A stretch of 64,000 nucleotides of DNA from Paraglaciecola sp. L1A13. GTDB taxonomy: Bacteria > Pseudomonadota > Gammaproteobacteria > Enterobacterales > Alteromonadaceae. Shown in pieces: positions 1 through 64,000 of the stretch (the first letter of the stretch is position 1; each line of letters starts with the position of its first letter). Where the stretch lies: positions 4,278,001 through 4,342,000 of the forward strand of contig NZ_CP047024.1 in NCBI RefSeq assembly GCF_009796745.1. The letters are read 5' to 3'. A program made the position numbers and the translations under genes. Under the pieces are notes generated by a model, which was not told where the DNA came from, ran no database searches, and saw nothing but the letters and a program-made list of their open reading frames with translations.

Positions 1-148
1 TAACATGGCGCATATGCGCACCTGCGCTACTCATAACATGGGGAGCCATCTCTTGTTGATAAGCATGATGGGATATATGATTTAAAAATGTCTTGGCTTG
101 CTCAACGGTTTCTAAGTGGCTTCGCAATGCCTGGCTATCACAGAGCAT
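1..148 (-). CDS. DinB-like protein, N-terminal fragment
   Basis: The first 49 codons of a minus-strand gene run off the left edge. The ATG is preceded by AGGA at 5-6 bases, a good ribosome binding site. The peptide begins MLCDSQALRSHLETV and reaches an SAGAHMRHV stretch. This resembles the helix of DinB/YfiT-like four-helix-bundle proteins in which a His begins the metal site (G-x-H-x-R-H-V). Only the N-terminus is present, so the family call is tentative. It could instead be another small helical protein. It lies 91 bases downstream of the lipocalin gene on the same strand and may be read through from it. Confidence 0.5.
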   Translation of the reverse strand, partial: MLCDSQALRSHLETVEQAKTFLNHISHHAYQQEMAPHVMSSAGAHMRHV

Positions 149-239
149 ATTTTTCCTGTTACTTCAAATAATCTATATTTAACAGACCCATATTAAGGGG
201 AGAATATTTCATAAAAATATCATGTCCTTATTACAGTCC

Positions 240-803
240 TCATTGATTGACGAATATTAACTTTTCGGTATCAAACCCTGCCTTGCGCGCCTTGCTTAAT
301 AAAGTCTGTAGGACGTCAGGTGAAAGTTGCGGTTGACGGGACAAAATCCAAAAATAATCTCTATTCGGTCCGGTGATCATCGCATACTCATAGCCTTGAG
401 TGTCTAACGAAAAGATCACATAACTGGCATAAAAGGGTCCAAAAAAAGATACCTTTAAATGCCCTACTTGTTCATCGTCAACGAAATACGCTTTACCTTG
501 GGCTTCATCCCACACTTGTTTTTGTTGATTGAACCCTCGATTAATAACGTTAACGCCACCGTCTTGTTGCATACTATATTCAGCGGTTACTTGGTCTAAA
601 CCTTCCTCGAATGAATGATCCAGTCGAGCAATTTCGTACCACTTACCTAAATAACGATTCAATTCAAATCCGGATACAGGTTCGATACCATCGGGAATTG
701 ACGTACAAGCACTAGTAGAAAGCATAGCCATCAGTAAACCCAAACGGAAAATAGACTTTGGTAGCAAATTAGCGCTAATTGATAATGGCAGTTGAAACGT
801 CAT
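240..803 (-). CDS. blc: Bacterial lipocalin (Blc-type) lipoprotein
   Basis: This 187-residue protein has an N-terminal hydrophobic signal ending in S-T-S-A-C, a plausible though not perfect lipobox, so it is probably lipid-anchored in the outer membrane. Directly after it comes the lipocalin signature G-K-W-Y-E-I-A-R with D-H-S-F-E, as in Escherichia coli Blc. The YAMITGPNRDYFWILSR region matches the conserved C-terminal strand and the arginine under the barrel. Family members bind fatty acids or lysophospholipids and are tied to envelope stress. The start is supported by AAGGAG 8 bases upstream. The gene is divergent from the GbsR-like regulator, with 265 bases between them. Confidence 0.9.
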   Translation of the reverse strand: MTFQLPLSISANLLPKSIFRLGLLMAMLSTSACTSIPDGIEPVSGFELNRYLGKWYEIARLDHSFEEGLDQVTAEYSMQQDGGVNVINRGFNQQKQVWDEAQGKAYFVDDEQVGHLKVSFFGPFYASYVIFSLDTQGYEYAMITGPNRDYFWILSRQPQLSPDVLQTLLSKARKAGFDTEKLIFVNQ

Positions 804-1003
804 CTCATCACTCCTTTCCAGTTAAATAATCAATTTGTAATAGTAGATTTGCTCTAATACGAATTAAACCATCACTTTGGTTTGTTTGCAGGAAAATAGC
901 GTCAGCTTATAACAACAAAATAGAACTGACATATGCACACTCAACATTAACTCTTAGTGGTATTAATGTTATCGACTAGTAGTAACTTAGCGCATATGCA
1001 AAG

Positions 1004-1047
1004 TTGACAAATATCTACCACAGGTTTAATTTCAGTAGTTACTGAAA
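1004..1047 (+). promoter_or_regulatory. Promoter with inverted-repeat operator before the GbsR-like gene
   Basis: A perfect -35 hexamer TTGACA (1004-1009) is followed at 15-17 bases by AT-rich -10 candidates (TTTAAT 1025-1030 or TAATTT 1027-1032). Overlapping and just after the -10 lies a perfect 8+8 inverted repeat, TTTCAGTA-GT-TACTGAAA (1030-1047), ending 21 bases before the start codon of the MarR-type gene. The position is ideal for autorepression by that regulator. The repeat is seen directly; which protein binds it is inference. Confidence 0.7.
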
Positions 1048-1068
1048 CTTCTATAAGAAAAATATTCT

Positions 1069-1635
1069 ATGCAAATGACCCCAATGATCGAATCATTTGT
1101 TATGCACTTTGGGGAAATGGGCAGCCGCTGGGGCTTCAATCGTACCGTAGGGCAAATGTACGCTTTGTTAGTTATCAGTGAGAACCCCCTAAGTGCCAAT
1201 CAAATTGCCGAGGCTTTAAGCGTTTCCCGGGGCAATGTCAGTATGGGTTTAAAAGAGCTACAGTCTTGGCAATTGATTAAACAACATCATATTCCTGGTG
1301 ATCGTAAAGAATATTACCAAAGTGCGGGTACCATATGGGAGATGGCCAATAGAGTATTTGAAGAACGGCGCAAACGCGAAATGGATCCAACCCTGACCTT
1401 ACTTCGAGGCATTATCCTTGAGAGCCCAGAAAATCAAGAGGAAGTGTTTGCCCAGCAGCGCCTGCAAGAGATCCATGATCTATTAGAAACAATCAGTAAA
1501 TGGACAAGTGAATTGCAACAGATGAATCCTGACACACTGGGCACATTAATGAAGTTAGGTTCAGGCGTGGGTAAAGTCATCGATATGAAAAACAAATTGA
1601 TTAAACCATCGAAAAAACTCGAAAAAAAACCATAA
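1069..1635 (+). CDS. GbsR/MarR family transcriptional regulator
   Basis: This 188-residue cytoplasmic regulator opens with the GbsR-type pattern F-x-x-H-F-G-E-M-G-S-R-W-G-F-N-R-T-V-G (about residues 10-28). A winged helix-turn-helix follows: LSANQIAEALSVSRGNVSMG with the wing at HHIPGDRKEYY. The C-terminal half is helical and basic at its end, as in dimerising members of this family. No strong ribosome binding site precedes the ATG at 1069, and the ATG at 1075 is an alternative. GbsR-type proteins respond to small molecules and often control neighbouring transport genes. The downstream neighbour here is the remnant of an RND efflux operon, so this regulator may have lost its main target. The inverted repeat at 1030-1047 suggests it represses itself. 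Confidence 0.85.
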   Translation: MQMTPMIESFVMHFGEMGSRWGFNRTVGQMYALLVISENPLSANQIAEALSVSRGNVSMGLKELQSWQLIKQHHIPGDRKEYYQSAGTIWEMANRVFEERRKREMDPTLTLLRGIILESPENQEEVFAQQRLQEIHDLLETISKWTSELQQMNPDTLGTLMKLGSGVGKVIDMKNKLIKPSKKLEKKP

Positions 1636-1825
1636 CAAACACACACGGGTCATATTGCGACCAGAGAAAATATTGGTAACACTTTGCTCCGTTCAAAATC
1701 GCTAGAGGCGTTTCACCGCGACATGAAGTTTGTTAGAGTCCGCCTGCGTTTTGTGGTTAGGGCTTTGATAATATTAACCGACACGAATCAACAGTAAATA
1801 TTGTTAAGCTAAAGAGAGAAATTCA

Positions 1826-2269
<444 letters not shown>

Positions 2270-2304
2270 CATTGAAGTTTGATGCTTAACGCTTAACTAA
2301 CAAA

Positions 2305-2349
2305 ATAAAGAAGAGGCCTAGCTAACACTACTAGTTGGCTCTTCTTTAT
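2305..2349. terminator. Bidirectional hairpin terminator
   Basis: An 11-bp perfect stem (ATAAAGAAGAG at 2305-2315 with CTCTTCTTTAT at 2339-2349) is extended by partial pairing inside. The flanks are A/T-rich. It sits between the efflux remnant on plus and the M28 peptidase on minus, so it can serve both. Confidence 0.75.
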
Positions 2350-2366
2350 GTATCGTCATATCAAAC

Positions 2367-3455
2367 TCACTTCATCAACTTATTCATTGTTTCTTGATCG
2401 CGCAACGCACCAACGATCAGTGCTACGTTGGCTTGAAGTTGACTATTTAATCTTCCGGCAAAAATAGGATTAAGACGTTCTAATCGGTCAAATTCTGTGT
2501 GCCAAATTTCTCCCCACTTTGTTTCGCTATCTGGTTCACAGCTGCCCAACGTTGGTTTTGAAAAACAACTCCAGAATGCACTGTTGGTGGTTTGAGAATA
2601 TCCATCTTTTCCGCCTTTGCCTTCAATATCCATATTCGTAGCCTCAATGTAAGCGATAGGAATACCGCTACAAGCAAACGCTTGATGATCTGACCAATCG
2701 CCCGTTTCGCCTTGAGCAAACGCATCTGACTCGTCATGCAGTGTGAAAGCGACCTTAAGATTGGCCCGCGTCTGCGCATAGGTAAGTAGGGCATCGCGGA
2801 AGTTTCCACTGGTATTCAAATTCGGCTGAGCAACGTTCTTGCAGCTAAAGTTAGTACTTGATGCGCTGTGTATATAGAGCGTGTCACCCCCTATCACTGT
2901 ATCTAAATTCAGCATTGCGACCACATTTTCGCGTTGGCCAGAAGCGAGTTGCTCTACGTAATGTTTAGACCCAAGCTTGCCGACCTCTTCACTGCCAAAA
3001 AATACCAGTTTTACACTAAATGGAAGGTTTTTTAGCTGACTTAGATGCTCGGCAACACTAAGTAAAACAGCAACACCACTAGCATTATCAGTCGCCCCCA
3101 AACTGCCTTGCTTTACACCGGTAGAATCAAAATGGGCACCGATAACTATTTGCTTTTCGCTACGTCCGGGGATCAATGCACTGACATTCGCCGACTGACC
3201 TGAAAAATCATCTAGCTCAATGGAAAAATTTTGTCGTTCAGGTATTAAATTTAAGTCCCGCAATTGCTGACTAATATAGTCAGCGGCCTGCTGCTCTTCA
3301 ACTGAGCCGGCCGGCCTTGCGCCAATACCATTTTTTTCGCCCGCAAGCGCGATTAAATGCTTAAGTGTACCAAACGATTCTTTCTCTGCTCGAGTATCAA
3401 ACGACGCAGTCGTAAGTAACAATCCACCTATGGCTAAAACGTAATACAACTTCAT
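2367..3455 (-). CDS. Exported M28 family zinc peptidase
   Basis: The 362-residue product starts MKLYYVLAIGG and has a signal peptide (cut probably after about residue 23), so it acts in the periplasm or outside. A GTG further upstream (3500) would add 15 residues before the signal and is less likely. The M28 aminopeptidase zinc site is complete: H108-x-D110, D123 in T-D-N-A-S-G, the catalytic/ligand pair E156-E157 in F-G-S-E-E, D185 in N-L-D, and H257 in W-S-D-H-Q-A-F. Two co-catalytic zinc ions and exopeptidase action on secreted or scavenged peptides are expected. The gene stands alone, with a terminator behind it and the tlpA-like gene divergent. Confidence 0.88.
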   Translation of the reverse strand: MKLYYVLAIGGLLLTTASFDTRAEKESFGTLKHLIALAGEKNGIGARPAGSVEEQQAADYISQQLRDLNLIPERQNFSIELDDFSGQSANVSALIPGRSEKQIVIGAHFDSTGVKQGSLGATDNASGVAVLLSVAEHLSQLKNLPFSVKLVFFGSEEVGKLGSKHYVEQLASGQRENVVAMLNLDTVIGGDTLYIHSASSTNFSCKNVAQPNLNTSGNFRDALLTYAQTRANLKVAFTLHDESDAFAQGETGDWSDHQAFACSGIPIAYIEATNMDIEGKGGKDGYSQTTNSAFWSCFSKPTLGSCEPDSETKWGEIWHTEFDRLERLNPIFAGRLNSQLQANVALIVGALRDQETMNKLMK

Positions 3456-3604
3456 GTTGGGGTTTATCTCAGGTGCAAAACGCGCATGATAGCCACCCAC
3501 ATAATATTTTACTAGTCAGTAAATTCTAGCCTTATCTCACGAGGTATTTTAATCGCATGTTATTTAGTTAAATTAAGTATGCCTTAAGTTTCACTTATTA
3601 ATGT

Positions 3605-4120
3605 ATGTGCAAATCATTTATATCTTTGAGTCTGATAATGCGCTTTTTTATAGCCTGTTTTGTATTGTATTTGGCGAGCTATGCCAATAACGGATACGCG
3701 TCCGTTGCACCAAATTTCTCCCTTACGGTAAATTCCGTGCCGGTCGAGCTCAGTGAATTGAAAGGTAAAGTTGTTTATATAGACTTTTGGGCTTCTTGGT
3801 GTAAGCCCTGTCGACAGTCTTTTCCTTGGTTGAACGATATGCAGCAAAAATATGCCAAACAAGGCTTAGTTGTGGTCGCTGTCAATCTCGACACAGAAGC
3901 TGAATTAGTCAACGCATTTCTAGAAAAAATTCCAGCTAACTTTCCTATTGTTCTCGACCCTGATGGGGAAATCGCGCAGCGCTACGAGCTTATAGGTATG
4001 CCCAGTAGCTACTTAATCGCTAGAGACGGCAGTGTCCGCTTTAGTCACAAAGGCTTTTTCAGTGCCAAAAAATCGGCCTATGAACAACAACTTGTCAGCT
4101 TATTACAAGAATTGGAGTAA
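3605..4120 (+). CDS. TlpA-like periplasmic thiol-disulfide oxidoreductase
   Basis: This 171-residue protein has an N-terminal signal or anchor (residues ~8-32) and a thioredoxin fold with the active site W-A-S-W-C66-K-P-C69-R. This is the TlpA/ResA class, which reduces specific periplasmic disulfides. The cis-proline loop is seen as G-M-P-S-S-Y-L-I. An ATG at 3638 would shorten the signal by 11 residues and is also possible. It is the first gene of a tight run with the DUF4266 lipoprotein (5-base gap), the DUF3570 barrel and apbE. It probably serves that system, for example by keeping the C-terminal Cys-Gly-Cys of DUF4266 reduced. That role is inference; the enzyme class is clear. Confidence 0.88.
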   Translation: MCKSFISLSLIMRFFIACFVLYLASYANNGYASVAPNFSLTVNSVPVELSELKGKVVYIDFWASWCKPCRQSFPWLNDMQQKYAKQGLVVVAVNLDTEAELVNAFLEKIPANFPIVLDPDGEIAQRYELIGMPSSYLIARDGSVRFSHKGFFSAKKSAYEQQLVSLLQELE

Positions 4121-4125
4121 TCATT

Positions 4126-4365
4126 ATGCTTAGTAAACCTACTATTAATCGCTTGCTAGTCGCCTCAGCGCTAGTTGCTACTTTAGCTTTAAATGGCTGT
4201 GCCAACTTAGGCGTCAAGCCGTGGCAGCGCGACCTACTTGCCAAGGACGAAATGGCACTTGATGCCGAAGGCATCGATTTAGGATTAGATGACCATATTT
4301 ATTTTAGCAAAGAAGCCACTAGTGGTGGTCGTTCATTTGCTGGGGGGGGCTGCGGATGCAACTAA
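4126..4365 (+). CDS. DUF4266 lipoprotein with C-terminal Cys-Gly-Cys-Asn
   Basis: This is a 79-residue lipoprotein: the signal ends A-L-N-G-C25, a good lipobox. The mature part has the DUF4266 features V-K-P-W-Q-R near the N-terminus, L-D-D-H-I-Y-F-S-K-E-A in the middle, and a glycine-rich end G-G-G-C76-G-C78-N79. The family's function is not known to me. Two cysteines at the extreme C-terminus suggest a metal or redox role, and the adjacent TlpA-like protein fits that. GGAG lies about 8 bases before the ATG. An 8-G tract (4342-4349) encodes the glycines just before the cysteines. The last ten bases overlap the start of the DUF3570 gene, so the two are translationally coupled. Confidence 0.9.
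   Translation: MLSKPTINRLLVASALVATLALNGCANLGVKPWQRDLLAKDEMALDAEGIDLGLDDHIYFSKEATSGGRSFAGGGCGCN
4342..4349 (+). repeat. 8-base G homopolymer at the DUF4266/DUF3570 junction
   Basis: The tract lies inside the DUF4266 gene, 16 bases before its stop codon. Adding one G (or losing two) would replace the Cys-Gly-Cys ending and put DUF4266 in frame with the DUF3570 start at 4356, giving a single fused protein. G runs of this length can slip in replication. Whether this one does is unknown. Confidence 0.6.
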
Positions 4366-5651
4366 CTAAAAGTAAAAATCTTAGCGTGTCACTGGCAGCA
4401 GCAGCCTGCGCGCTTTTGAACGTTGGCGCACAAGCGGAAGAAACACCAGCAGAGGAATGGAAGTTCGATACGGCAATATTGTATTACGGTGAAACAGACC
4501 GAGTACAGCTTGCTGAAGGCGTATTCAACGCCAATAAAGACTTTGGCGATCAGCGCATATTTAATGGCAAAATTGCCATTGATACCCTTACTGGCGCATC
4601 AGCATCAGGCGCGGTTGCCCAGCAAGAAGCCCAAACATTCACGCGTCCTTCCGGAAATGGCCAATATGTGGTGAATCCAGAAGAAACACCCCTTGATGAC
4701 ACATTCCAAGATACCCGTGTGCAACTCAGTGCCCAGTGGACTCAGCCCCTATGGGAGAATATGACCGGCAGTACAGGGGTACATTTATCAAAAGAGTACG
4801 ACTACTTGTCGTTAGGTGTGAACGGTTCACTAGCGCGTGACTTTAATCAGAAAAATACCACTGTATCCGCTGGCGTCTCTTACCAGTACGACAGTATTGA
4901 TCCGGTTGGAGAAGCACCTGTTGGCCTATCCAGCATGGTGGTTGATACAGGTCAGTTTGCTGATGAAACATTATTTGATACCGCTTTCGATGCGACCCGT
5001 ACTACTGATAGCAAAGACAAAAATACGGTCGATTTACTGTTAGGTGTCACCCAAGTTATAAACCGACGCATGCTAATGCAGTTTAACTACAGCTATTCAG
5101 TTGCAGACGGTTATTTAACCGACCCCTACAAGTTATTAAGTGTGGTTAACAGTGAAGGGATCACCCAAGACATTCTGCACGAAAATCGCCCCGATAAGCG
5201 CACTAAACAAAGTTTTTATTGGCAGACCAAATATGCCTCTGATTACGGTATTGCGGATGTATCTTATCGCTATGCCACAGATGATTGGGATATTGATTCT
5301 CACACGTTTGATTCGAGATTCAGAGTGCAACTAACTGACAACAGTTACCTGCAACCGCACTTTCGTTATTACCAGCAAAGTGCTGCAGATTTTTATCAAC
5401 CGTTCTTAGTTGAGGGGTCGTTGTTGCCGTCAGTTGCCAGCGCTGATTATCGTTTAGGTGAAATGACGGCATATACCGTAGGCCTTAAATATGGGCAAAC
5501 TATGGACAATGGCCGAGAGTGGGCCATCAGATTGGAGTACTACCAACAGAGTCCTAAAAATGCAGGCTTCGACGAGCCAGGTGCACTTCAGGGCTTAGAT
5601 CTATACCCGAGCATTGATGCTGTCATCGCTCAGGTAAGCTATAGCTTTTAG
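4356..5651 (+). CDS. DUF3570 outer-membrane barrel protein with flavinylation-like motif
   Basis: This 431-residue protein has a signal peptide (cut near A-Q-A, residue ~27) and long amphipathic strands with aromatic residues. It ends in an outer-membrane barrel signature (QVSYSF). Internal stretches such as LMQFNYSYSVADGYLTDPY and the R-P-D-K-R-T-K-Q segment match my memory of the DUF3570 family. Residues 76-84, D-T-L-T-G-A-S-A-S, fit the ApbE recognition consensus D-x-x-[ST]-G-A-[TS]-x-[ST] seen in NqrB, NqrC and RnfG. Ser82 would be the FMN-carrying residue. apbE lies 98 bases downstream. The barrel and family are well supported; flavinylation is inference from motif plus context. Confidence 0.87.
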   Translation: MQLTKSKNLSVSLAAAACALLNVGAQAEETPAEEWKFDTAILYYGETDRVQLAEGVFNANKDFGDQRIFNGKIAIDTLTGASASGAVAQQEAQTFTRPSGNGQYVVNPEETPLDDTFQDTRVQLSAQWTQPLWENMTGSTGVHLSKEYDYLSLGVNGSLARDFNQKNTTVSAGVSYQYDSIDPVGEAPVGLSSMVVDTGQFADETLFDTAFDATRTTDSKDKNTVDLLLGVTQVINRRMLMQFNYSYSVADGYLTDPYKLLSVVNSEGITQDILHENRPDKRTKQSFYWQTKYASDYGIADVSYRYATDDWDIDSHTFDSRFRVQLTDNSYLQPHFRYYQQSAADFYQPFLVEGSLLPSVASADYRLGEMTAYTVGLKYGQTMDNGREWAIRLEYYQQSPKNAGFDEPGALQGLDLYPSIDAVIAQVSYSF

Positions 5652-5749
5652 CGCTAGTATTTCATAATGAATTTGGCTCAGGGTATACTGTCTGCTATAT
5701 GTTTACTTACTTTAGCAATGATAGAACTGCCAACTAAGGTGAGACAGTC

Positions 5750-6691
5750 TTGAGCCAAATCCCAACGTTATTCTCAAAAGGTGACTATTTTCACGGTCAC
5801 TTTTTTTGCATGGCTAGTCCATGTGAGCTGTTAATTGAAACCCAAGATCAGTTATTCGCCAATCATCTTCTTCAGCAAGTAGTTGCACAGACTAAACGTA
5901 TCGAACAAAAATACAGTCGCTATATTGCCGGTAATCTTGTTGATCGAATAAACCACAGCAATAACAGTTGGGTGCAAATAGACCAAGAAACCCACAGGTT
6001 ACTGGCATTCGCGCAAACCTGCTTTGAGCTCAGCGATGGCATGTTCGATTTAACATCTGGCGCACTGCGAAAAATATGGGACTTTACCGGTAAAGGACAG
6101 TTTCCAAGGCCAGAACAAGTCGCTAATATAATAAAACACATCGGCTGGCAGCATATAGAATTTACCGAACAACATATTCGTTTACCCTCTGGTTTCGAAT
6201 TAGATTTTGGTGGTATAGGCAAAGAATACGCAGTGGATGCTGCGGCCAAGCTTTGTACTGAACTTGCGCCTACTGTTTCAACATTGGTTAATTTCGGCGG
6301 CGATATTCAAGTCACTCAGCCCAGACGCCATCATGCTTATTGGCAAGTCGGTATTGAGAGCCCTCAGCTTATAAATGCCTCTCAACAAGTAGTGCCCTGC
6401 CAGCAAACAGAAAACGCTGACCAAGATACTCACGCTATGGTAAAGATAGCCTCAGGTGGCTTAGCCACAAGTGGTGACGCTCGACGCTTTATTATTCACA
6501 ACAACATACGCTATAGCCATATTCTAAACCCCAAAACAGGTTACCCTGTAACCGGTGCCCCGCGCTCAGTGACAGTCGCAACAGACTTTTGCATTCAATC
6601 CGGCATGATAGCGACCATGGCCTTACTTCAAGGGAGCGAAGCCGAACATTTTCTACAAGCCCAACAACAAAAGCATTGGTGTTACTGGTAG
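5750..6691 (+). CDS. apbE: FAD:protein FMN transferase
   Basis: The enzyme attaches FMN from FAD to Thr or Ser of target proteins outside the cytoplasmic membrane. The 313 residues carry the family hallmarks: F-F-C-M-A-S-P-C-E near the start, G-G-I-G-K-E-Y-A-V-D, N-F-G-G-D-I, T-S-G-D-A-R-R-F and H-I-L-N-P-K-T-G-Y-P, which hold the FAD and Mg sites. The start is a TTG at 5750 preceded by AAGGTGA at 8 bases; no ATG gives a full N-terminus. No classic signal peptide is visible, so export would need another route or a poorly recognisable leader. It ends the tlpA/DUF4266/DUF3570 cluster. No NqrC or RnfG lies nearby, so DUF3570 is the likely substrate. Confidence 0.9.
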   Translation: MSQIPTLFSKGDYFHGHFFCMASPCELLIETQDQLFANHLLQQVVAQTKRIEQKYSRYIAGNLVDRINHSNNSWVQIDQETHRLLAFAQTCFELSDGMFDLTSGALRKIWDFTGKGQFPRPEQVANIIKHIGWQHIEFTEQHIRLPSGFELDFGGIGKEYAVDAAAKLCTELAPTVSTLVNFGGDIQVTQPRRHHAYWQVGIESPQLINASQQVVPCQQTENADQDTHAMVKIASGGLATSGDARRFIIHNNIRYSHILNPKTGYPVTGAPRSVTVATDFCIQSGMIATMALLQGSEAEHFLQAQQQKHWCYW

Positions 6692-6846
6692 ATATCTGAC
6701 AGGAAGCCATTCATCAACGTCCTTATCCTTTTTCATAAGTCCTTAAATTTGCTAAATAATTTAATATTAATATCACCGTCCCAAGGATATTTTGCTGTAT
6801 CATTTTGTTATTGATGTATTTGTAGAGAACGCTAAGAGCGCTGTAA

Positions 6847-7617
6847 ATGAAGTCCTACGTATTAATACTTTTGGTGTTTGTAACAAATACCTTATACGCT
6901 AACGTGTGCGGCCAATTTAACTGCCCGACTGGTGCACCCATTGAAAATGATGTGATCGAACGCCCAATTTATATATTAAGCAACAATCACGACACCAAAT
7001 TTGCCGATTGGGCTGCTTACCAAGTCACGCCAGAAACGATTGATGGGCCGAGTCGTTCACGTAGTTGGCGATCTGATCCCGAAATATTAAGCCAGTTCAC
7101 TTTAGAAACTGCTGACTACAAAGATGCCAACGCTGTTATCCGCACGGACCGCGGGCATCAGGTACCTCTTGCGAGTGTGAGCAATACCAATGATTGGCGC
7201 ACGACAAACTATTTGTCGAATATCACCCCGCAAAGCTCCAATTTAAATCAAGGCCCTTGGGTGAGGTTAGAGTCAGCAATACGGAACTTAGCACGAAGCG
7301 GGAACACTGTTTACGTTGTTACCGGCCTCTTATATGAAGGATTTTTTGCCGTATTACCAGGCGCAGATGAATCACATGTTGTTCCATCTGGCTATTTTAA
7401 AGTTGTGGCTATGATCACCAGCTCAGGATACGTGCGAGCATCTGCCTATGTTATGGAACAAAACAGCGCGCGTGCCGATAACTATTGCATGAAAGAGGTC
7501 ACGATAGACAATGTCGAAAGTCGCAGTGGTTTAAATATATTCCCCGCAATGACTGGCAGTAAGGAATATACAGTGGAATCCCGTCTAGGAGGGTTGAGCA
7601 GCCTGTTAGGTTGTTAA
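6847..7617 (+). CDS. Exported DNA/RNA non-specific endonuclease
   Basis: This 256-residue protein has a clear signal peptide (MKSYVLILLVFVTNTLYA). It carries the Serratia-type nuclease active site T-D-R-G-H104-Q and the Mg-binding Asn in S-S-N-L-N134-Q-G-P-W (beta-beta-alpha metal fold). It should cut single- and double-stranded DNA and RNA in the periplasm or outside, for nutrient scavenging or degradation of incoming DNA. Four cysteines (residues 21, 26 and two near the C-terminus) could form disulfides. It is transcribed alone, after a 155-base AT-rich gap from apbE. Confidence 0.88.
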   Translation: MKSYVLILLVFVTNTLYANVCGQFNCPTGAPIENDVIERPIYILSNNHDTKFADWAAYQVTPETIDGPSRSRSWRSDPEILSQFTLETADYKDANAVIRTDRGHQVPLASVSNTNDWRTTNYLSNITPQSSNLNQGPWVRLESAIRNLARSGNTVYVVTGLLYEGFFAVLPGADESHVVPSGYFKVVAMITSSGYVRASAYVMEQNSARADNYCMKEVTIDNVESRSGLNIFPAMTGSKEYTVESRLGGLSSLLGC

Positions 7618-7676
7618 AACATTAGCGATTAATGTTAGGGATATTATTCAGGCTTAAAAAAATACACTAATGAAGT

Positions 7677-7955
7677 CTATTCACTTTCGTTAAACTTACC
7701 CACAATGAGCTTTTCTACTGCTTCCATGGCTTGTTGGGCATCTATGCCTTGTGAAATAACCAGTACTTCTTTGCCCTGACAACTCTCAAGCATCATCAAG
7801 CCCAGTACACTGCTAGCAGAGGCACTTTTATCGTCCTGCACTATGGTCACTTCAGCGTCGAATTGATTGGTCAGCTTAACCAATTCTGTCGCTGCTCTGG
7901 CATGCAAGCCGAGCTTATTTACAATGAGTAAAGTCTTTTCTAAACGCTCACTCAT
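7677..7955 (-). CDS. ptsO: Nitrogen-PTS phosphocarrier NPr
   Basis: A 92-residue HPr-fold protein with the phosphorylation site L-G-L-H18-A-R-A-A and the regulatory helix region [13 protein letters not shown]. In the PTS-Ntr system phosphate passes from EI-Ntr (PtsP) to NPr and on to EIIA-Ntr (PtsN, encoded two genes upstream). It is the last gene of the rpoN operon and overlaps rapZ by 4 bases (ATGA), so translation is coupled. Confidence 0.95.
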
Positions 7956-8797
7956 CGATTGAGTTCTCGATGGCGAATTTGTACATCAGGATGCGAAGCA
8001 CTAAAAGTCTTGGCAAGCATTTCAACCACGTAAACCGAACGATGTTGACCGCCGGTGCAGCCTATCGCAACAGTGACATAGCTGCGATTATTACGCTCTA
8101 AATGTGGCAACCAAGTTGAAATCAAATTTTGGATTTGCCAGATAAATTTAGTCACTATGGGTTGCGAGCCAAGAAATATCTCTACTGGCGAATCGAGACC
8201 GGTCAACGGTTTTAAATCTGGTTCCCAATGTGGATTCGGCAAAAAACGTGCATCAAATACGTAATCTGCATCTTTGGGAATACCATGCTTAAAACCAAAA
8301 CTTTCAAACACCAATACTAAACGTGAACTTTTTTTACCTAAAATACGTTCGCGCACTAATTCAGCAAGCTGATGAATCGATAGTTGGTCAGTATCTATGT
8401 ACAAGTCAGCACGCTCAGCAATAGGCGCCAGTAATTGGCTTTCTGCTTGAATAGCACCAGCTAACGATTTGTTCTGTTTTGATAACGGATGTAGGCGACG
8501 CGTTTCGCTAAAGCGTTTGATAAGTACATCATCGCTAGCATCTAAATAAAGAATGGTCATTTCCCACGTCGAAGGTAGATAATCAAGTATCTCTACCAAT
8601 TCATTGGGATCTTTGGGGAGATTGCGCACATCAATACTGACCGCCACTTGGTCATACTCATCGACTACAGTATGGGTCAACGTAGGCAACAAATTGACTG
8701 GGATGTTATCGACACAGTAGTAGCCCAAATCTTCCAACGATCTTAATACAACGGACTTACCTGAGCCTGAGCGACCGCTTATAATAATAAGTTTCAT
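7952..8797 (-). CDS. rapZ: RNase adapter protein RapZ
   Basis: A 281-residue protein with an N-terminal kinase-like domain carrying a Walker A loop G-R-S-G-S-G-K-S (8-15). The C-terminal domain holds the conserved [11 protein letters not shown]. In enterobacteria RapZ binds GlcN6P and directs RNase E to the small RNA GlmZ, setting GlmS levels. It lies one base after ptsN and overlaps ptsO by 4 bases, the standard sigma-54 operon order. No GlmZ-like RNA is recognisable in this window. Confidence 0.96.
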
Positions 8798-8798
8798 A

Positions 8799-9242
8799 TC
8801 AACTGAGTACCTGAAATAGTGCTTGGTCAGTAGTCGCGCTACGCAATTCCTTCAAGACATCTTTATCACTGAATTTTTTGGCGATCGCGGATAAGGTTTG
8901 TAAATGCTCGTTGGCCTTCTCTTCAGGCACCAATATCGCGAAAAATATGTCCACAGGCATATTATCGATAGCATCGTATTGAACCGGAGGTTGACAAGTC
9001 ACCAGCACAGCTAAGGTAGACTCAAGACCTTTTATACGGCCATGGGGCAACGCAATACCACCACCAATTCCTGTACAGCCCACCTTTTCTCTACTACTTA
9101 AGCTGGCCAAAATAGTGGCTTGGTCTATCTCAACAAGGTGCTGAGAGGCCACCTGACTGATGAGCTCTAAGATGCGTTTTTTGCTAGAACCCTGAACTGC
9201 GCATAAAACGCAGTCAGGGTGAAGAATACTTGAAATTTCCAT
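8799..9242 (-). CDS. ptsN: Nitrogen regulatory PTS protein EIIA-Ntr
   Basis: A 147-residue mannitol/fructose-type EIIA domain. The phosphorylated His is H67 in G-I-A-L-P-H-G-R, preceded by the family's C-T-G-I-G-G-G loop. It regulates potassium transport and other targets according to its phosphorylation by NPr. It sits between hpf and rapZ in the operon, 15 bases after hpf. Confidence 0.96.
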
Positions 9243-9257
9243 TATTTACCTGATGGG

Positions 9258-9545
9258 TTAATGGCGCTTAACTTTCTCTTTATGCTTAATGACTTGGCGA
9301 TCGAGCTTATCTATTAGCCCGTCTATCGCGGCGTACATATCGCTGTGTTCCATGGTTGCAAAAACATCTGCTCCATTCAAATGTATCGTAGCTTCAGCTT
9401 TTTGGTTCAGCTTTTCTACATTGAGAATGACGTGAACATTGTTAATTTGATCGAAGTGCCGCTCTAGCTTGGTAAATTTAGTATCAACATAATCTTTAAG
9501 TGAATCGGTAACATCCACATGGTGACCAGTAATATTAATTTGCAT
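9258..9545 (-). CDS. hpf: Short ribosome hibernation promoting factor
   Basis: A 95-residue protein of the HPF/YfiA fold: MQINITGHHVDVTDSL at the start, then K-F-T-K-L-E-R-H-F-D and the D-M-Y-A-A-I-D-G-L-I-D-K-L-D-R-Q helix. This is the short form, without the C-terminal dimerisation domain, which promotes 100S ribosome dimers together with RMF. It lies 25 bases after rpoN, as in other gammaproteobacteria. Confidence 0.95.
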   Translation of the reverse strand: MQINITGHHVDVTDSLKDYVDTKFTKLERHFDQINNVHVILNVEKLNQKAEATIHLNGADVFATMEHSDMYAAIDGLIDKLDRQVIKHKEKVKRH

Positions 9546-9570
9546 AACGCCTCTTCCTTCTTTAATCAGC

Positions 9571-11064
9571 CTACAATAGGCTTTTTCGTTGGTTCGACGG
9601 GGGTATCATAAGAGATTCCCGGTATTTTGCTATCGTTCGCCTAGCAACCATAATGCCTTGATCAGCTAACAATTGAGCAATCTTGCTGTCGCTTAACGGC
9701 TTACTGGGTTTTTCAGCCGCGACCAATTTCTTAATCAACGCACGTATTGCAGTTGATGAACATTCTCCGCCAGTTTCGGTAGCAACATGGCTAGAGAAGA
9801 AATACTTCAACTCAAAAATACCTCTAGGGGTATGCATATACTTTTGCGTGGTAACACGAGAAATAGTCGACTCATGCATCTCAACCATTTCTGCTACATC
9901 ATTCAATACCATAGGCTTCATCATTTCTGGACCGTGTTCAAAAAAGCCCATTTGCTGTTGCACTATACAGTTTGACACTTTTAATAACGTATCGTTGCGA
10001 CTCTCAACACTTTTAATAAACCATTTGGCTTCTTGCATGTGTGAGCGAATAAATTGACTGTCACTAGTATTTTTTGCTTTACGACTCATGGCCGCATACT
10101 GCTGATTTACATTCAACTTTGGCAAGCTGTCGGGATTGAGTTCGACTGTCCAGCGGCCATTCTTTTTGCTCACCGAAACATCAGGTATTACATATTCTGG
10201 TTCGCCTTTTATCAAAGCGCTACCTGGACGTGGGTTTAATGTCTTGAGTAAGCGCATTACTTCGCGTAAATCATCTTCTTTTAAACGTGATTTACGCATT
10301 AACGTCCGATAATCCTTACTGCTCAGTAAATCCGCATACTCACCGATCAGTGTTTTGGCTTCTTCTAACCAAGGCGTATCTGGCGCAAACTGACGTAACT
10401 GAACCAATAAACACTCCTGCGGAGTGCGAGAACCTGAACCGATAGGATCAAACATCTGAATCCGTTTTAGCACGCATTCAACTTCATCAAGTTCTATCTC
10501 TTCATCATCCATACTCGTCAGTACGTCTTCAACACTCATGGTCAAATAACCAGACTCATCAATAGAGTCAATAATGGCCGTCGCTATCGCCACATCAGTA
10601 TCGCTAAAATGTGTTAAGCGCATCTGCCATAGCAGGTGATCTTGAATATTGTCAGTGGTTTCCCCCTGAAAAATTTGCTCATCGTCGCCTGCTGACCCAC
10701 TCGAAATACTTGATGCAGGAGCGGATGACGCACTGATGTATTCATCCCACGTGGTATCCATGGGTAAATCTTCGGGTATATCATTTTTTTCTAGGGCTTC
10801 ACTTGCATCAATATTATCGCTGCTAGTTTCGACGATCTCATTGTTGTCTTTAGACGCAGGATCTAACGAATTATCGTTAAGTGCACTGTCGCCAGATTCT
10901 TGGTCAGTAGGCTCTTCTATCTCCAAAAGCGGATTTGAATCCAACGCTTCTTGAATTTCTAGCTGTAAGTCCAGCGTAGAAAGCTGCAACAAGCGTATAG
11001 CCTGCTGCAACTGCGGAGTCATAGTGAGTGATTGACTAAATTTTAATTGTAAAGAGGGTTTCAT
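9571..11064 (-). CDS. rpoN: RNA polymerase sigma-54 factor
   Basis: A 497-residue sigma-54. Region I is Gln/Leu-rich ([20 protein letters not shown]). An acidic region II (about 45-130) is followed by the core-binding region. The C-terminal RpoN box [10 protein letters not shown] (474-483) reads the -24 element. It needs AAA+ activators to start transcription. A gap of 122 bases separates it from lptB, enough for its own promoter, though no clear one was identified. Confidence 0.97.
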
Positions 11065-11186
11065 TTACTTCTTTATTATGTCCGTTGCAAACTATCTATA
11101 TGCTGTGGTTGATTCAATTTGACTGTATTTGTCTCACCAAGCGCCTGATAAATATCTCGATAAAAAGAGTGGCTGTTTCACAGTAA

Positions 11187-11912
11187 CTATAGCCTGAATT
11201 GTTCACCTAGGTATACATCTCTTACACGTTGATCACTTAATACTTCTTCGGCTGTACCGGAAGCAATCAATTCACCTTGGCTGACAATATACGCCTTTTC
11301 ACAAACATCGAGTGTCTCTCTTACGTTGTGGTCTGTTATCAAAACACCAATGCCACGATCACGTAAATGCTGAATAATTTTCTTGATATCATTAACCGAA
11401 ATAGGGTCTACACCAGCAAAGGGCTCGTCAAGTAAAATAAATTCTGGGTCAGCGGCAAGGGCACGCGCTATTTCTACGCGCCTGCGTTCACCGCCTGACA
11501 AACTCATACCAGCGCTGTTTCGAATATGATTAATATTGAATTCGTCTAATAATGAATCTGCCTGTTGCTCTCTTTGGTCTGTCGTTAGCTCTTTGCGCGT
11601 TTGCAAAATAGCCATTAAATTCTGATACACAGTCAACTTACGAAAAATAGAAGCTTCTTGAGGCAAATAGCCAATCCCTAAACGTGCCCGCATATGCATT
11701 GGTTGCAAGGTAAGATCTTGCTGGTCGATGCATATTTCGCCTTTGTCTAGGGGTACAAGTCCCACTATCATGTAGAAGGTGGTCGTTTTACCCGCGCCAT
11801 TGGGACCGAGCAAGCCCACAATTTGGCCCGTAGAAACTTCAAGGCTTACATCCCGTACAACCTGCCGAGACTTGTAGGATTTAGCCAAGTGAGTGGCTCT
11901 TAAGGTCGCCAT
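11187..11912 (-). CDS. lptB: LPS export ABC transporter ATPase LptB
   Basis: A 241-residue ATPase with Walker A G-P-N-G-A-G-K-T, signature L-S-G-G-E-R-R-R, Walker [12 protein letters not shown] and the H-loop D-H-N. These are typical of LptB, which drives LPS extraction from the inner membrane with LptF and LptG (not in this window). Its start codon shares one base with the lptA stop (TAATG). Confidence 0.97.
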
Positions 11913-12523
11913 TATGGATTTACGTCCTGTTTAGGTTGGTCAGGTAAGTCGCTTGCCTTATTTTCTTGAGGCGTTTTCTTGTTGTCAGAAGCCGCTTTTT
12001 TTGAAGGCTGAAAAATAGTGATCACTCGGCCATTACCTTCATTTTCGCCTTCTCCTTGAGCAACGATTTGCTCAAGTTCCATATTAAAAGTAATCGACTC
12101 ACCTTTAACACTGCTATTATTTTGCTTTAATTGCGCATTTCCCTCTAGGGTAAGGGTGCGTAAATCACGACGATACTCTATCTTATTCGCCGACGCTTCA
12201 ATACTACCACCGAGTTCCTGTTGCTGAGAGTATTTGGCTGGGCTGCCAGTCGCGATAAACACTTCGTTTCCTTCGCCTTTGCTGGCATCGACTTCCACTT
12301 CATCTGCGTAAACATTCAAGCTGCCTTGATTGATATGCACATCTTCACGAAAAATAGACTTTTTGGTTTTTCCATCACCAAACTGAAACTTCGAGTCCAC
12401 TTTTATAGCTTGTGTAAAATCCTCTTTGCCGGCCAAGCTCAATGGGGAAAACGTCAATGTTGCTATGGCAACTACGCTAAGGCCGAGGTTGATAAATGGT
12501 TTGCACATGATCAAGTAACTCAT
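11912..12523 (-). CDS. lptA: Periplasmic LPS bridge protein LptA
   Basis: A 203-residue OstA-like protein with a signal peptide (hydrophobic core [15 protein letters not shown], cut near L-S-L-A-G). The beta-jellyroll pattern covers about 35-165, and the tail is Lys/Pro/Asp-rich. It forms the periplasmic filament that carries LPS from LptC to LptD. ATG 12523 lies inside lptC; ATG 12508 is an equally good start with a more usual signal length. Neither has a strong ribosome binding site, consistent with coupling to lptC. Confidence 0.94.
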
Positions 12524-13040
12524 ATTGTTGGGTAGATAAATTGGCTTTAAGACCGTTGCTGTTAATCACATAGTGCTGACCGAATATTTGCACGGGTTGG
12601 TCAGATTCCATGGTTTTGTCTATTAAATTTATTTCGATAAAGTCAGTACGAATGGTACTAGCAAATCCTTGCTCGTCCTGATTACGTATCTCAACATTAT
12701 TTTCTAATTGAATACGGTTATCTTCGTACAAGGTACCGTCTTTAGCCGACACTTGCCACGGAGAAGCCTGTGATTCTACAAATATGGTGTATTGCGGCTG
12801 TTTAAAAAGCGTGAAACCAAGCATTTCAAAGTGCTCCATTTTGCTCGCAAACACCTGATGACTTAAACGCCCATCTTTATCGAATAACGTGCTTAACATC
12901 TCACTAGCCTGATAATTAGGCTGCCAAGCGGTCTCAGTTTCGGTTTGTGGAATCATATCCTCTTCGGCTAACCAGTCAGGTAAGTTAGTCGCAATGACTA
13001 ACAGGAACAAGCCGCCAATGCTGAGTGTGAGGCGATTCAT
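12477..13040 (-). CDS. lptC: LPS export protein LptC
   Basis: A 187-residue bitopic protein: one N-terminal transmembrane helix (LSIGGLFLLVIATNLPDW), then a periplasmic OstA-like domain ending in the repeating N-S-N-G-L-K-A-N-L pattern. It couples LptBFG to LptA. It overlaps kdsC by 4 bases upstream and lptA downstream, within the conserved kdsD-kdsC-lptC-lptA-lptB order. Confidence 0.94.
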   Translation of the reverse strand: MNRLTLSIGGLFLLVIATNLPDWLAEEDMIPQTETETAWQPNYQASEMLSTLFDKDGRLSHQVFASKMEHFEMLGFTLFKQPQYTIFVESQASPWQVSAKDGTLYEDNRIQLENNVEIRNQDEQGFASTIRTDFIEINLIDKTMESDQPVQIFGQHYVINSNGLKANLSTQQYELLDHVQTIYQPRP

Positions 13041-13591
13041 ACACTACTTCCGGTAACTTTGTGTAGCTTACCTTTGGCATGTAAAATAAGATCACACACT
13101 TCACGAACCGCACCAAAACCACCATTAATCTGTGTAACATATAACGCCTGTTTTTTCACAAATGGGTGGGCGTCAGCAGTAGCAACACCTATATGACTCA
13201 GATTGAACATGCCAATATCAGGCATATCATCCCCAATGGATACGGTTGCTTCTTTGCCGATTTTCAGCTGCTTTTGCAGAGCGTCTAAAGCATCATACTT
13301 TTGCTCACAACCTTGAATAATATGCTTGATACCCAGAGCAGACATTCGCTGATGGACAATTTTAGATTCGCGACCAGTAATAACAGCCACATGAACCCCG
13401 ATATTCAGTAATGCTTTCACGCCAAAGCCATCGCGAGTATGAAACGCTTTAAGTTCTTCGCCTTGGTTGCCCATATAAATACGACCATCAGAAAAAACAC
13501 CATCAACATCGCAGGCCAGCAACTTGATACGCGAAAATTTGTCCATCAACGACGACGATTTGTTTCCATATAGGGTATTGATGTCGCCCAT
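13037..13591 (-). CDS. kdsC: KDO 8-phosphate phosphatase
   Basis: A 184-residue HAD phosphatase with motif I D-V-D-G-V-F-S-D-G, motif II T-G-R-E-S and motif III G-D-D-M-P-D. It lacks a cap domain, as expected for the tetrameric KdsC type. It removes phosphate from KDO-8-P to give KDO for LPS core. It overlaps kdsD by one base. Confidence 0.96.
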   Translation of the reverse strand: MGDINTLYGNKSSSLMDKFSRIKLLACDVDGVFSDGRIYMGNQGEELKAFHTRDGFGVKALLNIGVHVAVITGRESKIVHQRMSALGIKHIIQGCEQKYDALDALQKQLKIGKEATVSIGDDMPDIGMFNLSHIGVATADAHPFVKKQALYVTQINGGFGAVREVCDLILHAKGKLHKVTGSSV

Positions 13592-14562
13592 TAAATCACT
13601 CCTGCAGACAATAGAGTCTGCATATTTATCGCCCCAACGGGCATATTTTGTTCATCGACAATAAACAACGAACTAATTTTTCGTTTTTGCATAACATTCA
13701 ATACTTCAGCAGCGAGGGTATTCTGTGAAGCTGTTATGCAGTTTGCTGTCATTACGCTTTCAATACGAACGGTATGAATATCAACCCTCGCATCAAGCAC
13801 CCGGCGCAAATCACCGTCGGTGAAGATACCGAGCAGTCGTCCGTCCTCAGCGACAATACCAGCCATACCAAGTCCCTTGCGAGAGATCTCGAGCAACGCT
13901 TGGCTAATAGTCTGGTCTGTTGTGACCAAGGGTAAAAAATCTCCTTTACACATGATGTCATCCAATTTGAGCAAAAGCTTACGTCCTAAAGACCCGCCAG
14001 GATGTGACAAGGCAAAATCATCTGGCGTGAAACCTCTAGCATCGAGCAGTGCTACCGCTAGCGCATCTCCCATCACGAGTGTAGCAGTAGTGCTCGCCGT
14101 AGGGGCTAACCCCAAAGAGCAGGCTTCTTTTTCAACTTTGATACATATGTTGACGTCCGCATATCTGCCTAATGAGCTTAGCGGATTGTTGGACATAGCG
14201 ATAATCTCAATACCTCGACGTTTTACCACGGGTAATAACGCCAACAGTTCAGATGTTTCACCTGAGTTAGAAATAGCCAACAAAACATCTTGTTCAGTCA
14301 ACATACCTAAATCACCATGATTGGCTTCTGCTGGGTGCATGAAAAAGGCGGGGGTGCCTGTACTGGCCAGCGTTGCCGAAATCTTATGACCGATATGACC
14401 GGATTTTCCCATGCCACAAACCACAACTTTGCCTTTACAATTTTTCAGTAATTCACATGCAGCGACAAAATTCTCATCTACGTATTGAGTAAGTTGTGCT
14501 ATTGCCTGCCCTTCTATTTCAAGCACGCGCAGGGCCGATTGAATGTAATCTACTTGACTCAT
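13591..14562 (-). CDS. kdsD: Arabinose-5-phosphate isomerase
   Basis: A 323-residue protein with an N-terminal SIS sugar-isomerase domain (V-V-C-G-M-G-K-S-G-H-I-G, H-P-A-E-A-N-H-G-D-L-G, S-N-S-G-E-T-S-E) and two C-terminal CBS domains (about 205-320). It interconverts ribulose-5-P and arabinose-5-P, the first step of KDO synthesis. It lies 6 bases after yrbG in the same operon. Confidence 0.96.
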   Translation of the reverse strand: MSQVDYIQSALRVLEIEGQAIAQLTQYVDENFVAACELLKNCKGKVVVCGMGKSGHIGHKISATLASTGTPAFFMHPAEANHGDLGMLTEQDVLLAISNSGETSELLALLPVVKRRGIEIIAMSNNPLSSLGRYADVNICIKVEKEACSLGLAPTASTTATLVMGDALAVALLDARGFTPDDFALSHPGGSLGRKLLLKLDDIMCKGDFLPLVTTDQTISQALLEISRKGLGMAGIVAEDGRLLGIFTDGDLRRVLDARVDIHTVRIESVMTANCITASQNTLAAEVLNVMQKRKISSLFIVDEQNMPVGAINMQTLLSAGVI

Positions 14563-14568
14563 TCTGGA

Positions 14569-15531
14569 TTAACCTTGGTTAAATACGAAGTACTGATAAG
14601 CAACAAAACAGCCTAAAAAGATCATTGCTTCAAAGCGATTAATACGCCCAGCACCGCGTAAATTAAAACAAAAAATGACTAACAAAAAGGTTAGTCCTAA
14701 CATGCTGTAAATATCTCGACTCGCGGCGTCGGGATCGACGGGGCCGGGTGATATTAAACCTGGCATCGCCATTACTGCCAAAATATTAAATATGTTAGAA
14801 CCAATAATATTGCCCAGCGCTAAATCATCTTCGTTCTTCAATACTCCGGCAATACTCGCCGCTAGTTCAGGCAAACTGGTGCCAATTGCAATGATGGTTA
14901 AACCAATAACCAAGTCACTTAAACCGAAATGATGGGCAATCACAACGGCTGAATTAACCATAAAATGAGCACTTAATGGCAATAATACCAAACCAACTAA
15001 CAACCAAATAATCGCATTTTTAGTGGGAACGTCGGACGGCACTTCATTATCTGTTTCTGATTCCAGAGGGTCGCCTTTCTCCATATTAAAAGACATCCAT
15101 GCGAGTCCACCGATGGTGAAAAAGAATAAAACGAACAGCACAACGCCTTCACTCAGCGACAAATATAAATCAGCAAGAAAATAGGTAGCCAACAACGACA
15201 CGGCCAATAAAACAGGCATTTCCCGTTTCAGGGTAGTAGATGCGACTGTTAAAGGTTTAAGTAGCGCGGTTAAGCCAAGAACTAGGGCAATATTAGTGAT
15301 GTTTGAACCGATAGCGTTGCCGATGGCGGTGTCTGTATTGCCGTTTAATGAAGCTGTCGCCGAAACCATAATTTCAGGAGCGGAAGAGCCCATCGCAACT
15401 ATTGTTAAACCGATGACCATGGGAGAAATTCCCATATTTCGAGCGAGTGCCGACGAACCGTATACGAATCTATCTGCACCCCAACTCAATACTACTAACC
15501 ACAACAAAAATAATAACGCTTCAACTATCAC
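14569..15531 (-). CDS. yrbG: Calcium/sodium antiporter (YrbG family)
   Basis: This 320-residue membrane protein has about ten helices and the two inverted alpha-repeats of the cation/Ca exchanger family. These are S-A-P-E-I-M-V-S with G-N-A-I-G-S-N, and S-L-P-E-L-A-A-S with G-N-I-I-G-S-N. The start is a GTG preceded by GAAGTGAG. It heads the LPS-transport operon and diverges from mlaF, the usual gammaproteobacterial arrangement. Confidence 0.92.
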   Translation of the reverse strand: MIVEALLFLLWLVVLSWGADRFVYGSSALARNMGISPMVIGLTIVAMGSSAPEIMVSATASLNGNTDTAIGNAIGSNITNIALVLGLTALLKPLTVASTTLKREMPVLLAVSLLATYFLADLYLSLSEGVVLFVLFFFTIGGLAWMSFNMEKGDPLESETDNEVPSDVPTKNAIIWLLVGLVLLPLSAHFMVNSAVVIAHHFGLSDLVIGLTIIAIGTSLPELAASIAGVLKNEDDLALGNIIGSNIFNILAVMAMPGLISPGPVDPDAASRDIYSMLGLTFLLVIFCFNLRGAGRINRFEAMIFLGCFVAYQYFVFNQG

Positions 15532-15754
15532 GAAAACTCACTTCTTTTAAACTAATACCCAATTGTCGCAAAAAGCACTGCCTTTGCATATTCATTGTGT
15601 GACAAATAAACCCGCTAATTATAAATAAGACTGAACGATAAATATTCAATACGGGTCTTATACGTAACGGTTGAGTATAATGATTCCTTATACTGTCATT
15701 CGTTGTTACTTTCTATGTTCGAAAAATACGAATATAACTTGTTACTTTTTGGCT

Positions 15755-15784
15755 TTGAGGTTTGCTCTTGAAAACACGTATAAT
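15755..15784 (+). promoter_or_regulatory. Likely sigma-70 promoter of the mla operon
   Basis: TTGAGG (15755-15760) and a perfect TATAAT (15779-15784) are 18 bases apart, about 65 bases before the mlaF ATG. The rest of the 318-base gap between yrbG and mlaF is AT-rich and must hold the divergent yrbG promoter, for which no clear hexamers were picked out. Confidence 0.6.
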
Positions 15785-15849
15785 GCTCGCAATTAATATG
15801 CCCTTCGTAGTAAGTGTTTGATTTACCTAACAGGAATACAACAGTCTTA

Positions 15850-16647
15850 ATGGAAAATTTGCTAGAAATAGACAACCTTACGTTCTCCCGCAGTGGCCGT
15901 GTTCTCTATGATGATATCTCAATGCGCATAGTGAAAGGTAAAACCACGGCGATAATGGGGCCCAGTGGCATAGGCAAAACGACTATGTTGCGATTAATAG
16001 GCGGTCAATTAAAACCAGATAGCGGAGATATTCGCTTCAAGGGCGAGTCGATACAAGCCATGAGTCGCAACCGACTATTTACGGTGAGACGCCAAATGAG
16101 CATGCTATTTCAAAGCGGCGCATTGTTTACTGACATGACGGTATACGACAATATTGCGTTTCCATTACGGGAACATACTAAGTTGTCCGAATCGGTGATT
16201 AAAACAATAGTATTGTTGAAATTACAAGCTGTCGGGTTACGGGGAGCAGCTCACTTGATGCCGGCTGAGTTGTCTGGCGGTATGGCGCGACGTGCAGCGC
16301 TAGCAAGAGCGATTGCTCTTGACCCTGAACTTATCATGTACGATGAACCCTTTGGTGGACAAGATCCTATTTCAATGGGTGTATTGGTAAAGTTGATAAA
16401 AGCGTTAAATGACGCGCTTCAACTGACCAGTATCGTGGTAACGCATGATGTTGCTGAAGTACTTACGATTGCAGATTACATTTATATTTTAGCTGAAAAG
16501 AAAGTAATAGGCAGTGGTACACCTGAACAAATTAAACAAAGCGATTCCCCTCTTGTGCAGCAATTTCTAAACGGTGAAGCAGATGGGCCAGTGCCGTTTC
16601 ATTATCCGGCAGACAAGCTTGAAAACGCCTTTTTTGGAGTGAAGTAA
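15850..16647 (+). CDS. mlaF: Phospholipid transport ATPase MlaF
   Basis: The 265-residue ABC ATPase starts at MENLLEIDNLTFSR; a GTG at 15814 would add 12 unneeded residues. Walker A is G-P-S-G-I-G-K-T-T, the signature L-S-G-G-M-A-R-R is characteristic of MlaF, and Walker B is I-M-Y-D-E-P-F-G-G-Q-D. With MlaE, MlaD and MlaB it moves phospholipids between the inner membrane and MlaC, keeping the outer leaflet asymmetric. The mlaE ATG follows its stop directly. Confidence 0.95.
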   Translation: MENLLEIDNLTFSRSGRVLYDDISMRIVKGKTTAIMGPSGIGKTTMLRLIGGQLKPDSGDIRFKGESIQAMSRNRLFTVRRQMSMLFQSGALFTDMTVYDNIAFPLREHTKLSESVIKTIVLLKLQAVGLRGAAHLMPAELSGGMARRAALARAIALDPELIMYDEPFGGQDPISMGVLVKLIKALNDALQLTSIVVTHDVAEVLTIADYIYILAEKKVIGSGTPEQIKQSDSPLVQQFLNGEADGPVPFHYPADKLENAFFGVK

Positions 16648-17424
16648 ATGCAGTGGTTGGCGGATATTGGGCATAATACAATCGATACAATTCGTTCATT
16701 TGGGCGTGCGTTTTTAATGCTAGTTGGTGCGATTATCGCGAAACCTCAACTGATAAAAAATACGCCTTTGACCATAAAACAGATATATGTGGTCGGTGTT
16801 CAGTCACTGTTAATCATAATTGTATCAGGATTGTTCATCGGTATGGTTATGGCGCTACAAGGCTATACCATTTTAGTCGATTACGGTGCGGAAGGTAGCT
16901 TAGGACCCATGGTGGCACTTTCACTGTTGCGTGAATTAGGCCCTGTTGTTACCGCTCTATTGTTTGCTGGGCGTGCTGGCTCTGCACTGACAGCAGAAAT
17001 AGGCTTAATGAAAGCCACTGAGCAGTTAAGTAGTTTAGAAATGATGGCAGTAGATCCGCTGCGTCGAATTGTTGCCCCTCGCTTATGGGCAGGTATTATA
17101 TCGATGCCAATGTTAGCGCTAATATTTAGCGCAGTAGGCATATTGGGTGGGCATGTTGTCGGCGTAGATTGGTTAGGCGTAGATGCAGGAAGCTATTGGT
17201 CCATTATGCAGTCTAGTGTCGACTGGGATAAAGACATAGTTAACGGCATTATCAAGACTATCGTATTTGCATTTGTTATTACCTGGATAGCAATATTTAA
17301 AGGATATGATTCTATCCCTACATCAGAAGGGATAAGCAAAGCCACCACTGAAACCGTGGTATTTTCATCTTTAGCAGTGTTAGGACTAGACTTTATCCTA
17401 ACCGCATTAATGTTTGGTATATAG
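16648..17424 (+). CDS. mlaE: Phospholipid transport permease MlaE
   Basis: A 258-residue integral membrane protein with about five or six helices and the MlaE core [30 protein letters not shown], then E-L/M-A-V-D-P. It is the permease dimer of the MlaFEDB complex. It has no gap from mlaF and 16 bases to mlaD. Confidence 0.96.
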
Positions 17425-17440
17425 TAGGAGTATAAAAGTA

Positions 17441-17905
17441 ATGTCGTCACGGAAAGTGGAAATTATGGTTGGCTTGTTTGTGGTACTGACAATAGCAGCC
17501 GGATTGCTATTAGCTCTTAAGGTAGTTAATCAGGGCATGTCTGGTAGCATGGACTCTTATACCTTATATGCAAAATTTGACAACATCGGCGGCCTTAAGG
17601 CTCGCTCGGCAGTAAAAGTGGGCGGTGTTACAATCGGACGCGTCGACAGTATTAACCTAGACCCCGATGGCTATACACCTGTTGTCGCCCTAAAAATCTC
17701 CCAGAAATATACTAAATTCCCAGAAACAAGCTCAGTGTCGATTTTAACCTCGGGCTTACTCGGTGAACAGTATGTCGGTTTTCAACCCGGTTTTAGTATC
17801 GACGGTATCGCCGATCTTGCTGAAGGCGATTACATATCAGATACCAAATCAGCATTGGTTCTAGAAGACCTAATTGGTCAGTTCTTATTTAGTAAGAACG
17901 ATTAA
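17441..17905 (+). CDS. mlaD: MCE-domain lipid-binding protein MlaD
   Basis: The 154-residue protein starts MSSRKVEIMVGLFVVL, preceded by TAGGAG. It has one N-terminal transmembrane helix and a single MCE domain (about 35-120: F-D-N-I-G-G-L-K-A-R-S-A-V-K-V-G-G-V-T-I-G-R). It forms a periplasmic hexameric ring that receives phospholipid. The C-terminal helix is shorter than in E. coli. It sits between mlaE and mlaC. Confidence 0.95.
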   Translation: MSSRKVEIMVGLFVVLTIAAGLLLALKVVNQGMSGSMDSYTLYAKFDNIGGLKARSAVKVGGVTIGRVDSINLDPDGYTPVVALKISQKYTKFPETSSVSILTSGLLGEQYVGFQPGFSIDGIADLAEGDYISDTKSALVLEDLIGQFLFSKND

Positions 17906-17935
17906 AATTTATAAACTTTGGACTTAAAATACCCC

Positions 17936-18586
17936 ATGAAGCAATTAACACGAATATTTAGCGTCGCAGTCATTTTAATTTTCAGCAGCGTTGCCTCGGC
18001 CGAAGAAGTTAACCCTTATAAACTACTGGAAGATGTGGCTACTAAAACGTTCGCCAGAATCAAAGACGAACATGCTGAAATTCAGAAAGACCCTGAAATA
18101 CTACGCACTATCATTGAACAGGATCTTCTACCTTACATTGATTATAACTTTGCAGCGTTAAAGGTCTTAGGTAAGCATTTTAGAACAGTTCCAAAAGAGA
18201 AAATTCCTGAATTTATCCAAGTCTTTCGTGAGTACCTGATCACGACTTACGCTTTAGCCTTGACCTATTATAATGGCCAGGACGTAATATTCCAGCCGAT
18301 GCAAGATACCCCAGAAGATAAAACGGCAACCGTTCGTGCTGTCGTCAGAGAACCTGGTCGTCCTGATATCAAGATTTCGTTTAAATTACGTAAGAATACC
18401 AAAACGAATGAATGGAAAGCTTACGATATGGTCGCTGAAGGTATTAGCTTGCTATCTAGCAAGCAGAGCGAATATGAATCAATTTTACGCCAGGATGGCA
18501 TTCAAAAAGTCATCGATATTATGAAAGAGAAAATTGCTCAACCAATTACTCTGGAACAAGCCAAAAAGGAAGAAATTAGTGAGTGA
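17936..18586 (+). CDS. mlaC: Periplasmic phospholipid shuttle MlaC
   Basis: The 216-residue protein begins at the ATG at 17936 (MKQLTRIFSVAVILIFSS) with a signal peptide cut after A-S-A. The MlaC/Ttg2D fold (L-P-Y-I-D-Y-N-F-A-A-L-K-V-L-G and W-K-A-Y-D-M-V-A-E-G-I-S-L-L) is complete. It carries single phospholipids between MlaD and the MlaA-porin complex; mlaA is not in the window. Its end overlaps mlaB. Confidence 0.95.
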   Translation: MKQLTRIFSVAVILIFSSVASAEEVNPYKLLEDVATKTFARIKDEHAEIQKDPEILRTIIEQDLLPYIDYNFAALKVLGKHFRTVPKEKIPEFIQVFREYLITTYALALTYYNGQDVIFQPMQDTPEDKTATVRAVVREPGRPDIKISFKLRKNTKTNEWKAYDMVAEGISLLSSKQSEYESILRQDGIQKVIDIMKEKIAQPITLEQAKKEEISE

Positions 18587-18911
18587 GTCCAGTACTTCAC
18601 AAATCACTGTCGAAAATCTCAAAGATTCCCCTGAGTGCTTTGCACTTAGGGGAAAGCTTAACCGTGAAACGATCCCTAATTTTTGGCCGAACAGTGTGCA
18701 ACAACTAACGAGTGCTAAGTCGATCAATCAACCACTTGTATTAGATTTAACGAATATTGAGCACATTGATACCGCAGGTCTTGCATGGTTAATCAACCTT
18801 ATACGCGATACTAAGGCTCAGGATATTCAATTCCATATAGCTAATCCTCCAAAAACCCTACTAAATTTGGCTAAAATTAGCGACGTTGAGGCCTTTTTAC
18901 CGTTACAATAA
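18579..18911 (+). CDS. mlaB: STAS-domain protein MlaB
   Basis: The 110-residue protein starts at GTG 18579 (V-S-E-S-S-T), overlapping mlaC by 8 bases with AGGA just upstream; starts further upstream lie inside mlaC. It is a single STAS domain with L-D-L-T-N-I-E-H-I-D-T-A-G-L-A-W-L. The Thr in D-T-A-G matches the residue important for MlaB activity. It binds MlaF in the cytoplasm and stabilises the transporter. Confidence 0.93.
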   Translation: MSESSTSQITVENLKDSPECFALRGKLNRETIPNFWPNSVQQLTSAKSINQPLVLDLTNIEHIDTAGLAWLINLIRDTKAQDIQFHIANPPKTLLNLAKISDVEAFLPLQ

Positions 18912-18939
18912 CTGTTTAATTTTAATCTTGGGGAAACCA

Positions 18940-20528
<1,589 letters not shown>

Positions 20529-20540
20529 AGTATTTAGACT

Positions 20541-20590
20541 GCTTGGCATTTTAGTTACCCAGACCTACCGATTAACTAAAAGTGCCAAGC
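20541..20590. terminator. Long hairpin between murA and degS
   Basis: A 17-bp inverted repeat with a single bulged base pairs GCTTGGCA-TTTTAGTTA (20541-20557) with TAACTAAAA-G-TGCCAAGC (20573-20590). The two convergent genes end on either side. There is no run of T after either arm, so it may be a weak or Rho-assisted terminator, or a 3'-end stabiliser. Confidence 0.55.
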
Positions 20591-20603
20591 GAATAATCAT
20601 ATC

Positions 20604-21665
20604 TTATGGCCGACCCAGTTCGGCGACTACTACCGTTAAGGTCAATAATTCACCGCCTCGGCTTACCTCTATTTGAAGCTCACTACCGGGCTTGGTTTCA
20701 GCAATATAATCCAATGTCTGAGTAACACTATCTGTTGGCTCACCATTAATAGTGAGCATAACATCATCGGTTTTAATGCCACCTTTATCAGCAGAACTAC
20801 CAGGGGTGACACTGGTAATCAAGATGCCTGTGCGACCATAAACTTCAGCCGCCCCAACACCAAGTTGTCCCCGCGTAACACGGCCATTAGCGACAATTTC
20901 GTCCATTACTTTTTTAGCAAGACCGTAAGGAATAGCGAAAGACACGCCATCAACTTCTTTCACTCTTCGCTGGCTATCTAATGTTTTGAAGTTAGCGTTA
21001 TTAATGCCAATTAAATAACCGTTACTGTCAACTAAGGCCCCACCGGAATTACCTTCGTTAAGCACGGCATCCATTTGGATAAAATCGAAATAAGCCGCCA
21101 ATCCGTTACGCCCAACGCGACTAACAACGCCTTGAGTGATTGTTTGACCTAAATTGTACGGGTTACCAATGGCTAAAACCAAATCCCCTACGCGCGTATC
21201 AGGGTCTTCTAATTGGGGGATCACATGTAAGTTGTCTTCAGCCACTTTCAACACAGCCAAATCGGTGTAAGGGTCGTACCCCACAATTTGCGCTTCAGCT
21301 CTGCGCCCGTCTTGCAGGCCAACCAAGATACTATTTGCATTTGCGATGACGTGCAGGCAGGTAAGAATCAAACCACCCTCAGTCATAATCACACCCGAAC
21401 CTAAACTAGTGCGCTCAACAGCCTGACTACGGTTATAAATACTACCGCTTTCAATTGATTGACTGTAAATGTTTACCACAGCAGGGCCAGAAACATTGAC
21501 CGCATGATTGAAACTAAGCTTGTCAGATGTTTGCCTGACAGGGCTGAACACAGCTAAGTTTAGTCCGCTGCCATGACGCAAATCAGGCACCAAAAGGAGT
21601 ACTACTCCAGAGATGATGACACCGACTAATGCGGATTTAATCAAAAATGTTAATGAATCTTTCAA
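20604..21665 (-). CDS. degS: Inner-membrane stress protease DegS
   Basis: The 353-residue protein has one N-terminal transmembrane anchor (about 9-27), a trypsin-like domain and one C-terminal PDZ domain (about 255-350). The catalytic triad is H105 (T-C-L-H-V), D135 (T-D-L-A-V-L-K) and S207 (E-G-N-S-G-G-A). A single PDZ and the anchor separate it from the neighbouring DegQ. DegS cuts RseA when misfolded porins bind its PDZ, starting the sigma-E response. The usual T-N-x-H-V around the His reads T-C-L-H-V here. Confidence 0.94.
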   Translation of the reverse strand: MKDSLTFLIKSALVGVIISGVVLLLVPDLRHGSGLNLAVFSPVRQTSDKLSFNHAVNVSGPAVVNIYSQSIESGSIYNRSQAVERTSLGSGVIMTEGGLILTCLHVIANANSILVGLQDGRRAEAQIVGYDPYTDLAVLKVAEDNLHVIPQLEDPDTRVGDLVLAIGNPYNLGQTITQGVVSRVGRNGLAAYFDFIQMDAVLNEGNSGGALVDSNGYLIGINNANFKTLDSQRRVKEVDGVSFAIPYGLAKKVMDEIVANGRVTRGQLGVGAAEVYGRTGILITSVTPGSSADKGGIKTDDVMLTINGEPTDSVTQTLDYIAETKPGSELQIEVSRGGELLTLTVVVAELGRP

Positions 21666-21767
21666 GGGACCTGCTAATAAAAGCTTACTTATCAGAGGTT
21701 AAGAATAACACTGAAGGGAAAAAGTTAATAGCAGCCCAGTACCGGGGCTGCTATTAAATTGATATTA

Positions 21768-23138
21768 CTAACGGATTACTAAATAAAGGGTAGATAAACC
21801 ACGTTTTACATTAAGTGCAATAACGCCTTTAGATTCATCAAGTGCGTTGCGCAAATCAACAACATTGTCGATTTTGTGCCGGTTAACGCCAATGATAACG
21901 TCACCGTCTTGAAGGCCAATAAGAGCCGAAGGCGAACGTGCGACTAGGTCAGAAATAACGACACCATCGACACCTTGCTTCGTTTTACCATTGGTTAGCG
22001 TAGCGCCTTCCAGCGCGGGGTGAATCTCTTTTGCTGCAACGGTATTTTGAGTTGCATCGCCTAACACAACTTGTACTTGTTTCTCTTTACCTTTGCGCAG
22101 CAAGGTTAAGTTAACTTTTGATCCTGCGCCTTTACTGCCTATTTTAGCGCGAAGTTCCAAGAAACTCGTAACGGGTCGTCCTTCAATTTCGACAATTATA
22201 TCGCCTGCTTGAATTCCACCCTTGTCAGCCGCTGAACCTTCAGATACTTCACTAACGAAAGCGCCTCGGCTAACATCTAGATTCATCGCTTCTGCTAGGC
22301 CTGAATCCACGTCTTGGCCCAATATGCCGAGTAATCCACGACGTACTTCGCCAAATTCGATAATCTGATCAACCAAGCTTTTCATCATATTAGCAGGGAT
22401 CGCAAAACCAATACCTACGTTACCGCCATTAGGACCAAATATAGCGGTATTAATACCAACCAACTCACCATTAAGGCTAACTAGTGCTCCACCTGAGTTA
22501 CCACGGTTAATTGCCGCATCAGTTTGAATGAAATTTTCATAGCCACCAATGTTAAGACCCGAACGACCCAAAGCGCTAACAATACCCGAGGTGACTGTTT
22601 GACTTAACCCAAATGGATTGCCGATAGCTACCACGAAATCACCAACACGTACTTTGTCTGAATCCGCTAAAGGGACAGCCACCAAATTTAAGTTATCAGT
22701 ATCAATTTTAAGCAATGCAATATCGCTTTGCTCATCGGCACCAAGTTTCTTGGCTTTGATTTCACGACCGTCATTTAATTTAACGGTAATTTCGTCAGCA
22801 TTATCAACCACGTGATTATTAGTAACAATGTAACCTTTTTTAGCGTCAATTATCACGCCCGACCCCAACCCTTTAAATGGACGTTCTTGGACTTGTTCAC
22901 CATTACCACCGAAGAAACGTCGAAACACTTCTGGTACTTGTTGGCGCGAAACTTGTGTGCCTTCAACAGAAATAGTTACTATCCCTGGAGTGGTTTTTTC
23001 CAACATCGGCGCAAGGCTAGTGACAGGCTCATTGTCACTAGAAAAAAATGGCAAGGCGGCATTTGCCGAACCGGCAATCATTAAGCTTGCCGCAAAAACA
23101 CAACTAGTGATGGCAGTGCGGTTGATAACTTTACTCAT
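21768..23138 (-). CDS. degQ: Periplasmic serine protease/chaperone DegQ
   Basis: A 456-residue exported HtrA-family protein. It has a signal peptide (cut near A-N-A-A-L, about residue 27), a protease domain with H109 (T-N-N-H-V-V), D139 (S-D-I-A-L-L-K) and S215 (R-G-N-S-G-G-A-L-V), and two PDZ domains (about 260-345 and 370-450). The LA loop is short (G-G-N-G-E-Q-V-Q-E-R-P), closer to DegQ than DegP. It degrades or refolds damaged envelope proteins. It lies 102 bases upstream of degS on the same strand. Confidence 0.93.
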   Translation of the reverse strand: MSKVINRTAITSCVFAASLMIAGSANAALPFFSSDNEPVTSLAPMLEKTTPGIVTISVEGTQVSRQQVPEVFRRFFGGNGEQVQERPFKGLGSGVIIDAKKGYIVTNNHVVDNADEITVKLNDGREIKAKKLGADEQSDIALLKIDTDNLNLVAVPLADSDKVRVGDFVVAIGNPFGLSQTVTSGIVSALGRSGLNIGGYENFIQTDAAINRGNSGGALVSLNGELVGINTAIFGPNGGNVGIGFAIPANMMKSLVDQIIEFGEVRRGLLGILGQDVDSGLAEAMNLDVSRGAFVSEVSEGSAADKGGIQAGDIIVEIEGRPVTSFLELRAKIGSKGAGSKVNLTLLRKGKEKQVQVVLGDATQNTVAAKEIHPALEGATLTNGKTKQGVDGVVISDLVARSPSALIGLQDGDVIIGVNRHKIDNVVDLRNALDESKGVIALNVKRGLSTLYLVIR

Positions 23139-23231
23139 TTAACGATAACTCCATTGATAACTTATTAGCTAAAATAAACACAATAAAGACTGTGAGCTAC
23201 TTTAAAAAGTTCCCACAGGAATGTTGTTCAG

Positions 23232-23672
23232 CTACTTTGACTGCTTTTCAGCGGCAGCTTTCTCAGAACCACTAAACAACCCAGAGCTCTGATTTGAAAA
23301 ATCTAAAGGTTGCACATCTGCGCTGTCTTTGTCGCGTTTCACTTTCTGCTCTTTATGTTGCAAGAAAGGTGATGCGTGCTCTCCAAAAAAGCTTACGTTG
23401 CTGCTCTGAGCGTCACTATTTAAGAGCTCTAGAGACTTCTCGTACTCATCCAAATTTTGATTTAATATTTGGCATTGCTGCTCCAGTTGTTCAGCCACTT
23501 TTCTACTTTGAGCTACGTGAGTCAACGACTGTTGTACCATAACATCTTTTAAGGTTTGCTCTTTTTGGTTGTCTTTCGACGATTTAGTGCTTTCAAGGTA
23601 GACATATTTTGCAACAAAGAAACCAATCACAGCGCCAACCAGCACTAAAACCACACCAATTAACCAATCCAT
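23232..23672 (-). CDS. zapG: Cell-division-associated protein ZapG (YhcB, DUF1043)
   Basis: A 146-residue protein with an N-terminal membrane helix (WLIGVVLVLVGAVIGFFVAKY), a coiled coil (about 30-90, heptads Q-L-E-Q-Q-C-Q-I-L-N-Q-N-L) and a polar C-terminal tail. This matches YhcB/ZapG, an inner-membrane protein linked to cell envelope synthesis and division. Its place beside zapE and degQ is conserved in gammaproteobacteria. Confidence 0.9.
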   Translation of the reverse strand: MDWLIGVVLVLVGAVIGFFVAKYVYLESTKSSKDNQKEQTLKDVMVQQSLTHVAQSRKVAEQLEQQCQILNQNLDEYEKSLELLNSDAQSSNVSFFGEHASPFLQHKEQKVKRDKDSADVQPLDFSNQSSGLFSGSEKAAAEKQSK

Positions 23673-23914
23673 ACCTACTCCAATAATAAGGTTGTGAAAA
23701 TAACATCCGCTTAAAATGCGGGAAACTACTAAACGCTACAGTAACCAACGGCAATAATTTATAAACTATACAAGCTGACAGCGCAAAAAACGCCGTGTTT
23801 TGATATTATAACCCTGTCATGCATTTATGCGGTCATTAAATTTGTATTCAATACCCCAACGTCGTCAGTATCGCGAATTTTAAGGTCATTCAGTAGAAGG
23901 AAAAAACACGCCTT

Positions 23915-25021
23915 ATGTCAGCTTTAACACCTTGGCAAAAATATCAACTAGACCTACAGCGCGAAGACTTTCACTCAGATCCTGCTCAAGCCAATGCAGT
24001 CAAACAATTGCAACGTTTGTATGATGAACTCGTAGAACCTCATCGAGAACCTAGTCTTTGGACCAAAATTAAGTTCGTAATAGGCAAAGATGCACAGACC
24101 AGTGCTATAAAGGGCTTATATTTTTGGGGCGGCGTTGGTCGAGGTAAGACCTATTTAGTCGACACCTTTTATGATTGCCTGCCGTTTGAAAAAAAGATGC
24201 GAGTTCATTTTCATCGCTTTATGCACCGAGTACACGAAGAACTAAAGGGCCTCGCAGGCCAATCTGATCCGCTGAAGACCATCGCGGCGAAATTTGCCAG
24301 TGAAGCAAACGTTATTTGTTTCGATGAGTTTTTTGTTTCTGACATTACTGACGCTATGATTTTAGGCACGCTCATGGAAGAAATGTTCGCCAGAGGAATT
24401 GTATTGGTAGCGACCTCAAATATTATTCCGGATGAGTTATACCGTAATGGATTACAACGAGCACGCTTTCTACCAGCGATTGCCTTAATTAATCAAAATA
24501 CCCAGGTCATCAATGTCGACAGCGGAGTGGATTATCGCCTGCGCACGCTGCAACAAGCCGAGATTTATCACTACCCTCTGGGGCCTGTAGCAACTGACAA
24601 TCTGGCTGTTTATTTTAACCAGTTAGCATCTGATGAGTGCCATCACGATGGGGCTATCATCATTAAAGGCCGCCCTATTCCTGCCATTCATTATGCTCAA
24701 GGTGTAGCCATGTTTGAATTTCGTGCCTTATGTGACGGCCCCCGCAGTCAAACTGATTACATGGAATTAAGTCGTTGTTACCACTCAATTTTGCTCGCTA
24801 ATGTAGAGCAAATGGGTTTAGTTATTGATGATATAGCTAGACGCTTTATCGCCATGGTAGATGAGTTCTATGAGCGCAATGTTAAGTTAATCATGTCAGC
24901 AGAAGTGCCCCTTGAGGAACTTTATACTCAGGGCAGTTTAAATTTTGAATTTCGTCGCTGTCTCAGCCGATTAAAAGAAATGCAATCTCACGATTATTTA
25001 GCGACTGAGCATCTGCCTTAA
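23915..25021 (+). CDS. zapE: Division-associated ATPase ZapE (AFG1-like)
   Basis: A 368-residue AFG1/ZapE ATPase with Walker A W-G-G-V-G-R-G-K-T and Walker B V-I-C-F-D-E-F-F-V. The R-V-H-F-H-R-F-M-H-R-V-H segment and the P-D-E-L-Y-R-N-G-L-Q-R-x-R-F-L-P motif are typical. In E. coli it associates with the Z-ring. AAGGA is 12-14 bases upstream of the ATG. It is divergent from zapG; TATTATAAC near 23804 may be part of its promoter. In many relatives rplM-rpsI follows; here the next gene is a YebC-family gene. Confidence 0.94.
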   Translation: MSALTPWQKYQLDLQREDFHSDPAQANAVKQLQRLYDELVEPHREPSLWTKIKFVIGKDAQTSAIKGLYFWGGVGRGKTYLVDTFYDCLPFEKKMRVHFHRFMHRVHEELKGLAGQSDPLKTIAAKFASEANVICFDEFFVSDITDAMILGTLMEEMFARGIVLVATSNIIPDELYRNGLQRARFLPAIALINQNTQVINVDSGVDYRLRTLQQAEIYHYPLGPVATDNLAVYFNQLASDECHHDGAIIIKGRPIPAIHYAQGVAMFEFRALCDGPRSQTDYMELSRCYHSILLANVEQMGLVIDDIARRFIAMVDEFYERNVKLIMSAEVPLEELYTQGSLNFEFRRCLSRLKEMQSHDYLATEHLP

Positions 25022-25038
25022 GCAACTAAACGTGTTGT

Positions 25039-25060
25039 AACCCGACTAAAGGGTTTTGTA
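25039..25060 (+). terminator. Weak hairpin after zapE
   Basis: AACCC (25039-25043) and GGGTT (25051-25055) form a short stem with a 7-base loop and a following TTTTG. Position and shape suit a weak terminator for zapE, but the stem is only 5 bp. Confidence 0.35.
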
Positions 25061-25127
25061 CAATTCGTGCGTTTATCGGTAAAATCTCAGTCATATCATT
25101 ATATTTGTATCAAAAAAGAGAACATAA

Positions 25128-25862
25128 ATGGGCAGAAAGTTTGAAGTACGTAAGGTTTCCATGGCAAAAACTGCCGGCGCTAAAACCAAAGTCTATTCGA
25201 AATACGGTAAAGAGATTTACGTAGTTGCTAAAAATGGTGGCCCAGATCCGCAGGCCAACCTGTCGTTACGAAGATTAATCGAAAAAGCTAAGAAAGACCA
25301 AGTCCCCAGTCACGTAATCGACAAAGCCATTGATAAGGCTGCCGGCGGCGCAGGTGAAGATTTCACACCAGCACGTTACGAAGGTTTTGGCCCAGGTGGT
25401 TGCATGGTCATTGTGGATTGCTTAACTGATAACAATAATCGCACCATCACAGATGTACGCAACTGTTTTACCAAGACAGGCTCTAAAATCGGCGTAACAG
25501 GTACGGTCGGTCATATGTTTGACCATCAGGCTGTATTTTCTTTTCCCGGTGATGATGAAGACGCGGTATTAGAAGTGTTGATGGAAGCAGATGTCGACGT
25601 AACCGACGTAGAATGTGAAGATGGTATGATAACTGTGTTTGCGCCGCACACTGAATACTACAAGACACGTACGGCACTTACTGAAAAAAATCCTGACCAA
25701 GAGTTCGAAGTTGAAGAGATAACGTTTGTTCCGCAAACTGAAAGTATTGTTTCTGGCGATGACGTAGCGACGTTCGATAAATTCATCGACATGTTAGAAG
25801 ACTGTGACGACGTTCAAGACGTTTACCACAATGCAGTCGTAGAACGTGGTGAAGAAGAATAA
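25128..25862 (+). CDS. YebC/TACO1-family protein, YeeN-like subgroup
   Basis: A 244-residue YebC-family protein. Its N-terminus ([19 protein letters not shown]) differs from canonical YebC (which begins M-A-G-H-S-K-W) and matches the YeeN-type paralogue. The body is well conserved: [29 protein letters not shown] and N-R-T-I-T-D-V-R. The family was named as transcription regulators; more recent work assigns members a translational role at ribosomes stalled on proline stretches. The canonical yebC, usually by ruvC, is not in this window. The gene is monocistronic. Confidence 0.92.
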
Positions 25863-25900
25863 AAACGAGCACGTTCAAACATCACGCTAAAAGCTAATAA

Positions 25901-25927
25901 AAACACCGTCAATTGACGGTGTTTTAC
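25901..25927. terminator. Bidirectional Rho-independent terminator
   Basis: A perfect 10-bp stem AAACACCGTC (25901-25910) / GACGGTGTTT (25915-25924) with an AATT loop, flanked by A and T runs, lies between the convergent YebC-family and nucleosidase genes. Confidence 0.9.
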
Positions 25928-25980
25928 TATCTAACGCATTTTTCTAATGGTTTATTGAAATAATGTATAAAGAGCGCTCG

Positions 25981-27048
25981 TTATTGCTTTTCTAGTGCGA
26001 CCACTTCGTCTAATACGCCTAACAGCAGTTTAGCACCTGTGCCAGATGCGATACCGTCAAAAACATTCTCAACATTTTTGCCTTGTTGCCCACCGGCTAA
26101 ATCACTGATGGAACGGATCACCACCCAATCAACGTCATTCACAAAACACACTTGCGCAACAGCTGCTGATTCCATTTCTGAAACATCGGCGTTAAATACT
26201 CGCCGTACCCATTTGCGATATTCGGCATTATCTAAAAATACTGAGCCTGTTACGCCATTTCCGCCTACTTTTACGTGAATAGCCTTACCTGATGGCATGG
26301 CGATGGGGCTCACCTTTTCAAGCGCTTTTTTTGTTAGTGTTAACAGTTCAGTTGACGCACTAAAGTACGGTTTTTGTCGCGGACTGTCCCATCCTTCTTT
26401 GATTACAGCCATTTCTTCAGGATGAATAAAACCAAAATTTTCATAAGCAGGTGAATCAGGATCTTGCTTACGGCGTTCTAAAAACGACGCTAAGGATTTT
26501 TCGTAATAATCAGGCAACACAAACTCGCCTTCTTTCTCAAGGTCTGGATTGACATACACCGATTCATCGTGGAAATACCACCTTGCTGGTACTGAAATAT
26601 CGCCGGGAGAAAACTCACTGCTAACAGCACCAGCGATACCCATCATAATCACTCTATCAATGGGAAAATAATCCAACGCCATCTGCATCGTCATTGCTGC
26701 ATTAGGTACGCTTATCCCAGTGGTGAAAATAACAATGGGCTCACCTTTATAAGTGCCTAATTGGTATTTCACGCCTTGGAAAGAAACTGTTTTGCTGATC
26801 TTCGCATCTGGTAATTTAGCAATCGCGGCATCAATAGCCTTAATTTCAGGCTCATATGCCGCCACAATCGCGGTCCATTTATTTTCTACATCAAAAGTGC
26901 GAGGCCCATACTGACTCAACGATTCAGTACTTTTTGCATTCGCATTTGCGCTCATAAATACACTGGTAACCATCAACGTACTAAATAACGAAACGGTGGC
27001 TACACGGCGCATAACGCCCTGAAAAGGGATATTAGGTTTAACTGTCAT
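25981..27048 (-). CDS. Exported PNP/MTAN-family nucleosidase or phosphorylase
   Basis: The 355-residue protein starts at MTVKPNIPFQ (27048), with GGAAA 9 bases upstream. A signal peptide (hydrophobic core T-V-S-L-F-S-T-L-M-V-T-S-V-F-M, cut near A-N-A) predicts a periplasmic location. The mature part has the nucleoside phosphorylase/MTA-SAH nucleosidase fold: T-T-G-I-S-V-P-N-A, M-M-G-I-A-G-A-V, V-S-E-M-E-S-A-A-V-A (ribose-binding M-E) and S-D-L-A-G-G, where the Asp contacts the base. An insertion of about 80 residues between the G-I-A-G-A and nucleoside-site motifs makes it longer than cytoplasmic MTAN. Exact substrate and hydrolysis versus phosphorolysis cannot be told from sequence. Confidence 0.85.
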   Translation of the reverse strand: MTVKPNIPFQGVMRRVATVSLFSTLMVTSVFMSANANAKSTESLSQYGPRTFDVENKWTAIVAAYEPEIKAIDAAIAKLPDAKISKTVSFQGVKYQLGTYKGEPIVIFTTGISVPNAAMTMQMALDYFPIDRVIMMGIAGAVSSEFSPGDISVPARWYFHDESVYVNPDLEKEGEFVLPDYYEKSLASFLERRKQDPDSPAYENFGFIHPEEMAVIKEGWDSPRQKPYFSASTELLTLTKKALEKVSPIAMPSGKAIHVKVGGNGVTGSVFLDNAEYRKWVRRVFNADVSEMESAAVAQVCFVNDVDWVVIRSISDLAGGQQGKNVENVFDGIASGTGAKLLLGVLDEVVALEKQ

Positions 27049-27228
27049 GTGAATTTCCATACAAAAATGATGCAGGCGCACCATATTGGAGCAAAGGTCT
27101 GTGCATATAACGACTTCATGCACGCTTAAACGGGTTGGAGGAATAAGTATGAGAAAAGCATGCCAATACGTTAGAAAAATCAAGTATTGGCATATCTATA
27201 ATGTTTTTATTGGCAATAAATTGAGACT

Positions 27229-27783
27229 TTATTTGCCTATAAGACGCAAAAACTCATTTCGTGTGGCGTCCGATCTTCGCATTGCCCCAAGCATAACTGA
27301 CGTTACCATTGAAGAATTCTGCTTTTGCACACCACGCATCGTCATGCACATATGCTTGCCTTCCATGATAACACCTACGCCCGCAGCGCCGGTTACTTCT
27401 TGGATCGCATCAGCTATCTGCTTGGTCAGTCCTTCTTGGATCTGTAAACGTCGCGCATACATGTCTACGATACGAGCAAACTTAGACAACCCCAAAACCT
27501 TACCTTTAGGAAGATAGGCAATATGACAATGACCAATAAAGGGCAAAATATGGTGTTCACACAATGAATAGTATTCGATGTTTTGGATCACAACCATCTC
27601 ATCTGTATCCGCCTCGAATATGGCGCCATTAACTACTTCATCGAGGTTTTTCTCATAACCATTGGTCAAAAACCGCATAGCTTTGGCGGCTCGTTTAGGT
27701 GTATCCACTAAACCACCCCGCGTGGTGTCTTCACCTAAAATCGAAAGGATTTGCGAGTAATGCTGGGTTAAATCATCTGACAT
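27229..27783 (-). CDS. folE: GTP cyclohydrolase I
   Basis: A 184-residue FolE that makes dihydroneopterin triphosphate for folate. Zinc ligands C75 and H78 (L-C-E-H-H) and C146 (H-M-C-M) are intact, as are [11 protein letters not shown] and V-L-G-L-S-K-F-A-R. This is the short FolE form without the longer N-terminal helix. It has a 180-base gap from the nucleosidase gene downstream. Confidence 0.96.
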
Positions 27784-28010
27784 TAAATCTGACTCTGTAA
27801 TTAGAAATAGACTGGCAACGTTGAAGAGCAGTTAACTTAAGGTTAGGACTTTACTTGCGCGCCATACAATCGAAGAATGATAGCATTTTCTTAGCCGTGG
27901 GATAAATGCCTGATGACAGATCTGTGTCATATTCATTGCGACAAACTACATAGAGGGTTACTAAATGGGTTTATCAAAAAATAAGCAGAGTATTTAGATA
28001 TAAAATATTA

Positions 28011-28187
28011 TTATTTTAAACGCTTCTCATAAGCAGTACGCATATTTGCAATATATTCATCAAGTGCCAACTTAGCGCTCTCATACGCTTCTGCTCTATC
28101 GGGGGAGTTGGGATGCTTTTTATATTCTTCAAAAGCGATATCAGATTGCCGCAAAAGGGTTTGTAATTTTACTTGCACAACATCCAT
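28011..28187 (-). CDS. Small helical protein of unknown function, 58 residues
   Basis: A complete frame starts ATG (28187) and stops TAA (28011-28013), encoding MDVVQVKLQTLLRQS... and ending Y-E-K-R-L-K. It is predicted mostly helical, charged and cytoplasmic, with a single N-P-P-like break (K-H-P-N-S-P-D-R). AGAGAAAG lies about 10 bases before the start. I do not recognise the family. Codon choice looks like that of neighbours, and it fills an otherwise empty 520-base gap between folE and hemJ, so I think it is real. Confidence 0.65.
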   Translation of the reverse strand: MDVVQVKLQTLLRQSDIAFEEYKKHPNSPDRAEAYESAKLALDEYIANMRTAYEKRLK

Positions 28188-28305
28188 ATTATGACTTTCT
28201 CTGATTAGTTTTTACCTTTCCAGATTAGCAAATGCCCTGTTGAACGCAAACAACATGGGGCATGTTTTACAAATATTTACACTCTTCCTTTCTTATTTAT
28301 TGGTA

Positions 28306-28734
28306 TTAAACAAACTTAACCACAGCCAAGCACACAATAATGAGTAAAACGAGCACCGGCGCTTCGTTCAAGAACCGATAAAAGCGTGATGAGTGGGTAT
28401 TCTCATCGCGAGCAAATACCTTCACTAGATGATACAAATAAAAATGATAACCATATAACAACACGACCAATAAAAGCTTTATATGCAACCATCCCGAACT
28501 AGCAAACCATGACGCGCCGTATTGATAAATAAGACTGACACCAAATACCAATGTTAATACAGCAAAAGGGGTAATGAAAAACCACAGCTTGCGCTCCATC
28601 ACTTTGAACTGATCACGCACCGCTTGAATATCCGTTTGAGCATGGTACACAAATAGTCTAGGCAAATAGAAAATACCCGCCATCCACGCCACCATAAAAA
28701 ATACATGTAATGCTTTGAGCCACAAAATAGTCAA
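28306..28734 (-). CDS. hemJ: Protoporphyrinogen IX oxidase HemJ
   Basis: A 142-residue four-helix membrane protein of the HemJ (UPF0093) family. Conserved H10 (W-L-K-A-L-H-V-F-F-M-V-A-W-M-A-G), L-P-R-L-F-V-Y-H and the G-W-L-H-I-K-L segment are present. It oxidises protoporphyrinogen to protoporphyrin in haem synthesis in organisms lacking HemG or HemY. It lies 37 bases after the ClC gene on the same strand and may be cotranscribed. Confidence 0.9.
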   Translation of the reverse strand: MTILWLKALHVFFMVAWMAGIFYLPRLFVYHAQTDIQAVRDQFKVMERKLWFFITPFAVLTLVFGVSLIYQYGASWFASSGWLHIKLLLVVLLYGYHFYLYHLVKVFARDENTHSSRFYRFLNEAPVLVLLIIVCLAVVKFV

Positions 28735-28771
28735 CTAACTAACTCCGAATAATATAGTCATGGGTAAATAA

Positions 28772-30451
28772 TTAAAATTGTGCTTTATGTAAATAACTAC
28801 GCAACGTATTCCAGGTGATCACTCCCGTGATATTGCTTGGCTCGTTTTCGTAAACGTACACCGCGCCCTGACGACTGCTTTGCAATAACTGATAAACCTC
28901 TGCCAATGTCGACTGAAAAGAGACGCCCTGCATCGTAAAATAAGCCAATGAGGACTCTTCCCTACTAAGGCTGATGTCGTATTGAACAAGTGAAAACTGC
29001 GCATCAATTTCGAAGCTATTACGCTGTACAACGGGATGGGTAGGTGATGTCTCTAAAAACTGTAGAATATGGTGTTTCTGAGCATTGTTAAACAACTTGA
29101 ATTCTTTGTCCATCACCGCCAATACACCGGTTTTTTGTAAGGCTTCAAGTACCGGCGATGTGGTATAGGGCAATTTTTGATAATCTAATTGTCGGATAAA
29201 TATCGAGTTATTCCCCAAGAACTGAGTAGATGTAACATAGGCTGGTACAATAACCAAAATGGCTGGCAGGATAAGTTCAGGGCTGTAAGATAACTCCATA
29301 ACAGCAGACAACGCGGCAAGTGGTGCATGCACCACCGAAGTCATCAAACCCGCCATGCCAAGCAAGGCAAAGCTACCACTAAGCTGTTCAACATTATCAA
29401 CGGCTAATCCCAGAGGCGCAACGAGTAACGCACCACTTAGCATACCAAGCACAAAGACAGGACCCATAATACCGCCGGGTATCCCCAATCCAATGGCAAT
29501 AATAGTGATAAAAAATTTAGCGCAAAGCACCGCCACCAACAAGGCTACGTCTTGCTGTTGCAAGACCATTTCGTGCACCGAAAAAAAGTGCGCTCCCAAT
29601 GCTTCAGGTAGCACGTACCCTACCCCACCCGTTATCACACCGGCGATCAATAAACGTTTTATCATATTAAAACCCTGAAAAAGGTGCATTACCTTCATCA
29701 ACGCATTGTTGAATAATGTTGCTAGGCCCCCAAGCAAAATGCCGAATAAAATCAAGTACAGGTAGATCCAACGACTGAATTCAAAAAACTCAATAAATGC
29801 TAATTCTTGAGCTTGGCCAAATACGGCTCTGGTCATAACCGTGCCAATTGCGGCGGCTAACATTATAGGAATAAAAATATGAATTTTATATTCCCGTAGG
29901 ACGACCTCCATGACAAATATGACAGCGGCAAATGGGGTATTGAAAGAAGCGGAGATCCCAGCAGCAATTCCACAGCCCGATAAAATACGAATGCTATTGT
30001 GCGGTAATTTAAGCCATTGTCCGAAGAAGCTACTGCCTGCAGCCCCAAGATGTACAGAAGGGCCTTCTCGTCCCACTGAAAAACCACTGGCCAATGCAAA
30101 TGCACCACCAAAGAATTGATTTATCGTGGTACGAAAAGGGATATGACCGAAATACTGTTTAACCCGGTGAATAACAAATGGAATACCCATACGGTATTGC
30201 TTAAAGCCTGTTAAATAGGCGACGAATAGAATAAGCAACACCCCAATAACGGGCAAAACGAGACGTTCAATACCAGATAAAGTCGTAAAATTATTAACCT
30301 CGTCGAGGTATAATAATTGTAACCATTCTACGCTTAAGCGGAAAAGAATAATCACAGATGCAGCGCAAACCCCACCAATAATACCCAAGGCACACAATTG
30401 AATAGAGGTGCGCGGCGTAGCCAGCTCTTGTCGAAATGCATTAAGGGACAT
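28772..30451 (-). CDS. ClC-family chloride channel/transporter with C-terminal CBS region
   Basis: This 559-residue protein has the ClC membrane domain (about 20-430) and a soluble C-terminal part (about 440-555) with CBS-like sequence, ending S-N-I-T-G-V-I-T-W-N-T-L-R. The gating glutamate is E129 in G-R-E-G-P-S-V-H-L-G; the later G-I-P-G-G-I-M-G-P-V-F motif matches G-x-F-x-P. The first selectivity motif G-S-G-I-P reads Y-R-M-G-I-P, so the anion-coordinating Ser is replaced. The proton glutamate of exchangers was not located, so channel versus H+/Cl- exchange is undecided. Confidence 0.9.
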   Translation of the reverse strand: MSLNAFRQELATPRTSIQLCALGIIGGVCAASVIILFRLSVEWLQLLYLDEVNNFTTLSGIERLVLPVIGVLLILFVAYLTGFKQYRMGIPFVIHRVKQYFGHIPFRTTINQFFGGAFALASGFSVGREGPSVHLGAAGSSFFGQWLKLPHNSIRILSGCGIAAGISASFNTPFAAVIFVMEVVLREYKIHIFIPIMLAAAIGTVMTRAVFGQAQELAFIEFFEFSRWIYLYLILFGILLGGLATLFNNALMKVMHLFQGFNMIKRLLIAGVITGGVGYVLPEALGAHFFSVHEMVLQQQDVALLVAVLCAKFFITIIAIGLGIPGGIMGPVFVLGMLSGALLVAPLGLAVDNVEQLSGSFALLGMAGLMTSVVHAPLAALSAVMELSYSPELILPAILVIVPAYVTSTQFLGNNSIFIRQLDYQKLPYTTSPVLEALQKTGVLAVMDKEFKLFNNAQKHHILQFLETSPTHPVVQRNSFEIDAQFSLVQYDISLSREESSLAYFTMQGVSFQSTLAEVYQLLQSSRQGAVYVYENEPSNITGVITWNTLRSYLHKAQF

Positions 30452-30564
30452 ATATTAGCGCTATTAATACGATACAGAATTACAGCATCTTATCACAAGC
30501 CGCTGTAATGTAAGGAATTACCTTATATCGTTGGTTTTAGTGTGCTAGCAAGGTTAAGTAGTTT

Positions 30565-31269
30565 GTGAATTATTCAGAGTTAAGGCGCTATTTCGGCCCC
30601 TATCAATTTTACGCGGTTTGCTCCTTAATTATATTAGCTACCGCTTATTTAGCCTTTTCTTTTGGCTTCAATTTAAGCCAAGAGCGCCAGCAACTTTTAA
30701 CGCAACTTAAAAGCAGTAGCGAGAACTTACGGGTTGAAAACGCCGCTCTTTCTCAGCAAGTGAATGTAATGAGCGTTGAACTAGATATTGCTCAATCAGC
30801 CCAACGCAATTTGTCACAGGAAATAGAGCAAGCGCTTAGTCGCGAAGTATCGTTACGCAAAGAACTGGCGTTTTACCAACAAGTGATGGCTCCTGAATTA
30901 AATGCCACCGGATTAGCCATTGACGGTTTTGCGATAGAGAAAACCCTAAGCGAAGGATATTTCAGATTTAAGCTGGTCTTACTGCAACAAGATAAGATAA
31001 AAACCACGCTAAATGGCGACCTAAGACTAGTACTACACGGCAGTGAAAATGGACAACCCGTGACTTACTCCTTAACGCAACTTGTTAAGGAAGAAAGTGA
31101 GCCTTTGCAATTTATCTTCAAATATTTTCAAATGTTGGAGCGGGAATTTCAGCTTCCACCAAACTTTTTACCAGAAAAGGTTGTGATCAGCGCAGATGTA
31201 TATAAATACAAACGCAAATTAGGCGAGGTAAGCAAAACATTTGATTGGGTGTTATCGTCAAGTGAATAG
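30565..31269 (+). CDS. DUF6776-type membrane-anchored coiled-coil protein
   Basis: A 234-residue protein: a basic start, one transmembrane helix (about 13-35), a coiled coil (about 40-105, L-R-V-E-N-A-A-L-S-Q-Q-V-N-V-M) and a C-terminal beta domain (about 120-230). The layout agrees with the DUF6776 family of gammaproteobacteria, whose function is unknown to me. The start is GTG 30565 with AAGG upstream. It precedes erpA by 111 bases, and together they may form one unit divergent from the ClC gene. Confidence 0.8.
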   Translation: MNYSELRRYFGPYQFYAVCSLIILATAYLAFSFGFNLSQERQQLLTQLKSSSENLRVENAALSQQVNVMSVELDIAQSAQRNLSQEIEQALSREVSLRKELAFYQQVMAPELNATGLAIDGFAIEKTLSEGYFRFKLVLLQQDKIKTTLNGDLRLVLHGSENGQPVTYSLTQLVKEESEPLQFIFKYFQMLEREFQLPPNFLPEKVVISADVYKYKRKLGEVSKTFDWVLSSSE

Positions 31270-31380
31270 TTGACTAGATTAGTCAGGTATTAGATAATGT
31301 CGGCAATATTAGCTCGCTTTTGTAGAAATCTAAGATCCGCGCTATCCCCAATCACCAATTTGTATACACAGAGGTAATTT

Positions 31381-31725
31381 ATGTCGGTGCAAACAGCAGT
31401 CCCTATCGAATTCTCCGACGCCGCCGCACGTAAAGTTAAGGCGTTAGTTGATGAAGAAGAAAATCCAAACTTAAAACTACGTGTTTACGTCACTGGTGGC
31501 GGATGTTCAGGCTTTCAATATGGCTTCACATTCGATGAAAAAGTTAATGAAGGTGATACCACGATCGATAAAGATCAAGTTACCTTAGTGGTCGACCCTA
31601 TGAGTTTACAGTACCTTGTTGGCGGCGAAGTGGATTATACCGAAGGCTTAGAAGGCTCACGCTTTTTGGTCAATAACCCTAATGCTACGACAACCTGTGG
31701 CTGTGGGGCTTCGTTTACAGTGTAA
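31381..31725 (+). CDS. erpA: Iron-sulfur cluster insertion protein ErpA
   Basis: A 114-residue A-type carrier with the three cluster ligands C42 (G-G-G-C-S-G-F), C106 and C108 (T-C-G-C-G). The length and the [13 protein letters not shown] segment match ErpA rather than IscA. It delivers [4Fe-4S] clusters to apo-proteins such as IspG and IspH. AGAGG precedes the ATG. Confidence 0.95.
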
Positions 31726-32001
31726 GCGTTTATCAATTCCTGAGTGTGACGTTGTTGCAAAATAGTCTCACACTCAATCTGCTCCCCCGCCTTTAGCATG
31801 AATAATATCATCGTCCTATGGATGAACTTATTTCATTTGTGTCGCTATATTTACGCAATATTTGATATATATAATTTTTCAATTTCAATTAACTCATTGA
31901 AATTAAAGCCATTATTTAAATGGCATGAGTTATGTATTAGTTTCCTTGAAAGTAACGTCTCCTAAGTGATTTACGGAGAAACACGAACCGAGGAACGATT
32001 T

Positions 32002-32898
32002 ATGAAAAAACTTACCCTAGCATCAATTATCGCCAGTCTATTAGCAACATCAGCATTTGCCGCACAGCAACAGTCCGATGCACCTCAAATGCCTGAACTT
32101 ACAGACAAGACCTTTGTTGCATTAGATAGCAATAAAGATGGATTCGTCTCACAGCAAGAAGCAAAGCAAGATAATATTTGGAATGTCTTTGTTAAAGTAG
32201 ATGAAGATGCTGATGGTCAAATTAATCCGCGCGAATTTAATACCTACGCAAGCATCTATAGTGAAGCAGATATCGACTTAGCAGACACGGTTGACTCCCA
32301 TGCAGAAAATGCCCTTGATGAAGTAGGCACCAGCAGTAATGAAGCAATCAGCGCAGCCGATAGTGAATTAAGCCGCGCGAAGCAAAATGCTATTTCGGCC
32401 AAAGCGCAAAACAGTAACGCCGAACTGAGTACGCAGCTCACTGAGCACGACAGTCATGATGACGTTAACGCGATGACCGATAGCGAAGACCAGATGAAAG
32501 ATGCTGAATCCAATGTCCAAAATGCGTTAGATAATGCTAAAGAGCTTAGTCTACAGGGACAAGAAGCGATTGATCATAATATTGATCAAAGTACTGAGGG
32601 TTTAAATCAGCAACTTGACGACAGTCAATCTGGGATTGCAGCATCGTCAACTACAAAGATTAACGCAGATTTAGAAAACGAAAATCCAGCTTTAAAGATC
32701 CCTGAACAACCAGAACCTATTAAACAAGCGTTTGGTGACGTAGATGCTGACGAAGATGGTTTCATCAATAAAGATGAAGCAAGTGACGCAGCGATTGCCG
32801 AGCATTTTGACAATGCTGATGTCAATAGTGATGACAAAATCAGTCAACAAGAGTATGACACTTTTGTAAAAGGTCAGCACCTTATCGAACGTGATTAA
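32002..32898 (+). CDS. Exported EF-hand protein with long acidic linker
   Basis: The 298-residue protein starts MKKLTLASIIASLL after GAGGA, with a signal peptide cut at A-F-A-A. Two EF-hand loops lie near the N-terminus (D-S-N-K-D-G-F-V-S-Q-Q-E and D-E-D-A-D-G-Q-I-N-P-R-E) and two near the C-terminus (D-A-D-E-D-G-F-I-N-K-D-E and D-V-N-S-D-D-K-I-S-Q-Q-E). About 130 acidic, Asn/Gln/Ser/Ala-rich residues between them look helical or disordered. It is predicted to bind calcium outside the cytoplasm. No enzymatic domain is visible. A strong terminator follows. Confidence 0.85.
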   Translation: MKKLTLASIIASLLATSAFAAQQQSDAPQMPELTDKTFVALDSNKDGFVSQQEAKQDNIWNVFVKVDEDADGQINPREFNTYASIYSEADIDLADTVDSHAENALDEVGTSSNEAISAADSELSRAKQNAISAKAQNSNAELSTQLTEHDSHDDVNAMTDSEDQMKDAESNVQNALDNAKELSLQGQEAIDHNIDQSTEGLNQQLDDSQSGIAASSTTKINADLENENPALKIPEQPEPIKQAFGDVDADEDGFINKDEASDAAIAEHFDNADVNSDDKISQQEYDTFVKGQHLIERD

Positions 32899-32947
32899 AT
32901 ACCTAGCTTTGGTAAATAACAGAATTAAATATTGAAAAGTATGTACA

Positions 32948-32983
32948 AAAAGCCGCGCAAGTTAATTAACTTGCGCGGCTTTT
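32948..32983. terminator. Strong palindromic terminator
   Basis: A 36-base perfect palindrome centred on TTAATTAA has arms AAAAGCCGCGCAAG and CTTGCGCGGCTTTT. It lies between the convergent EF-hand and DUF2937 genes and has A/T flanks on both sides. Confidence 0.93.
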
Positions 32984-33031
32984 CTTTTGCGTACAGCACC
33001 ATTTTTACATCAAGTAGCTAGTGTATTGCAG

Positions 33032-33565
33032 CTAACGTGAAGGTGTATTTTGCTTACGGATTGCGTGATAGCAAACTGAGCACGTTTTGGCACTTAGCCC
33101 CACCGATGCATCAAAAAGCGCAGCAAACAATAGTGCCATACAAATCCCCCAACCTAACGCTGCAGGATCAAGCGGGACCGTATAACTGAATTGATTGGTC
33201 GTTTCTTGCAAAATTTGTGGGTTATAATGCGTCAATAAATAATAAGTACGTTTAACAACACCGGCTCTTAGGTTATCCCACTGACTTTGCAAAGATTGTT
33301 CGCGTTGAAATATGGCCCTAACGTTCAGGGCGTCTTGATTGAAGACTCTGTCAGGACTACGTTGGTAGTGCGCAATTAGCTTATTAAGATCACCGTCAAA
33401 ATAACGTTCCGCAGTCTGCTGAAATCCAACTAGGCTTTGCTGGGCTTCGAGTAAGTGTGCATCCACTCTTTTTTGGTACTGATCTACAAATGCAGGTATC
33501 TGCACACCGCAAAGCAGTCCAATGGCAAAAATGGCTAACCGAATATATTCTCTTAATATGTTCAT
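33032..33565 (-). CDS. DUF2937 family membrane protein
   Basis: A 177-residue protein with an N-terminal helix (about 8-25) that begins L-C-G-V-Q-I-P-A-F-V-D-Q-Y. A helical periplasmic segment with Q-K-R-V-D-A-H-L-L-E-A follows, then a second membrane helix near 138-158 (G-W-G-I-C-M-A-L-L-F-A-A-L-F-D-A). This matches the DUF2937 family found in gammaproteobacteria; function unknown. It stands alone, divergent from the DUF3019 gene. Confidence 0.8.
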   Translation of the reverse strand: MNILREYIRLAIFAIGLLCGVQIPAFVDQYQKRVDAHLLEAQQSLVGFQQTAERYFDGDLNKLIAHYQRSPDRVFNQDALNVRAIFQREQSLQSQWDNLRAGVVKRTYYLLTHYNPQILQETTNQFSYTVPLDPAALGWGICMALLFAALFDASVGLSAKTCSVCYHAIRKQNTPSR

Positions 33566-33681
33566 AGCTTCTACTACCCGTTATACGCTGAATCGATATT
33601 ACATACCTAAGATACGCCATCAACGATTGCCTGTCATAAGCGGTAAACTTATTATGATAGACGTATAGAAAAGGGCTCAAT

Positions 33682-34074
33682 ATGTTTAATACCTTAGCAT
33701 TGACCGCAGCAACCATATTCTTCTGCCTAACGAATGTTTTATTCAGTAGTGAAACGCTGGCAACTAATGACACGCAAAAGGCAGAAGACATACATGCAGA
33801 TACGTGCCCCACTGTATTCTACCAATTACAGCTTTCGTTTGATGCCAGCGCATGCCACGTTTTTGCCAGAACACTTCCCGCTTCAATAACGTACCACAGC
33901 AACCAACCGCCTAAAGCAGTTCAGCTATTCTTCCGTCAACAAATAGACACCCCCTTCACGCAAGCGTTCGATCACAATCGAATTTTGCTGCATTTAGAAG
34001 GCAATCATAAAATCATCGTAATTTCCCCAGATGGTCTAGGTAGCCAAGTAGATATACTGATTAACCCAAGCTAA
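33682..34074 (+). CDS. DUF3019 family exported protein
   Basis: A 130-residue protein with a signal peptide (about 1-26). A compact beta domain follows, with C-P-T-V-F-Y-Q-L-Q-L-S-F and a second Cys in S-A-C-H-V, which could pair. The pattern fits DUF3019, small exported proteins often found beside two-component genes in Shewanella and alteromonads. No such partner is adjacent here. Function unknown. Confidence 0.7.
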   Translation: MFNTLALTAATIFFCLTNVLFSSETLATNDTQKAEDIHADTCPTVFYQLQLSFDASACHVFARTLPASITYHSNQPPKAVQLFFRQQIDTPFTQAFDHNRILLHLEGNHKIIVISPDGLGSQVDILINPS

Positions 34075-34207
34075 ATTCGATGGGTCTACGGCCTAATTTG
34101 TTCCCTAACATTTAAGCGCAACGTCTGGCACTGTCTTTGCTATATCTTCTGTAGGTATCAACACAGGCAAAAACTGTCAAATATTTGGCAGGCCTATAGG
34201 AGCAGGT

Positions 34208-34813
34208 ATGGAATTGGCAATTATCTTAATGATGATATTAATCGTGGTCGCGATTGGTGCAGTAAAATTGAATGAACCAAGTTTAACCTTCCCGTTTAAA
34301 AAGAAGACGAATCTATTTACCCCCGTCGAGCGTAGCTTTCTCGCTCTTATTGACGAAGCTGTAGGTAATCAGTTTCGTATTATGTGCCGGGTGAAACTGT
34401 CAGACGTAGTTGCAACACGCGAAAGTGCTAACAAAAAGACCAGTAAAAACGCATATAGTCGCACCAGTGGTCGGCAACTTGATTTCGTCCTGTGTGCAAA
34501 AGATGACATGTCGCCCGTTATCGCAATCGATTTAGTGCATGCCAATCAAAATGGTAAAGATGGGTACAAGCGCCAACGAGATTGGTTTGTAAGCGGGGCG
34601 TTAGACGCTGCGCGTATTCCACATGTACGTATTAAAGTTCGTTCAGGATATACCGCAAAAGATATACGTCAGTGCATTGACGCTAAGCTCGCGTCGGTAA
34701 GAATTGCTTCAAGCAATACGCCACTTATTGCAGGCACGGCGGGTCAGGTAAAAGATCCTAATGTGGCAACTCGACCAACAAAACCATTAGCTCAAAACCC
34801 TATGGCGGCCTAG
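34208..34813 (+). CDS. DUF2726 domain protein, membrane-anchored
   Basis: A 201-residue protein with an N-terminal membrane helix (MELAIILMMILIVVAIGAV), then a DUF2726 domain (about 35-155: T-P-V-E-R-S-F-L-A-L-I-D-E-A, R-Q-L-D-F-V-L-C, I-A-I-D-L). The domain has a restriction-endonuclease-like pattern (D...D-x-V/V-x-E-L-like). The tail is low-complexity. GGAG precedes the ATG by 6 bases. Cellular role unknown; nuclease activity would be speculation because the usual catalytic Glu-x-Lys is not obvious. Confidence 0.8.
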   Translation: MELAIILMMILIVVAIGAVKLNEPSLTFPFKKKTNLFTPVERSFLALIDEAVGNQFRIMCRVKLSDVVATRESANKKTSKNAYSRTSGRQLDFVLCAKDDMSPVIAIDLVHANQNGKDGYKRQRDWFVSGALDAARIPHVRIKVRSGYTAKDIRQCIDAKLASVRIASSNTPLIAGTAGQVKDPNVATRPTKPLAQNPMAA

Positions 34814-34855
34814 TAACTAACTACCTATGATATTGATTTGATGAATTACGAATAT

Positions 34856-34883
34856 AAAAAAACCAGCTTTCGCTGGTTTTTTT
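34856..34883. terminator. Bidirectional Rho-independent terminator
   Basis: A7-CCAGC (34856-34867), loop TTTC, GCTGG-T7 (34872-34883). It separates the convergent DUF2726 and mdh genes. Confidence 0.93.
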
Positions 34884-34899
34884 ATATATTGGGCAAGAA

Positions 34900-35835
34900 T
34901 TAGTTTTTAACGAATTCAACACCCAACTTAATATCGCCACGTAGGCCTTCTAACATTGACTCTTTAGCCTTCTGCTCGAAATCACTCAACTCACCGTAAG
35001 GCAGAATTTCTTCAACGCCGTTTTTACCCAAACGAACTGGGTGTGAGAAGAATTGTGCGTCATCGCTGTTAGTTTCAACGTAGGTATACTCAACCACGTT
35101 TTCACCGCGCATCGCAGCAACAAGAGATAAACAGAAACGAGCTGCTGCTTGGCCCATAGATAAAGTTGCAGACCCGCCGCCAGCTTTAGCTTCAACTACT
35201 TCTGTACCCGCGTTTTGAATGCGAGTCGTCAAACTTGCGACTTCTTCATCAGTAAACTCAACACCTTCCACTTGTGAAAGCAAAGGTAAAATAGTTGTAC
35301 CAGAGTGACCACCGATAACAGGAACGTGAACGTTTGCAGGGTTCAGGCCACGAAGGTTACCAACGAAAGTCTCAGCACGAATAACGTCAAGGGTTGTTAC
35401 ACCAAATAACTTGTTCTTGTTGTAGACACCCTTAGCTTTCAACGTTTCAGCTGCGATAGCAACCGTGGTGTTAACTGGGTTAGTAATAATACACACACAT
35501 GCTTCAGGACAATTATCTGCAACACCATCAACTAGGTTTTTAACAATCCCAGCATTGATGTTGAATAAATCAGAACGATCCATACCAGGTTTACGCGGAA
35601 CACCAGCAGGAATAAGCACGATGTCACAACCTGTCAATGCTTTAGCTAGGTCATCTTTACCAAAACCTTCAACTTTAACATCGGTAGGAATGTGACTTAA
35701 ATCAACTGCAACACCAGGTACGACAGGGGCTACGTCATACAAAGCTAGTTCTGTACCAGCTGGCAATTGAGTCTTTAACAACAATGATAACGCTTGGCCT
35801 ATACCGCCAGCTGCTCCTAATACCGCTACTTTCAT
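34900..35835 (-). CDS. mdh: Malate dehydrogenase
   Basis: The 311-residue TCA-cycle enzyme starts [13 protein letters not shown], preceded by AGGAGAG; a longer start at 35862 would add nine non-conserved residues. The NAD-binding G-A-A-G-G-I-G, the substrate loop [11 protein letters not shown] and catalytic H177 (G-G-H-S-G-T-T) match the E. coli enzyme nearly residue for residue. It is divergent from argR, a conserved pairing. Confidence 0.97.
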
Positions 35836-36000
35836 AAATCTCTCCTGTGGAATGCTAATCAATTCGCGAGCGAAACATTAATGCAAGACCCGCGAAAAAA
35901 CAATTAAATGCTGAGCTGGATTTGTACGAAATTCTATGTGAGGGCAAATTGCTTAACTTCAAGTACTAAGGCAAAATAGCCGCCATAAACAGAGGAATAT

Positions 36001-36465
36001 ATGGCTACTAATAAGCAAGAAGAACTCATCAAGGCATTTAAGGATATCTTAAAGGCCGAAAACTTTGGCTCTCAAGGTGATATTGTCGACGCGCTCAAAA
36101 CACAAAGTTTTGATAATATCAGCCAATCTAAAGTATCCCGCATGCTCAGTAAGTTTGGCGCAGTGCGAACGCGTAACGCCCGAGGCGATATGGTGTATTG
36201 TTTGCCGCCAGAGCTAGGCATGCCCACGGCGCGCAGTCCACTGCGCCAGCTAGTACTGGACATAGTGCACAACAACGTCATGATCATTATTCGTACAAGC
36301 CCCGGCGCTGCCCAACTTATTGCAAGATTACTTGACTCATTAAGTCAAAAAGATGGTGTATTGGGCACCATAGCAGGCGACGACACAATTTTTATTGCGC
36401 CTTCGGATATTAATCAGATCGAGGAAATTCGCGTGCGCGTTGAAGCCCTTTTTGAAAACGTCTAA
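36001..36465 (+). CDS. argR: Arginine repressor
   Basis: The 154-residue regulator has an N-terminal winged helix ([19 protein letters not shown]) and a C-terminal hexamerisation and arginine-binding domain ([21 protein letters not shown]). GAGGA is 5 bases before the ATG. No clear ARG box could be picked out in the 165 bases between mdh and argR. Confidence 0.96.
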
Positions 36466-36549
36466 ACCGAAATCTTCCAACATAACTCTCCCTCATGCAT
36501 TCGCTAGAGGGGCGAGTACAGTAATTAAAATGGTCACAAACGTTCATTA

Positions 36550-37734
36550 TTACTTGTGGCCAGCTTCTAATTGCACATCAACCCATACCAAACGATGGTC
36601 AGACGAAGCTTGGCGATTTTGAATTAATCGATATAGGGGATCCTGTGGGGTAGGCCAAAATACGCCACTGTCAGTCACCTCACCGAGTTTAGTGCTGGCT
36701 AACACATAATCAGCACGCATTCGCCAAAAAGCCGTGTGAGTGGCTGCATAAACACTATTTTTAGTGTGTAACGATGCGCCTTTACTGGTGGGTATCATAT
36801 TGGCGTTAATTGCGTCGTGGCTCAGCAATGCTTGAATTCCCTCTTTGTATGCATCTCCTTCTTCTGCTGACGCATTTAAATCCCCTAAAATGACAAACGC
36901 TTCGCTACTTATGCCACCAAACGCCCCTTGATCATCATAAATATAATCAGCTTTAGTTGAGCCCGATATGTAATCAACCCAAAAGCGAATTTCGTCGTGA
37001 TTACGTTTCCCGTTGCGGTTTTCTGGTCCATCAAAAACAGGCGGTGTCGGATGGCTAGCCAATATATGAATTACGTTTCCGTTAATGCGAATGGGTACGT
37101 CCCAATGGGACTTTGACGAGAGCCTAAATACCGCTTTTGCCTGAGGCGAATACCAATCTGTGCCATCTTCTGCTTTCACACTATTTAGTAGACCGTTTGG
37201 CATATCTTTCCAAAGGAAATGTTGAAATGTTCTCACTTGCTCGCTTTCAATTGGGTATCGGCTTAATAGCACCATGCCGTATTGCCCTGGATACAAACCA
37301 AAAGCAAAGGTATCACCACCGTTATCGGTATTTTTGCCGTTATGATTAAGATCTACCCCGGAAGGCACACCTGTATTCACCGGTGCAGAATAATAATAGG
37401 GATAATTTATTGACTCGATGCCTTCTTGCGAAACTGCCAAGTAGTTATTAATAAATGCTTTTACTCCTTTAGCTTCATTCTCCGTGTAATCGAATTCATT
37501 AAGCAAGATAATATCAGGGCGCACTCGTTGTATGATTTCGGCGATATTACGTATCTGCTGGTGCTTACCAAAAGCAAGGTTTTCAAACAACTCATGTCCC
37601 TTAGGCTGGACATCCTTAGGCAAGTAATTACTCGCTTCCATACTGACGTTAAACGTCGCTATTCTTATTGTTTGTGCATGACTCACAAAAACGACTCCCA
37701 TCCATAATGTTATTAACAATAACGCCCTGTGCAT
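36550..37734 (-). CDS. Exported endonuclease/exonuclease/phosphatase (EEP) family protein
   Basis: A 394-residue EEP-fold hydrolase with a signal peptide (cut after S-H-A). Conserved blocks are R-I-A-T-F-N-V-S-M-E, L-L-N-E-F-D-Y (metal Glu), I-L-A-S-H-P-T-P-P, I-L-G-D-L-N-A-S (catalytic Asp and Asn) and S-S-D-H-R-L-V-W-V (catalytic His). Members hydrolyse nucleic acid or other phosphodiesters; the substrate is not set by these motifs. AAAGGAAA precedes the ATG. It lies downstream of oar on the same strand, separated by a terminator. Confidence 0.87.
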   Translation of the reverse strand: MHRALLLITLWMGVVFVSHAQTIRIATFNVSMEASNYLPKDVQPKGHELFENLAFGKHQQIRNIAEIIQRVRPDIILLNEFDYTENEAKGVKAFINNYLAVSQEGIESINYPYYYSAPVNTGVPSGVDLNHNGKNTDNGGDTFAFGLYPGQYGMVLLSRYPIESEQVRTFQHFLWKDMPNGLLNSVKAEDGTDWYSPQAKAVFRLSSKSHWDVPIRINGNVIHILASHPTPPVFDGPENRNGKRNHDEIRFWVDYISGSTKADYIYDDQGAFGGISSEAFVILGDLNASAEEGDAYKEGIQALLSHDAINANMIPTSKGASLHTKNSVYAATHTAFWRMRADYVLASTKLGEVTDSGVFWPTPQDPLYRLIQNRQASSDHRLVWVDVQLEAGHK

Positions 37735-37760
37735 TTATGATTTCCTTTAAACAAATAAAA

Positions 37761-37783
37761 AAGCCGGCTACAAGAGCCGGCTT
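37761..37783 (-). terminator. Rho-independent terminator after the Oar receptor gene
   Basis: A 9-bp stem AAGCCGGCT/AGCCGGCTT with a 5-base loop. Read on the minus strand it is followed by TTTTATTTG, so it ends the receptor transcript 22 bases past its stop codon. Confidence 0.85.
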
Positions 37784-37805
37784 CTTAGCATAACCAATTT
37801 AATGA

Positions 37806-40800
37806 TTAGAATCTGTAGTTAACACCAATACGCATTTCCCACAAAGATGCATCACCTTGACGACTTTGAGGTGAAGTATTCCCGATAGTGGCAGTATTGA
37901 AAGATACTTCTTCCAAAATTCCCCAGTCATCGTTAATCATGTTAGTGAAGTTATCAATGGTCAAGCTAACGGTGGCTGTATGACCATCAGCAAATGCTGG
38001 GATCTCTTGCCTTACCGCGATATCCACTTTTGTCCACCAATCGCTTTCTTGATCATTACGCTCTGCTCCGATAGGAAGCACGCTGTTGCTGTCCAAATAC
38101 GGTGTATATCCAAAGATTTCGTTGTTGGCGACATCTTGAGATAGAGTGAAGCTATATGGACGACCTGATTGCGCCAATGCATACATGTTGAAGCGTGTCT
38201 CTAAACCTGCAAAGAGTTCAATTGCATAACTAAAGTCAGCAGTAAAACGATGCTCAATGTTCCAATCTGATAACGAAGATACATCTTCGTTTGGATTAGT
38301 AAATGCACGATATTGATAATTGGAGAATGCAACAGAACTTGTCATAGGCTGTACATCTTCAGCATGGTTATAGGAGTAACCAGTGACCAAGCGTAAGCCA
38401 TTATCCCAAGTCTTCTCTAAGGTTCCTGTCAATGAATAAGAAGTAGATACTTCGTCAGAATTAGTTAGTTCAAGAGAACCATAACCATTACTTTCATAAT
38501 CAACATAACCTTCATCAGTAAATCCAACTTCATCAATACCAACATACTTAATCATCGCTTGGTCTTGCGTAAACGACACTAATAAATCTGCGTTTAGGAT
38601 GAAGTCAGAATCAGTTACGTGCGTTATACCCGCTGATACTTTCCACTCACTTGGCATTTTGAAATCTGGATCTAAGTTATTTGATTCAAAATTACCTGCG
38701 GCGCCACTATCCAACAAGTCGTCAAGTTCAGAAGGAACACCATAGCCTGGACCAACTGGCGCGCCATCTTCAACATTGGCCCAAACCACATCATCATCAA
38801 ACAAGCTGCGAGATCCATCGTCATAACCGAAATCACCACCGTCTACTTCACCGCCAGTTACGTTGGTATTCTGGTAATTATTGGTCATCCAAACGTTCGG
38901 GTTACCACCAGAGAATAAGCCTACGCCACCACGGATTTCAGTACTGTCGCTAAGGGTATAGTTCAAACCAATACGCGGTTGAAGTAAACTAATACCATCT
39001 AGGTTTGCCGTATTACTGTAACCATTACCAGCAAGAAAATCTGCATTCTCTACAGGCTTATCAGACGTGGTTATCCAGTCATAACGTAAACCCGCTATTA
39101 CTTTCAAATCATCTGTTAAGTAGAAGTCATCTTGAATATAGGTACTGTGCGATGTGTAACCCCATTCCGCAGCACGATCATTAATGTCACCTGAATAGGC
39201 GTGGCCATACTCAACGTCACTAGCGATACCATTTTCAAAATCTGCAATACTATCAAAAGAAAGTGACGTTTCAGCGTGTTGTACAAAGATGTTATATATT
39301 TCTAGATCGTCACTTTCGTAACCGAACGTAAGACTATGACCGTTATCAAGGTAATAGTTACCACGGAACATCATGCTAAGTGCATCCCAATTGAGATCAT
39401 TCACTTGGCGACTATCGTCCGAACCTAAAAAGACGGTCATATCATCTAAAAAGAGCTTAACTTCACCAAAGTCATTCCCTCCAACACTGCCATCACCGGT
39501 AAGTGAGTTTTGACGATTATCTAATTCAGTATAAGAAAGACGCACTTCGGTAGAGAATTTATCATTCCAATCAGAATACAATACACCTGAATAAGACGTC
39601 AGTTCCGCACCACGTTCGTACAAATGGCTAGACAGTTCAAATTCGTCTGAATCACCATCTGATTCAGCAAAGTTGTTACCATCATTCCAGTTATATGTGA
39701 AAGACGCTCGGTGTTGTTCGTTGATGTTCCAATCTAATTTAACTAAAAGCTTTTCATCTTCGTTTGCAAGGCTTGAAGGAACTGTGCCTGGGTCAAACTG
39801 ATATAAATCATTCGAGATACGAATAATTTCATCTAATTGAGTTTGCGTAAGGGCTACTTCGTTGATCGCACCTGAACCAGCTACACCGCGATCAAAAATA
39901 TTTGCGCCTTCGAGTTTTTCATATGCTGCAAAAATGAATAATTTATCTTTAATTAATGGAGCGCCAACACTGAAACCATAACGTTTTTCTGTGTAGTCGC
40001 CAATGTTGATGTCGTCGCCTTCTAACGAGTCACCTCTAAGGTCATTGCTGCCGTAATCATAGAATGCAGAACCGTGCACTTCATTTGTACCCGTCTTACT
40101 TACAGCACTGATATTACACGCTGAGAAACCACCATAGATGACGTCAAACGGTGCAATTTCCACTGCAACACCTTCAATCGCATCATAAGAGAAAGGCATT
40201 CTCTCTGTTGGGTAACCATTTGAGTTAAGACCAAACAAGTCATTCATGCGCACGCCATCAACAGTTAAGCTGTTGAAACGAGGGCTTTTACCCACACACT
40301 GAATGCCGCCGCTTCCGCCTTCATCAACGTAGATGCGAGGGTCAATTCTTACGATATCAGTCAAGTCACGGTTAATGGCTGGTGCATTTTCTAGCGTTGC
40401 TAAATCAAAGTTAGCGCCAGGTCCAATTTTACCAAAAGATAAACTGCTAACTTGTGATGCGGAAACCGATATCCGTTCAATATTGTCCTCTGCAGTCAAG
40501 GCACGGTTAATCGGCGCTGTTTCACCCAAACTAAGGTAAACATCTTCTATCGTTTGGTCAGCAAATGTATTTGAATCTAGCTCAATCGTGTAAGGACCAC
40601 CTACGCGCAGACCATTTAAATTGAAAGTACCTGCAGAGTTAACCGTAGCAGTTTTTACAGCACCAGTAGGTACATGAGTTACTTTAACAACCGTTCCTGC
40701 TGCTGGATTACCATTTGGACCAACAATCTGACCTGTCATACCTGAAGAAGTAGTTTGTGCGAATGCAGCTGAAGACATGCCGAGTGACATGGCAACTGCA

Positions 40801-40835
40801 AGCGCAATGCTAGTGAGCTTAGTTTTTCTTAACAT
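37806..40835 (-). CDS. Oar-type TonB-dependent receptor
   Basis: A 1009-residue outer-membrane protein with a signal peptide (cut at A-F-A-Q). A carboxypeptidase-regulatory/CnaB-like domain follows (about 30-110: G-M-T-G-Q-I-V-G-P-N-G-N-P-A-A-G-T), then a plug domain (about 120-240) and a 22-strand-type barrel ending M-R-I-G-V-N-Y-R-F with the terminal Phe. Oar-like receptors are abundant in marine alteromonads and import large or unusual substrates, often peptides or oligomers; the substrate here is unknown. AGGAAAC precedes the ATG. The gene is divergent from the PhnD-like/membrane-protein pair. Confidence 0.9.
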   Translation of the reverse strand: MLRKTKLTSIALAVAMSLGMSSAAFAQTTSSGMTGQIVGPNGNPAAGTVVKVTHVPTGAVKTATVNSAGTFNLNGLRVGGPYTIELDSNTFADQTIEDVYLSLGETAPINRALTAEDNIERISVSASQVSSLSFGKIGPGANFDLATLENAPAINRDLTDIVRIDPRIYVDEGGSGGIQCVGKSPRFNSLTVDGVRMNDLFGLNSNGYPTERMPFSYDAIEGVAVEIAPFDVIYGGFSACNISAVSKTGTNEVHGSAFYDYGSNDLRGDSLEGDDINIGDYTEKRYGFSVGAPLIKDKLFIFAAYEKLEGANIFDRGVAGSGAINEVALTQTQLDEIIRISNDLYQFDPGTVPSSLANEDEKLLVKLDWNINEQHRASFTYNWNDGNNFAESDGDSDEFELSSHLYERGAELTSYSGVLYSDWNDKFSTEVRLSYTELDNRQNSLTGDGSVGGNDFGEVKLFLDDMTVFLGSDDSRQVNDLNWDALSMMFRGNYYLDNGHSLTFGYESDDLEIYNIFVQHAETSLSFDSIADFENGIASDVEYGHAYSGDINDRAAEWGYTSHSTYIQDDFYLTDDLKVIAGLRYDWITTSDKPVENADFLAGNGYSNTANLDGISLLQPRIGLNYTLSDSTEIRGGVGLFSGGNPNVWMTNNYQNTNVTGGEVDGGDFGYDDGSRSLFDDDVVWANVEDGAPVGPGYGVPSELDDLLDSGAAGNFESNNLDPDFKMPSEWKVSAGITHVTDSDFILNADLLVSFTQDQAMIKYVGIDEVGFTDEGYVDYESNGYGSLELTNSDEVSTSYSLTGTLEKTWDNGLRLVTGYSYNHAEDVQPMTSSVAFSNYQYRAFTNPNEDVSSLSDWNIEHRFTADFSYAIELFAGLETRFNMYALAQSGRPYSFTLSQDVANNEIFGYTPYLDSNSVLPIGAERNDQESDWWTKVDIAVRQEIPAFADGHTATVSLTIDNFTNMINDDWGILEEVSFNTATIGNTSPQSRQGDASLWEMRIGVNYRF

Positions 40836-41238
40836 TGTGTGTTTCCTAATTATTGTGAATAGTAAATCGTGTTAGTTTTTATGCCGCTATTATTTTATTT
40901 TTTTATTGCATTTATATTACTGCACTGACTAATAACCGAACAATCTGACTAAATGGTCAAATTTTCCCTGCCCGCTTCAAAATCTTATCTATTAACGACC
41001 ACTATTATTTTTTATTTGCCGTGGCCTGAAACGATATGTGACAAACTTCGACTTAGTTAGTGTGACCAATCTTCGCAAAGTAAAAACCCCTTAATAGCAT
41101 TCATAACTTCTTATTAGTAATCATTAATAATCAATAGGTTAACCTACTTAAGTAAACTTACCTATTGCATTAAGTAAGACTAACTGGTCAAATCAGTTCA
41201 ATAAGTAAAAACACCTAACTTGAGTATAGATTAACATT
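40836..41238. promoter_or_regulatory. Control region between oar and the PhnD-like gene
   Basis: This 403-base AT-rich divergent gap carries TGACTAAATGGTCA (40946-40959, imperfect inverted repeat) about 110 bases before oar. A half-site-like TGACCAAT lies at 41063-41070, and AACTG-N7-CAGTT (41182-41198), which contains TGGTCAAAT, lies about 40-55 bases before the PhnD-like gene. TGGTCAAAT occurs twice (40954-40962, 41185-41193). These are candidate operators. No convincing -35/-10 pair was identified. Confidence 0.5.
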
Positions 41239-42123
41239 TTGTCGACGAGCACCATAACCCTACCTATTTTATCGGGACTTTTCATGCTTGCCAGTTGGTA
41301 TACTGGTGTTTTTTCAGGCGCGATAAAAAGTGAAGATTTATCTAATTTAATTTCTGAATCGCTCAGTTGCCAAACAAAATCGGTAAAAAATAGTGACATT
41401 TTTGTTGTTTTTATAACCGATCAAGGAATGGCGAGCAAACTTCTTTCTTCTTTATGTAGCAATCAAACCATCAATCGTCAATACGGTGAAGTGTCAATTC
41501 AATGGAGTCATAACGAACAAGAGATCATTCAATATGTCGGCAAAGGTATCGCTGACCTTGCATTAGTTAAAGAAAATGTGATGCTTGCTTTTGCTGTAGA
41601 AACCACTTACCGCTATCAAACAATCGCCCAATATCAAGACTATTCTACCTATCTTATTTCCCTAAAAGAAAAACCGGAACTGACTAAACAATACTTATGG
41701 GGGAAACGCTTAGGCTTATTGGATTATCCCAGTAGCCGTTCAGGGCATATCGTACCTAAAGGTTTGATGAATGACTTAGGTATATCTGAAGCAAATATGG
41801 AAATAGTCTACGTTAACTCCCACGAAGCGCTGCGCGATCTTTTAGCTGCCGGTAAGGTTGATATCATCTCGTCCTTTTGGAAAGACGAAGACGAGCAGCG
41901 ATTCTCTGCGAATTACATTACGCCGATAAAAACGAAAGTTAGTGGTAGCAAATGGTACTTAAAAATGGAAACTCGCAATACAGATTTGATATGCGAAATT
42001 CAAAATACCTTATTAAAGTTATCAGCTGAAACTCAATCAGATTACTACAGTCAACTTCAGCTTATCCCCAACCACTGCCAGCCGCCATTAAATGAAGAGG
42101 AGCAGCAATTAGATGAAAAATAA
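41239..42123 (+). CDS. PhnD-like periplasmic substrate-binding protein
   Basis: A 294-residue protein that reads as a type-2 periplasmic binding protein of the phosphate/phosphonate (PhnD/SsuA) group: I-A-D-L-A-L-V-K-E-N, Y-L-W-G-K-R-L-G-L-L-D-Y-P-S-S-R-S-G-H, A-L-R-D-L-L-A-A-G-K-V-D-I. The TTG at 41239 gives a signal-like leader (P-I-L-S-G-L-F-M-L-A-S-W); ATG 41284 has GGGA upstream but would lose it. No ABC permease or ATPase gene accompanies it. It overlaps the next gene by 11 bases, which suggests a sensor rather than a transport role. Confidence 0.7.
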   Translation: MSTSTITLPILSGLFMLASWYTGVFSGAIKSEDLSNLISESLSCQTKSVKNSDIFVVFITDQGMASKLLSSLCSNQTINRQYGEVSIQWSHNEQEIIQYVGKGIADLALVKENVMLAFAVETTYRYQTIAQYQDYSTYLISLKEKPELTKQYLWGKRLGLLDYPSSRSGHIVPKGLMNDLGISEANMEIVYVNSHEALRDLLAAGKVDIISSFWKDEDEQRFSANYITPIKTKVSGSKWYLKMETRNTDLICEIQNTLLKLSAETQSDYYSQLQLIPNHCQPPLNEEEQQLDEK

Positions 42124-43048
42124 CCTAATTTACGCTGCCGTTTTTTTAACAACTTGGTTGGTATTTCAAATTGCATTTGTCGTAGGTGTGCATTTCCAAA
42201 CGACCTCAAACCAAACACAGTTTTTAGCCAGTATCGAAAAACGCATCGCTATTGACTTACCAAAATTGCGTTTAGCCAATTCTAAATTCAAAACAGTTGC
42301 AGACGCACGCTCTGTAAGCCTGTATTTGGGCGATTTAAATGACCTTTTAGAGCAACGAACATCCCCAATTTATGTGACTAGCATTCAAGGGATAATGGCA
42401 CCTGATGTAAAACAAGACGTTGAAAAATGGGAGGCTTATCTTCAAACTAATGATCAGAAAATAGTTATACAGTACACAAAAAATGCTCTATTTTGGTTTG
42501 ATTATTTCAGTGTTATTCCGATTATATTAGCGATTATTCTTAGCCTGTTATATATAAGAAAACTGCGCTCTACACATAAAAATGCGGTTGTTCTGCAAAA
42601 CGAGCAAGAAGTCGCTCATCAACATCAATTGATTATCGATTTAAAAAACAAAACCCTGAGCTATATCGACAACACGACGACCGTTGTACTACCGAATAAG
42701 CCATTTTGTTTTTATGCTGCATTGGTCGAATTTTGTATACATGATAAAAGCGCTAATTTAAGCAATAGCAGTGATGTGCCAGACGAACTTGCACAAACCG
42801 CAAATAAATACTTTTATCGCTTAATTGATTTGGGGCACACTAAACGTAAAAGACCAGACTTTACCGCTAATTTAGATAAAACCCTCAGTGAAATACGTTC
42901 CGCGTTGGATGATTTATTCGTCGATCATCAAGATGAAAAAGAGCAATTCTACCCGCCAAAAGCGCAAGGGGAAGGCTCTAGGTCGAAGTTACACAATTAC
43001 GCATTACCCAATTTGACAGATGACAAAGTTGTTTTCATCGGAAAATAG
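42113..43048 (+). CDS. Membrane protein with periplasmic domain and possible winged-helix C-terminus
   Basis: I do not recognise this 311-residue protein. It has two transmembrane helices (about 6-26 and 127-147) flanking a ~100-residue periplasmic domain. A coiled linker (about 150-178) leads to a cytoplasmic C-terminal region (about 180-311). That region begins I-I-D-L-K-N-K-T-L-S-Y with V-V-L-P-N-K-P-F-C-F-Y-A-A-L-V-E-F, later T-L-S-E-I-R-S-A-L-D-D-L-F, and ends D-K-V-V-F-I-G-K. This order recalls the OmpR/ToxR-type winged helix, though the match is weak. Overlap with the PhnD-like gene suggests the pair senses a ligand across the membrane. Function is inference. Confidence 0.6.
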   Translation: MKNNLIYAAVFLTTWLVFQIAFVVGVHFQTTSNQTQFLASIEKRIAIDLPKLRLANSKFKTVADARSVSLYLGDLNDLLEQRTSPIYVTSIQGIMAPDVKQDVEKWEAYLQTNDQKIVIQYTKNALFWFDYFSVIPIILAIILSLLYIRKLRSTHKNAVVLQNEQEVAHQHQLIIDLKNKTLSYIDNTTTVVLPNKPFCFYAALVEFCIHDKSANLSNSSDVPDELAQTANKYFYRLIDLGHTKRKRPDFTANLDKTLSEIRSALDDLFVDHQDEKEQFYPPKAQGEGSRSKLHNYALPNLTDDKVVFIGK

Positions 43049-43360
43049 CGCGATGCCCATCAATGCTTAATTTTTCTTCCCTTTCTACTTTTGTTGCATA
43101 GCATCTGAAGCCCTAAATTCAAAATGCTTTGCTCGGGTAACTTCTATCCGCTGCATATAATCAATTTACCAAAAAACAAAACTTGACCAAATGGTCTATA
43201 AATATTAACGTTGTTGCGTTAATGTTAACCAGAGGGGCTAACATTGGGTAGATTTACGGGTTGTCACAAAAATTGCTGTATAAATGCACCGTGAAAACTG
43301 ACTTTTTCACCGTTCGCTGGTATCTTTCAAGCAATCTCATATCTATCATTTCGGAGTAGT
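43049..43360. promoter_or_regulatory. Upstream region of udk with a palindrome
   Basis: A 312-base gap. It holds TGACCAAATGGTCT (43184-43197; inverted repeat TGACCA-AA-TGGTC), sharing 12 of 13 bases with the site before oar. Nearer the gene is a GTGAAA/TTTCAC inverted repeat around 43290-43310. These are candidate control sites for udk. No other gene was seen. Confidence 0.45.
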
Positions 43361-43984
43361 ATGTCTGCCCCCCTCGTTATCGCTATCTCCGGTGCTTCTG
43401 GCTCGGGTAAATCGCTGTTTACTGAAAATTTGCTAAAGGAATTTTCAGAAGACGGGAAACATGTTCGAATATTACGTGAAGATCATTATTACCGCGCTCA
43501 GGATCATCTCCCTATGGAAGAGCGTGAAAAAAATAATTACGACCATCCCAAAGCATTTGAACATGAATTACTGGTTGAGCACTTGCAAGCCCTGAGAAAC
43601 TGGCAGTCGGTTGAATACCCTCACTATTGCTACAAAACACATACACGCTTGGCTCAAACCGAAAAACTAATGTCAGCACCGGTTATCATAATTGAAGGTA
43701 TTATGTTGTTAGCAAATCAAGATTTGCAGCCCTTATTCGACATTAAAATCTTTGTAGATACCCCCTTAGACATTTGCTTATTGCGTCGCATGAAACGTGA
43801 TATTGCTGAACGAGGTCGTACGCTAGATTCTGTTGCCAAACAATATGAATCAACTGTTAAACCAATGTACCATCAGTTTATCGCACCAAGTCGTTTTACT
43901 GCTGATGTGATTGTTACCCAAGGCGGCAAGAACCGTATTGCACTGGATGTTATTAAATCTCATATTCAGCAGACGCTACTTTAG
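43361..43984 (+). CDS. udk: Uridine/cytidine kinase
   Basis: A 207-residue P-loop kinase: Walker A G-A-S-G-S-G-K-S (10-17), E-D-H-Y-Y-R, N-Y-D-H-P-K-A-F, Y-C-Y-K-T-H-T-R and R-R-M-K-R-D-I-A-E-R-G-R match uridine kinases. It phosphorylates uridine and cytidine for pyrimidine salvage. It lies 47 bases before nupC, a functionally matching neighbour. GGAG precedes the ATG. Confidence 0.95.
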   Translation: MSAPLVIAISGASGSGKSLFTENLLKEFSEDGKHVRILREDHYYRAQDHLPMEEREKNNYDHPKAFEHELLVEHLQALRNWQSVEYPHYCYKTHTRLAQTEKLMSAPVIIIEGIMLLANQDLQPLFDIKIFVDTPLDICLLRRMKRDIAERGRTLDSVAKQYESTVKPMYHQFIAPSRFTADVIVTQGGKNRIALDVIKSHIQQTLL

Positions 43985-44031
43985 TCCGAAACCAATAACG
44001 ACGATATAATAACAATAATTAAGGAGTTAGG

Positions 44032-45240
44032 ATGGTCAGCTTGATTGGCATCGCTGTTCTGTTCATTCTTGCGATACTGCTTTCTGCACATCGCAAGTCG
44101 ATAAACTGGCGCACTGTGGGTGGTGCATTTGCCATTCAGGCCATAATTGGCGCATTAGTGCTGTACTTCCCTCCAGGGAAAGAGTTTTTGCTAGGCCTGA
44201 CTGTCTACGTCAAAAATATTATTGAATACAGTCAGCAAGGCATAGATTTCATTTTTGGTCAGCTTGGTAACAAATCACTTGGCTTTATTTTTGCGTTCAA
44301 TGTTTTACCGGTCATCGTGTTTTTCTCTTCGTTAATCACTGTTCTCTATCATTTGGGAATTATGTCTTGGATCATCCGCTTAATCGGTGGTTTTTTGCAA
44401 GTCGCCCTAAAAACCAGTCGCCCTGAGTCCATGTCTGCTGCAGCTAATATTTTTGTTGGTCAGACTGAAGCCCCATTGGTGGTAAAGCCATTTATTCCAC
44501 ATATGACTCGCTCAGAACTGTTCGCCATTATGGTTGGCGGTTTAGCGTCTATTGCGGGCTCTGTTATGGCTGGATACGCGGGAATGGGGGTGGAAATTAA
44601 GTATTTGCTCGCTGCCAGCTTCATGGCTGCTCCAGGTGGTTTATTGATGGCAAAAATCATTATGCCTGAGACCCAAGAAGTGAAGAACGAACTAGCTGAA
44701 GTCGACAATGAAGAAGATAAATACGCTAATATTTTTGATGCGGCAGCCAGCGGTGCAGCTTCCGGTATGCACCTAGCGCTAAATGTAGGCGCCATGCTGC
44801 TTGCCTTTATCGCTCTTATCGCTTTGCTAAACGGTCTAATTGGCTGGGCTGGTGGTTTAGTGGGCGTTGAAAACTTAAGCTTTGAAATGATCCTCGGTTA
44901 CGTTTTTCAGCCGTTAGCATGGACATTAGGCGTGCCATGGGATGAAGCGAATCTTGCAGGGAGCTTTATCGGGCAGAAAATGGTCGTCAATGAGTTTGTT
45001 GCCTACGTAGATTTTCTAAAATACCAAGCAGATTTATCACCAGGTACGCAAGCTATCGTCATATTTTCACTTTGTGGTTTTGCTAATTTTTCATCGATTG
45101 CGATACTTATGGGTGGTATTGGCGCATTGGCTCCAACCAGACGCAAAGAAATTGCCCAACTTGGCTTAAAAGCAGTATTAGCGGCCACGTTAGCAAATCT
45201 AATGAGCGCAGCGTTAGCAGGCTTATATCTAAGCCTTTAA
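44032..45240 (+). CDS. nupC: NupC-family concentrative nucleoside transporter
   Basis: A 402-residue membrane protein of the CNT family: [12 protein letters not shown] (nucleoside site), the N-terminal gate domain, and [12 protein letters not shown] near the end. It takes up nucleosides with H+ or Na+. AAGGAG precedes the ATG. With udk just upstream it forms a nucleoside uptake and phosphorylation pair. Confidence 0.94.
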
Positions 45241-45332
45241 AGTAACGCCGCCGGCTTTGAAGTAAATATTAAAGGAATGAATGCCAAGGTAGGCAATCCA
45301 TTCACACTACATGACAGACAGGAAAGAATATT

Positions 45333-46172
45333 ATGCAATTGCTCGCAGTTGACTATCTAGCGCCTGACGCGGACAAACAGTTCGTTGAATCGCTGCGCCA
45401 AACAGGTTTTGGTGTCCTTAAAAACCATCCTATTGAACAGTCTTCTGTTACCAGTATTTATCAAAACTGGCAGGCTTTCTTCAATAGCGATGAGAAGCTT
45501 CATTATGCGTTCGATAATAAAAGCCACGACGGTTTCTTCTCAACTAAAGTATCTGAAACAGCCAAGGGTTTTAAAAAGAAAGATATTAAAGAGTACTTTC
45601 ATTATTATCCTTGGGGTAAGTGCCCGCCAAATTTAAAACAAGAATTACAAGACTACTATCAGGCAGCTAATGATTTAGCATCTGAATTACTTGGCTGGGT
45701 TGAAAAGTATTCGCCTGCTGACGTTGCTGCCCACTACAGTGAACCGCTTTCCGGCATGGCCACGAACAGTGATCAGACACTTTTACGTGTGCTACATTAC
45801 CCACCGATTACGGGCAATGAAGAACCTGACGCTATTCGCGCCGCAGCCCATGAAGATATTAATTTATTGACCATTCTGCCTTCAGCGAATGAACCTGGCC
45901 TGCAGGTTAAAGGTACCGGTGATGAATGGATTGACGTACCTTGCGACTTTGGTAATTTGATTGTTAACATCGGGGATATGTTGCAAGAAGCATCCGGTGG
46001 ATATTTTCCGTCTACGTCTCATCGGGTCATTAACCCTAAAGGTGCTGATCAATCTAAATCTCGGATATCGTTACCGTTGTTTTTGCATCCCCGTCCTGAG
46101 GTAGTATTATCAAAACGCCATACCGCGAAGACCTACTTAGCTGAACGTTTACGAGAACTTGGCGTAGCGTAA
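45333..46172 (+). CDS. Isopenicillin-N-synthase-like Fe(II)/2OG oxygenase
   Basis: A 279-residue oxygenase of the DIOX_N/2OG-FeII type. The iron ligands are H173-x-D175 (A-A-H-E-D-I-N) and H230 (T-S-H-R-V), with the 2-oxoglutarate anchor R244-x-S246 (S-R-I-S-L). The substrate is unknown; family members oxidise small molecules, and no biosynthetic cluster is adjacent. AGGAAAG precedes the ATG. It follows nupC by 92 bases and ends before a terminator. Confidence 0.87.
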   Translation: MQLLAVDYLAPDADKQFVESLRQTGFGVLKNHPIEQSSVTSIYQNWQAFFNSDEKLHYAFDNKSHDGFFSTKVSETAKGFKKKDIKEYFHYYPWGKCPPNLKQELQDYYQAANDLASELLGWVEKYSPADVAAHYSEPLSGMATNSDQTLLRVLHYPPITGNEEPDAIRAAAHEDINLLTILPSANEPGLQVKGTGDEWIDVPCDFGNLIVNIGDMLQEASGGYFPSTSHRVINPKGADQSKSRISLPLFLHPRPEVVLSKRHTAKTYLAERLRELGVA

Positions 46173-46196
46173 ACTGTTGATTATCAAACAACAAAA

Positions 46197-46232
46197 ACCA
46201 ACCTCAGCAATATAAAAATCGCTGAGGTCGGT
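46197..46232. terminator. Bidirectional terminator
   Basis: ACC-A-ACCTCAGC (46197-46208) pairs with GCTGAGGT-C-GGT (46221-46232) across a 12-base loop with one internal mismatch. It is A-rich before and has CTTT after. It lies between the convergent oxygenase and TPR lipoprotein genes. Confidence 0.75.
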
Positions 46233-46256
46233 CTTTACAAAGTTATATATGTATAT

Positions 46257-47429
46257 TTAAGAACGCGTCAATAAGTCTAACTCACCTTGATACAGCTCTT
46301 TTTCTTGTAAGTTTTTCGTCTTACGTTTGGCTTTTTTCAAATATCTCTCAGTTTCAACTACCTCACCAAGCGCATAGTACGTTTTCGCTAATGCATAAAA
46401 TATTTCATGACGACTACCGTCGATAGCCAACGCTCGATTAAAATGAGTTAAAGCCTGTTGCAGTTTGCCGAGGTCAAAATCCCTTCTTCCCAAGTCCAAG
46501 TGATAGTATGGGTTACGTAAACGTTTACTTTGCACTCGGGCAAGAATCGCTGCCGATTGTTCCGGCTTGCCCGAATGTGCATACAAGTACGCTAAATTTT
46601 CCCATGCGGTTAAATTATCAGGAGATGAAGACAAAGCATGTAAGTAAACGTTTTCCGATAATTCATACAACTTAGATACGCGATACAAAAAACCTAAATT
46701 GACCAAAGCAGAGTCAAAATTTGGCTCAACTTTTAGGGCGGCTGCAAAATAAGCATATGCGCGGTCGCGATCATTATTAAGCAACGCATCAGCTCCCTTA
46801 TTGTTATAGAACATCGCGATAACTTGATTTTTACTCAATTCTGTTTTTATAAAATGTTCTTTTGCGGTTTGCGGGTTAAAGTCGATTTGATAACCTTTGT
46901 TATACACATAGAATGAATTACTGCTGCGTTCTCTTGGGACTATTTGTAAATTGATATGCCCGTTTAGTAAGCTTACCCCCTCACGTCGTGTCCAATACTC
47001 TGGCACTTTAACGTCTTGAAAGCGCGCACCTAATCCTGCCTCTGTAGCCATTGCATAAGTCATAATAGATAAAGATAAACAGTTCGCGGTTTTGTTATAA
47101 AAGGTTTCATTGGCCGTGGTATTCGCGTCACCGCGATAAAGCAAATCAAAATCTAAGCGCTCAAATATATTTCTGGCTAACGTCTCCGTTCGCTCTATTG
47201 GATCTTTAATACGGCCGACTGTTTTTTGCACGTAGGCCCTGGCTTCTTTGTCCAACCGAAATATATCTTTTTCAGATTCAATCCTAATATCACTTGCTCT
47301 GGGAAATGCATCATCTTGCAAAATGGGCCCTGATACTTGTTTTATGGGCGGAGCACTTTGGCAAGCTGTTAAACCTAGGGTAACAAATAGAATCACCCAA
47401 AATGTATCCTGCTTGGTAAAATATTTCAC
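46257..47429 (-). CDS. TPR-repeat lipoprotein with transglutaminase-like domain
   Basis: A 390-residue protein that starts at GTG 47429 with GGAGAGG 5 bases upstream. The lipoprotein signal ends L-T-A-C23. An N-terminal transglutaminase-like segment (about 60-190) contains N-C-L-S-L-S-I-M-T-Y-A, with the Cys at the usual start of a helix. It is followed by about five TPR repeats (205-370: A-L-V-N-L-G-F-L-Y, A-W-E-N-L-A-Y-L-Y, P-Y-Y-H-L-D-L-G). It is probably envelope-associated. The His and Asp of a full catalytic triad were not confirmed, so enzyme activity is uncertain. Confidence 0.8.
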   Translation of the reverse strand: MKYFTKQDTFWVILFVTLGLTACQSAPPIKQVSGPILQDDAFPRASDIRIESEKDIFRLDKEARAYVQKTVGRIKDPIERTETLARNIFERLDFDLLYRGDANTTANETFYNKTANCLSLSIMTYAMATEAGLGARFQDVKVPEYWTRREGVSLLNGHINLQIVPRERSSNSFYVYNKGYQIDFNPQTAKEHFIKTELSKNQVIAMFYNNKGADALLNNDRDRAYAYFAAALKVEPNFDSALVNLGFLYRVSKLYELSENVYLHALSSSPDNLTAWENLAYLYAHSGKPEQSAAILARVQSKRLRNPYYHLDLGRRDFDLGKLQQALTHFNRALAIDGSRHEIFYALAKTYYALGEVVETERYLKKAKRKTKNLQEKELYQGELDLLTRS

Positions 47430-47558
47430 AATACCTCTCCTCTTTGCTTCTCCTTAAATTTAGTTAAAGAAAGGAGTTTTTACTATAGCGTGGAGGTATA
47501 TTTTGCAACATTTTAATAACATTATATAAACTATTTTGTTACATAAGATTTACAGGTT

Positions 47559-48248
47559 CTATTTTCGCTCTTGAATCGGTTGTGCTGGAAATACTTCAAC
47601 TGCACTGGTTATAAGCAAGCTCTTAAGTGTATCACTGGTTTTGGGGGAAAACTTCTGGATCTGGGCGTACAGTAACTCCATAGTCGCCATTGCATCGTCT
47701 AATGCATTATGCCCAGCGACTGCAGGTAAATTATAGCGCGCTCGACAGACTGGCAGCACGACAGCATTGGGGGGAGGCGGCCGTAAATTTCTCGTTAATT
47801 GATATAAGCCAAATCGCAGAGTATCTACAGTAACCACTGTGGGTAAAGCAATATTTAGCTTTTTAAAAACACCATTTAGAACTGTCATATCTAAGGCTGT
47901 ACAGTGAAAAACCCAAATATGGCTACTCGCATAATGTTTAAGTTTTTCAAGAGAAATCCGTAGCGGCTCCCCTTGAGCAATATCCTGCGCGGTCAATCCA
48001 TGTATAACGGGACTTTGATTTAGCGACCCCGTTGTCGATACCACTTGGTAAAAACAACTTTGTAGGAATATTTGCTTACCCTTGCCTTCCACCCATCCAA
48101 TTGACAATATTTTGGTATCTTTTAAATTAAGTGATGTAAGCTCTAAATCAATACATAAAAAAGGTATCTCTGCCAATGGCATGTTTAGCCATTCGTCAGG
48201 CACTTGCGGTCTGGGTGCTAGCCACTGTTTCACTTTTTTCCACATCAA
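47559..48248 (-). CDS. DnaQ-family 3'-5' exonuclease
   Basis: A 229-residue protein with the DEDD exonuclease motifs: D34-x-E36 (C-I-D-L-E-L-T), a middle Asp in H-C-T-A-L-D-M-T, and H...D in H-N-A-L-D-D-A (DEDDh type). It resembles the PolC/epsilon-like exonucleases that sit next to DUF294 proteins near actP in vibrios and shewanellas. It overlaps no gene and starts 14 bases after the DUF294 gene stops, so they are probably cotranscribed. Confidence 0.87.
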   Translation of the reverse strand: MMWKKVKQWLAPRPQVPDEWLNMPLAEIPFLCIDLELTSLNLKDTKILSIGWVEGKGKQIFLQSCFYQVVSTTGSLNQSPVIHGLTAQDIAQGEPLRISLEKLKHYASSHIWVFHCTALDMTVLNGVFKKLNIALPTVVTVDTLRFGLYQLTRNLRPPPPNAVVLPVCRARYNLPAVAGHNALDDAMATMELLYAQIQKFSPKTSDTLKSLLITSAVEVFPAQPIQERK

Positions 48249-48262
48249 ATTTCCCCCTAGAC

Positions 48263-50098
48263 TTAACCTAACCCACCGGCAAACTTGAACACAGCGGCTT
48301 GTTGAGTACGACGGATGACCCGCATAGCTTCTTTTAGTTGGTACTTTTCGATAGACGATAAATCACTGATCGAAACATAATTGTCGGTAACTTTGTTCTC
48401 GATTTGATGACGCCAGCGAAGCCGATTGAGTAATAACCAGATATCTCGTAGGTTCTTAACGTCCTTAGTAGATAAACCTGAATGAGATAACAACCCATCT
48501 AATCGATGTGGAATAGACGGCATCGTTAAACCGTTAGCCAAAGAATAAATGCGCACCAAGTTATTAATTATCGCTACACCACTGTGCTTTAAATCAATAC
48601 AGTCTTTCTTCGCCAACCCTTTTTTGTATACAAATTTTTGGAACATGGAAAGTGGAACGTGTCCTTCACTTGCGTGTCGAGTTAGGGCAGCAATAAACCT
48701 TGATTGCTTGAGTAGATCTTTACGCCCTTCATGTAACCGGCTCAGCAAGGAACGATCGCCAGCTACTCCTCGTACATCAAGAAATATATTACAATTCAAA
48801 ATGGCTTGAGGACTAGGCTCTCTCACCCAAACTTGAGCTTGCTTAATCGCTTGGTCTACCGATAAGCGCAATTCAGGATTACTGGCCATGATATTGCCGG
48901 TACATAGCTGAATGCCGCATTTGTCTAATCCTCTACAAACATACTCCGCCATATCTGCAAAATACTTCCCTTGCTCGGGCGTAGGCTCATGGGAGAGTAA
49001 TAATCCATTGTCTTGATCAGAGCCCATAGTTTGATCTTCTCTTGCTTGGGAACCATAAACCAGCCAGCAATATTCCAAAGGGGCTTCACCATGCTGTTGT
49101 TGAAAAAAACTAATCAATCTACGAGTCATAATATCCGTTGCCTGAGACAACACCTTGCCCGCGATATCGAAGTCACCTAAGCGTTTAGCATGTTTCGAAA
49201 AATAGTGGGGTAACTGCCACGATAGCCGCGACAGCTCATAAAGCGATGATGCTTTGGTAAGTTCATTAATAACAAACAACACATTCCCGCGCTGATGGCG
49301 GATCATATCGCTGGCCGTCAGCATGCCAATAGGAGCGCCAGTATTTTTGTCCACTACCGGCAGATGATGAACATTATGCTCGGTCATTACGCACAAGGCA
49401 TCGAACAAGGTGCGTTGTTCATTTATCTTAACCGGATCTCGGGTCATAATTTCACTAACAGCAAGGTTGACATCCGTTTGCTGAGCGACCACGCGGTTAC
49501 GTATGTCTCGGTCAGTTAAAATACCAACCAACGTTTGATTATCGGTGATAACAAGGGATGAAACGCTACTGCGGGACATCTTTTGCACCCCTTGCAAAAT
49601 ACTACTATGAATATCTTCGCCTATTACGTCACCTGAAATAACTTCTTTGATCGGCTTATACAGCCACATAGATTTTGAATCATCGACGTGCTCACTGTAA
49701 ATTTGCTCCGATGTATAGTTGCGGAAAAAAGTCTCAATACTGGGATGTTTTACTGCGCATTGGCTAAAACTTTTTTTAGGAATGCAATATACCAATCCAG
49801 GGCTGTCTACTTTTATGCTGATTGCATTGGGCTGTTTTTGCCATAAATTATCGCAGCCAAAATAATCCCCATCACTGACATGACGCTCAGCGTCCGCTGA
49901 GTCTTGCACCGAATACTGGCCGTTATAGATAAGAAACAGGCTGCCTTGTTGTTGCTTCAAAAGACTTGCCACATCATCTTGACTGAAGTAAGCAACCGTA
50001 ATGGATTGAGCCAGAACATTTCTTTGTTCTTCGTTAAGTAAATTAAATGGCGCTGATTCGCGCAGAAATTCTAGCGTGTGTTGTGGGATATGGTTCAT
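48263..50098 (-). CDS. Cyclic-nucleotide/CBS/DUF294 nucleotidyltransferase-like protein
   Basis: A 611-residue cytoplasmic multidomain protein. It has an N-terminal cyclic-nucleotide-binding-like domain (about 15-130), a CBS pair (about 150-280; T-D-R-D-I-R-N-R-V, H-H-L-P-V-V-D), a nucleotidyltransferase domain (Y-G-S-Q-A-R-E-D-Q-T with S-D-Q-D-N, about 345-370) and the DUF294 C-terminal helical domain. The family resembles GlnD-type signalling proteins. Its place beside an exonuclease and near actP is conserved, suggesting a link to acetate or energy sensing, but no function is established here. Confidence 0.88.
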   Translation of the reverse strand: MNHIPQHTLEFLRESAPFNLLNEEQRNVLAQSITVAYFSQDDVASLLKQQQGSLFLIYNGQYSVQDSADAERHVSDGDYFGCDNLWQKQPNAISIKVDSPGLVYCIPKKSFSQCAVKHPSIETFFRNYTSEQIYSEHVDDSKSMWLYKPIKEVISGDVIGEDIHSSILQGVQKMSRSSVSSLVITDNQTLVGILTDRDIRNRVVAQQTDVNLAVSEIMTRDPVKINEQRTLFDALCVMTEHNVHHLPVVDKNTGAPIGMLTASDMIRHQRGNVLFVINELTKASSLYELSRLSWQLPHYFSKHAKRLGDFDIAGKVLSQATDIMTRRLISFFQQQHGEAPLEYCWLVYGSQAREDQTMGSDQDNGLLLSHEPTPEQGKYFADMAEYVCRGLDKCGIQLCTGNIMASNPELRLSVDQAIKQAQVWVREPSPQAILNCNIFLDVRGVAGDRSLLSRLHEGRKDLLKQSRFIAALTRHASEGHVPLSMFQKFVYKKGLAKKDCIDLKHSGVAIINNLVRIYSLANGLTMPSIPHRLDGLLSHSGLSTKDVKNLRDIWLLLNRLRWRHQIENKVTDNYVSISDLSSIEKYQLKEAMRVIRRTQQAAVFKFAGGLG

Positions 50099-50192
50099 AT
50101 GAATTCTCTAACAATCAGCCTTGCTCAGCGCATAATAAAAAGCATACCTCAAACGGGCTAAAAATTCGGCATAAATCAGCTTTTTCCGGTAA

Positions 50193-52019
50193 TTAACCCA
50201 CTCCGTTTAACAGCTTAGTAAATGCTTGCTCAGATTGAGGTTTGAAGAAATAAAATCCTTGGATAGCGGCGATACTCTTGTCGTTAAAATACGCTCTCTC
50301 TTCCGCAGTTTCTAAGCCTTCGATGACGCACTCCAAAGAAAAGTGCTTTGAAATATAAATGATGGCTTCAACTATAACTTGGTTATCAGTCTTATTATGT
50401 ATTTGAGAGACAAAGCTTCGGTCTATTTTAACGGATTTAAGCGGTAATTGGTGAAGATAAGATAAGGAAGAATAACCACTGCCAAAATCATCTAACATAA
50501 AGTGCAAATCTTGGCTGGATAGTGCTTTCATTATATTGATAGCACTGGTGATATTCTCCATAGCGACGCCTTCCGTTATCTCAAGTCGTAAGTATGTATG
50601 CGGAATATTGAATTCGCCTATTAATGTTAACAACTCGGCGACAAAATGAGGTTGGCTAAACTGGCGCGGGCTAATATTGACGCTGATATATCGTAACTTA
50701 CCCTGCTCAAACCAATTTAAATTCTGCGCTATTAGCTCGCATGTATGCCTCAAGACCCACATGCCAATGTCAACAATAAGTCCTGACTCTTCAGCCACCG
50801 GAATAAAGTCCTGAGGGCCTACCCAACCTAGTTTCTCATCATGCCACCGCAGTAGCGCTTCAGCGGCTATTATTTTTCCGTTGAGATTAACCATTGGTTG
50901 AAAATATAATTCGAATGATTGTTCCCGTAAAGCCACGTGCAAACGTTGCTCTACCTCGGAACGAAATGCCGACATGACTTGCAATTCGTGGCGAAAAAAC
51001 ATGTAACCGTTACGACTCGTATGCTTAATTTTATACATAGCTACATCGGCATTTTTAATAAGACACTTCGCCTGTTCACTGATCGTCTTATTAACACTCA
51101 GTTCAGGGGAAGGAAATAAGGCAATACCGATACTAAAGCTGGTATAAACAGAACAATTAGATAGCTCAACGCTTTCACGGGTAATACCCAGCATTTTTTC
51201 TGCGACTTTGGTTGCTTTTGCCACCGCACTTAGTTCGTCAGTGCCTATATTATTCAACAGTAAGATAAATTCATCGCCACCGACTCGAGCCAATGTATCG
51301 TCCCGGCGAATACAATTTCTCAATTTGCTGGTTATATTGATCAGTAGTTCATCGCCAACAGAATGACCTAAGGTATCGTTTATTAACTTAAAGCGATCCA
51401 AATCAATAAAAAACACTGCGCCATATTGGCCCTGTTGTTGAACATTGCTTAGTAAACTTTGCAAATTAATGTTTAACATTTTACGGTTAGGCAATCCCGT
51501 CAGGACATCTTGATAAGTTTGTCGTCTGAGTTGCTCTTCGATGGCCTTACGGTTTTTAATTTCATCAACAAGATTTTGATGTTCCAAACAAGCTTGACAA
51601 CTCACGGCTAATCGCCCAAACAGAGGCAACAGCGCATGCAGCACAATGTCGTCTATTGGATGTAATTTACGCTCGAAACTGATCGCGCCGAATTTAGGCA
51701 CCTTAAATAGATAGAAGTAGCAGTCATCTTTTTGCAGGCATTGATTAGCTTTATCTAATTTACTAAATTGGAAAATTTGTTCTACCAGCCAATCACTCCC
51801 TTCGTCGGGCCTAGGGGCATAAGGGTAACAAAGTAGATTACTGTCCTTGTCTTCTCTGGGGGCTTGTTTGAAAACTAACGCGCTGCGTAAACTCAAACGC
51901 TTTTTCGCTCTATCGAGAAAAAGCTGCAGCATTTTATCTAAATCCAAGTCCAAGCCGATACTCATAGCCAGCTCATGCTGAATAGAAATAATCTGTAAGG
52001 TGCGGCTCATTTCATTCAT
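50193..52019 (-). CDS. GGDEF/EAL cyclic-di-GMP enzyme with N-terminal sensory domain
   Basis: A 608-residue protein without membrane helices. It has a GAF-like N-terminus (about 1-140), then GGDEF (active site G-G-D-E-F at 247-251) with an R-x-x-D inhibition site just before it, then EAL (E-A-L-L-R-W at 387-392; D-D-F-G-S-G-Y-S-S; K-I-D-R-S-F-V). Both catalytic motifs look intact, so it could make or break c-di-GMP, the GGDEF part possibly acting as a GTP sensor. It lies 61 bases after the FIST-domain gene on the same strand. Confidence 0.92.
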   Translation of the reverse strand: MNEMSRTLQIISIQHELAMSIGLDLDLDKMLQLFLDRAKKRLSLRSALVFKQAPREDKDSNLLCYPYAPRPDEGSDWLVEQIFQFSKLDKANQCLQKDDCYFYLFKVPKFGAISFERKLHPIDDIVLHALLPLFGRLAVSCQACLEHQNLVDEIKNRKAIEEQLRRQTYQDVLTGLPNRKMLNINLQSLLSNVQQQGQYGAVFFIDLDRFKLINDTLGHSVGDELLINITSKLRNCIRRDDTLARVGGDEFILLLNNIGTDELSAVAKATKVAEKMLGITRESVELSNCSVYTSFSIGIALFPSPELSVNKTISEQAKCLIKNADVAMYKIKHTSRNGYMFFRHELQVMSAFRSEVEQRLHVALREQSFELYFQPMVNLNGKIIAAEALLRWHDEKLGWVGPQDFIPVAEESGLIVDIGMWVLRHTCELIAQNLNWFEQGKLRYISVNISPRQFSQPHFVAELLTLIGEFNIPHTYLRLEITEGVAMENITSAINIMKALSSQDLHFMLDDFGSGYSSLSYLHQLPLKSVKIDRSFVSQIHNKTDNQVIVEAIIYISKHFSLECVIEGLETAEERAYFNDKSIAAIQGFYFFKPQSEQAFTKLLNGVG

Positions 52020-52080
52020 CTACAAAAACCGACAAGTAAATGAAGACAAACGCATATGTGGGTGTCATTTATCATAATGC

Positions 52081-53229
52081 CTATTCACTCTGCGCTCGAG
52101 CCAGAGCGGTAACGGCCGTTTTATTGTGTAAACTTAAAATACCATTTTCATCTAACGCTATCTCACCCAATACCAATGCGCCTACCACTCGATAAGGTTC
52201 GGTTAGCTCGGCATGAATTTGATTCAGTTCGATGGAAAATTCATCTTGCAAAAACAATTGCCGACTAACGCAGTCGAACAATATACCGTCACTCACACTA
52301 CCCGAAGTGGCTACGTTCGAAATGGTATTTTTTACTGCTCCCGATGCCGCGGATATCAGCTTCTCAGCATCTCCTTGCATAATGTAGAGCATGGTATTAT
52401 CCGGTATATCACCGGCACAAATAAGCCCTTGCCCCTCAACTTTAATGGGATCGCGAATAAGAACGCTGTCATCTAACCTAGCTAACCCAAAAGGAAATGT
52501 TTTGGCAATATCAAAAAAATCATGTTCATCAAAACGCAGCGTTGTGTGCTCTTCTACGACTCGCTGATAAAGTGTGACTGCGGGTTCAAAGTTAAGCTCC
52601 AAGATACAGTTATCATCAGCATTATTAGCCAAATAAGGCCCCGCTAAAATTTCCCAGCCATGAGCTACCGCCAAATCCCATTCAGTCGACATTTCGACTA
52701 ATAGCATCGCATCTTGATGCATACCAGCAGAGCTGAACAGACACGGCTGAGAAATAAACTTTAACGTGCCAGCACCGCCACCAAAAACACAACAATCTTC
52801 AGGTAACAAGCGCAATATTTGCTGTAAGTAGGCGTCAACCTGGCGTGATAGAGCATCCACCATGACAATTACAGATTTCGCAGTCGAAGATTTAAAGTCT
52901 ATATTCGAGATTTGTGGAGATTCAGTTGAAATATTTTCTATCACTGAAACATTGATGCAATTGACCATACCAGCGACCAATATACCAGTTGGTTCAAATT
53001 TCGAGTCTAAAATAAGCCCCGGTACTATCGCTCCAAATATCGGTACGTCAACGTCTTTTAGCCAATCATCAAATTCATCCCCCCAAGTCGCGGCTTGATC
53101 GGTACACAGGATCATAAGTCCTTTTGGATGACTAGACATCACAGCGTTAACGCTGTTAGCTAACGCCCCTACAGTTACAACTGAATTAAATTGCACATCA
53201 GTAAATACCGCCATCAACATCCCTATCAT
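52081..53229 (-). CDS. FIST-domain sensory protein
   Basis: A 382-residue soluble protein with an N-terminal FIST domain (about 30-215; P-I-F-G-A-I-V-P-G-L-I, V-F-G-G-G-A-G-T-L) and a FIST_C domain (about 225-370; A-V-T-L-Y-Q-R-V-V, F-P-F-G-L-A-R-L, F-D-C-V-S-R-Q-L-F-L). FIST proteins are thought to bind small ligands such as amino acids and pass the signal to chemotaxis, kinase or c-di-GMP proteins. Here the partner is probably the GGDEF/EAL protein just downstream. Confidence 0.88.
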   Translation of the reverse strand: MIGMLMAVFTDVQFNSVVTVGALANSVNAVMSSHPKGLMILCTDQAATWGDEFDDWLKDVDVPIFGAIVPGLILDSKFEPTGILVAGMVNCINVSVIENISTESPQISNIDFKSSTAKSVIVMVDALSRQVDAYLQQILRLLPEDCCVFGGGAGTLKFISQPCLFSSAGMHQDAMLLVEMSTEWDLAVAHGWEILAGPYLANNADDNCILELNFEPAVTLYQRVVEEHTTLRFDEHDFFDIAKTFPFGLARLDDSVLIRDPIKVEGQGLICAGDIPDNTMLYIMQGDAEKLISAASGAVKNTISNVATSGSVSDGILFDCVSRQLFLQDEFSIELNQIHAELTEPYRVVGALVLGEIALDENGILSLHNKTAVTALARAQSE

Positions 53230-53332
53230 TTAATAAATTTTTAAATGTTTGATACGCAGACAATAATAGCTAAAAACGCCTAAATTACCAGCGCTTACTT
53301 GCCCCCGATAATCTGATAATTCGCAGAAAATA

Positions 53333-53360
53333 AAAAGCGCCCAAACTGAGGGGCGCTTTT
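53333..53360 (-). terminator. Rho-independent terminator after actP
   Basis: A 10-bp stem AAAAGCGCCC/GGGCGCTTTT with an 8-base loop. On the minus strand it is followed by TATTTTCTG, about 50 bases after the actP stop. Confidence 0.88.
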
Positions 53361-53409
53361 GTAGTAAGTGAGTATTTTTACTTCACTCTTATTACACTAA
53401 AATCATCGA

Positions 53410-55131
53410 TTAATGTGCTGTGGCCTCCCCAGCACCTTTTGGATAACGAATATCCTCGACTAATTGCTGAATTTCTTGTGGTGCCTCTTTGGTCATTTTG
53501 AAGACTAATAATGCAACCGCGAAATTCACCAACATACCGATTGCGCCTATACCTTCAGGCGAGACACCGAACCACCAGTTTTCTGACACATTGGCTGCAG
53601 GGTTAACGAACTTAAAGTAAATGATGTAAGCCGCTGTAAACCCTATTCCTGCAAGCATGCCTGATATTGCGCCTTTGTCATTCATACGCTTCATGAATAT
53701 TCCCAAAATTATAGCAGGGAAGAAAGACGATGCTGCCAGGCCGAACGCGAAGGCGACCACCTGGGCCACAAACCCGGGCGGATTGACGCCGAAATATCCC
53801 GCGATAACAATGGCAACGCCTGCCGCCAATCGTGCGTAAAACAACTCCTTCTTATCTGAAATATTGGGCATCAAGTTACGCTTTAATAAATCGTGCGAGA
53901 CAGAAGTTGAGATAACCAGCAATAAACCTGCTGATGTTGAAAGTGCCGCTGCTATACCACCTGCGGCAACTAATGCAATAACCCAAGCTGGCAGATTCGC
54001 TATCTCTGGATTGGCCATGACGATAATGTCGCGATCCACGTGCATTTCATTACGTTCATCACCTGAGTAGAACATATTGCCATCTTGGTTTTTATCGTCC
54101 CAAGAAATAAGGCCTGTTTTCTCCCAGCTCGTTATCCAGCTTGGCGCTTCACTATGTGGTGTACCAGTACCTGCTTGGTCACTAACGGAAGGACCGTTAA
54201 TGGTTTCTATCATGTTGACACGAGCAAACGCGGCAATAGAAGGTGCAGTGGTATACAAAATAGCGATGAATAACAACGCCCAACCGGCACTCTTACGTGC
54301 ATCACGTACTTTGGGTACAGTAAAGAAGCGTACGATTACATGCGGTAAACCCGCAGTGCCAACCATTAGTGCAGCGGTAATACAGAACACATCGAACGTG
54401 CCCTTCGTGCCGGACGTATATTCGTTAAATCCGAGCTGGGTCGATAATCCATCTAACTTATCTAGCAGATAAACCCCCGAACCATCCGCTAACGTTGCCC
54501 CAAAGCCTGTTTGAGGTAATACATGGCCAGTTGCTAAAATTGAGATAAACACGGCTGGTACTAAGTAAGCAAAAATCAATACACAGTACTGTGCAACTTG
54601 GGTATAGGTTATGCCCTTCATGCCACCAAGAACGGTATAGAAAAACACGATAGCCATACCAATAACCACACCGGTTACAATATCGACTTCCAAGAAGCGA
54701 CTGAAGACGACACCTACACCGCGCATTTGACCTGCAACATAGGTAAAGCACACGAATATTGCGCAGATAACCGCTACGGTCCGGGCAGTTTGTGAATAAT
54801 ATCGATCGCCGATAAAATCCGGTACGGTAAATTTACCAAACTTACGTAAATATGGTGCAAGGCATAATGCGAGTAAAACGTATCCGCCGGTCCAGCCAAG
54901 TAAGTAAACGGCGCCGTCATATCCCATAAATGAAATAAGCCCAGCCATTGAAATAAATGATGCAGCCGACATCCAATCCGCAGCGGTTGCCATACCATTT
55001 GCTATAGGGTGAACGCCGCCACCTGCGACATAAAACTCCTGCGTTGAACCTGCTCTAGCCCATATAGCAATCGCTATATACAAGGCAAATGAAGCGCCTA
55101 CGATAATAAAAGTTAATATTTGAACATCCAT
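53410..55131 (-). CDS. actP: Cation/acetate symporter ActP
   Basis: A 573-residue sodium:solute symporter (SSS/SLC5) with about 13 helices, A-D-W-M-S-A-A-S-F near the start, and the central insertion with polar sequence (H-S-E-A-P-S-W-I-T-S-W-E-K-T-G) typical of ActP-type acetate permeases. It imports acetate and related monocarboxylates for acs. It follows the DUF485 gene by 10 bases, as in most gammaproteobacteria, and ends at a terminator. Confidence 0.95.
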   Translation of the reverse strand: MDVQILTFIIVGASFALYIAIAIWARAGSTQEFYVAGGGVHPIANGMATAADWMSAASFISMAGLISFMGYDGAVYLLGWTGGYVLLALCLAPYLRKFGKFTVPDFIGDRYYSQTARTVAVICAIFVCFTYVAGQMRGVGVVFSRFLEVDIVTGVVIGMAIVFFYTVLGGMKGITYTQVAQYCVLIFAYLVPAVFISILATGHVLPQTGFGATLADGSGVYLLDKLDGLSTQLGFNEYTSGTKGTFDVFCITAALMVGTAGLPHVIVRFFTVPKVRDARKSAGWALLFIAILYTTAPSIAAFARVNMIETINGPSVSDQAGTGTPHSEAPSWITSWEKTGLISWDDKNQDGNMFYSGDERNEMHVDRDIIVMANPEIANLPAWVIALVAAGGIAAALSTSAGLLLVISTSVSHDLLKRNLMPNISDKKELFYARLAAGVAIVIAGYFGVNPPGFVAQVVAFAFGLAASSFFPAIILGIFMKRMNDKGAISGMLAGIGFTAAYIIYFKFVNPAANVSENWWFGVSPEGIGAIGMLVNFAVALLVFKMTKEAPQEIQQLVEDIRYPKGAGEATAH

Positions 55132-55141
55132 TGACCTGCTC

Positions 55142-55420
55142 CTATTCTTCGTCGACGCCGTAGCGCTTATCGAGTTGATTCATTTTGTACATGTAGATAA
55201 ATATCAACGCGACAAAAACGTAAATTGCACCCTGCTGAGCAAACCAGAAGCCCAACTTAAAGCCAAAGAGCTGTATTTGATCGAGTAAGTCCACCAGCAA
55301 AATACCGCAACCAAAGGACACGACAAACCAAACGACTAGTAGTTTTGCCATAAGAGCGAGATTTTCCCGCCAATATGCTTTTTTATCTTCTTCATTTTTA
55401 AATGCCATCTTGTTTTTCAT
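55142..55420 (-). CDS. DUF485 (YjcH-like) membrane protein
   Basis: A 92-residue protein with two membrane helices (about 27-48 and 60-82) separated by a short loop. Its ending Y-I-Y-M-Y-K-M-N-Q-L-D-K is typical of the DUF485 protein that always precedes actP. It is thought to assist the symporter. It is divergent from crbS; the palindrome at 55475-55486 lies 55 bases upstream of its start codon. Confidence 0.92.
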   Translation of the reverse strand: MKNKMAFKNEEDKKAYWRENLALMAKLLVVWFVVSFGCGILLVDLLDQIQLFGFKLGFWFAQQGAIYVFVALIFIYMYKMNQLDKRYGVDEE

Positions 55421-55467
55421 CCAACGTTAATAAGATGTAAATTACTTTAGTCTTATGTTTCAAAAGA

Positions 55468-55490
55468 CGGAATGAGACCATGGTCTTACG
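55468..55490. promoter_or_regulatory. Palindrome between DUF485-actP and crbS (candidate CrbR site)
   Basis: AGACCATGGTCT (55475-55486) is a perfect 12-base palindrome within GGAATGAGACCATGGTCTTACG. Of these 22 bases, 21 are identical to the sequence before acs at 61665-61686. It is a candidate operator for the LuxR-type regulator CrbR. Confidence 0.7.
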
Positions 55491-55591
55491 GGGTGAATTA
55501 GTTCAGGCGATTATGCTAAAGTCCTTATAAATAAGCGTTCTACGTGACGATATGGGATATAATTTAGACTGCAATTTAATTAGGAAGGGTT

Positions 55592-58500
55592 ATGGCGTTA
55601 GGTTGGATGGTATTAGCCATTGTCTATTTAATGGGGCTATTTTGGATTGCTAAATGGGGGGATGGAAACTCCTCTCTGGCTAAACGTATCAGTTCACATC
55701 CCGCCATATACTCATTGGCGTTAGCGATATATTGCACAGCCTGGACGTTTTTTGGCTCTGTAGGTGAGGCATCGCGAGCTACTTGGGATTATTTGCCGAT
55801 ATTCCTTGGCCCGATGTTGCTCTATCTATTTGGTTATCGTTTTTTACGTAAACTTATAGCTGTCAGTAAACGTCAACATATTACCACTATTGCCGATTTC
55901 ATTTCTTCTCGTTACGGAAAACGACAAACCATTGCTTTATTGGTAACCTTGATCGCGCTATTGGCTACTATTCCCTACATTGCGTTGCAACTTAAAGCGG
56001 TTGGTTCGGCATTTTTAATGGTCTCAGGGCAAACCCATGCGGAATGGGTTGTATTGGGGGCGACGTCCTTTATCGCTTTATTTGCCATTTATTTTGGCAC
56101 CAAACATACCGACGTCACTGAATACCGCCGCGGTCTAATGGTGGCGATATCCTTTGAATCAGTGATAAAGCTGTGTGCTTTAATTGCGGTAGCTAGTTTC
56201 GGATATTTAGCTTATTCATCGCAATCTACTACTCCTTTACTTGCTGCATTCACCACACTCGAAGCACTAGATAATATAGGGTCTTTTTCTTTTGTAGCGC
56301 AAACTTTAATGGCGGCCGGTGCGGTTGTATGCCTACCTAGGCAATTTCACGTTGCCATTGTTGATAATCTCAAGTTAAGCCATCTAAAAACAGCACGTTG
56401 GCTATTTCCCCTCTACCTGCTGTGTATTGCGGTACTCATTCCGATTATATCTGCCGCAGGCGATGAAATGTTTCGCAATTCAGCGCAAGAGCCGGACACT
56501 TATGTTTTAGGCCTTGCCATGAATAGCGGCAGCATGTTGCTGCAAATGTTGGTGTTTGTAGGGGGATTATCTGCAGCTACAGCGATGATCATTGTCGCCA
56601 CCCTGACCTTGAGCACCATGTTAACCAACGACGTAATTTTACCCAAAATGTTGGCTGAGCATCGAAGTTCAGCCATGCCGCCAAGCTTTACTAAACGTAT
56701 TTTATTGATCCGCCGTTCGGTCATCGCGGCCATTTTATTCTTGGCTTATTTATATTATCAACAAATGACCGACAGTCGATCCCTTGCCTCTATTGGTTTA
56801 ATCGCGTTTTCGCTCGTTATTCAGTTATTACCGGCTATTGTGGGCGGCTTATACTGGAAACGTGGACATGCACAAGGTGTATATGCTGGGTTAATGGTTG
56901 GTATAGGTTCATGGGTACTATGGCTGATGCTGCCCTTAATTAACGACTCTGGTCAAAGTTTTATGCTAAACGACACTATAAATGCGGTTGCCATTTATAG
57001 TTTAATTGCGAATGCGCTAACCTATGTATTGTTCTCGTATGTAGCCGATGTACGCTTGATTGATCGTATCCAAGCGGAAGCATTTGTAACTAAAACAGAT
57101 GACAAAGCCAAGCATCATAATACCCCATCTACTCACACCACCGTCGAAGACTTACAAACGTTACTGAGTACATTTTTAGGTGAAAAACGCTGTCGACAAC
57201 TACTTAGCGATTATCAAACACGTAACGGTCACATCCTTAACCCCGCCGAATCAGCAAGTGAAGAATTTGTGCACTTTAGTGAGCGGGCATTAGGAGGTGT
57301 TATTGGTGCATCATCTGCTAAAGCATTAGTCGACAGTGCTATCAGTGGTAAAAAACTCAATTTCGAAGAAGTCGTCAATTTTTTTGATGATACGACCCAA
57401 GCGATTCAATTCAATATGAGCGCCTTAGTCGCTTCTCTTGAAAGTCTTGAGCAAGGCATAAGCGTGATAGACCGCGATCTCAATTTAGTCGCTTGGAATA
57501 AAAGCTACTTAGCGCTTTTTAGCTACCCAGCAAATATGATCCGGGTCGGACGCCCTATCGAAGATTTAGTCAGATATAACGCACAGCGCGGCGAGTGCGG
57601 CTCAGGAGATGTTGAGTATTTGGTGCAAAAACGGCTTGAACATATGCGTAAAGGCACCAGCCATCGATTCTTGCGTCAACGCAGCGACGGACGGACACTA
57701 GAGATGATTGGCACACCATTGCCTGGCGGTGGCTTTGTTACCAGTTTCAATGATGTAACTGAGCACATAGAAACGCAACATGCCCTTAAAGAAGCCAACA
57801 TCGATTTAGAAAATCGAATTCAAAAGCGTAGTCAAGAAGTGCACACCATCAATGAGGAATTGAGGTCTGAAATACAAAGACGCGCCCAAGCAGAAACACA
57901 ATTGGTCAGCGCAAGGAAGGTCGCCGAACAAGCCAATGCCAGTAAAACACGTTTTTTAGCCCTCGCCAGTCACGATATATTACAACCCTTGAATGCGGCT
58001 AAACTATATCTTGGCGCGCTACAAGAAGCAGAGTTAACGAGCGATGCACGCCAAACTGTAGGTAAGTTATCAAACAGTATTCAAGCTAGTGAAGCACTCA
58101 TCGCCACGTTACTGGATATCGCCCGACTCGATCAAGGTGAGCTTCAACCAGAATTCAATGCAATAAATATACGCGAGGTACTCGAACCTTTGTTAGCGGA
58201 GTTTGAACTGATCGCAGAACAAAAAGGTTTGCAACTTCGCGCTCGAATAACAGAACTCTGGGTTAAAACAGACCGCACATACCTGTATCGAATTATACAA
58301 AATTTTTTATCAAATGCAGTTAAGTATACCGATAACGGTGGGGTACTTTTGTCCGTGAGAATACGGGATAAAAAGGTTCTATTTGAAGTATTTGATACCG
58401 GCTCAGGTATAGAGCCTGAGCAACTAAGTAAAATTTTTGGTGATTTCTATCGTATTAGTGGCAACCAACAGCAAGGTGTGGGCTTAGGGCTAGGTGTCGT

Positions 58501-59029
58501 GCAGCGTCTTTCAAGTATTTTAGATGCAAATTTGCAGGTTCGCTCTCGCGTTAATCGCGGAAGTTGCTTCAGCATCCAATTGCCACATTGTGAGCCAGTT
58601 AAAGCAAAAACGATTGTACGAGCTAACAAAGTAGGATTTCATGAATTAAAGGTCCTTTGTGTCGATGATCAAATACAAAATCTAGACGCCTTAAAAACGT
58701 TACTCGATAAGTGGAAAGTCACCGCTGTTTGTGAACAAACGCCTAAAGCGGCATTGGCTGCAATCAAACACTTCACACCTGATGTAATCTTAATGGATTT
58801 TCAACTTAGCAGTGATATAGATGGATTAGCGCTTATTAGCTTATTGCGCGAGGAACTTAGTGAACACAAGCAAGGTCGGGTTCCAGCAATTTTGGTAACC
58901 GCTAATATCGAGGCAAGCCTAATAGAACGTTGCCATGAGCAAGACTGTGGATATTTATCTAAACCGGTAAAACCGGCTAAATTGAGGGCGTTGCTGCAGG
59001 CGGCTCAAGCTGAAGTTGCGAGGCAATAA
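55592..59029 (+). CDS. crbS: SLC5-fused hybrid sensor kinase CrbS
   Basis: A 1145-residue protein. It has an SSS/SLC5 transporter-like membrane domain (about 1-490), a STAC-like segment (about 510-600), a PAS domain (about 615-725), a coiled coil, then HisKA with phosphorylated H794 (A-S-H-D-I-L-Q-P-L-N). An HATPase domain follows (N-A-V-K-Y-T, D-T-G-S-G-I, G-L-G-L-G-V), then a receiver domain with D1069 (L-M-D-F-Q-L). This is the CrbS layout; with CrbR it induces acs in vibrios and pseudomonads (the acetate switch). AGGAAGGG precedes the ATG. Its 3' end overlaps crbR on the other strand by 53 bases. Confidence 0.93.
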   Translation: MALGWMVLAIVYLMGLFWIAKWGDGNSSLAKRISSHPAIYSLALAIYCTAWTFFGSVGEASRATWDYLPIFLGPMLLYLFGYRFLRKLIAVSKRQHITTIADFISSRYGKRQTIALLVTLIALLATIPYIALQLKAVGSAFLMVSGQTHAEWVVLGATSFIALFAIYFGTKHTDVTEYRRGLMVAISFESVIKLCALIAVASFGYLAYSSQSTTPLLAAFTTLEALDNIGSFSFVAQTLMAAGAVVCLPRQFHVAIVDNLKLSHLKTARWLFPLYLLCIAVLIPIISAAGDEMFRNSAQEPDTYVLGLAMNSGSMLLQMLVFVGGLSAATAMIIVATLTLSTMLTNDVILPKMLAEHRSSAMPPSFTKRILLIRRSVIAAILFLAYLYYQQMTDSRSLASIGLIAFSLVIQLLPAIVGGLYWKRGHAQGVYAGLMVGIGSWVLWLMLPLINDSGQSFMLNDTINAVAIYSLIANALTYVLFSYVADVRLIDRIQAEAFVTKTDDKAKHHNTPSTHTTVEDLQTLLSTFLGEKRCRQLLSDYQTRNGHILNPAESASEEFVHFSERALGGVIGASSAKALVDSAISGKKLNFEEVVNFFDDTTQAIQFNMSALVASLESLEQGISVIDRDLNLVAWNKSYLALFSYPANMIRVGRPIEDLVRYNAQRGECGSGDVEYLVQKRLEHMRKGTSHRFLRQRSDGRTLEMIGTPLPGGGFVTSFNDVTEHIETQHALKEANIDLENRIQKRSQEVHTINEELRSEIQRRAQAETQLVSARKVAEQANASKTRFLALASHDILQPLNAAKLYLGALQEAELTSDARQTVGKLSNSIQASEALIATLLDIARLDQGELQPEFNAINIREVLEPLLAEFELIAEQKGLQLRARITELWVKTDRTYLYRIIQNFLSNAVKYTDNGGVLLSVRIRDKKVLFEVFDTGSGIEPEQLSKIFGDFYRISGNQQQGVGLGLGVVQRLSSILDANLQVRSRVNRGSCFSIQLPHCEPVKAKTIVRANKVGFHELKVLCVDDQIQNLDALKTLLDKWKVTAVCEQTPKAALAAIKHFTPDVILMDFQLSSDIDGLALISLLREELSEHKQGRVPAILVTANIEASLIERCHEQDCGYLSKPVKPAKLRALLQAAQAEVARQ

Positions 59030-59636
59030 GTACAGCTTGGGTACGATTGTTAATATGTAATTTTTTGAAAATGGCGGTGACATGAGCTTTTACGGTAGCG
59101 GTAGCAATATCCAGATTATAAGCAATTTGCTTATTGAGTAATCCGTCACGCATATAACATAGCACCTTGTACTGAGCTGGCGTTAAGCTAGCGATTTTGT
59201 CTGCTAATTCAGCAAACTCATTGTCTAATTCCACACCATCACCGGCATAACTTTCTGGTAACCAAATATCACCTTCAAGCATGCTCGTTACTGCATGGGC
59301 AATTTGTGCAGCGCCCGTCGTCTTGGGCACAAAGCCAAGCGCTCCAAGGTTAATTACCTTGGTAATAATGGCTGCGTCCTCTAATCCTGAGACCACAGCC
59401 ACCGGCAAGTCGGGAAACAATTTTCGAATATGGATCAAGCCAAACAAATCACCGCTACCTGGCATATGTAGATCAAGTAGCAGTAAGTCAACATCGTTAT
59501 GTTGCTCTAACAACGCTACCGTTTGCATCAAATCAGCCGCTTCTAAAAGCGTTAACTCACTGAAAGACATCGTTAAAGCACCGCGTAAAGCATCACGGTA
59601 CAAAGGGTGATCATCTGCAACAAGTAGCGTTATCAT
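58977..59636 (-). CDS. crbR: LuxR-type response regulator CrbR
   Basis: The 219-residue regulator starts at ATG 59636 (M-I-T-L-L-V-A-D-D-H-P); a TTG two codons earlier is less likely. The receiver domain has phosphoacceptor D55 (L-L-L-D-L-H-M-P-G). The C-terminal LuxR/FixJ helix-turn-helix is L-T-P-A-Q-Y-K-V-L and N-K-Q-I-A-Y-N-L-D-I-A-T-A-T-V-K-A-H. It is the partner of CrbS and likely activator of acs and actP. It lies 24 bases after acs on the same strand, so it may be cotranscribed with its target, giving positive feedback. Confidence 0.92.
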   Translation of the reverse strand: MITLLVADDHPLYRDALRGALTMSFSELTLLEAADLMQTVALLEQHNDVDLLLLDLHMPGSGDLFGLIHIRKLFPDLPVAVVSGLEDAAIITKVINLGALGFVPKTTGAAQIAHAVTSMLEGDIWLPESYAGDGVELDNEFAELADKIASLTPAQYKVLCYMRDGLLNKQIAYNLDIATATVKAHVTAIFKKLHINNRTQAVLIASQLQLEPPAATPSI

Positions 59637-59660
59637 ATTCAACTGTTAGTAATTTCGACC

Positions 59661-61601
<1,941 letters not shown>

Positions 61602-61912
61602 AATGACTCCAAAACTAAAACACAAATAAGAATATTGAGCACTTTACTCGTAAGAACGTAAACCGGAATGAGACCTTGGTCTTACGTACTGATTACAATT
61701 CGACAAACAAAATAATACAAGCTACGAAAATCTTTAACAAACATTGTGTTCTACTTGCCTAAATAAAAAATACGAATTTAATCTTATATCTTCCAAAGCA
61801 ATTAAGCCCATGGTGAATTCGGGTGCTAGACTCTACGTATAGATTTGTAGCCAAGCAGTCACTTTTAAATATGCTGAAAAAGTCTGCGCGCTTATTCACG
61901 AGGTACTGCGAA
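61602..61912. promoter_or_regulatory. acs control region with palindrome (candidate CrbR site)
   Basis: This 311-base divergent gap between acs and the chemoreceptor contains AGACCTTGGTCT (61671-61682; AGACC-TT-GGTCT). It lies within a 22-base block (61665-61686) that differs from the block before DUF485-actP at one central base. The remainder is AT-rich; no other gene was seen. Confidence 0.7.
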
Positions 61913-63604
61913 ATGTTTAAATATTTATCTATTAAAAATCGCCTACTCATCATATCTATTGTCCCGTTAGTTACTTTGGTTACGATACTATTATTTATTA
62001 TCGTATCTCAAGTAACCAACCTAATAAGCACGGTCGAAGAATCAGCAGGAAAAATGCTGATCGAAAGCAAAAAAGAAGAACTAAAGAACACCGTAGATTT
62101 GGCCTACAACAGTATAAAAACAATATACAACACAGACGGCGATAGAAGCGATGCAATTACACTATTACAACGCCTTCAATTTGGTAAAGATGGATACATA
62201 TTTGGCTATGATGATAAAGCAGTGCGCTTGTTTAATGGGTCAAATGAAGCAGGTATCGGTAATAGCTACGTTGACTTTAAAGATGTGAATGGCATTTATC
62301 TTATTCGCGATCTCATTGCGGCCGGTCGCTCGAATAAATTAGGGCGAGGGAATGAATTTGTTACCTATCATTTCCCTCGTTTAGGGGAAAAAAACGCTGC
62401 CGCAAAATTGTCCTATTCCATTTATTTCCCAAGATGGAAAATGATGATAGGGACAGGCTTGTATATAGATACAATCGATAATCAGGTTAATATATTCTCA
62501 CAGTACATTGATGCATCACGCAGCGACTTAATCACATCAGTGGCGGTCGTTTCGGGAGTATTGCTCGTTGTACTTGTCATTATTGGACTGTTACTTGTTC
62601 GGTCTATACTGAGTCCCTTAAATGAAGTCACCCAATCGATAAAAGAGTTAGCAAGTGGTGAAGGAGATCTTACTCGTCGCTTACATATCAAAGACAACTA
62701 CGAGTTAGGCGAGCTTGCCTCTAACCTTAACGAACTACTCGCCACCCTACAAACCATTATCAGCAACGTTCTTAAAATTAGCGTAAGTGTAAGACAAAGC
62801 AGTGAAGACCTGGCCTTACAAGCAAAATCTATTATGGCGTTAAGCGCTAAACAGCATAATGAAATAGACCAAGTTGCAACGGCCACCACTGAGATGTCAG
62901 AAACGGCTCATCAAGTTTCAATTAACGCAGATAACGCAGCATCGGCTGCCCAATTAGCCGACAGCGACGGAAATAAAGCGATGCGCAACGTAGAGCAAAG
63001 CAGCTACGAGATGTCCGACTTAATCATAGAACTGACTAAGACGGGAGACGTTGTAACAAAAGTTGGGGGTGACGTTGAAAATATAAGTGCCGTTTTATTG
63101 GTTATTGAAAGTATAGCCGGTCAAACCAATCTGCTCGCGTTAAACGCCGCAATTGAGGCTGCACGGGCGGGTGAGCATGGTCGTGGTTTCGCCGTAGTGG
63201 CCGATGAAGTTCGAAATCTTGCAAGTAAAACCCAGGGCAGTACCGAGGAAATACAAGAGATGATTTCCACGTTACAAAGTGGCTCTCGTGCTGCTGTAAA
63301 CGTTATGTCACAAAGTATTCAACGTAGTGACGAAACGGAGAAAAGTATTAGTGCAACGGCGCTAACTCTGACAGAGATTGCAAAATCAGTCGCACTTATG
63401 CGTGATCTTAATGTTCAGATCGCCACCGCGGCCCAAGAACAAAGCATCGTTGGAAAAGAGATCAGTCGCCGTATCATTGATATTTCAAGTCAAACGACGG
63501 ACTTAAGCGGAATTGCGGTGAAAAATGGAGAAACTGCCGAAAGTCTAAGGCAAAAAACAACCGAGCTCGAAGCACTCGTTAGTCAATTCAAGGTATCCGG
63601 ATAG
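61913..63604 (+). CDS. Methyl-accepting chemotaxis protein with single Cache domain
   Basis: The 563-residue protein starts [13 protein letters not shown] (ATG 61913, GAGG upstream). It has TM1 (about 9-30), a periplasmic sCache_2 domain (about 40-195; [20 protein letters not shown]), TM2 (about 203-225), HAMP and a full signalling hairpin (tip [22 protein letters not shown]). sCache_2 receptors often detect short-chain carboxylates. Given acs and actP beside it, acetate or a related acid is a plausible ligand, but this is inference. Confidence 0.94.
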
Positions 63605-63708
63605 CGTTAACAGTAAATAATTCAGACCATATATAGCGCTCAAAAAAGGTAATTTAACCACTCCAGAGCAATACCATCAAAGTTATTACCAAAATGTAAC
63701 AAATGTTA

Positions 63709-63730
63709 AGACCTTGGTATCATAGACCAT
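63709..63730 (+). promoter_or_regulatory. Weaker copy of the acetate-locus palindrome before the porin gene
   Basis: AGACCTTGGTAT (63709-63720) matches the acs site at 11 of 12 bases, and another half-site, AGACCAT, follows at 63724-63730. It lies 85-96 bases before the porin start codon, suitable for activation of that gene. Confidence 0.5.
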
Positions 63731-63804
63731 GAGCTTATAGCTGTTTTTTTTAACCTGATCCAGAGTAGATAGTGTAAATAGCTACTATACGGACAGAGAT
63801 ACAG

Positions 63805-64000
63805 ATGAACATAAAACACATATCACTCACAAGCCTTGCAATCGCATGCACTACGGTGCCATTTACTTCAACTGCCAACCCACTCGAAAAAACGACGTTT
63901 AAATTCAGCGGTTATATCAAAGCAGACGCAATGGTAAGCCAATATAGCGACGGTACGTTAAGCTCTGGTAGTATCGGCCGAGATTTTTATATTCCTAGCT
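63805..64000 (+). CDS. DcaP-like porin, N-terminal fragment
   Basis: The gene runs off the right edge. The visible 65 residues have a signal peptide (M-N-I-K-H-I-S-L-T-S-L-A-I-A, cut near T-A-N-P) and the first strand F-K-F-S-G-Y-I-K-A-D-A-M-V-S-Q-Y, then G-R-D-F-Y-I-P. This is the start pattern of DcaP-like trimeric porins for small carboxylic acids. Its closeness to acs, actP and crbSR, and the palindrome upstream, suggest an outer-membrane entry route for acetate or related acids. Only the N-terminus can be judged. Confidence 0.7.
   Translation, partial: MNIKHISLTSLAIACTTVPFTSTANPLEKTTFKFSGYIKADAMVSQYSDGTLSSGSIGRDFYIPS

Follow-up and report, generated by a model that had tools for sequence, protein, structure and literature searches.

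A leaderless, metal-site-altered ApbE-family enzyme beside a one-site DUF3570 protein in Paraglaciecola sp. L1A13, and its possible role in flavinylation before export

In the window, that is, the whole stretch of 64,000 nucleotides analysed from Paraglaciecola sp. L1A13 (contig NZ_CP047024.1), four co-directional genes encode a TlpA-like protein, a DUF4266 protein, a DUF3570 protein, and an ApbE-family enzyme (Table 1). Pfam matches confirmed the composition given in a preliminary description of this DNA, which had named apbE, a TlpA-like CxxC protein, and a DUF4266 lipoprotein. The top NCBIfam match of the TlpA-like protein was ResA, at a score under the ResA cut-off, and the GGGCGCN tail of the DUF4266 protein is common to nearly all relatives among those listed. 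The ATG of the DUF3570 gene lies inside the final DUF4266 codons, with an overlap of 10 nt. The host genome (one contig, 4.97 Mb) contains a single DUF3570 match, whose closest relative among the database matches listed (97%) is labelled Paraglaciecola sp. 20A4, and two ApbEs, the second of which is of the lipoprotein type and adjoins an nqrF-like gene. There is no DsbD in the cluster; the sole PF02683 (DsbD-type) match of the genome is distant from it, at C1:137068.

Table 1 Features of the DUF3570/ApbE cluster (positions in the window)
Feature	Position	Strand	Basis
TlpA/ResA-like thiol-disulfide protein, exported, WASWCKPCR	3605..4120	+	Pfam Redoxin 8e-25, AhpC-TSA 1e-24
DUF4266 small lipoprotein, lipobox LNGC, tail GGGCGCN	4126..4365	+	Pfam DUF4266 4e-21
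DUF3570 protein, 431 aa, predicted outer-membrane protein and FMN carrier	4356..5651	+	Pfam DUF3570 1.7e-171, 571 bits
ApbE target motif D-T-L-T-G-A-S-A-S, DUF3570 residues 76-84	4581..4607	+	Sequence and alignment
Predicted acceptor Ser82 of DUF3570	4599-4601	+	Motif position
G-A-V behind Ser84 (S-G-A-V), without Ser/Thr at the acceptor place	4608..4616	+	Alignment
ApbE-family enzyme lacking a signal peptide, start codon TTG, GHFFCMASPCE close to the N-terminus	5750..6691	+	Pfam ApbE 1.3e-61
Gly157-Lys158-Glu159, versus canonical Ala-Lys-Gly (FmnB Ala187 to Gly189)	6218..6226	+	Alignment to solved ApbEs
His257, conserved active-site His (FmnB His273)	6518..6520	+	Alignment; role from PMC8906456
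Gly285 at the position of FmnB Asp301, the Mg-binding Asp	6602..6604	+	Alignment

The DUF3570 protein begins with the leader MQLTKSKNLSVSLAAAACALLNVGAQA. A leader-like uncharged run of at least 13 residues was found in 137 of 142 motif-bearing DUF3570 proteins, the leader being weakly hydrophobic (median 1.7–2.0), and a weakly hydrophobic leader suits post-translational export. The C-terminal residue is Phe in all 54 window-like rows of the alignment described below, and one homologue (P0099) has a second Pfam match, PF01103, which we take to be the Omp85/surface-antigen barrel family. From the leader, the C-terminal Phe, and this homologue, we infer that DUF3570 would be an outer-membrane barrel. 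A search of the PDB found no sequence related to DUF3570, and two crude tests of strand periodicity were without power, the first counting 27 windows against 25.2 ± 2.2 in shuffles and the second giving z 1.5 for DUF3570 and z −1.4 for a lipocalin intended as the positive control.

The ApbE target motif that the preliminary description had read at residues 76–84 is present as described. The window DUF3570 is a single-site protein with only one [ST]GA[ST] motif, and the S-G-A-V behind it was ruled out as a second flavinylation site, since its acceptor place holds neither Ser nor Thr. Among 20,000 shuffles of the protein, D-x-x-[ST]-G-A-[ST]-x-[ST] arose in 0.055% and the bare core [ST]GA[ST] in 6.2%; conservation of the motif is a stronger argument than this rarity. 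Indeed, in an alignment of 78 DUF3570 rows (the window protein, 53 of the best 120 of 4519 database matches, and 24 of a second type, C), Gly80 and Ala81 stand in every row, Ser82 gives way to Thr in 2 rows and is kept in the other 76, and residue 76 is Asp in all 54 window-like rows and Glu in all 24 C-type rows (first motif). That DUF3570 is an ApbE substrate, as the preliminary description had proposed, is supported though not new: the main point is already in print, and the window holds such a cluster. The C. luteolum DUF3570 protein, co-expressed in E. coli with its cognate ApbE, was flavinylated as judged by UV gels; it has two motifs, both modified, and Ser-to-Ala replacement at both was needed to abolish flavinylation (Meheust et al. 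2021, PMC8238504).

A profile search of 274 gammaproteobacterial-class genomes gave 71 with a DUF3570 match, from which 92 DUF3570 places, fragment matches such as those of G076 being outside this number, were fetched and typed by motif as A (the window type, 35), C (7), B (35), or untyped (15). An ApbE lies inside the fetched stretch in 25/35 A, 6/7 C, 3/35 B, and 3/15 untyped places. Strict [ST]GA[ST] was read in 28 of the 35 A-type places, the seven exceptions being TGSS (3), SGSS, TGST, TGPS, and IGAS. A further [ST]GA[ST] follows 4–35 aa onward in 2 of 63 A-type proteins, and the other 61 are single-site. In a larger C-type set (80 loci retained out of 465), 77 loci have two strict motifs at a spacing of 19–22 residues.

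Alignment of the window ApbE to solved ApbEs including FmnB revealed an altered metal site. In FmnB, Mg is ligated by Asp301, Ser304, and Ala187 (and by Thr305 with ATP), and Ala at the Mg-coordinating residues greatly reduced or abolished the activity (PMC8906456). The window enzyme keeps the metal-loop Thr (Thr289, FmnB Thr305) and has Ala288 in place of Ser304, as do 25 of 30 canonical ApbEs. The Asp301 column is Gly in all 118 DUF3570-linked ApbEs that cover it versus Asp in all 35 control records, and the Gly189 column is Glu in 119 of 120 linked ApbEs covering it (one Lys) versus Gly in all 30 canonical ones. The 30 canonical controls, not a random draw, comprise the top-scoring PF02424 matches and the host's own second copy, and the five secreted-type controls come from DUF3570 loci (three B, two untyped); the 35 records represent 34 genes, as L089 = L262 stands in both groups. 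Moreover, 240 database homologues (the best 120 of 7915 and the best 120 of 7505), chosen with DUF3570 neighbourhood as no criterion, have Gly at the Asp301 column in 240/240 and Glu at the Gly189 column in 238/238 covered. Many of these homologues carry the label 'thiamine biosynthesis lipoprotein'. A search extending to a second phylum (G333, Myxococcota) and G332 gave ten genomes with a C-type DUF3570 whose ApbE reads K-E where the loop is covered, and three further genomes in which the loop is uncovered; at most 15 residues precede the ApbE domain in four of those genomes, and most of the others lie in long open frames, which makes their ApbE starts uncertain. Because Gly285 replaces the Asp that binds Mg, the window enzyme is classed as a member of a divergent ApbE subfamily, not as a canonical ApbE. 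Glu159, two positions from the Ala that ligates the metal, may replace the lost Asp, and the joint Asp-to-Gly and Gly-to-Glu exchange allows the metal binding of ApbE to be tested directly.

A quickly computed tree of 120 ApbE domains (with 32 of the 64 C-type rows taken) separated 85 linked domains from 35 others exactly (SH-aLRT 100, branch 0.67); the DUF3570-linked ApbEs group in a single branch, distinct from the canonical ApbEs sampled. With window-type ApbE called at E ≤ 1e-30, a cut-off of our own, the enzyme occurs in 42 of the 274 genomes and a motif-bearing A- or C-type DUF3570 in 40, 39 having both, one DUF3570 only, three ApbE only, and 231 neither (Fisher p 1e-42, uncorrected for kinship). 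This table includes two hand-added genomes, G191 (L073, DLITGASPIG) and G093 (L079, a fragment with VGAS); when they are left out, the four counts are 37, 1, 5, and 231. With Gly80 and Ala81 invariant and 39 genomes holding both partners, the check proposed in the preliminary description, that the motif be conserved and co-occur with apbE, largely came out in its favour. A window-type ApbE stands without a motif-bearing DUF3570 in G034, G056, and G193, and an A-type DUF3570 without a window-type ApbE in G052, whose sole ApbE is canonical. The A-type copies of G052 read TGPS and SGSS, and an untyped third (L090) reads DSISGAS; SGSS does not by itself mark a broken site, since it is also found beside a window-type ApbE (L052). 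It could be argued that the canonical lipoprotein ApbE, which does adjoin an nqrF-like gene in the host genome, flavinylates DUF3570 in the periplasm, and that the cluster ApbE, lacking the Mg-binding Asp, serves FAD binding or hydrolysis or acts on a cytoplasmic substrate. We consider this unlikely, because the leaderless ApbE is matched nearly one-to-one with motif-bearing DUF3570, even across contigs (the pair is on separate contigs in G006, G003, and G137), because it is the sole ApbE of G091 (100% complete) and G006 (96%), as it also is of G038 (81%), and because co-expression with the cognate ApbE succeeded for the C. luteolum protein (PMC8238504).

The absence of a leader was examined in the region that precedes the ApbE domain, extended upstream as far as the in-frame stop with no start codon assumed, using a 12-residue Kyte–Doolittle mean of at least 1.9 as the cut-off. 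This was passed by 30/30 canonical and 5/5 secreted-type control records and by only 1 of the 128 ApbE frames taken from DUF3570 loci (0/68 from the larger C-type set, 1/27 from the window and its relatives, and 0/33 from the 274-genome loci), a number that takes in the window's own frame, fragments, and at least two genes that stand in two of the sets (L072 = L155; L077 = L196). The sole passer, L147, has its hydrophobic stretch far upstream of the ApbE domain. None of the 240 database homologues, taken in their gene-caller versions, passed. An uncharged run of at least 13 residues was found in 30/30 canonical ApbEs versus 7/120 DUF3570-linked ones, and fewer than 20 residues separate the upstream in-frame stop from the domain in 41 of the 68 C-type-locus frames. 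A frameshifted leader, for which a hydrophobic out-of-frame stretch from near 5667 was considered, was ruled out, as the relatives are leaderless too. By the same cut-off, the operon partners mostly pass in each of the three locus sets (thioredoxin-like products, 26/27, 25/28, and 60/68; DUF4266, 26/27, 31/32, and 76/78), and DUF3570 passes in 14/27, 9/35, and 17/80; the cut-off thus yields false negatives, the DUF3570 leader being weak by this measure. Since both the DUF3570 substrate and the operon partners are exported and characterised ApbEs are mostly periplasmic (review, PMC12052999), the cluster ApbE might enter the periplasm without a classical signal peptide and act there like its relatives. 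This is quite improbable in our estimation, as there is no evident N-terminal signal, often with fewer than 20 residues before the domain, and the linked ApbEs have 4–5 Cys per domain (4.47, 4.88, and 4.33 in three groups) versus 0.33 in the canonical controls; the five secreted-type controls have 0.8.

The motif place differs in subfamily B, which mostly reads D-S-I-S-S-A-S, with Ser for Gly; seven B loci read S-G-A-S after D-x-[IVM], and window-type ApbE is absent from 5/7 of their genomes. The statement that subfamily B has no apbE was dropped, because the three B places with an ApbE have it within 5 kb and others have one 6–30 kb away; 13 B loci (L264–L276) fetched and picked for a nearby ApbE all hold one. 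The three B-cluster ApbEs checked for a leader (L081, L086, and L089) all have one. A frame with at least two CXXCH was found in the fetched stretch of 30/35 B, 2/35 A, 4/7 C, and 4/15 untyped places, in a six-frame count of which some may be due to chance. Proteins of about 750–1000 aa with 2–3 CXXCH stand alongside in B loci, and the single one scanned (L265) gave a match to hydrazine synthase alpha (PF18582) at 2e-18. One module may exist in both a flavin and a heme version, in keeping with the idea of modular flavin/cytochrome use put forward in PMC8238504, in a section that does not name DUF3570. That the motif is mainly structural and the window DUF3570 flavin-free, as the prevailing D-S-I-S-S-A-S and the S-G-A-S loci of subfamily B might suggest, is very improbable, given that motif-bearing A- and C-type DUF3570 tracks the ApbE subfamily and that the C. 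luteolum protein loses its flavin only on double replacement (PMC8238504).

On balance, we lean towards a one-site DUF3570 system in which a divergent cytoplasmic ApbE would load Ser82 ahead of export, outer-membrane assembly, and electron relay. The ApbE, its lost metal-binding Asp perhaps replaced by Glu159, would remain in the cytoplasm and put FMN on Ser82 of the unfolded DUF3570 preprotein, a residue that may be reachable early, as some 50 residues separate it from the leader. Export of the FMN-bearing preprotein and its assembly in the outer membrane would come next, and its flavin would relay electrons that probably arrive from the TlpA-like protein and the DUF4266 CGC tail, a thiol route that follows the proposal in PMC8238504. 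The wider proposition, that this ApbE subfamily has moved to the cytoplasm, rebuilt its metal site, and loads outer-membrane preproteins before export with no need of periplasmic FAD, is put forward tentatively, at slightly less than an even chance. Counted against cytoplasmic loading are the possibly signal-bearing nature of the tested C. luteolum ApbE (PMC8238504), the impaired Ala mutants of FmnB (PMC8906456), the weak DUF3570 leader, the 7/120 linked ApbEs with an uncharged run, and the genomes G034, G056, and G193. Extracytosolic flavinylation has been described as a periplasmic step that requires FAD outside the cytoplasm; if the subfamily does act inside, a covalent redox cofactor could be loaded ahead of secretion. 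The one-site and two-site proteins and their heme-neighboured relatives also provide material on electron passage across the outer membrane, with flavin replacing heme.

The unusual part, overlooked by the preliminary description, is that the apbE product lacks an export signal and that its metal site is altered. In the open-licence PMC literature, as searched by titles and abstract starts, no leaderless ApbE with an exported substrate was found, and DUF3570 and DUF4266 are each named in a single paper of that library. The sections of PMC8238504 drawn on here say nothing of an ApbE lacking its leader or of an altered metal site ('barrel' is used 0 times there and 'outer membrane' once); in PMC11334425, DUF3570 is named 0 times. 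Within this literature, no earlier description of such a leaderless, metal-site-altered kind of ApbE was found. As for the clusters themselves, 316 of ApbE, DUF3570, thioredoxin-like, and DUF4266 genes without DsbD were counted by Meheust et al. (PMC8238504), and the window shares their four families and the motif. It differs in that the window DUF3570 has one motif and that of C. luteolum two, a number that the relevant sections do not demand of every member, and their DsbD variant has DsbD in the cluster, unlike the window. According to the methods of that paper, the ApbE paired with DUF2271 had its signal peptide truncated, and 'a similar cloning strategy' served for the pair from C. luteolum; a signal peptide may therefore be present in the one DUF3570-linked ApbE that has been tested. 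The cytosolic ApbE of Klebsiella pneumoniae is, like the window enzyme, a member of the flavin transferase family without a signal peptide, but its substrate is a soluble fumarate reductase (review, PMC12052999), whereas the predicted substrate of the window ApbE is exported. The subfamily B clusters share with the window a thioredoxin-like protein, DUF4266 with GGGCGCN, and DUF3570, and differ in the motif Gly, which is mostly Ser, in the CXXCH proteins alongside, and in the leader-bearing ApbE (three checked). Finally, canonical ApbE/FmnB and the nqrF-side copy of the host have in common with the window ApbE the PF02424 domain, the active-site His, and the metal-loop Thr (PMC8906456 for FmnB); the sampled canonical enzymes combine these with a leader, few Cys, Asp, and Ala-Lys-Gly, whereas the window enzyme has no leader, many Cys, Gly, and Gly-Lys-Glu.

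The DUF4266 and DUF3570 genes overlap, the first base of the DUF3570 ATG being the last base of the DUF4266 Gly codon that lies between two Cys residues. The overlap and the position of the ATG inside DUF4266 suggest that the two genes are translationally coupled. Nearly all relatives listed have GGGCGCN, or a sequence close to it and sometimes with Y, at the end of DUF4266, also beside DUF3570 proteins without the Gly-Ala motif. Because this CGC tail is kept there, it is independent of the predicted DUF3570 flavin site.

Features of the DUF4266/DUF3570 junction in the window
Feature	Positions
DUF4266 GGGCGCN-type tail	4342-4362
DUF4266-DUF3570 gene overlap, 10 nt	4356-4365
DUF3570 leader	4356-4440

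The trio adjoins proteins of 750-1000 residues with 2-3 CXXCH motifs in the subfamily B clusters (L264-L276), which are possibly a heme version of the module; L265 additionally has small SH3/OMP-like and TPR proteins. At five loci (L033, L041, L287-L289), the DUF3570 frame spans about 870-980 residues; it has a further region at its C-terminus as well as DTWSGATP motifs and may represent a fused protein.

Leaderless ApbE was present in genome G034 (L319), and no DUF3570 match was found anywhere in that genome. In G056 (L320) and G193 (L321), it lies directly downstream of a 332-residue porin-like frame, in which no [ST]GA[ST] was found. Among the listed ApbE homologues (P0121-P0360; the best 120 of 7915 and the best 120 of 7505), none had a hydrophobic leader (12-residue Kyte-Doolittle mean of at least 1.9). 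Many are labeled 'thiamine biosynthesis lipoprotein' in the database.

Most signal peptides keep only their character, whereas in the DUF3570 leader of the window and its relatives the sequence itself is conserved, often as LA-x-ATC-x-LL, with Cys, in the A type (that of the window) and as ALT-x-x-ALALPG in the two-motif C type, and this leader may have a role in recognition.
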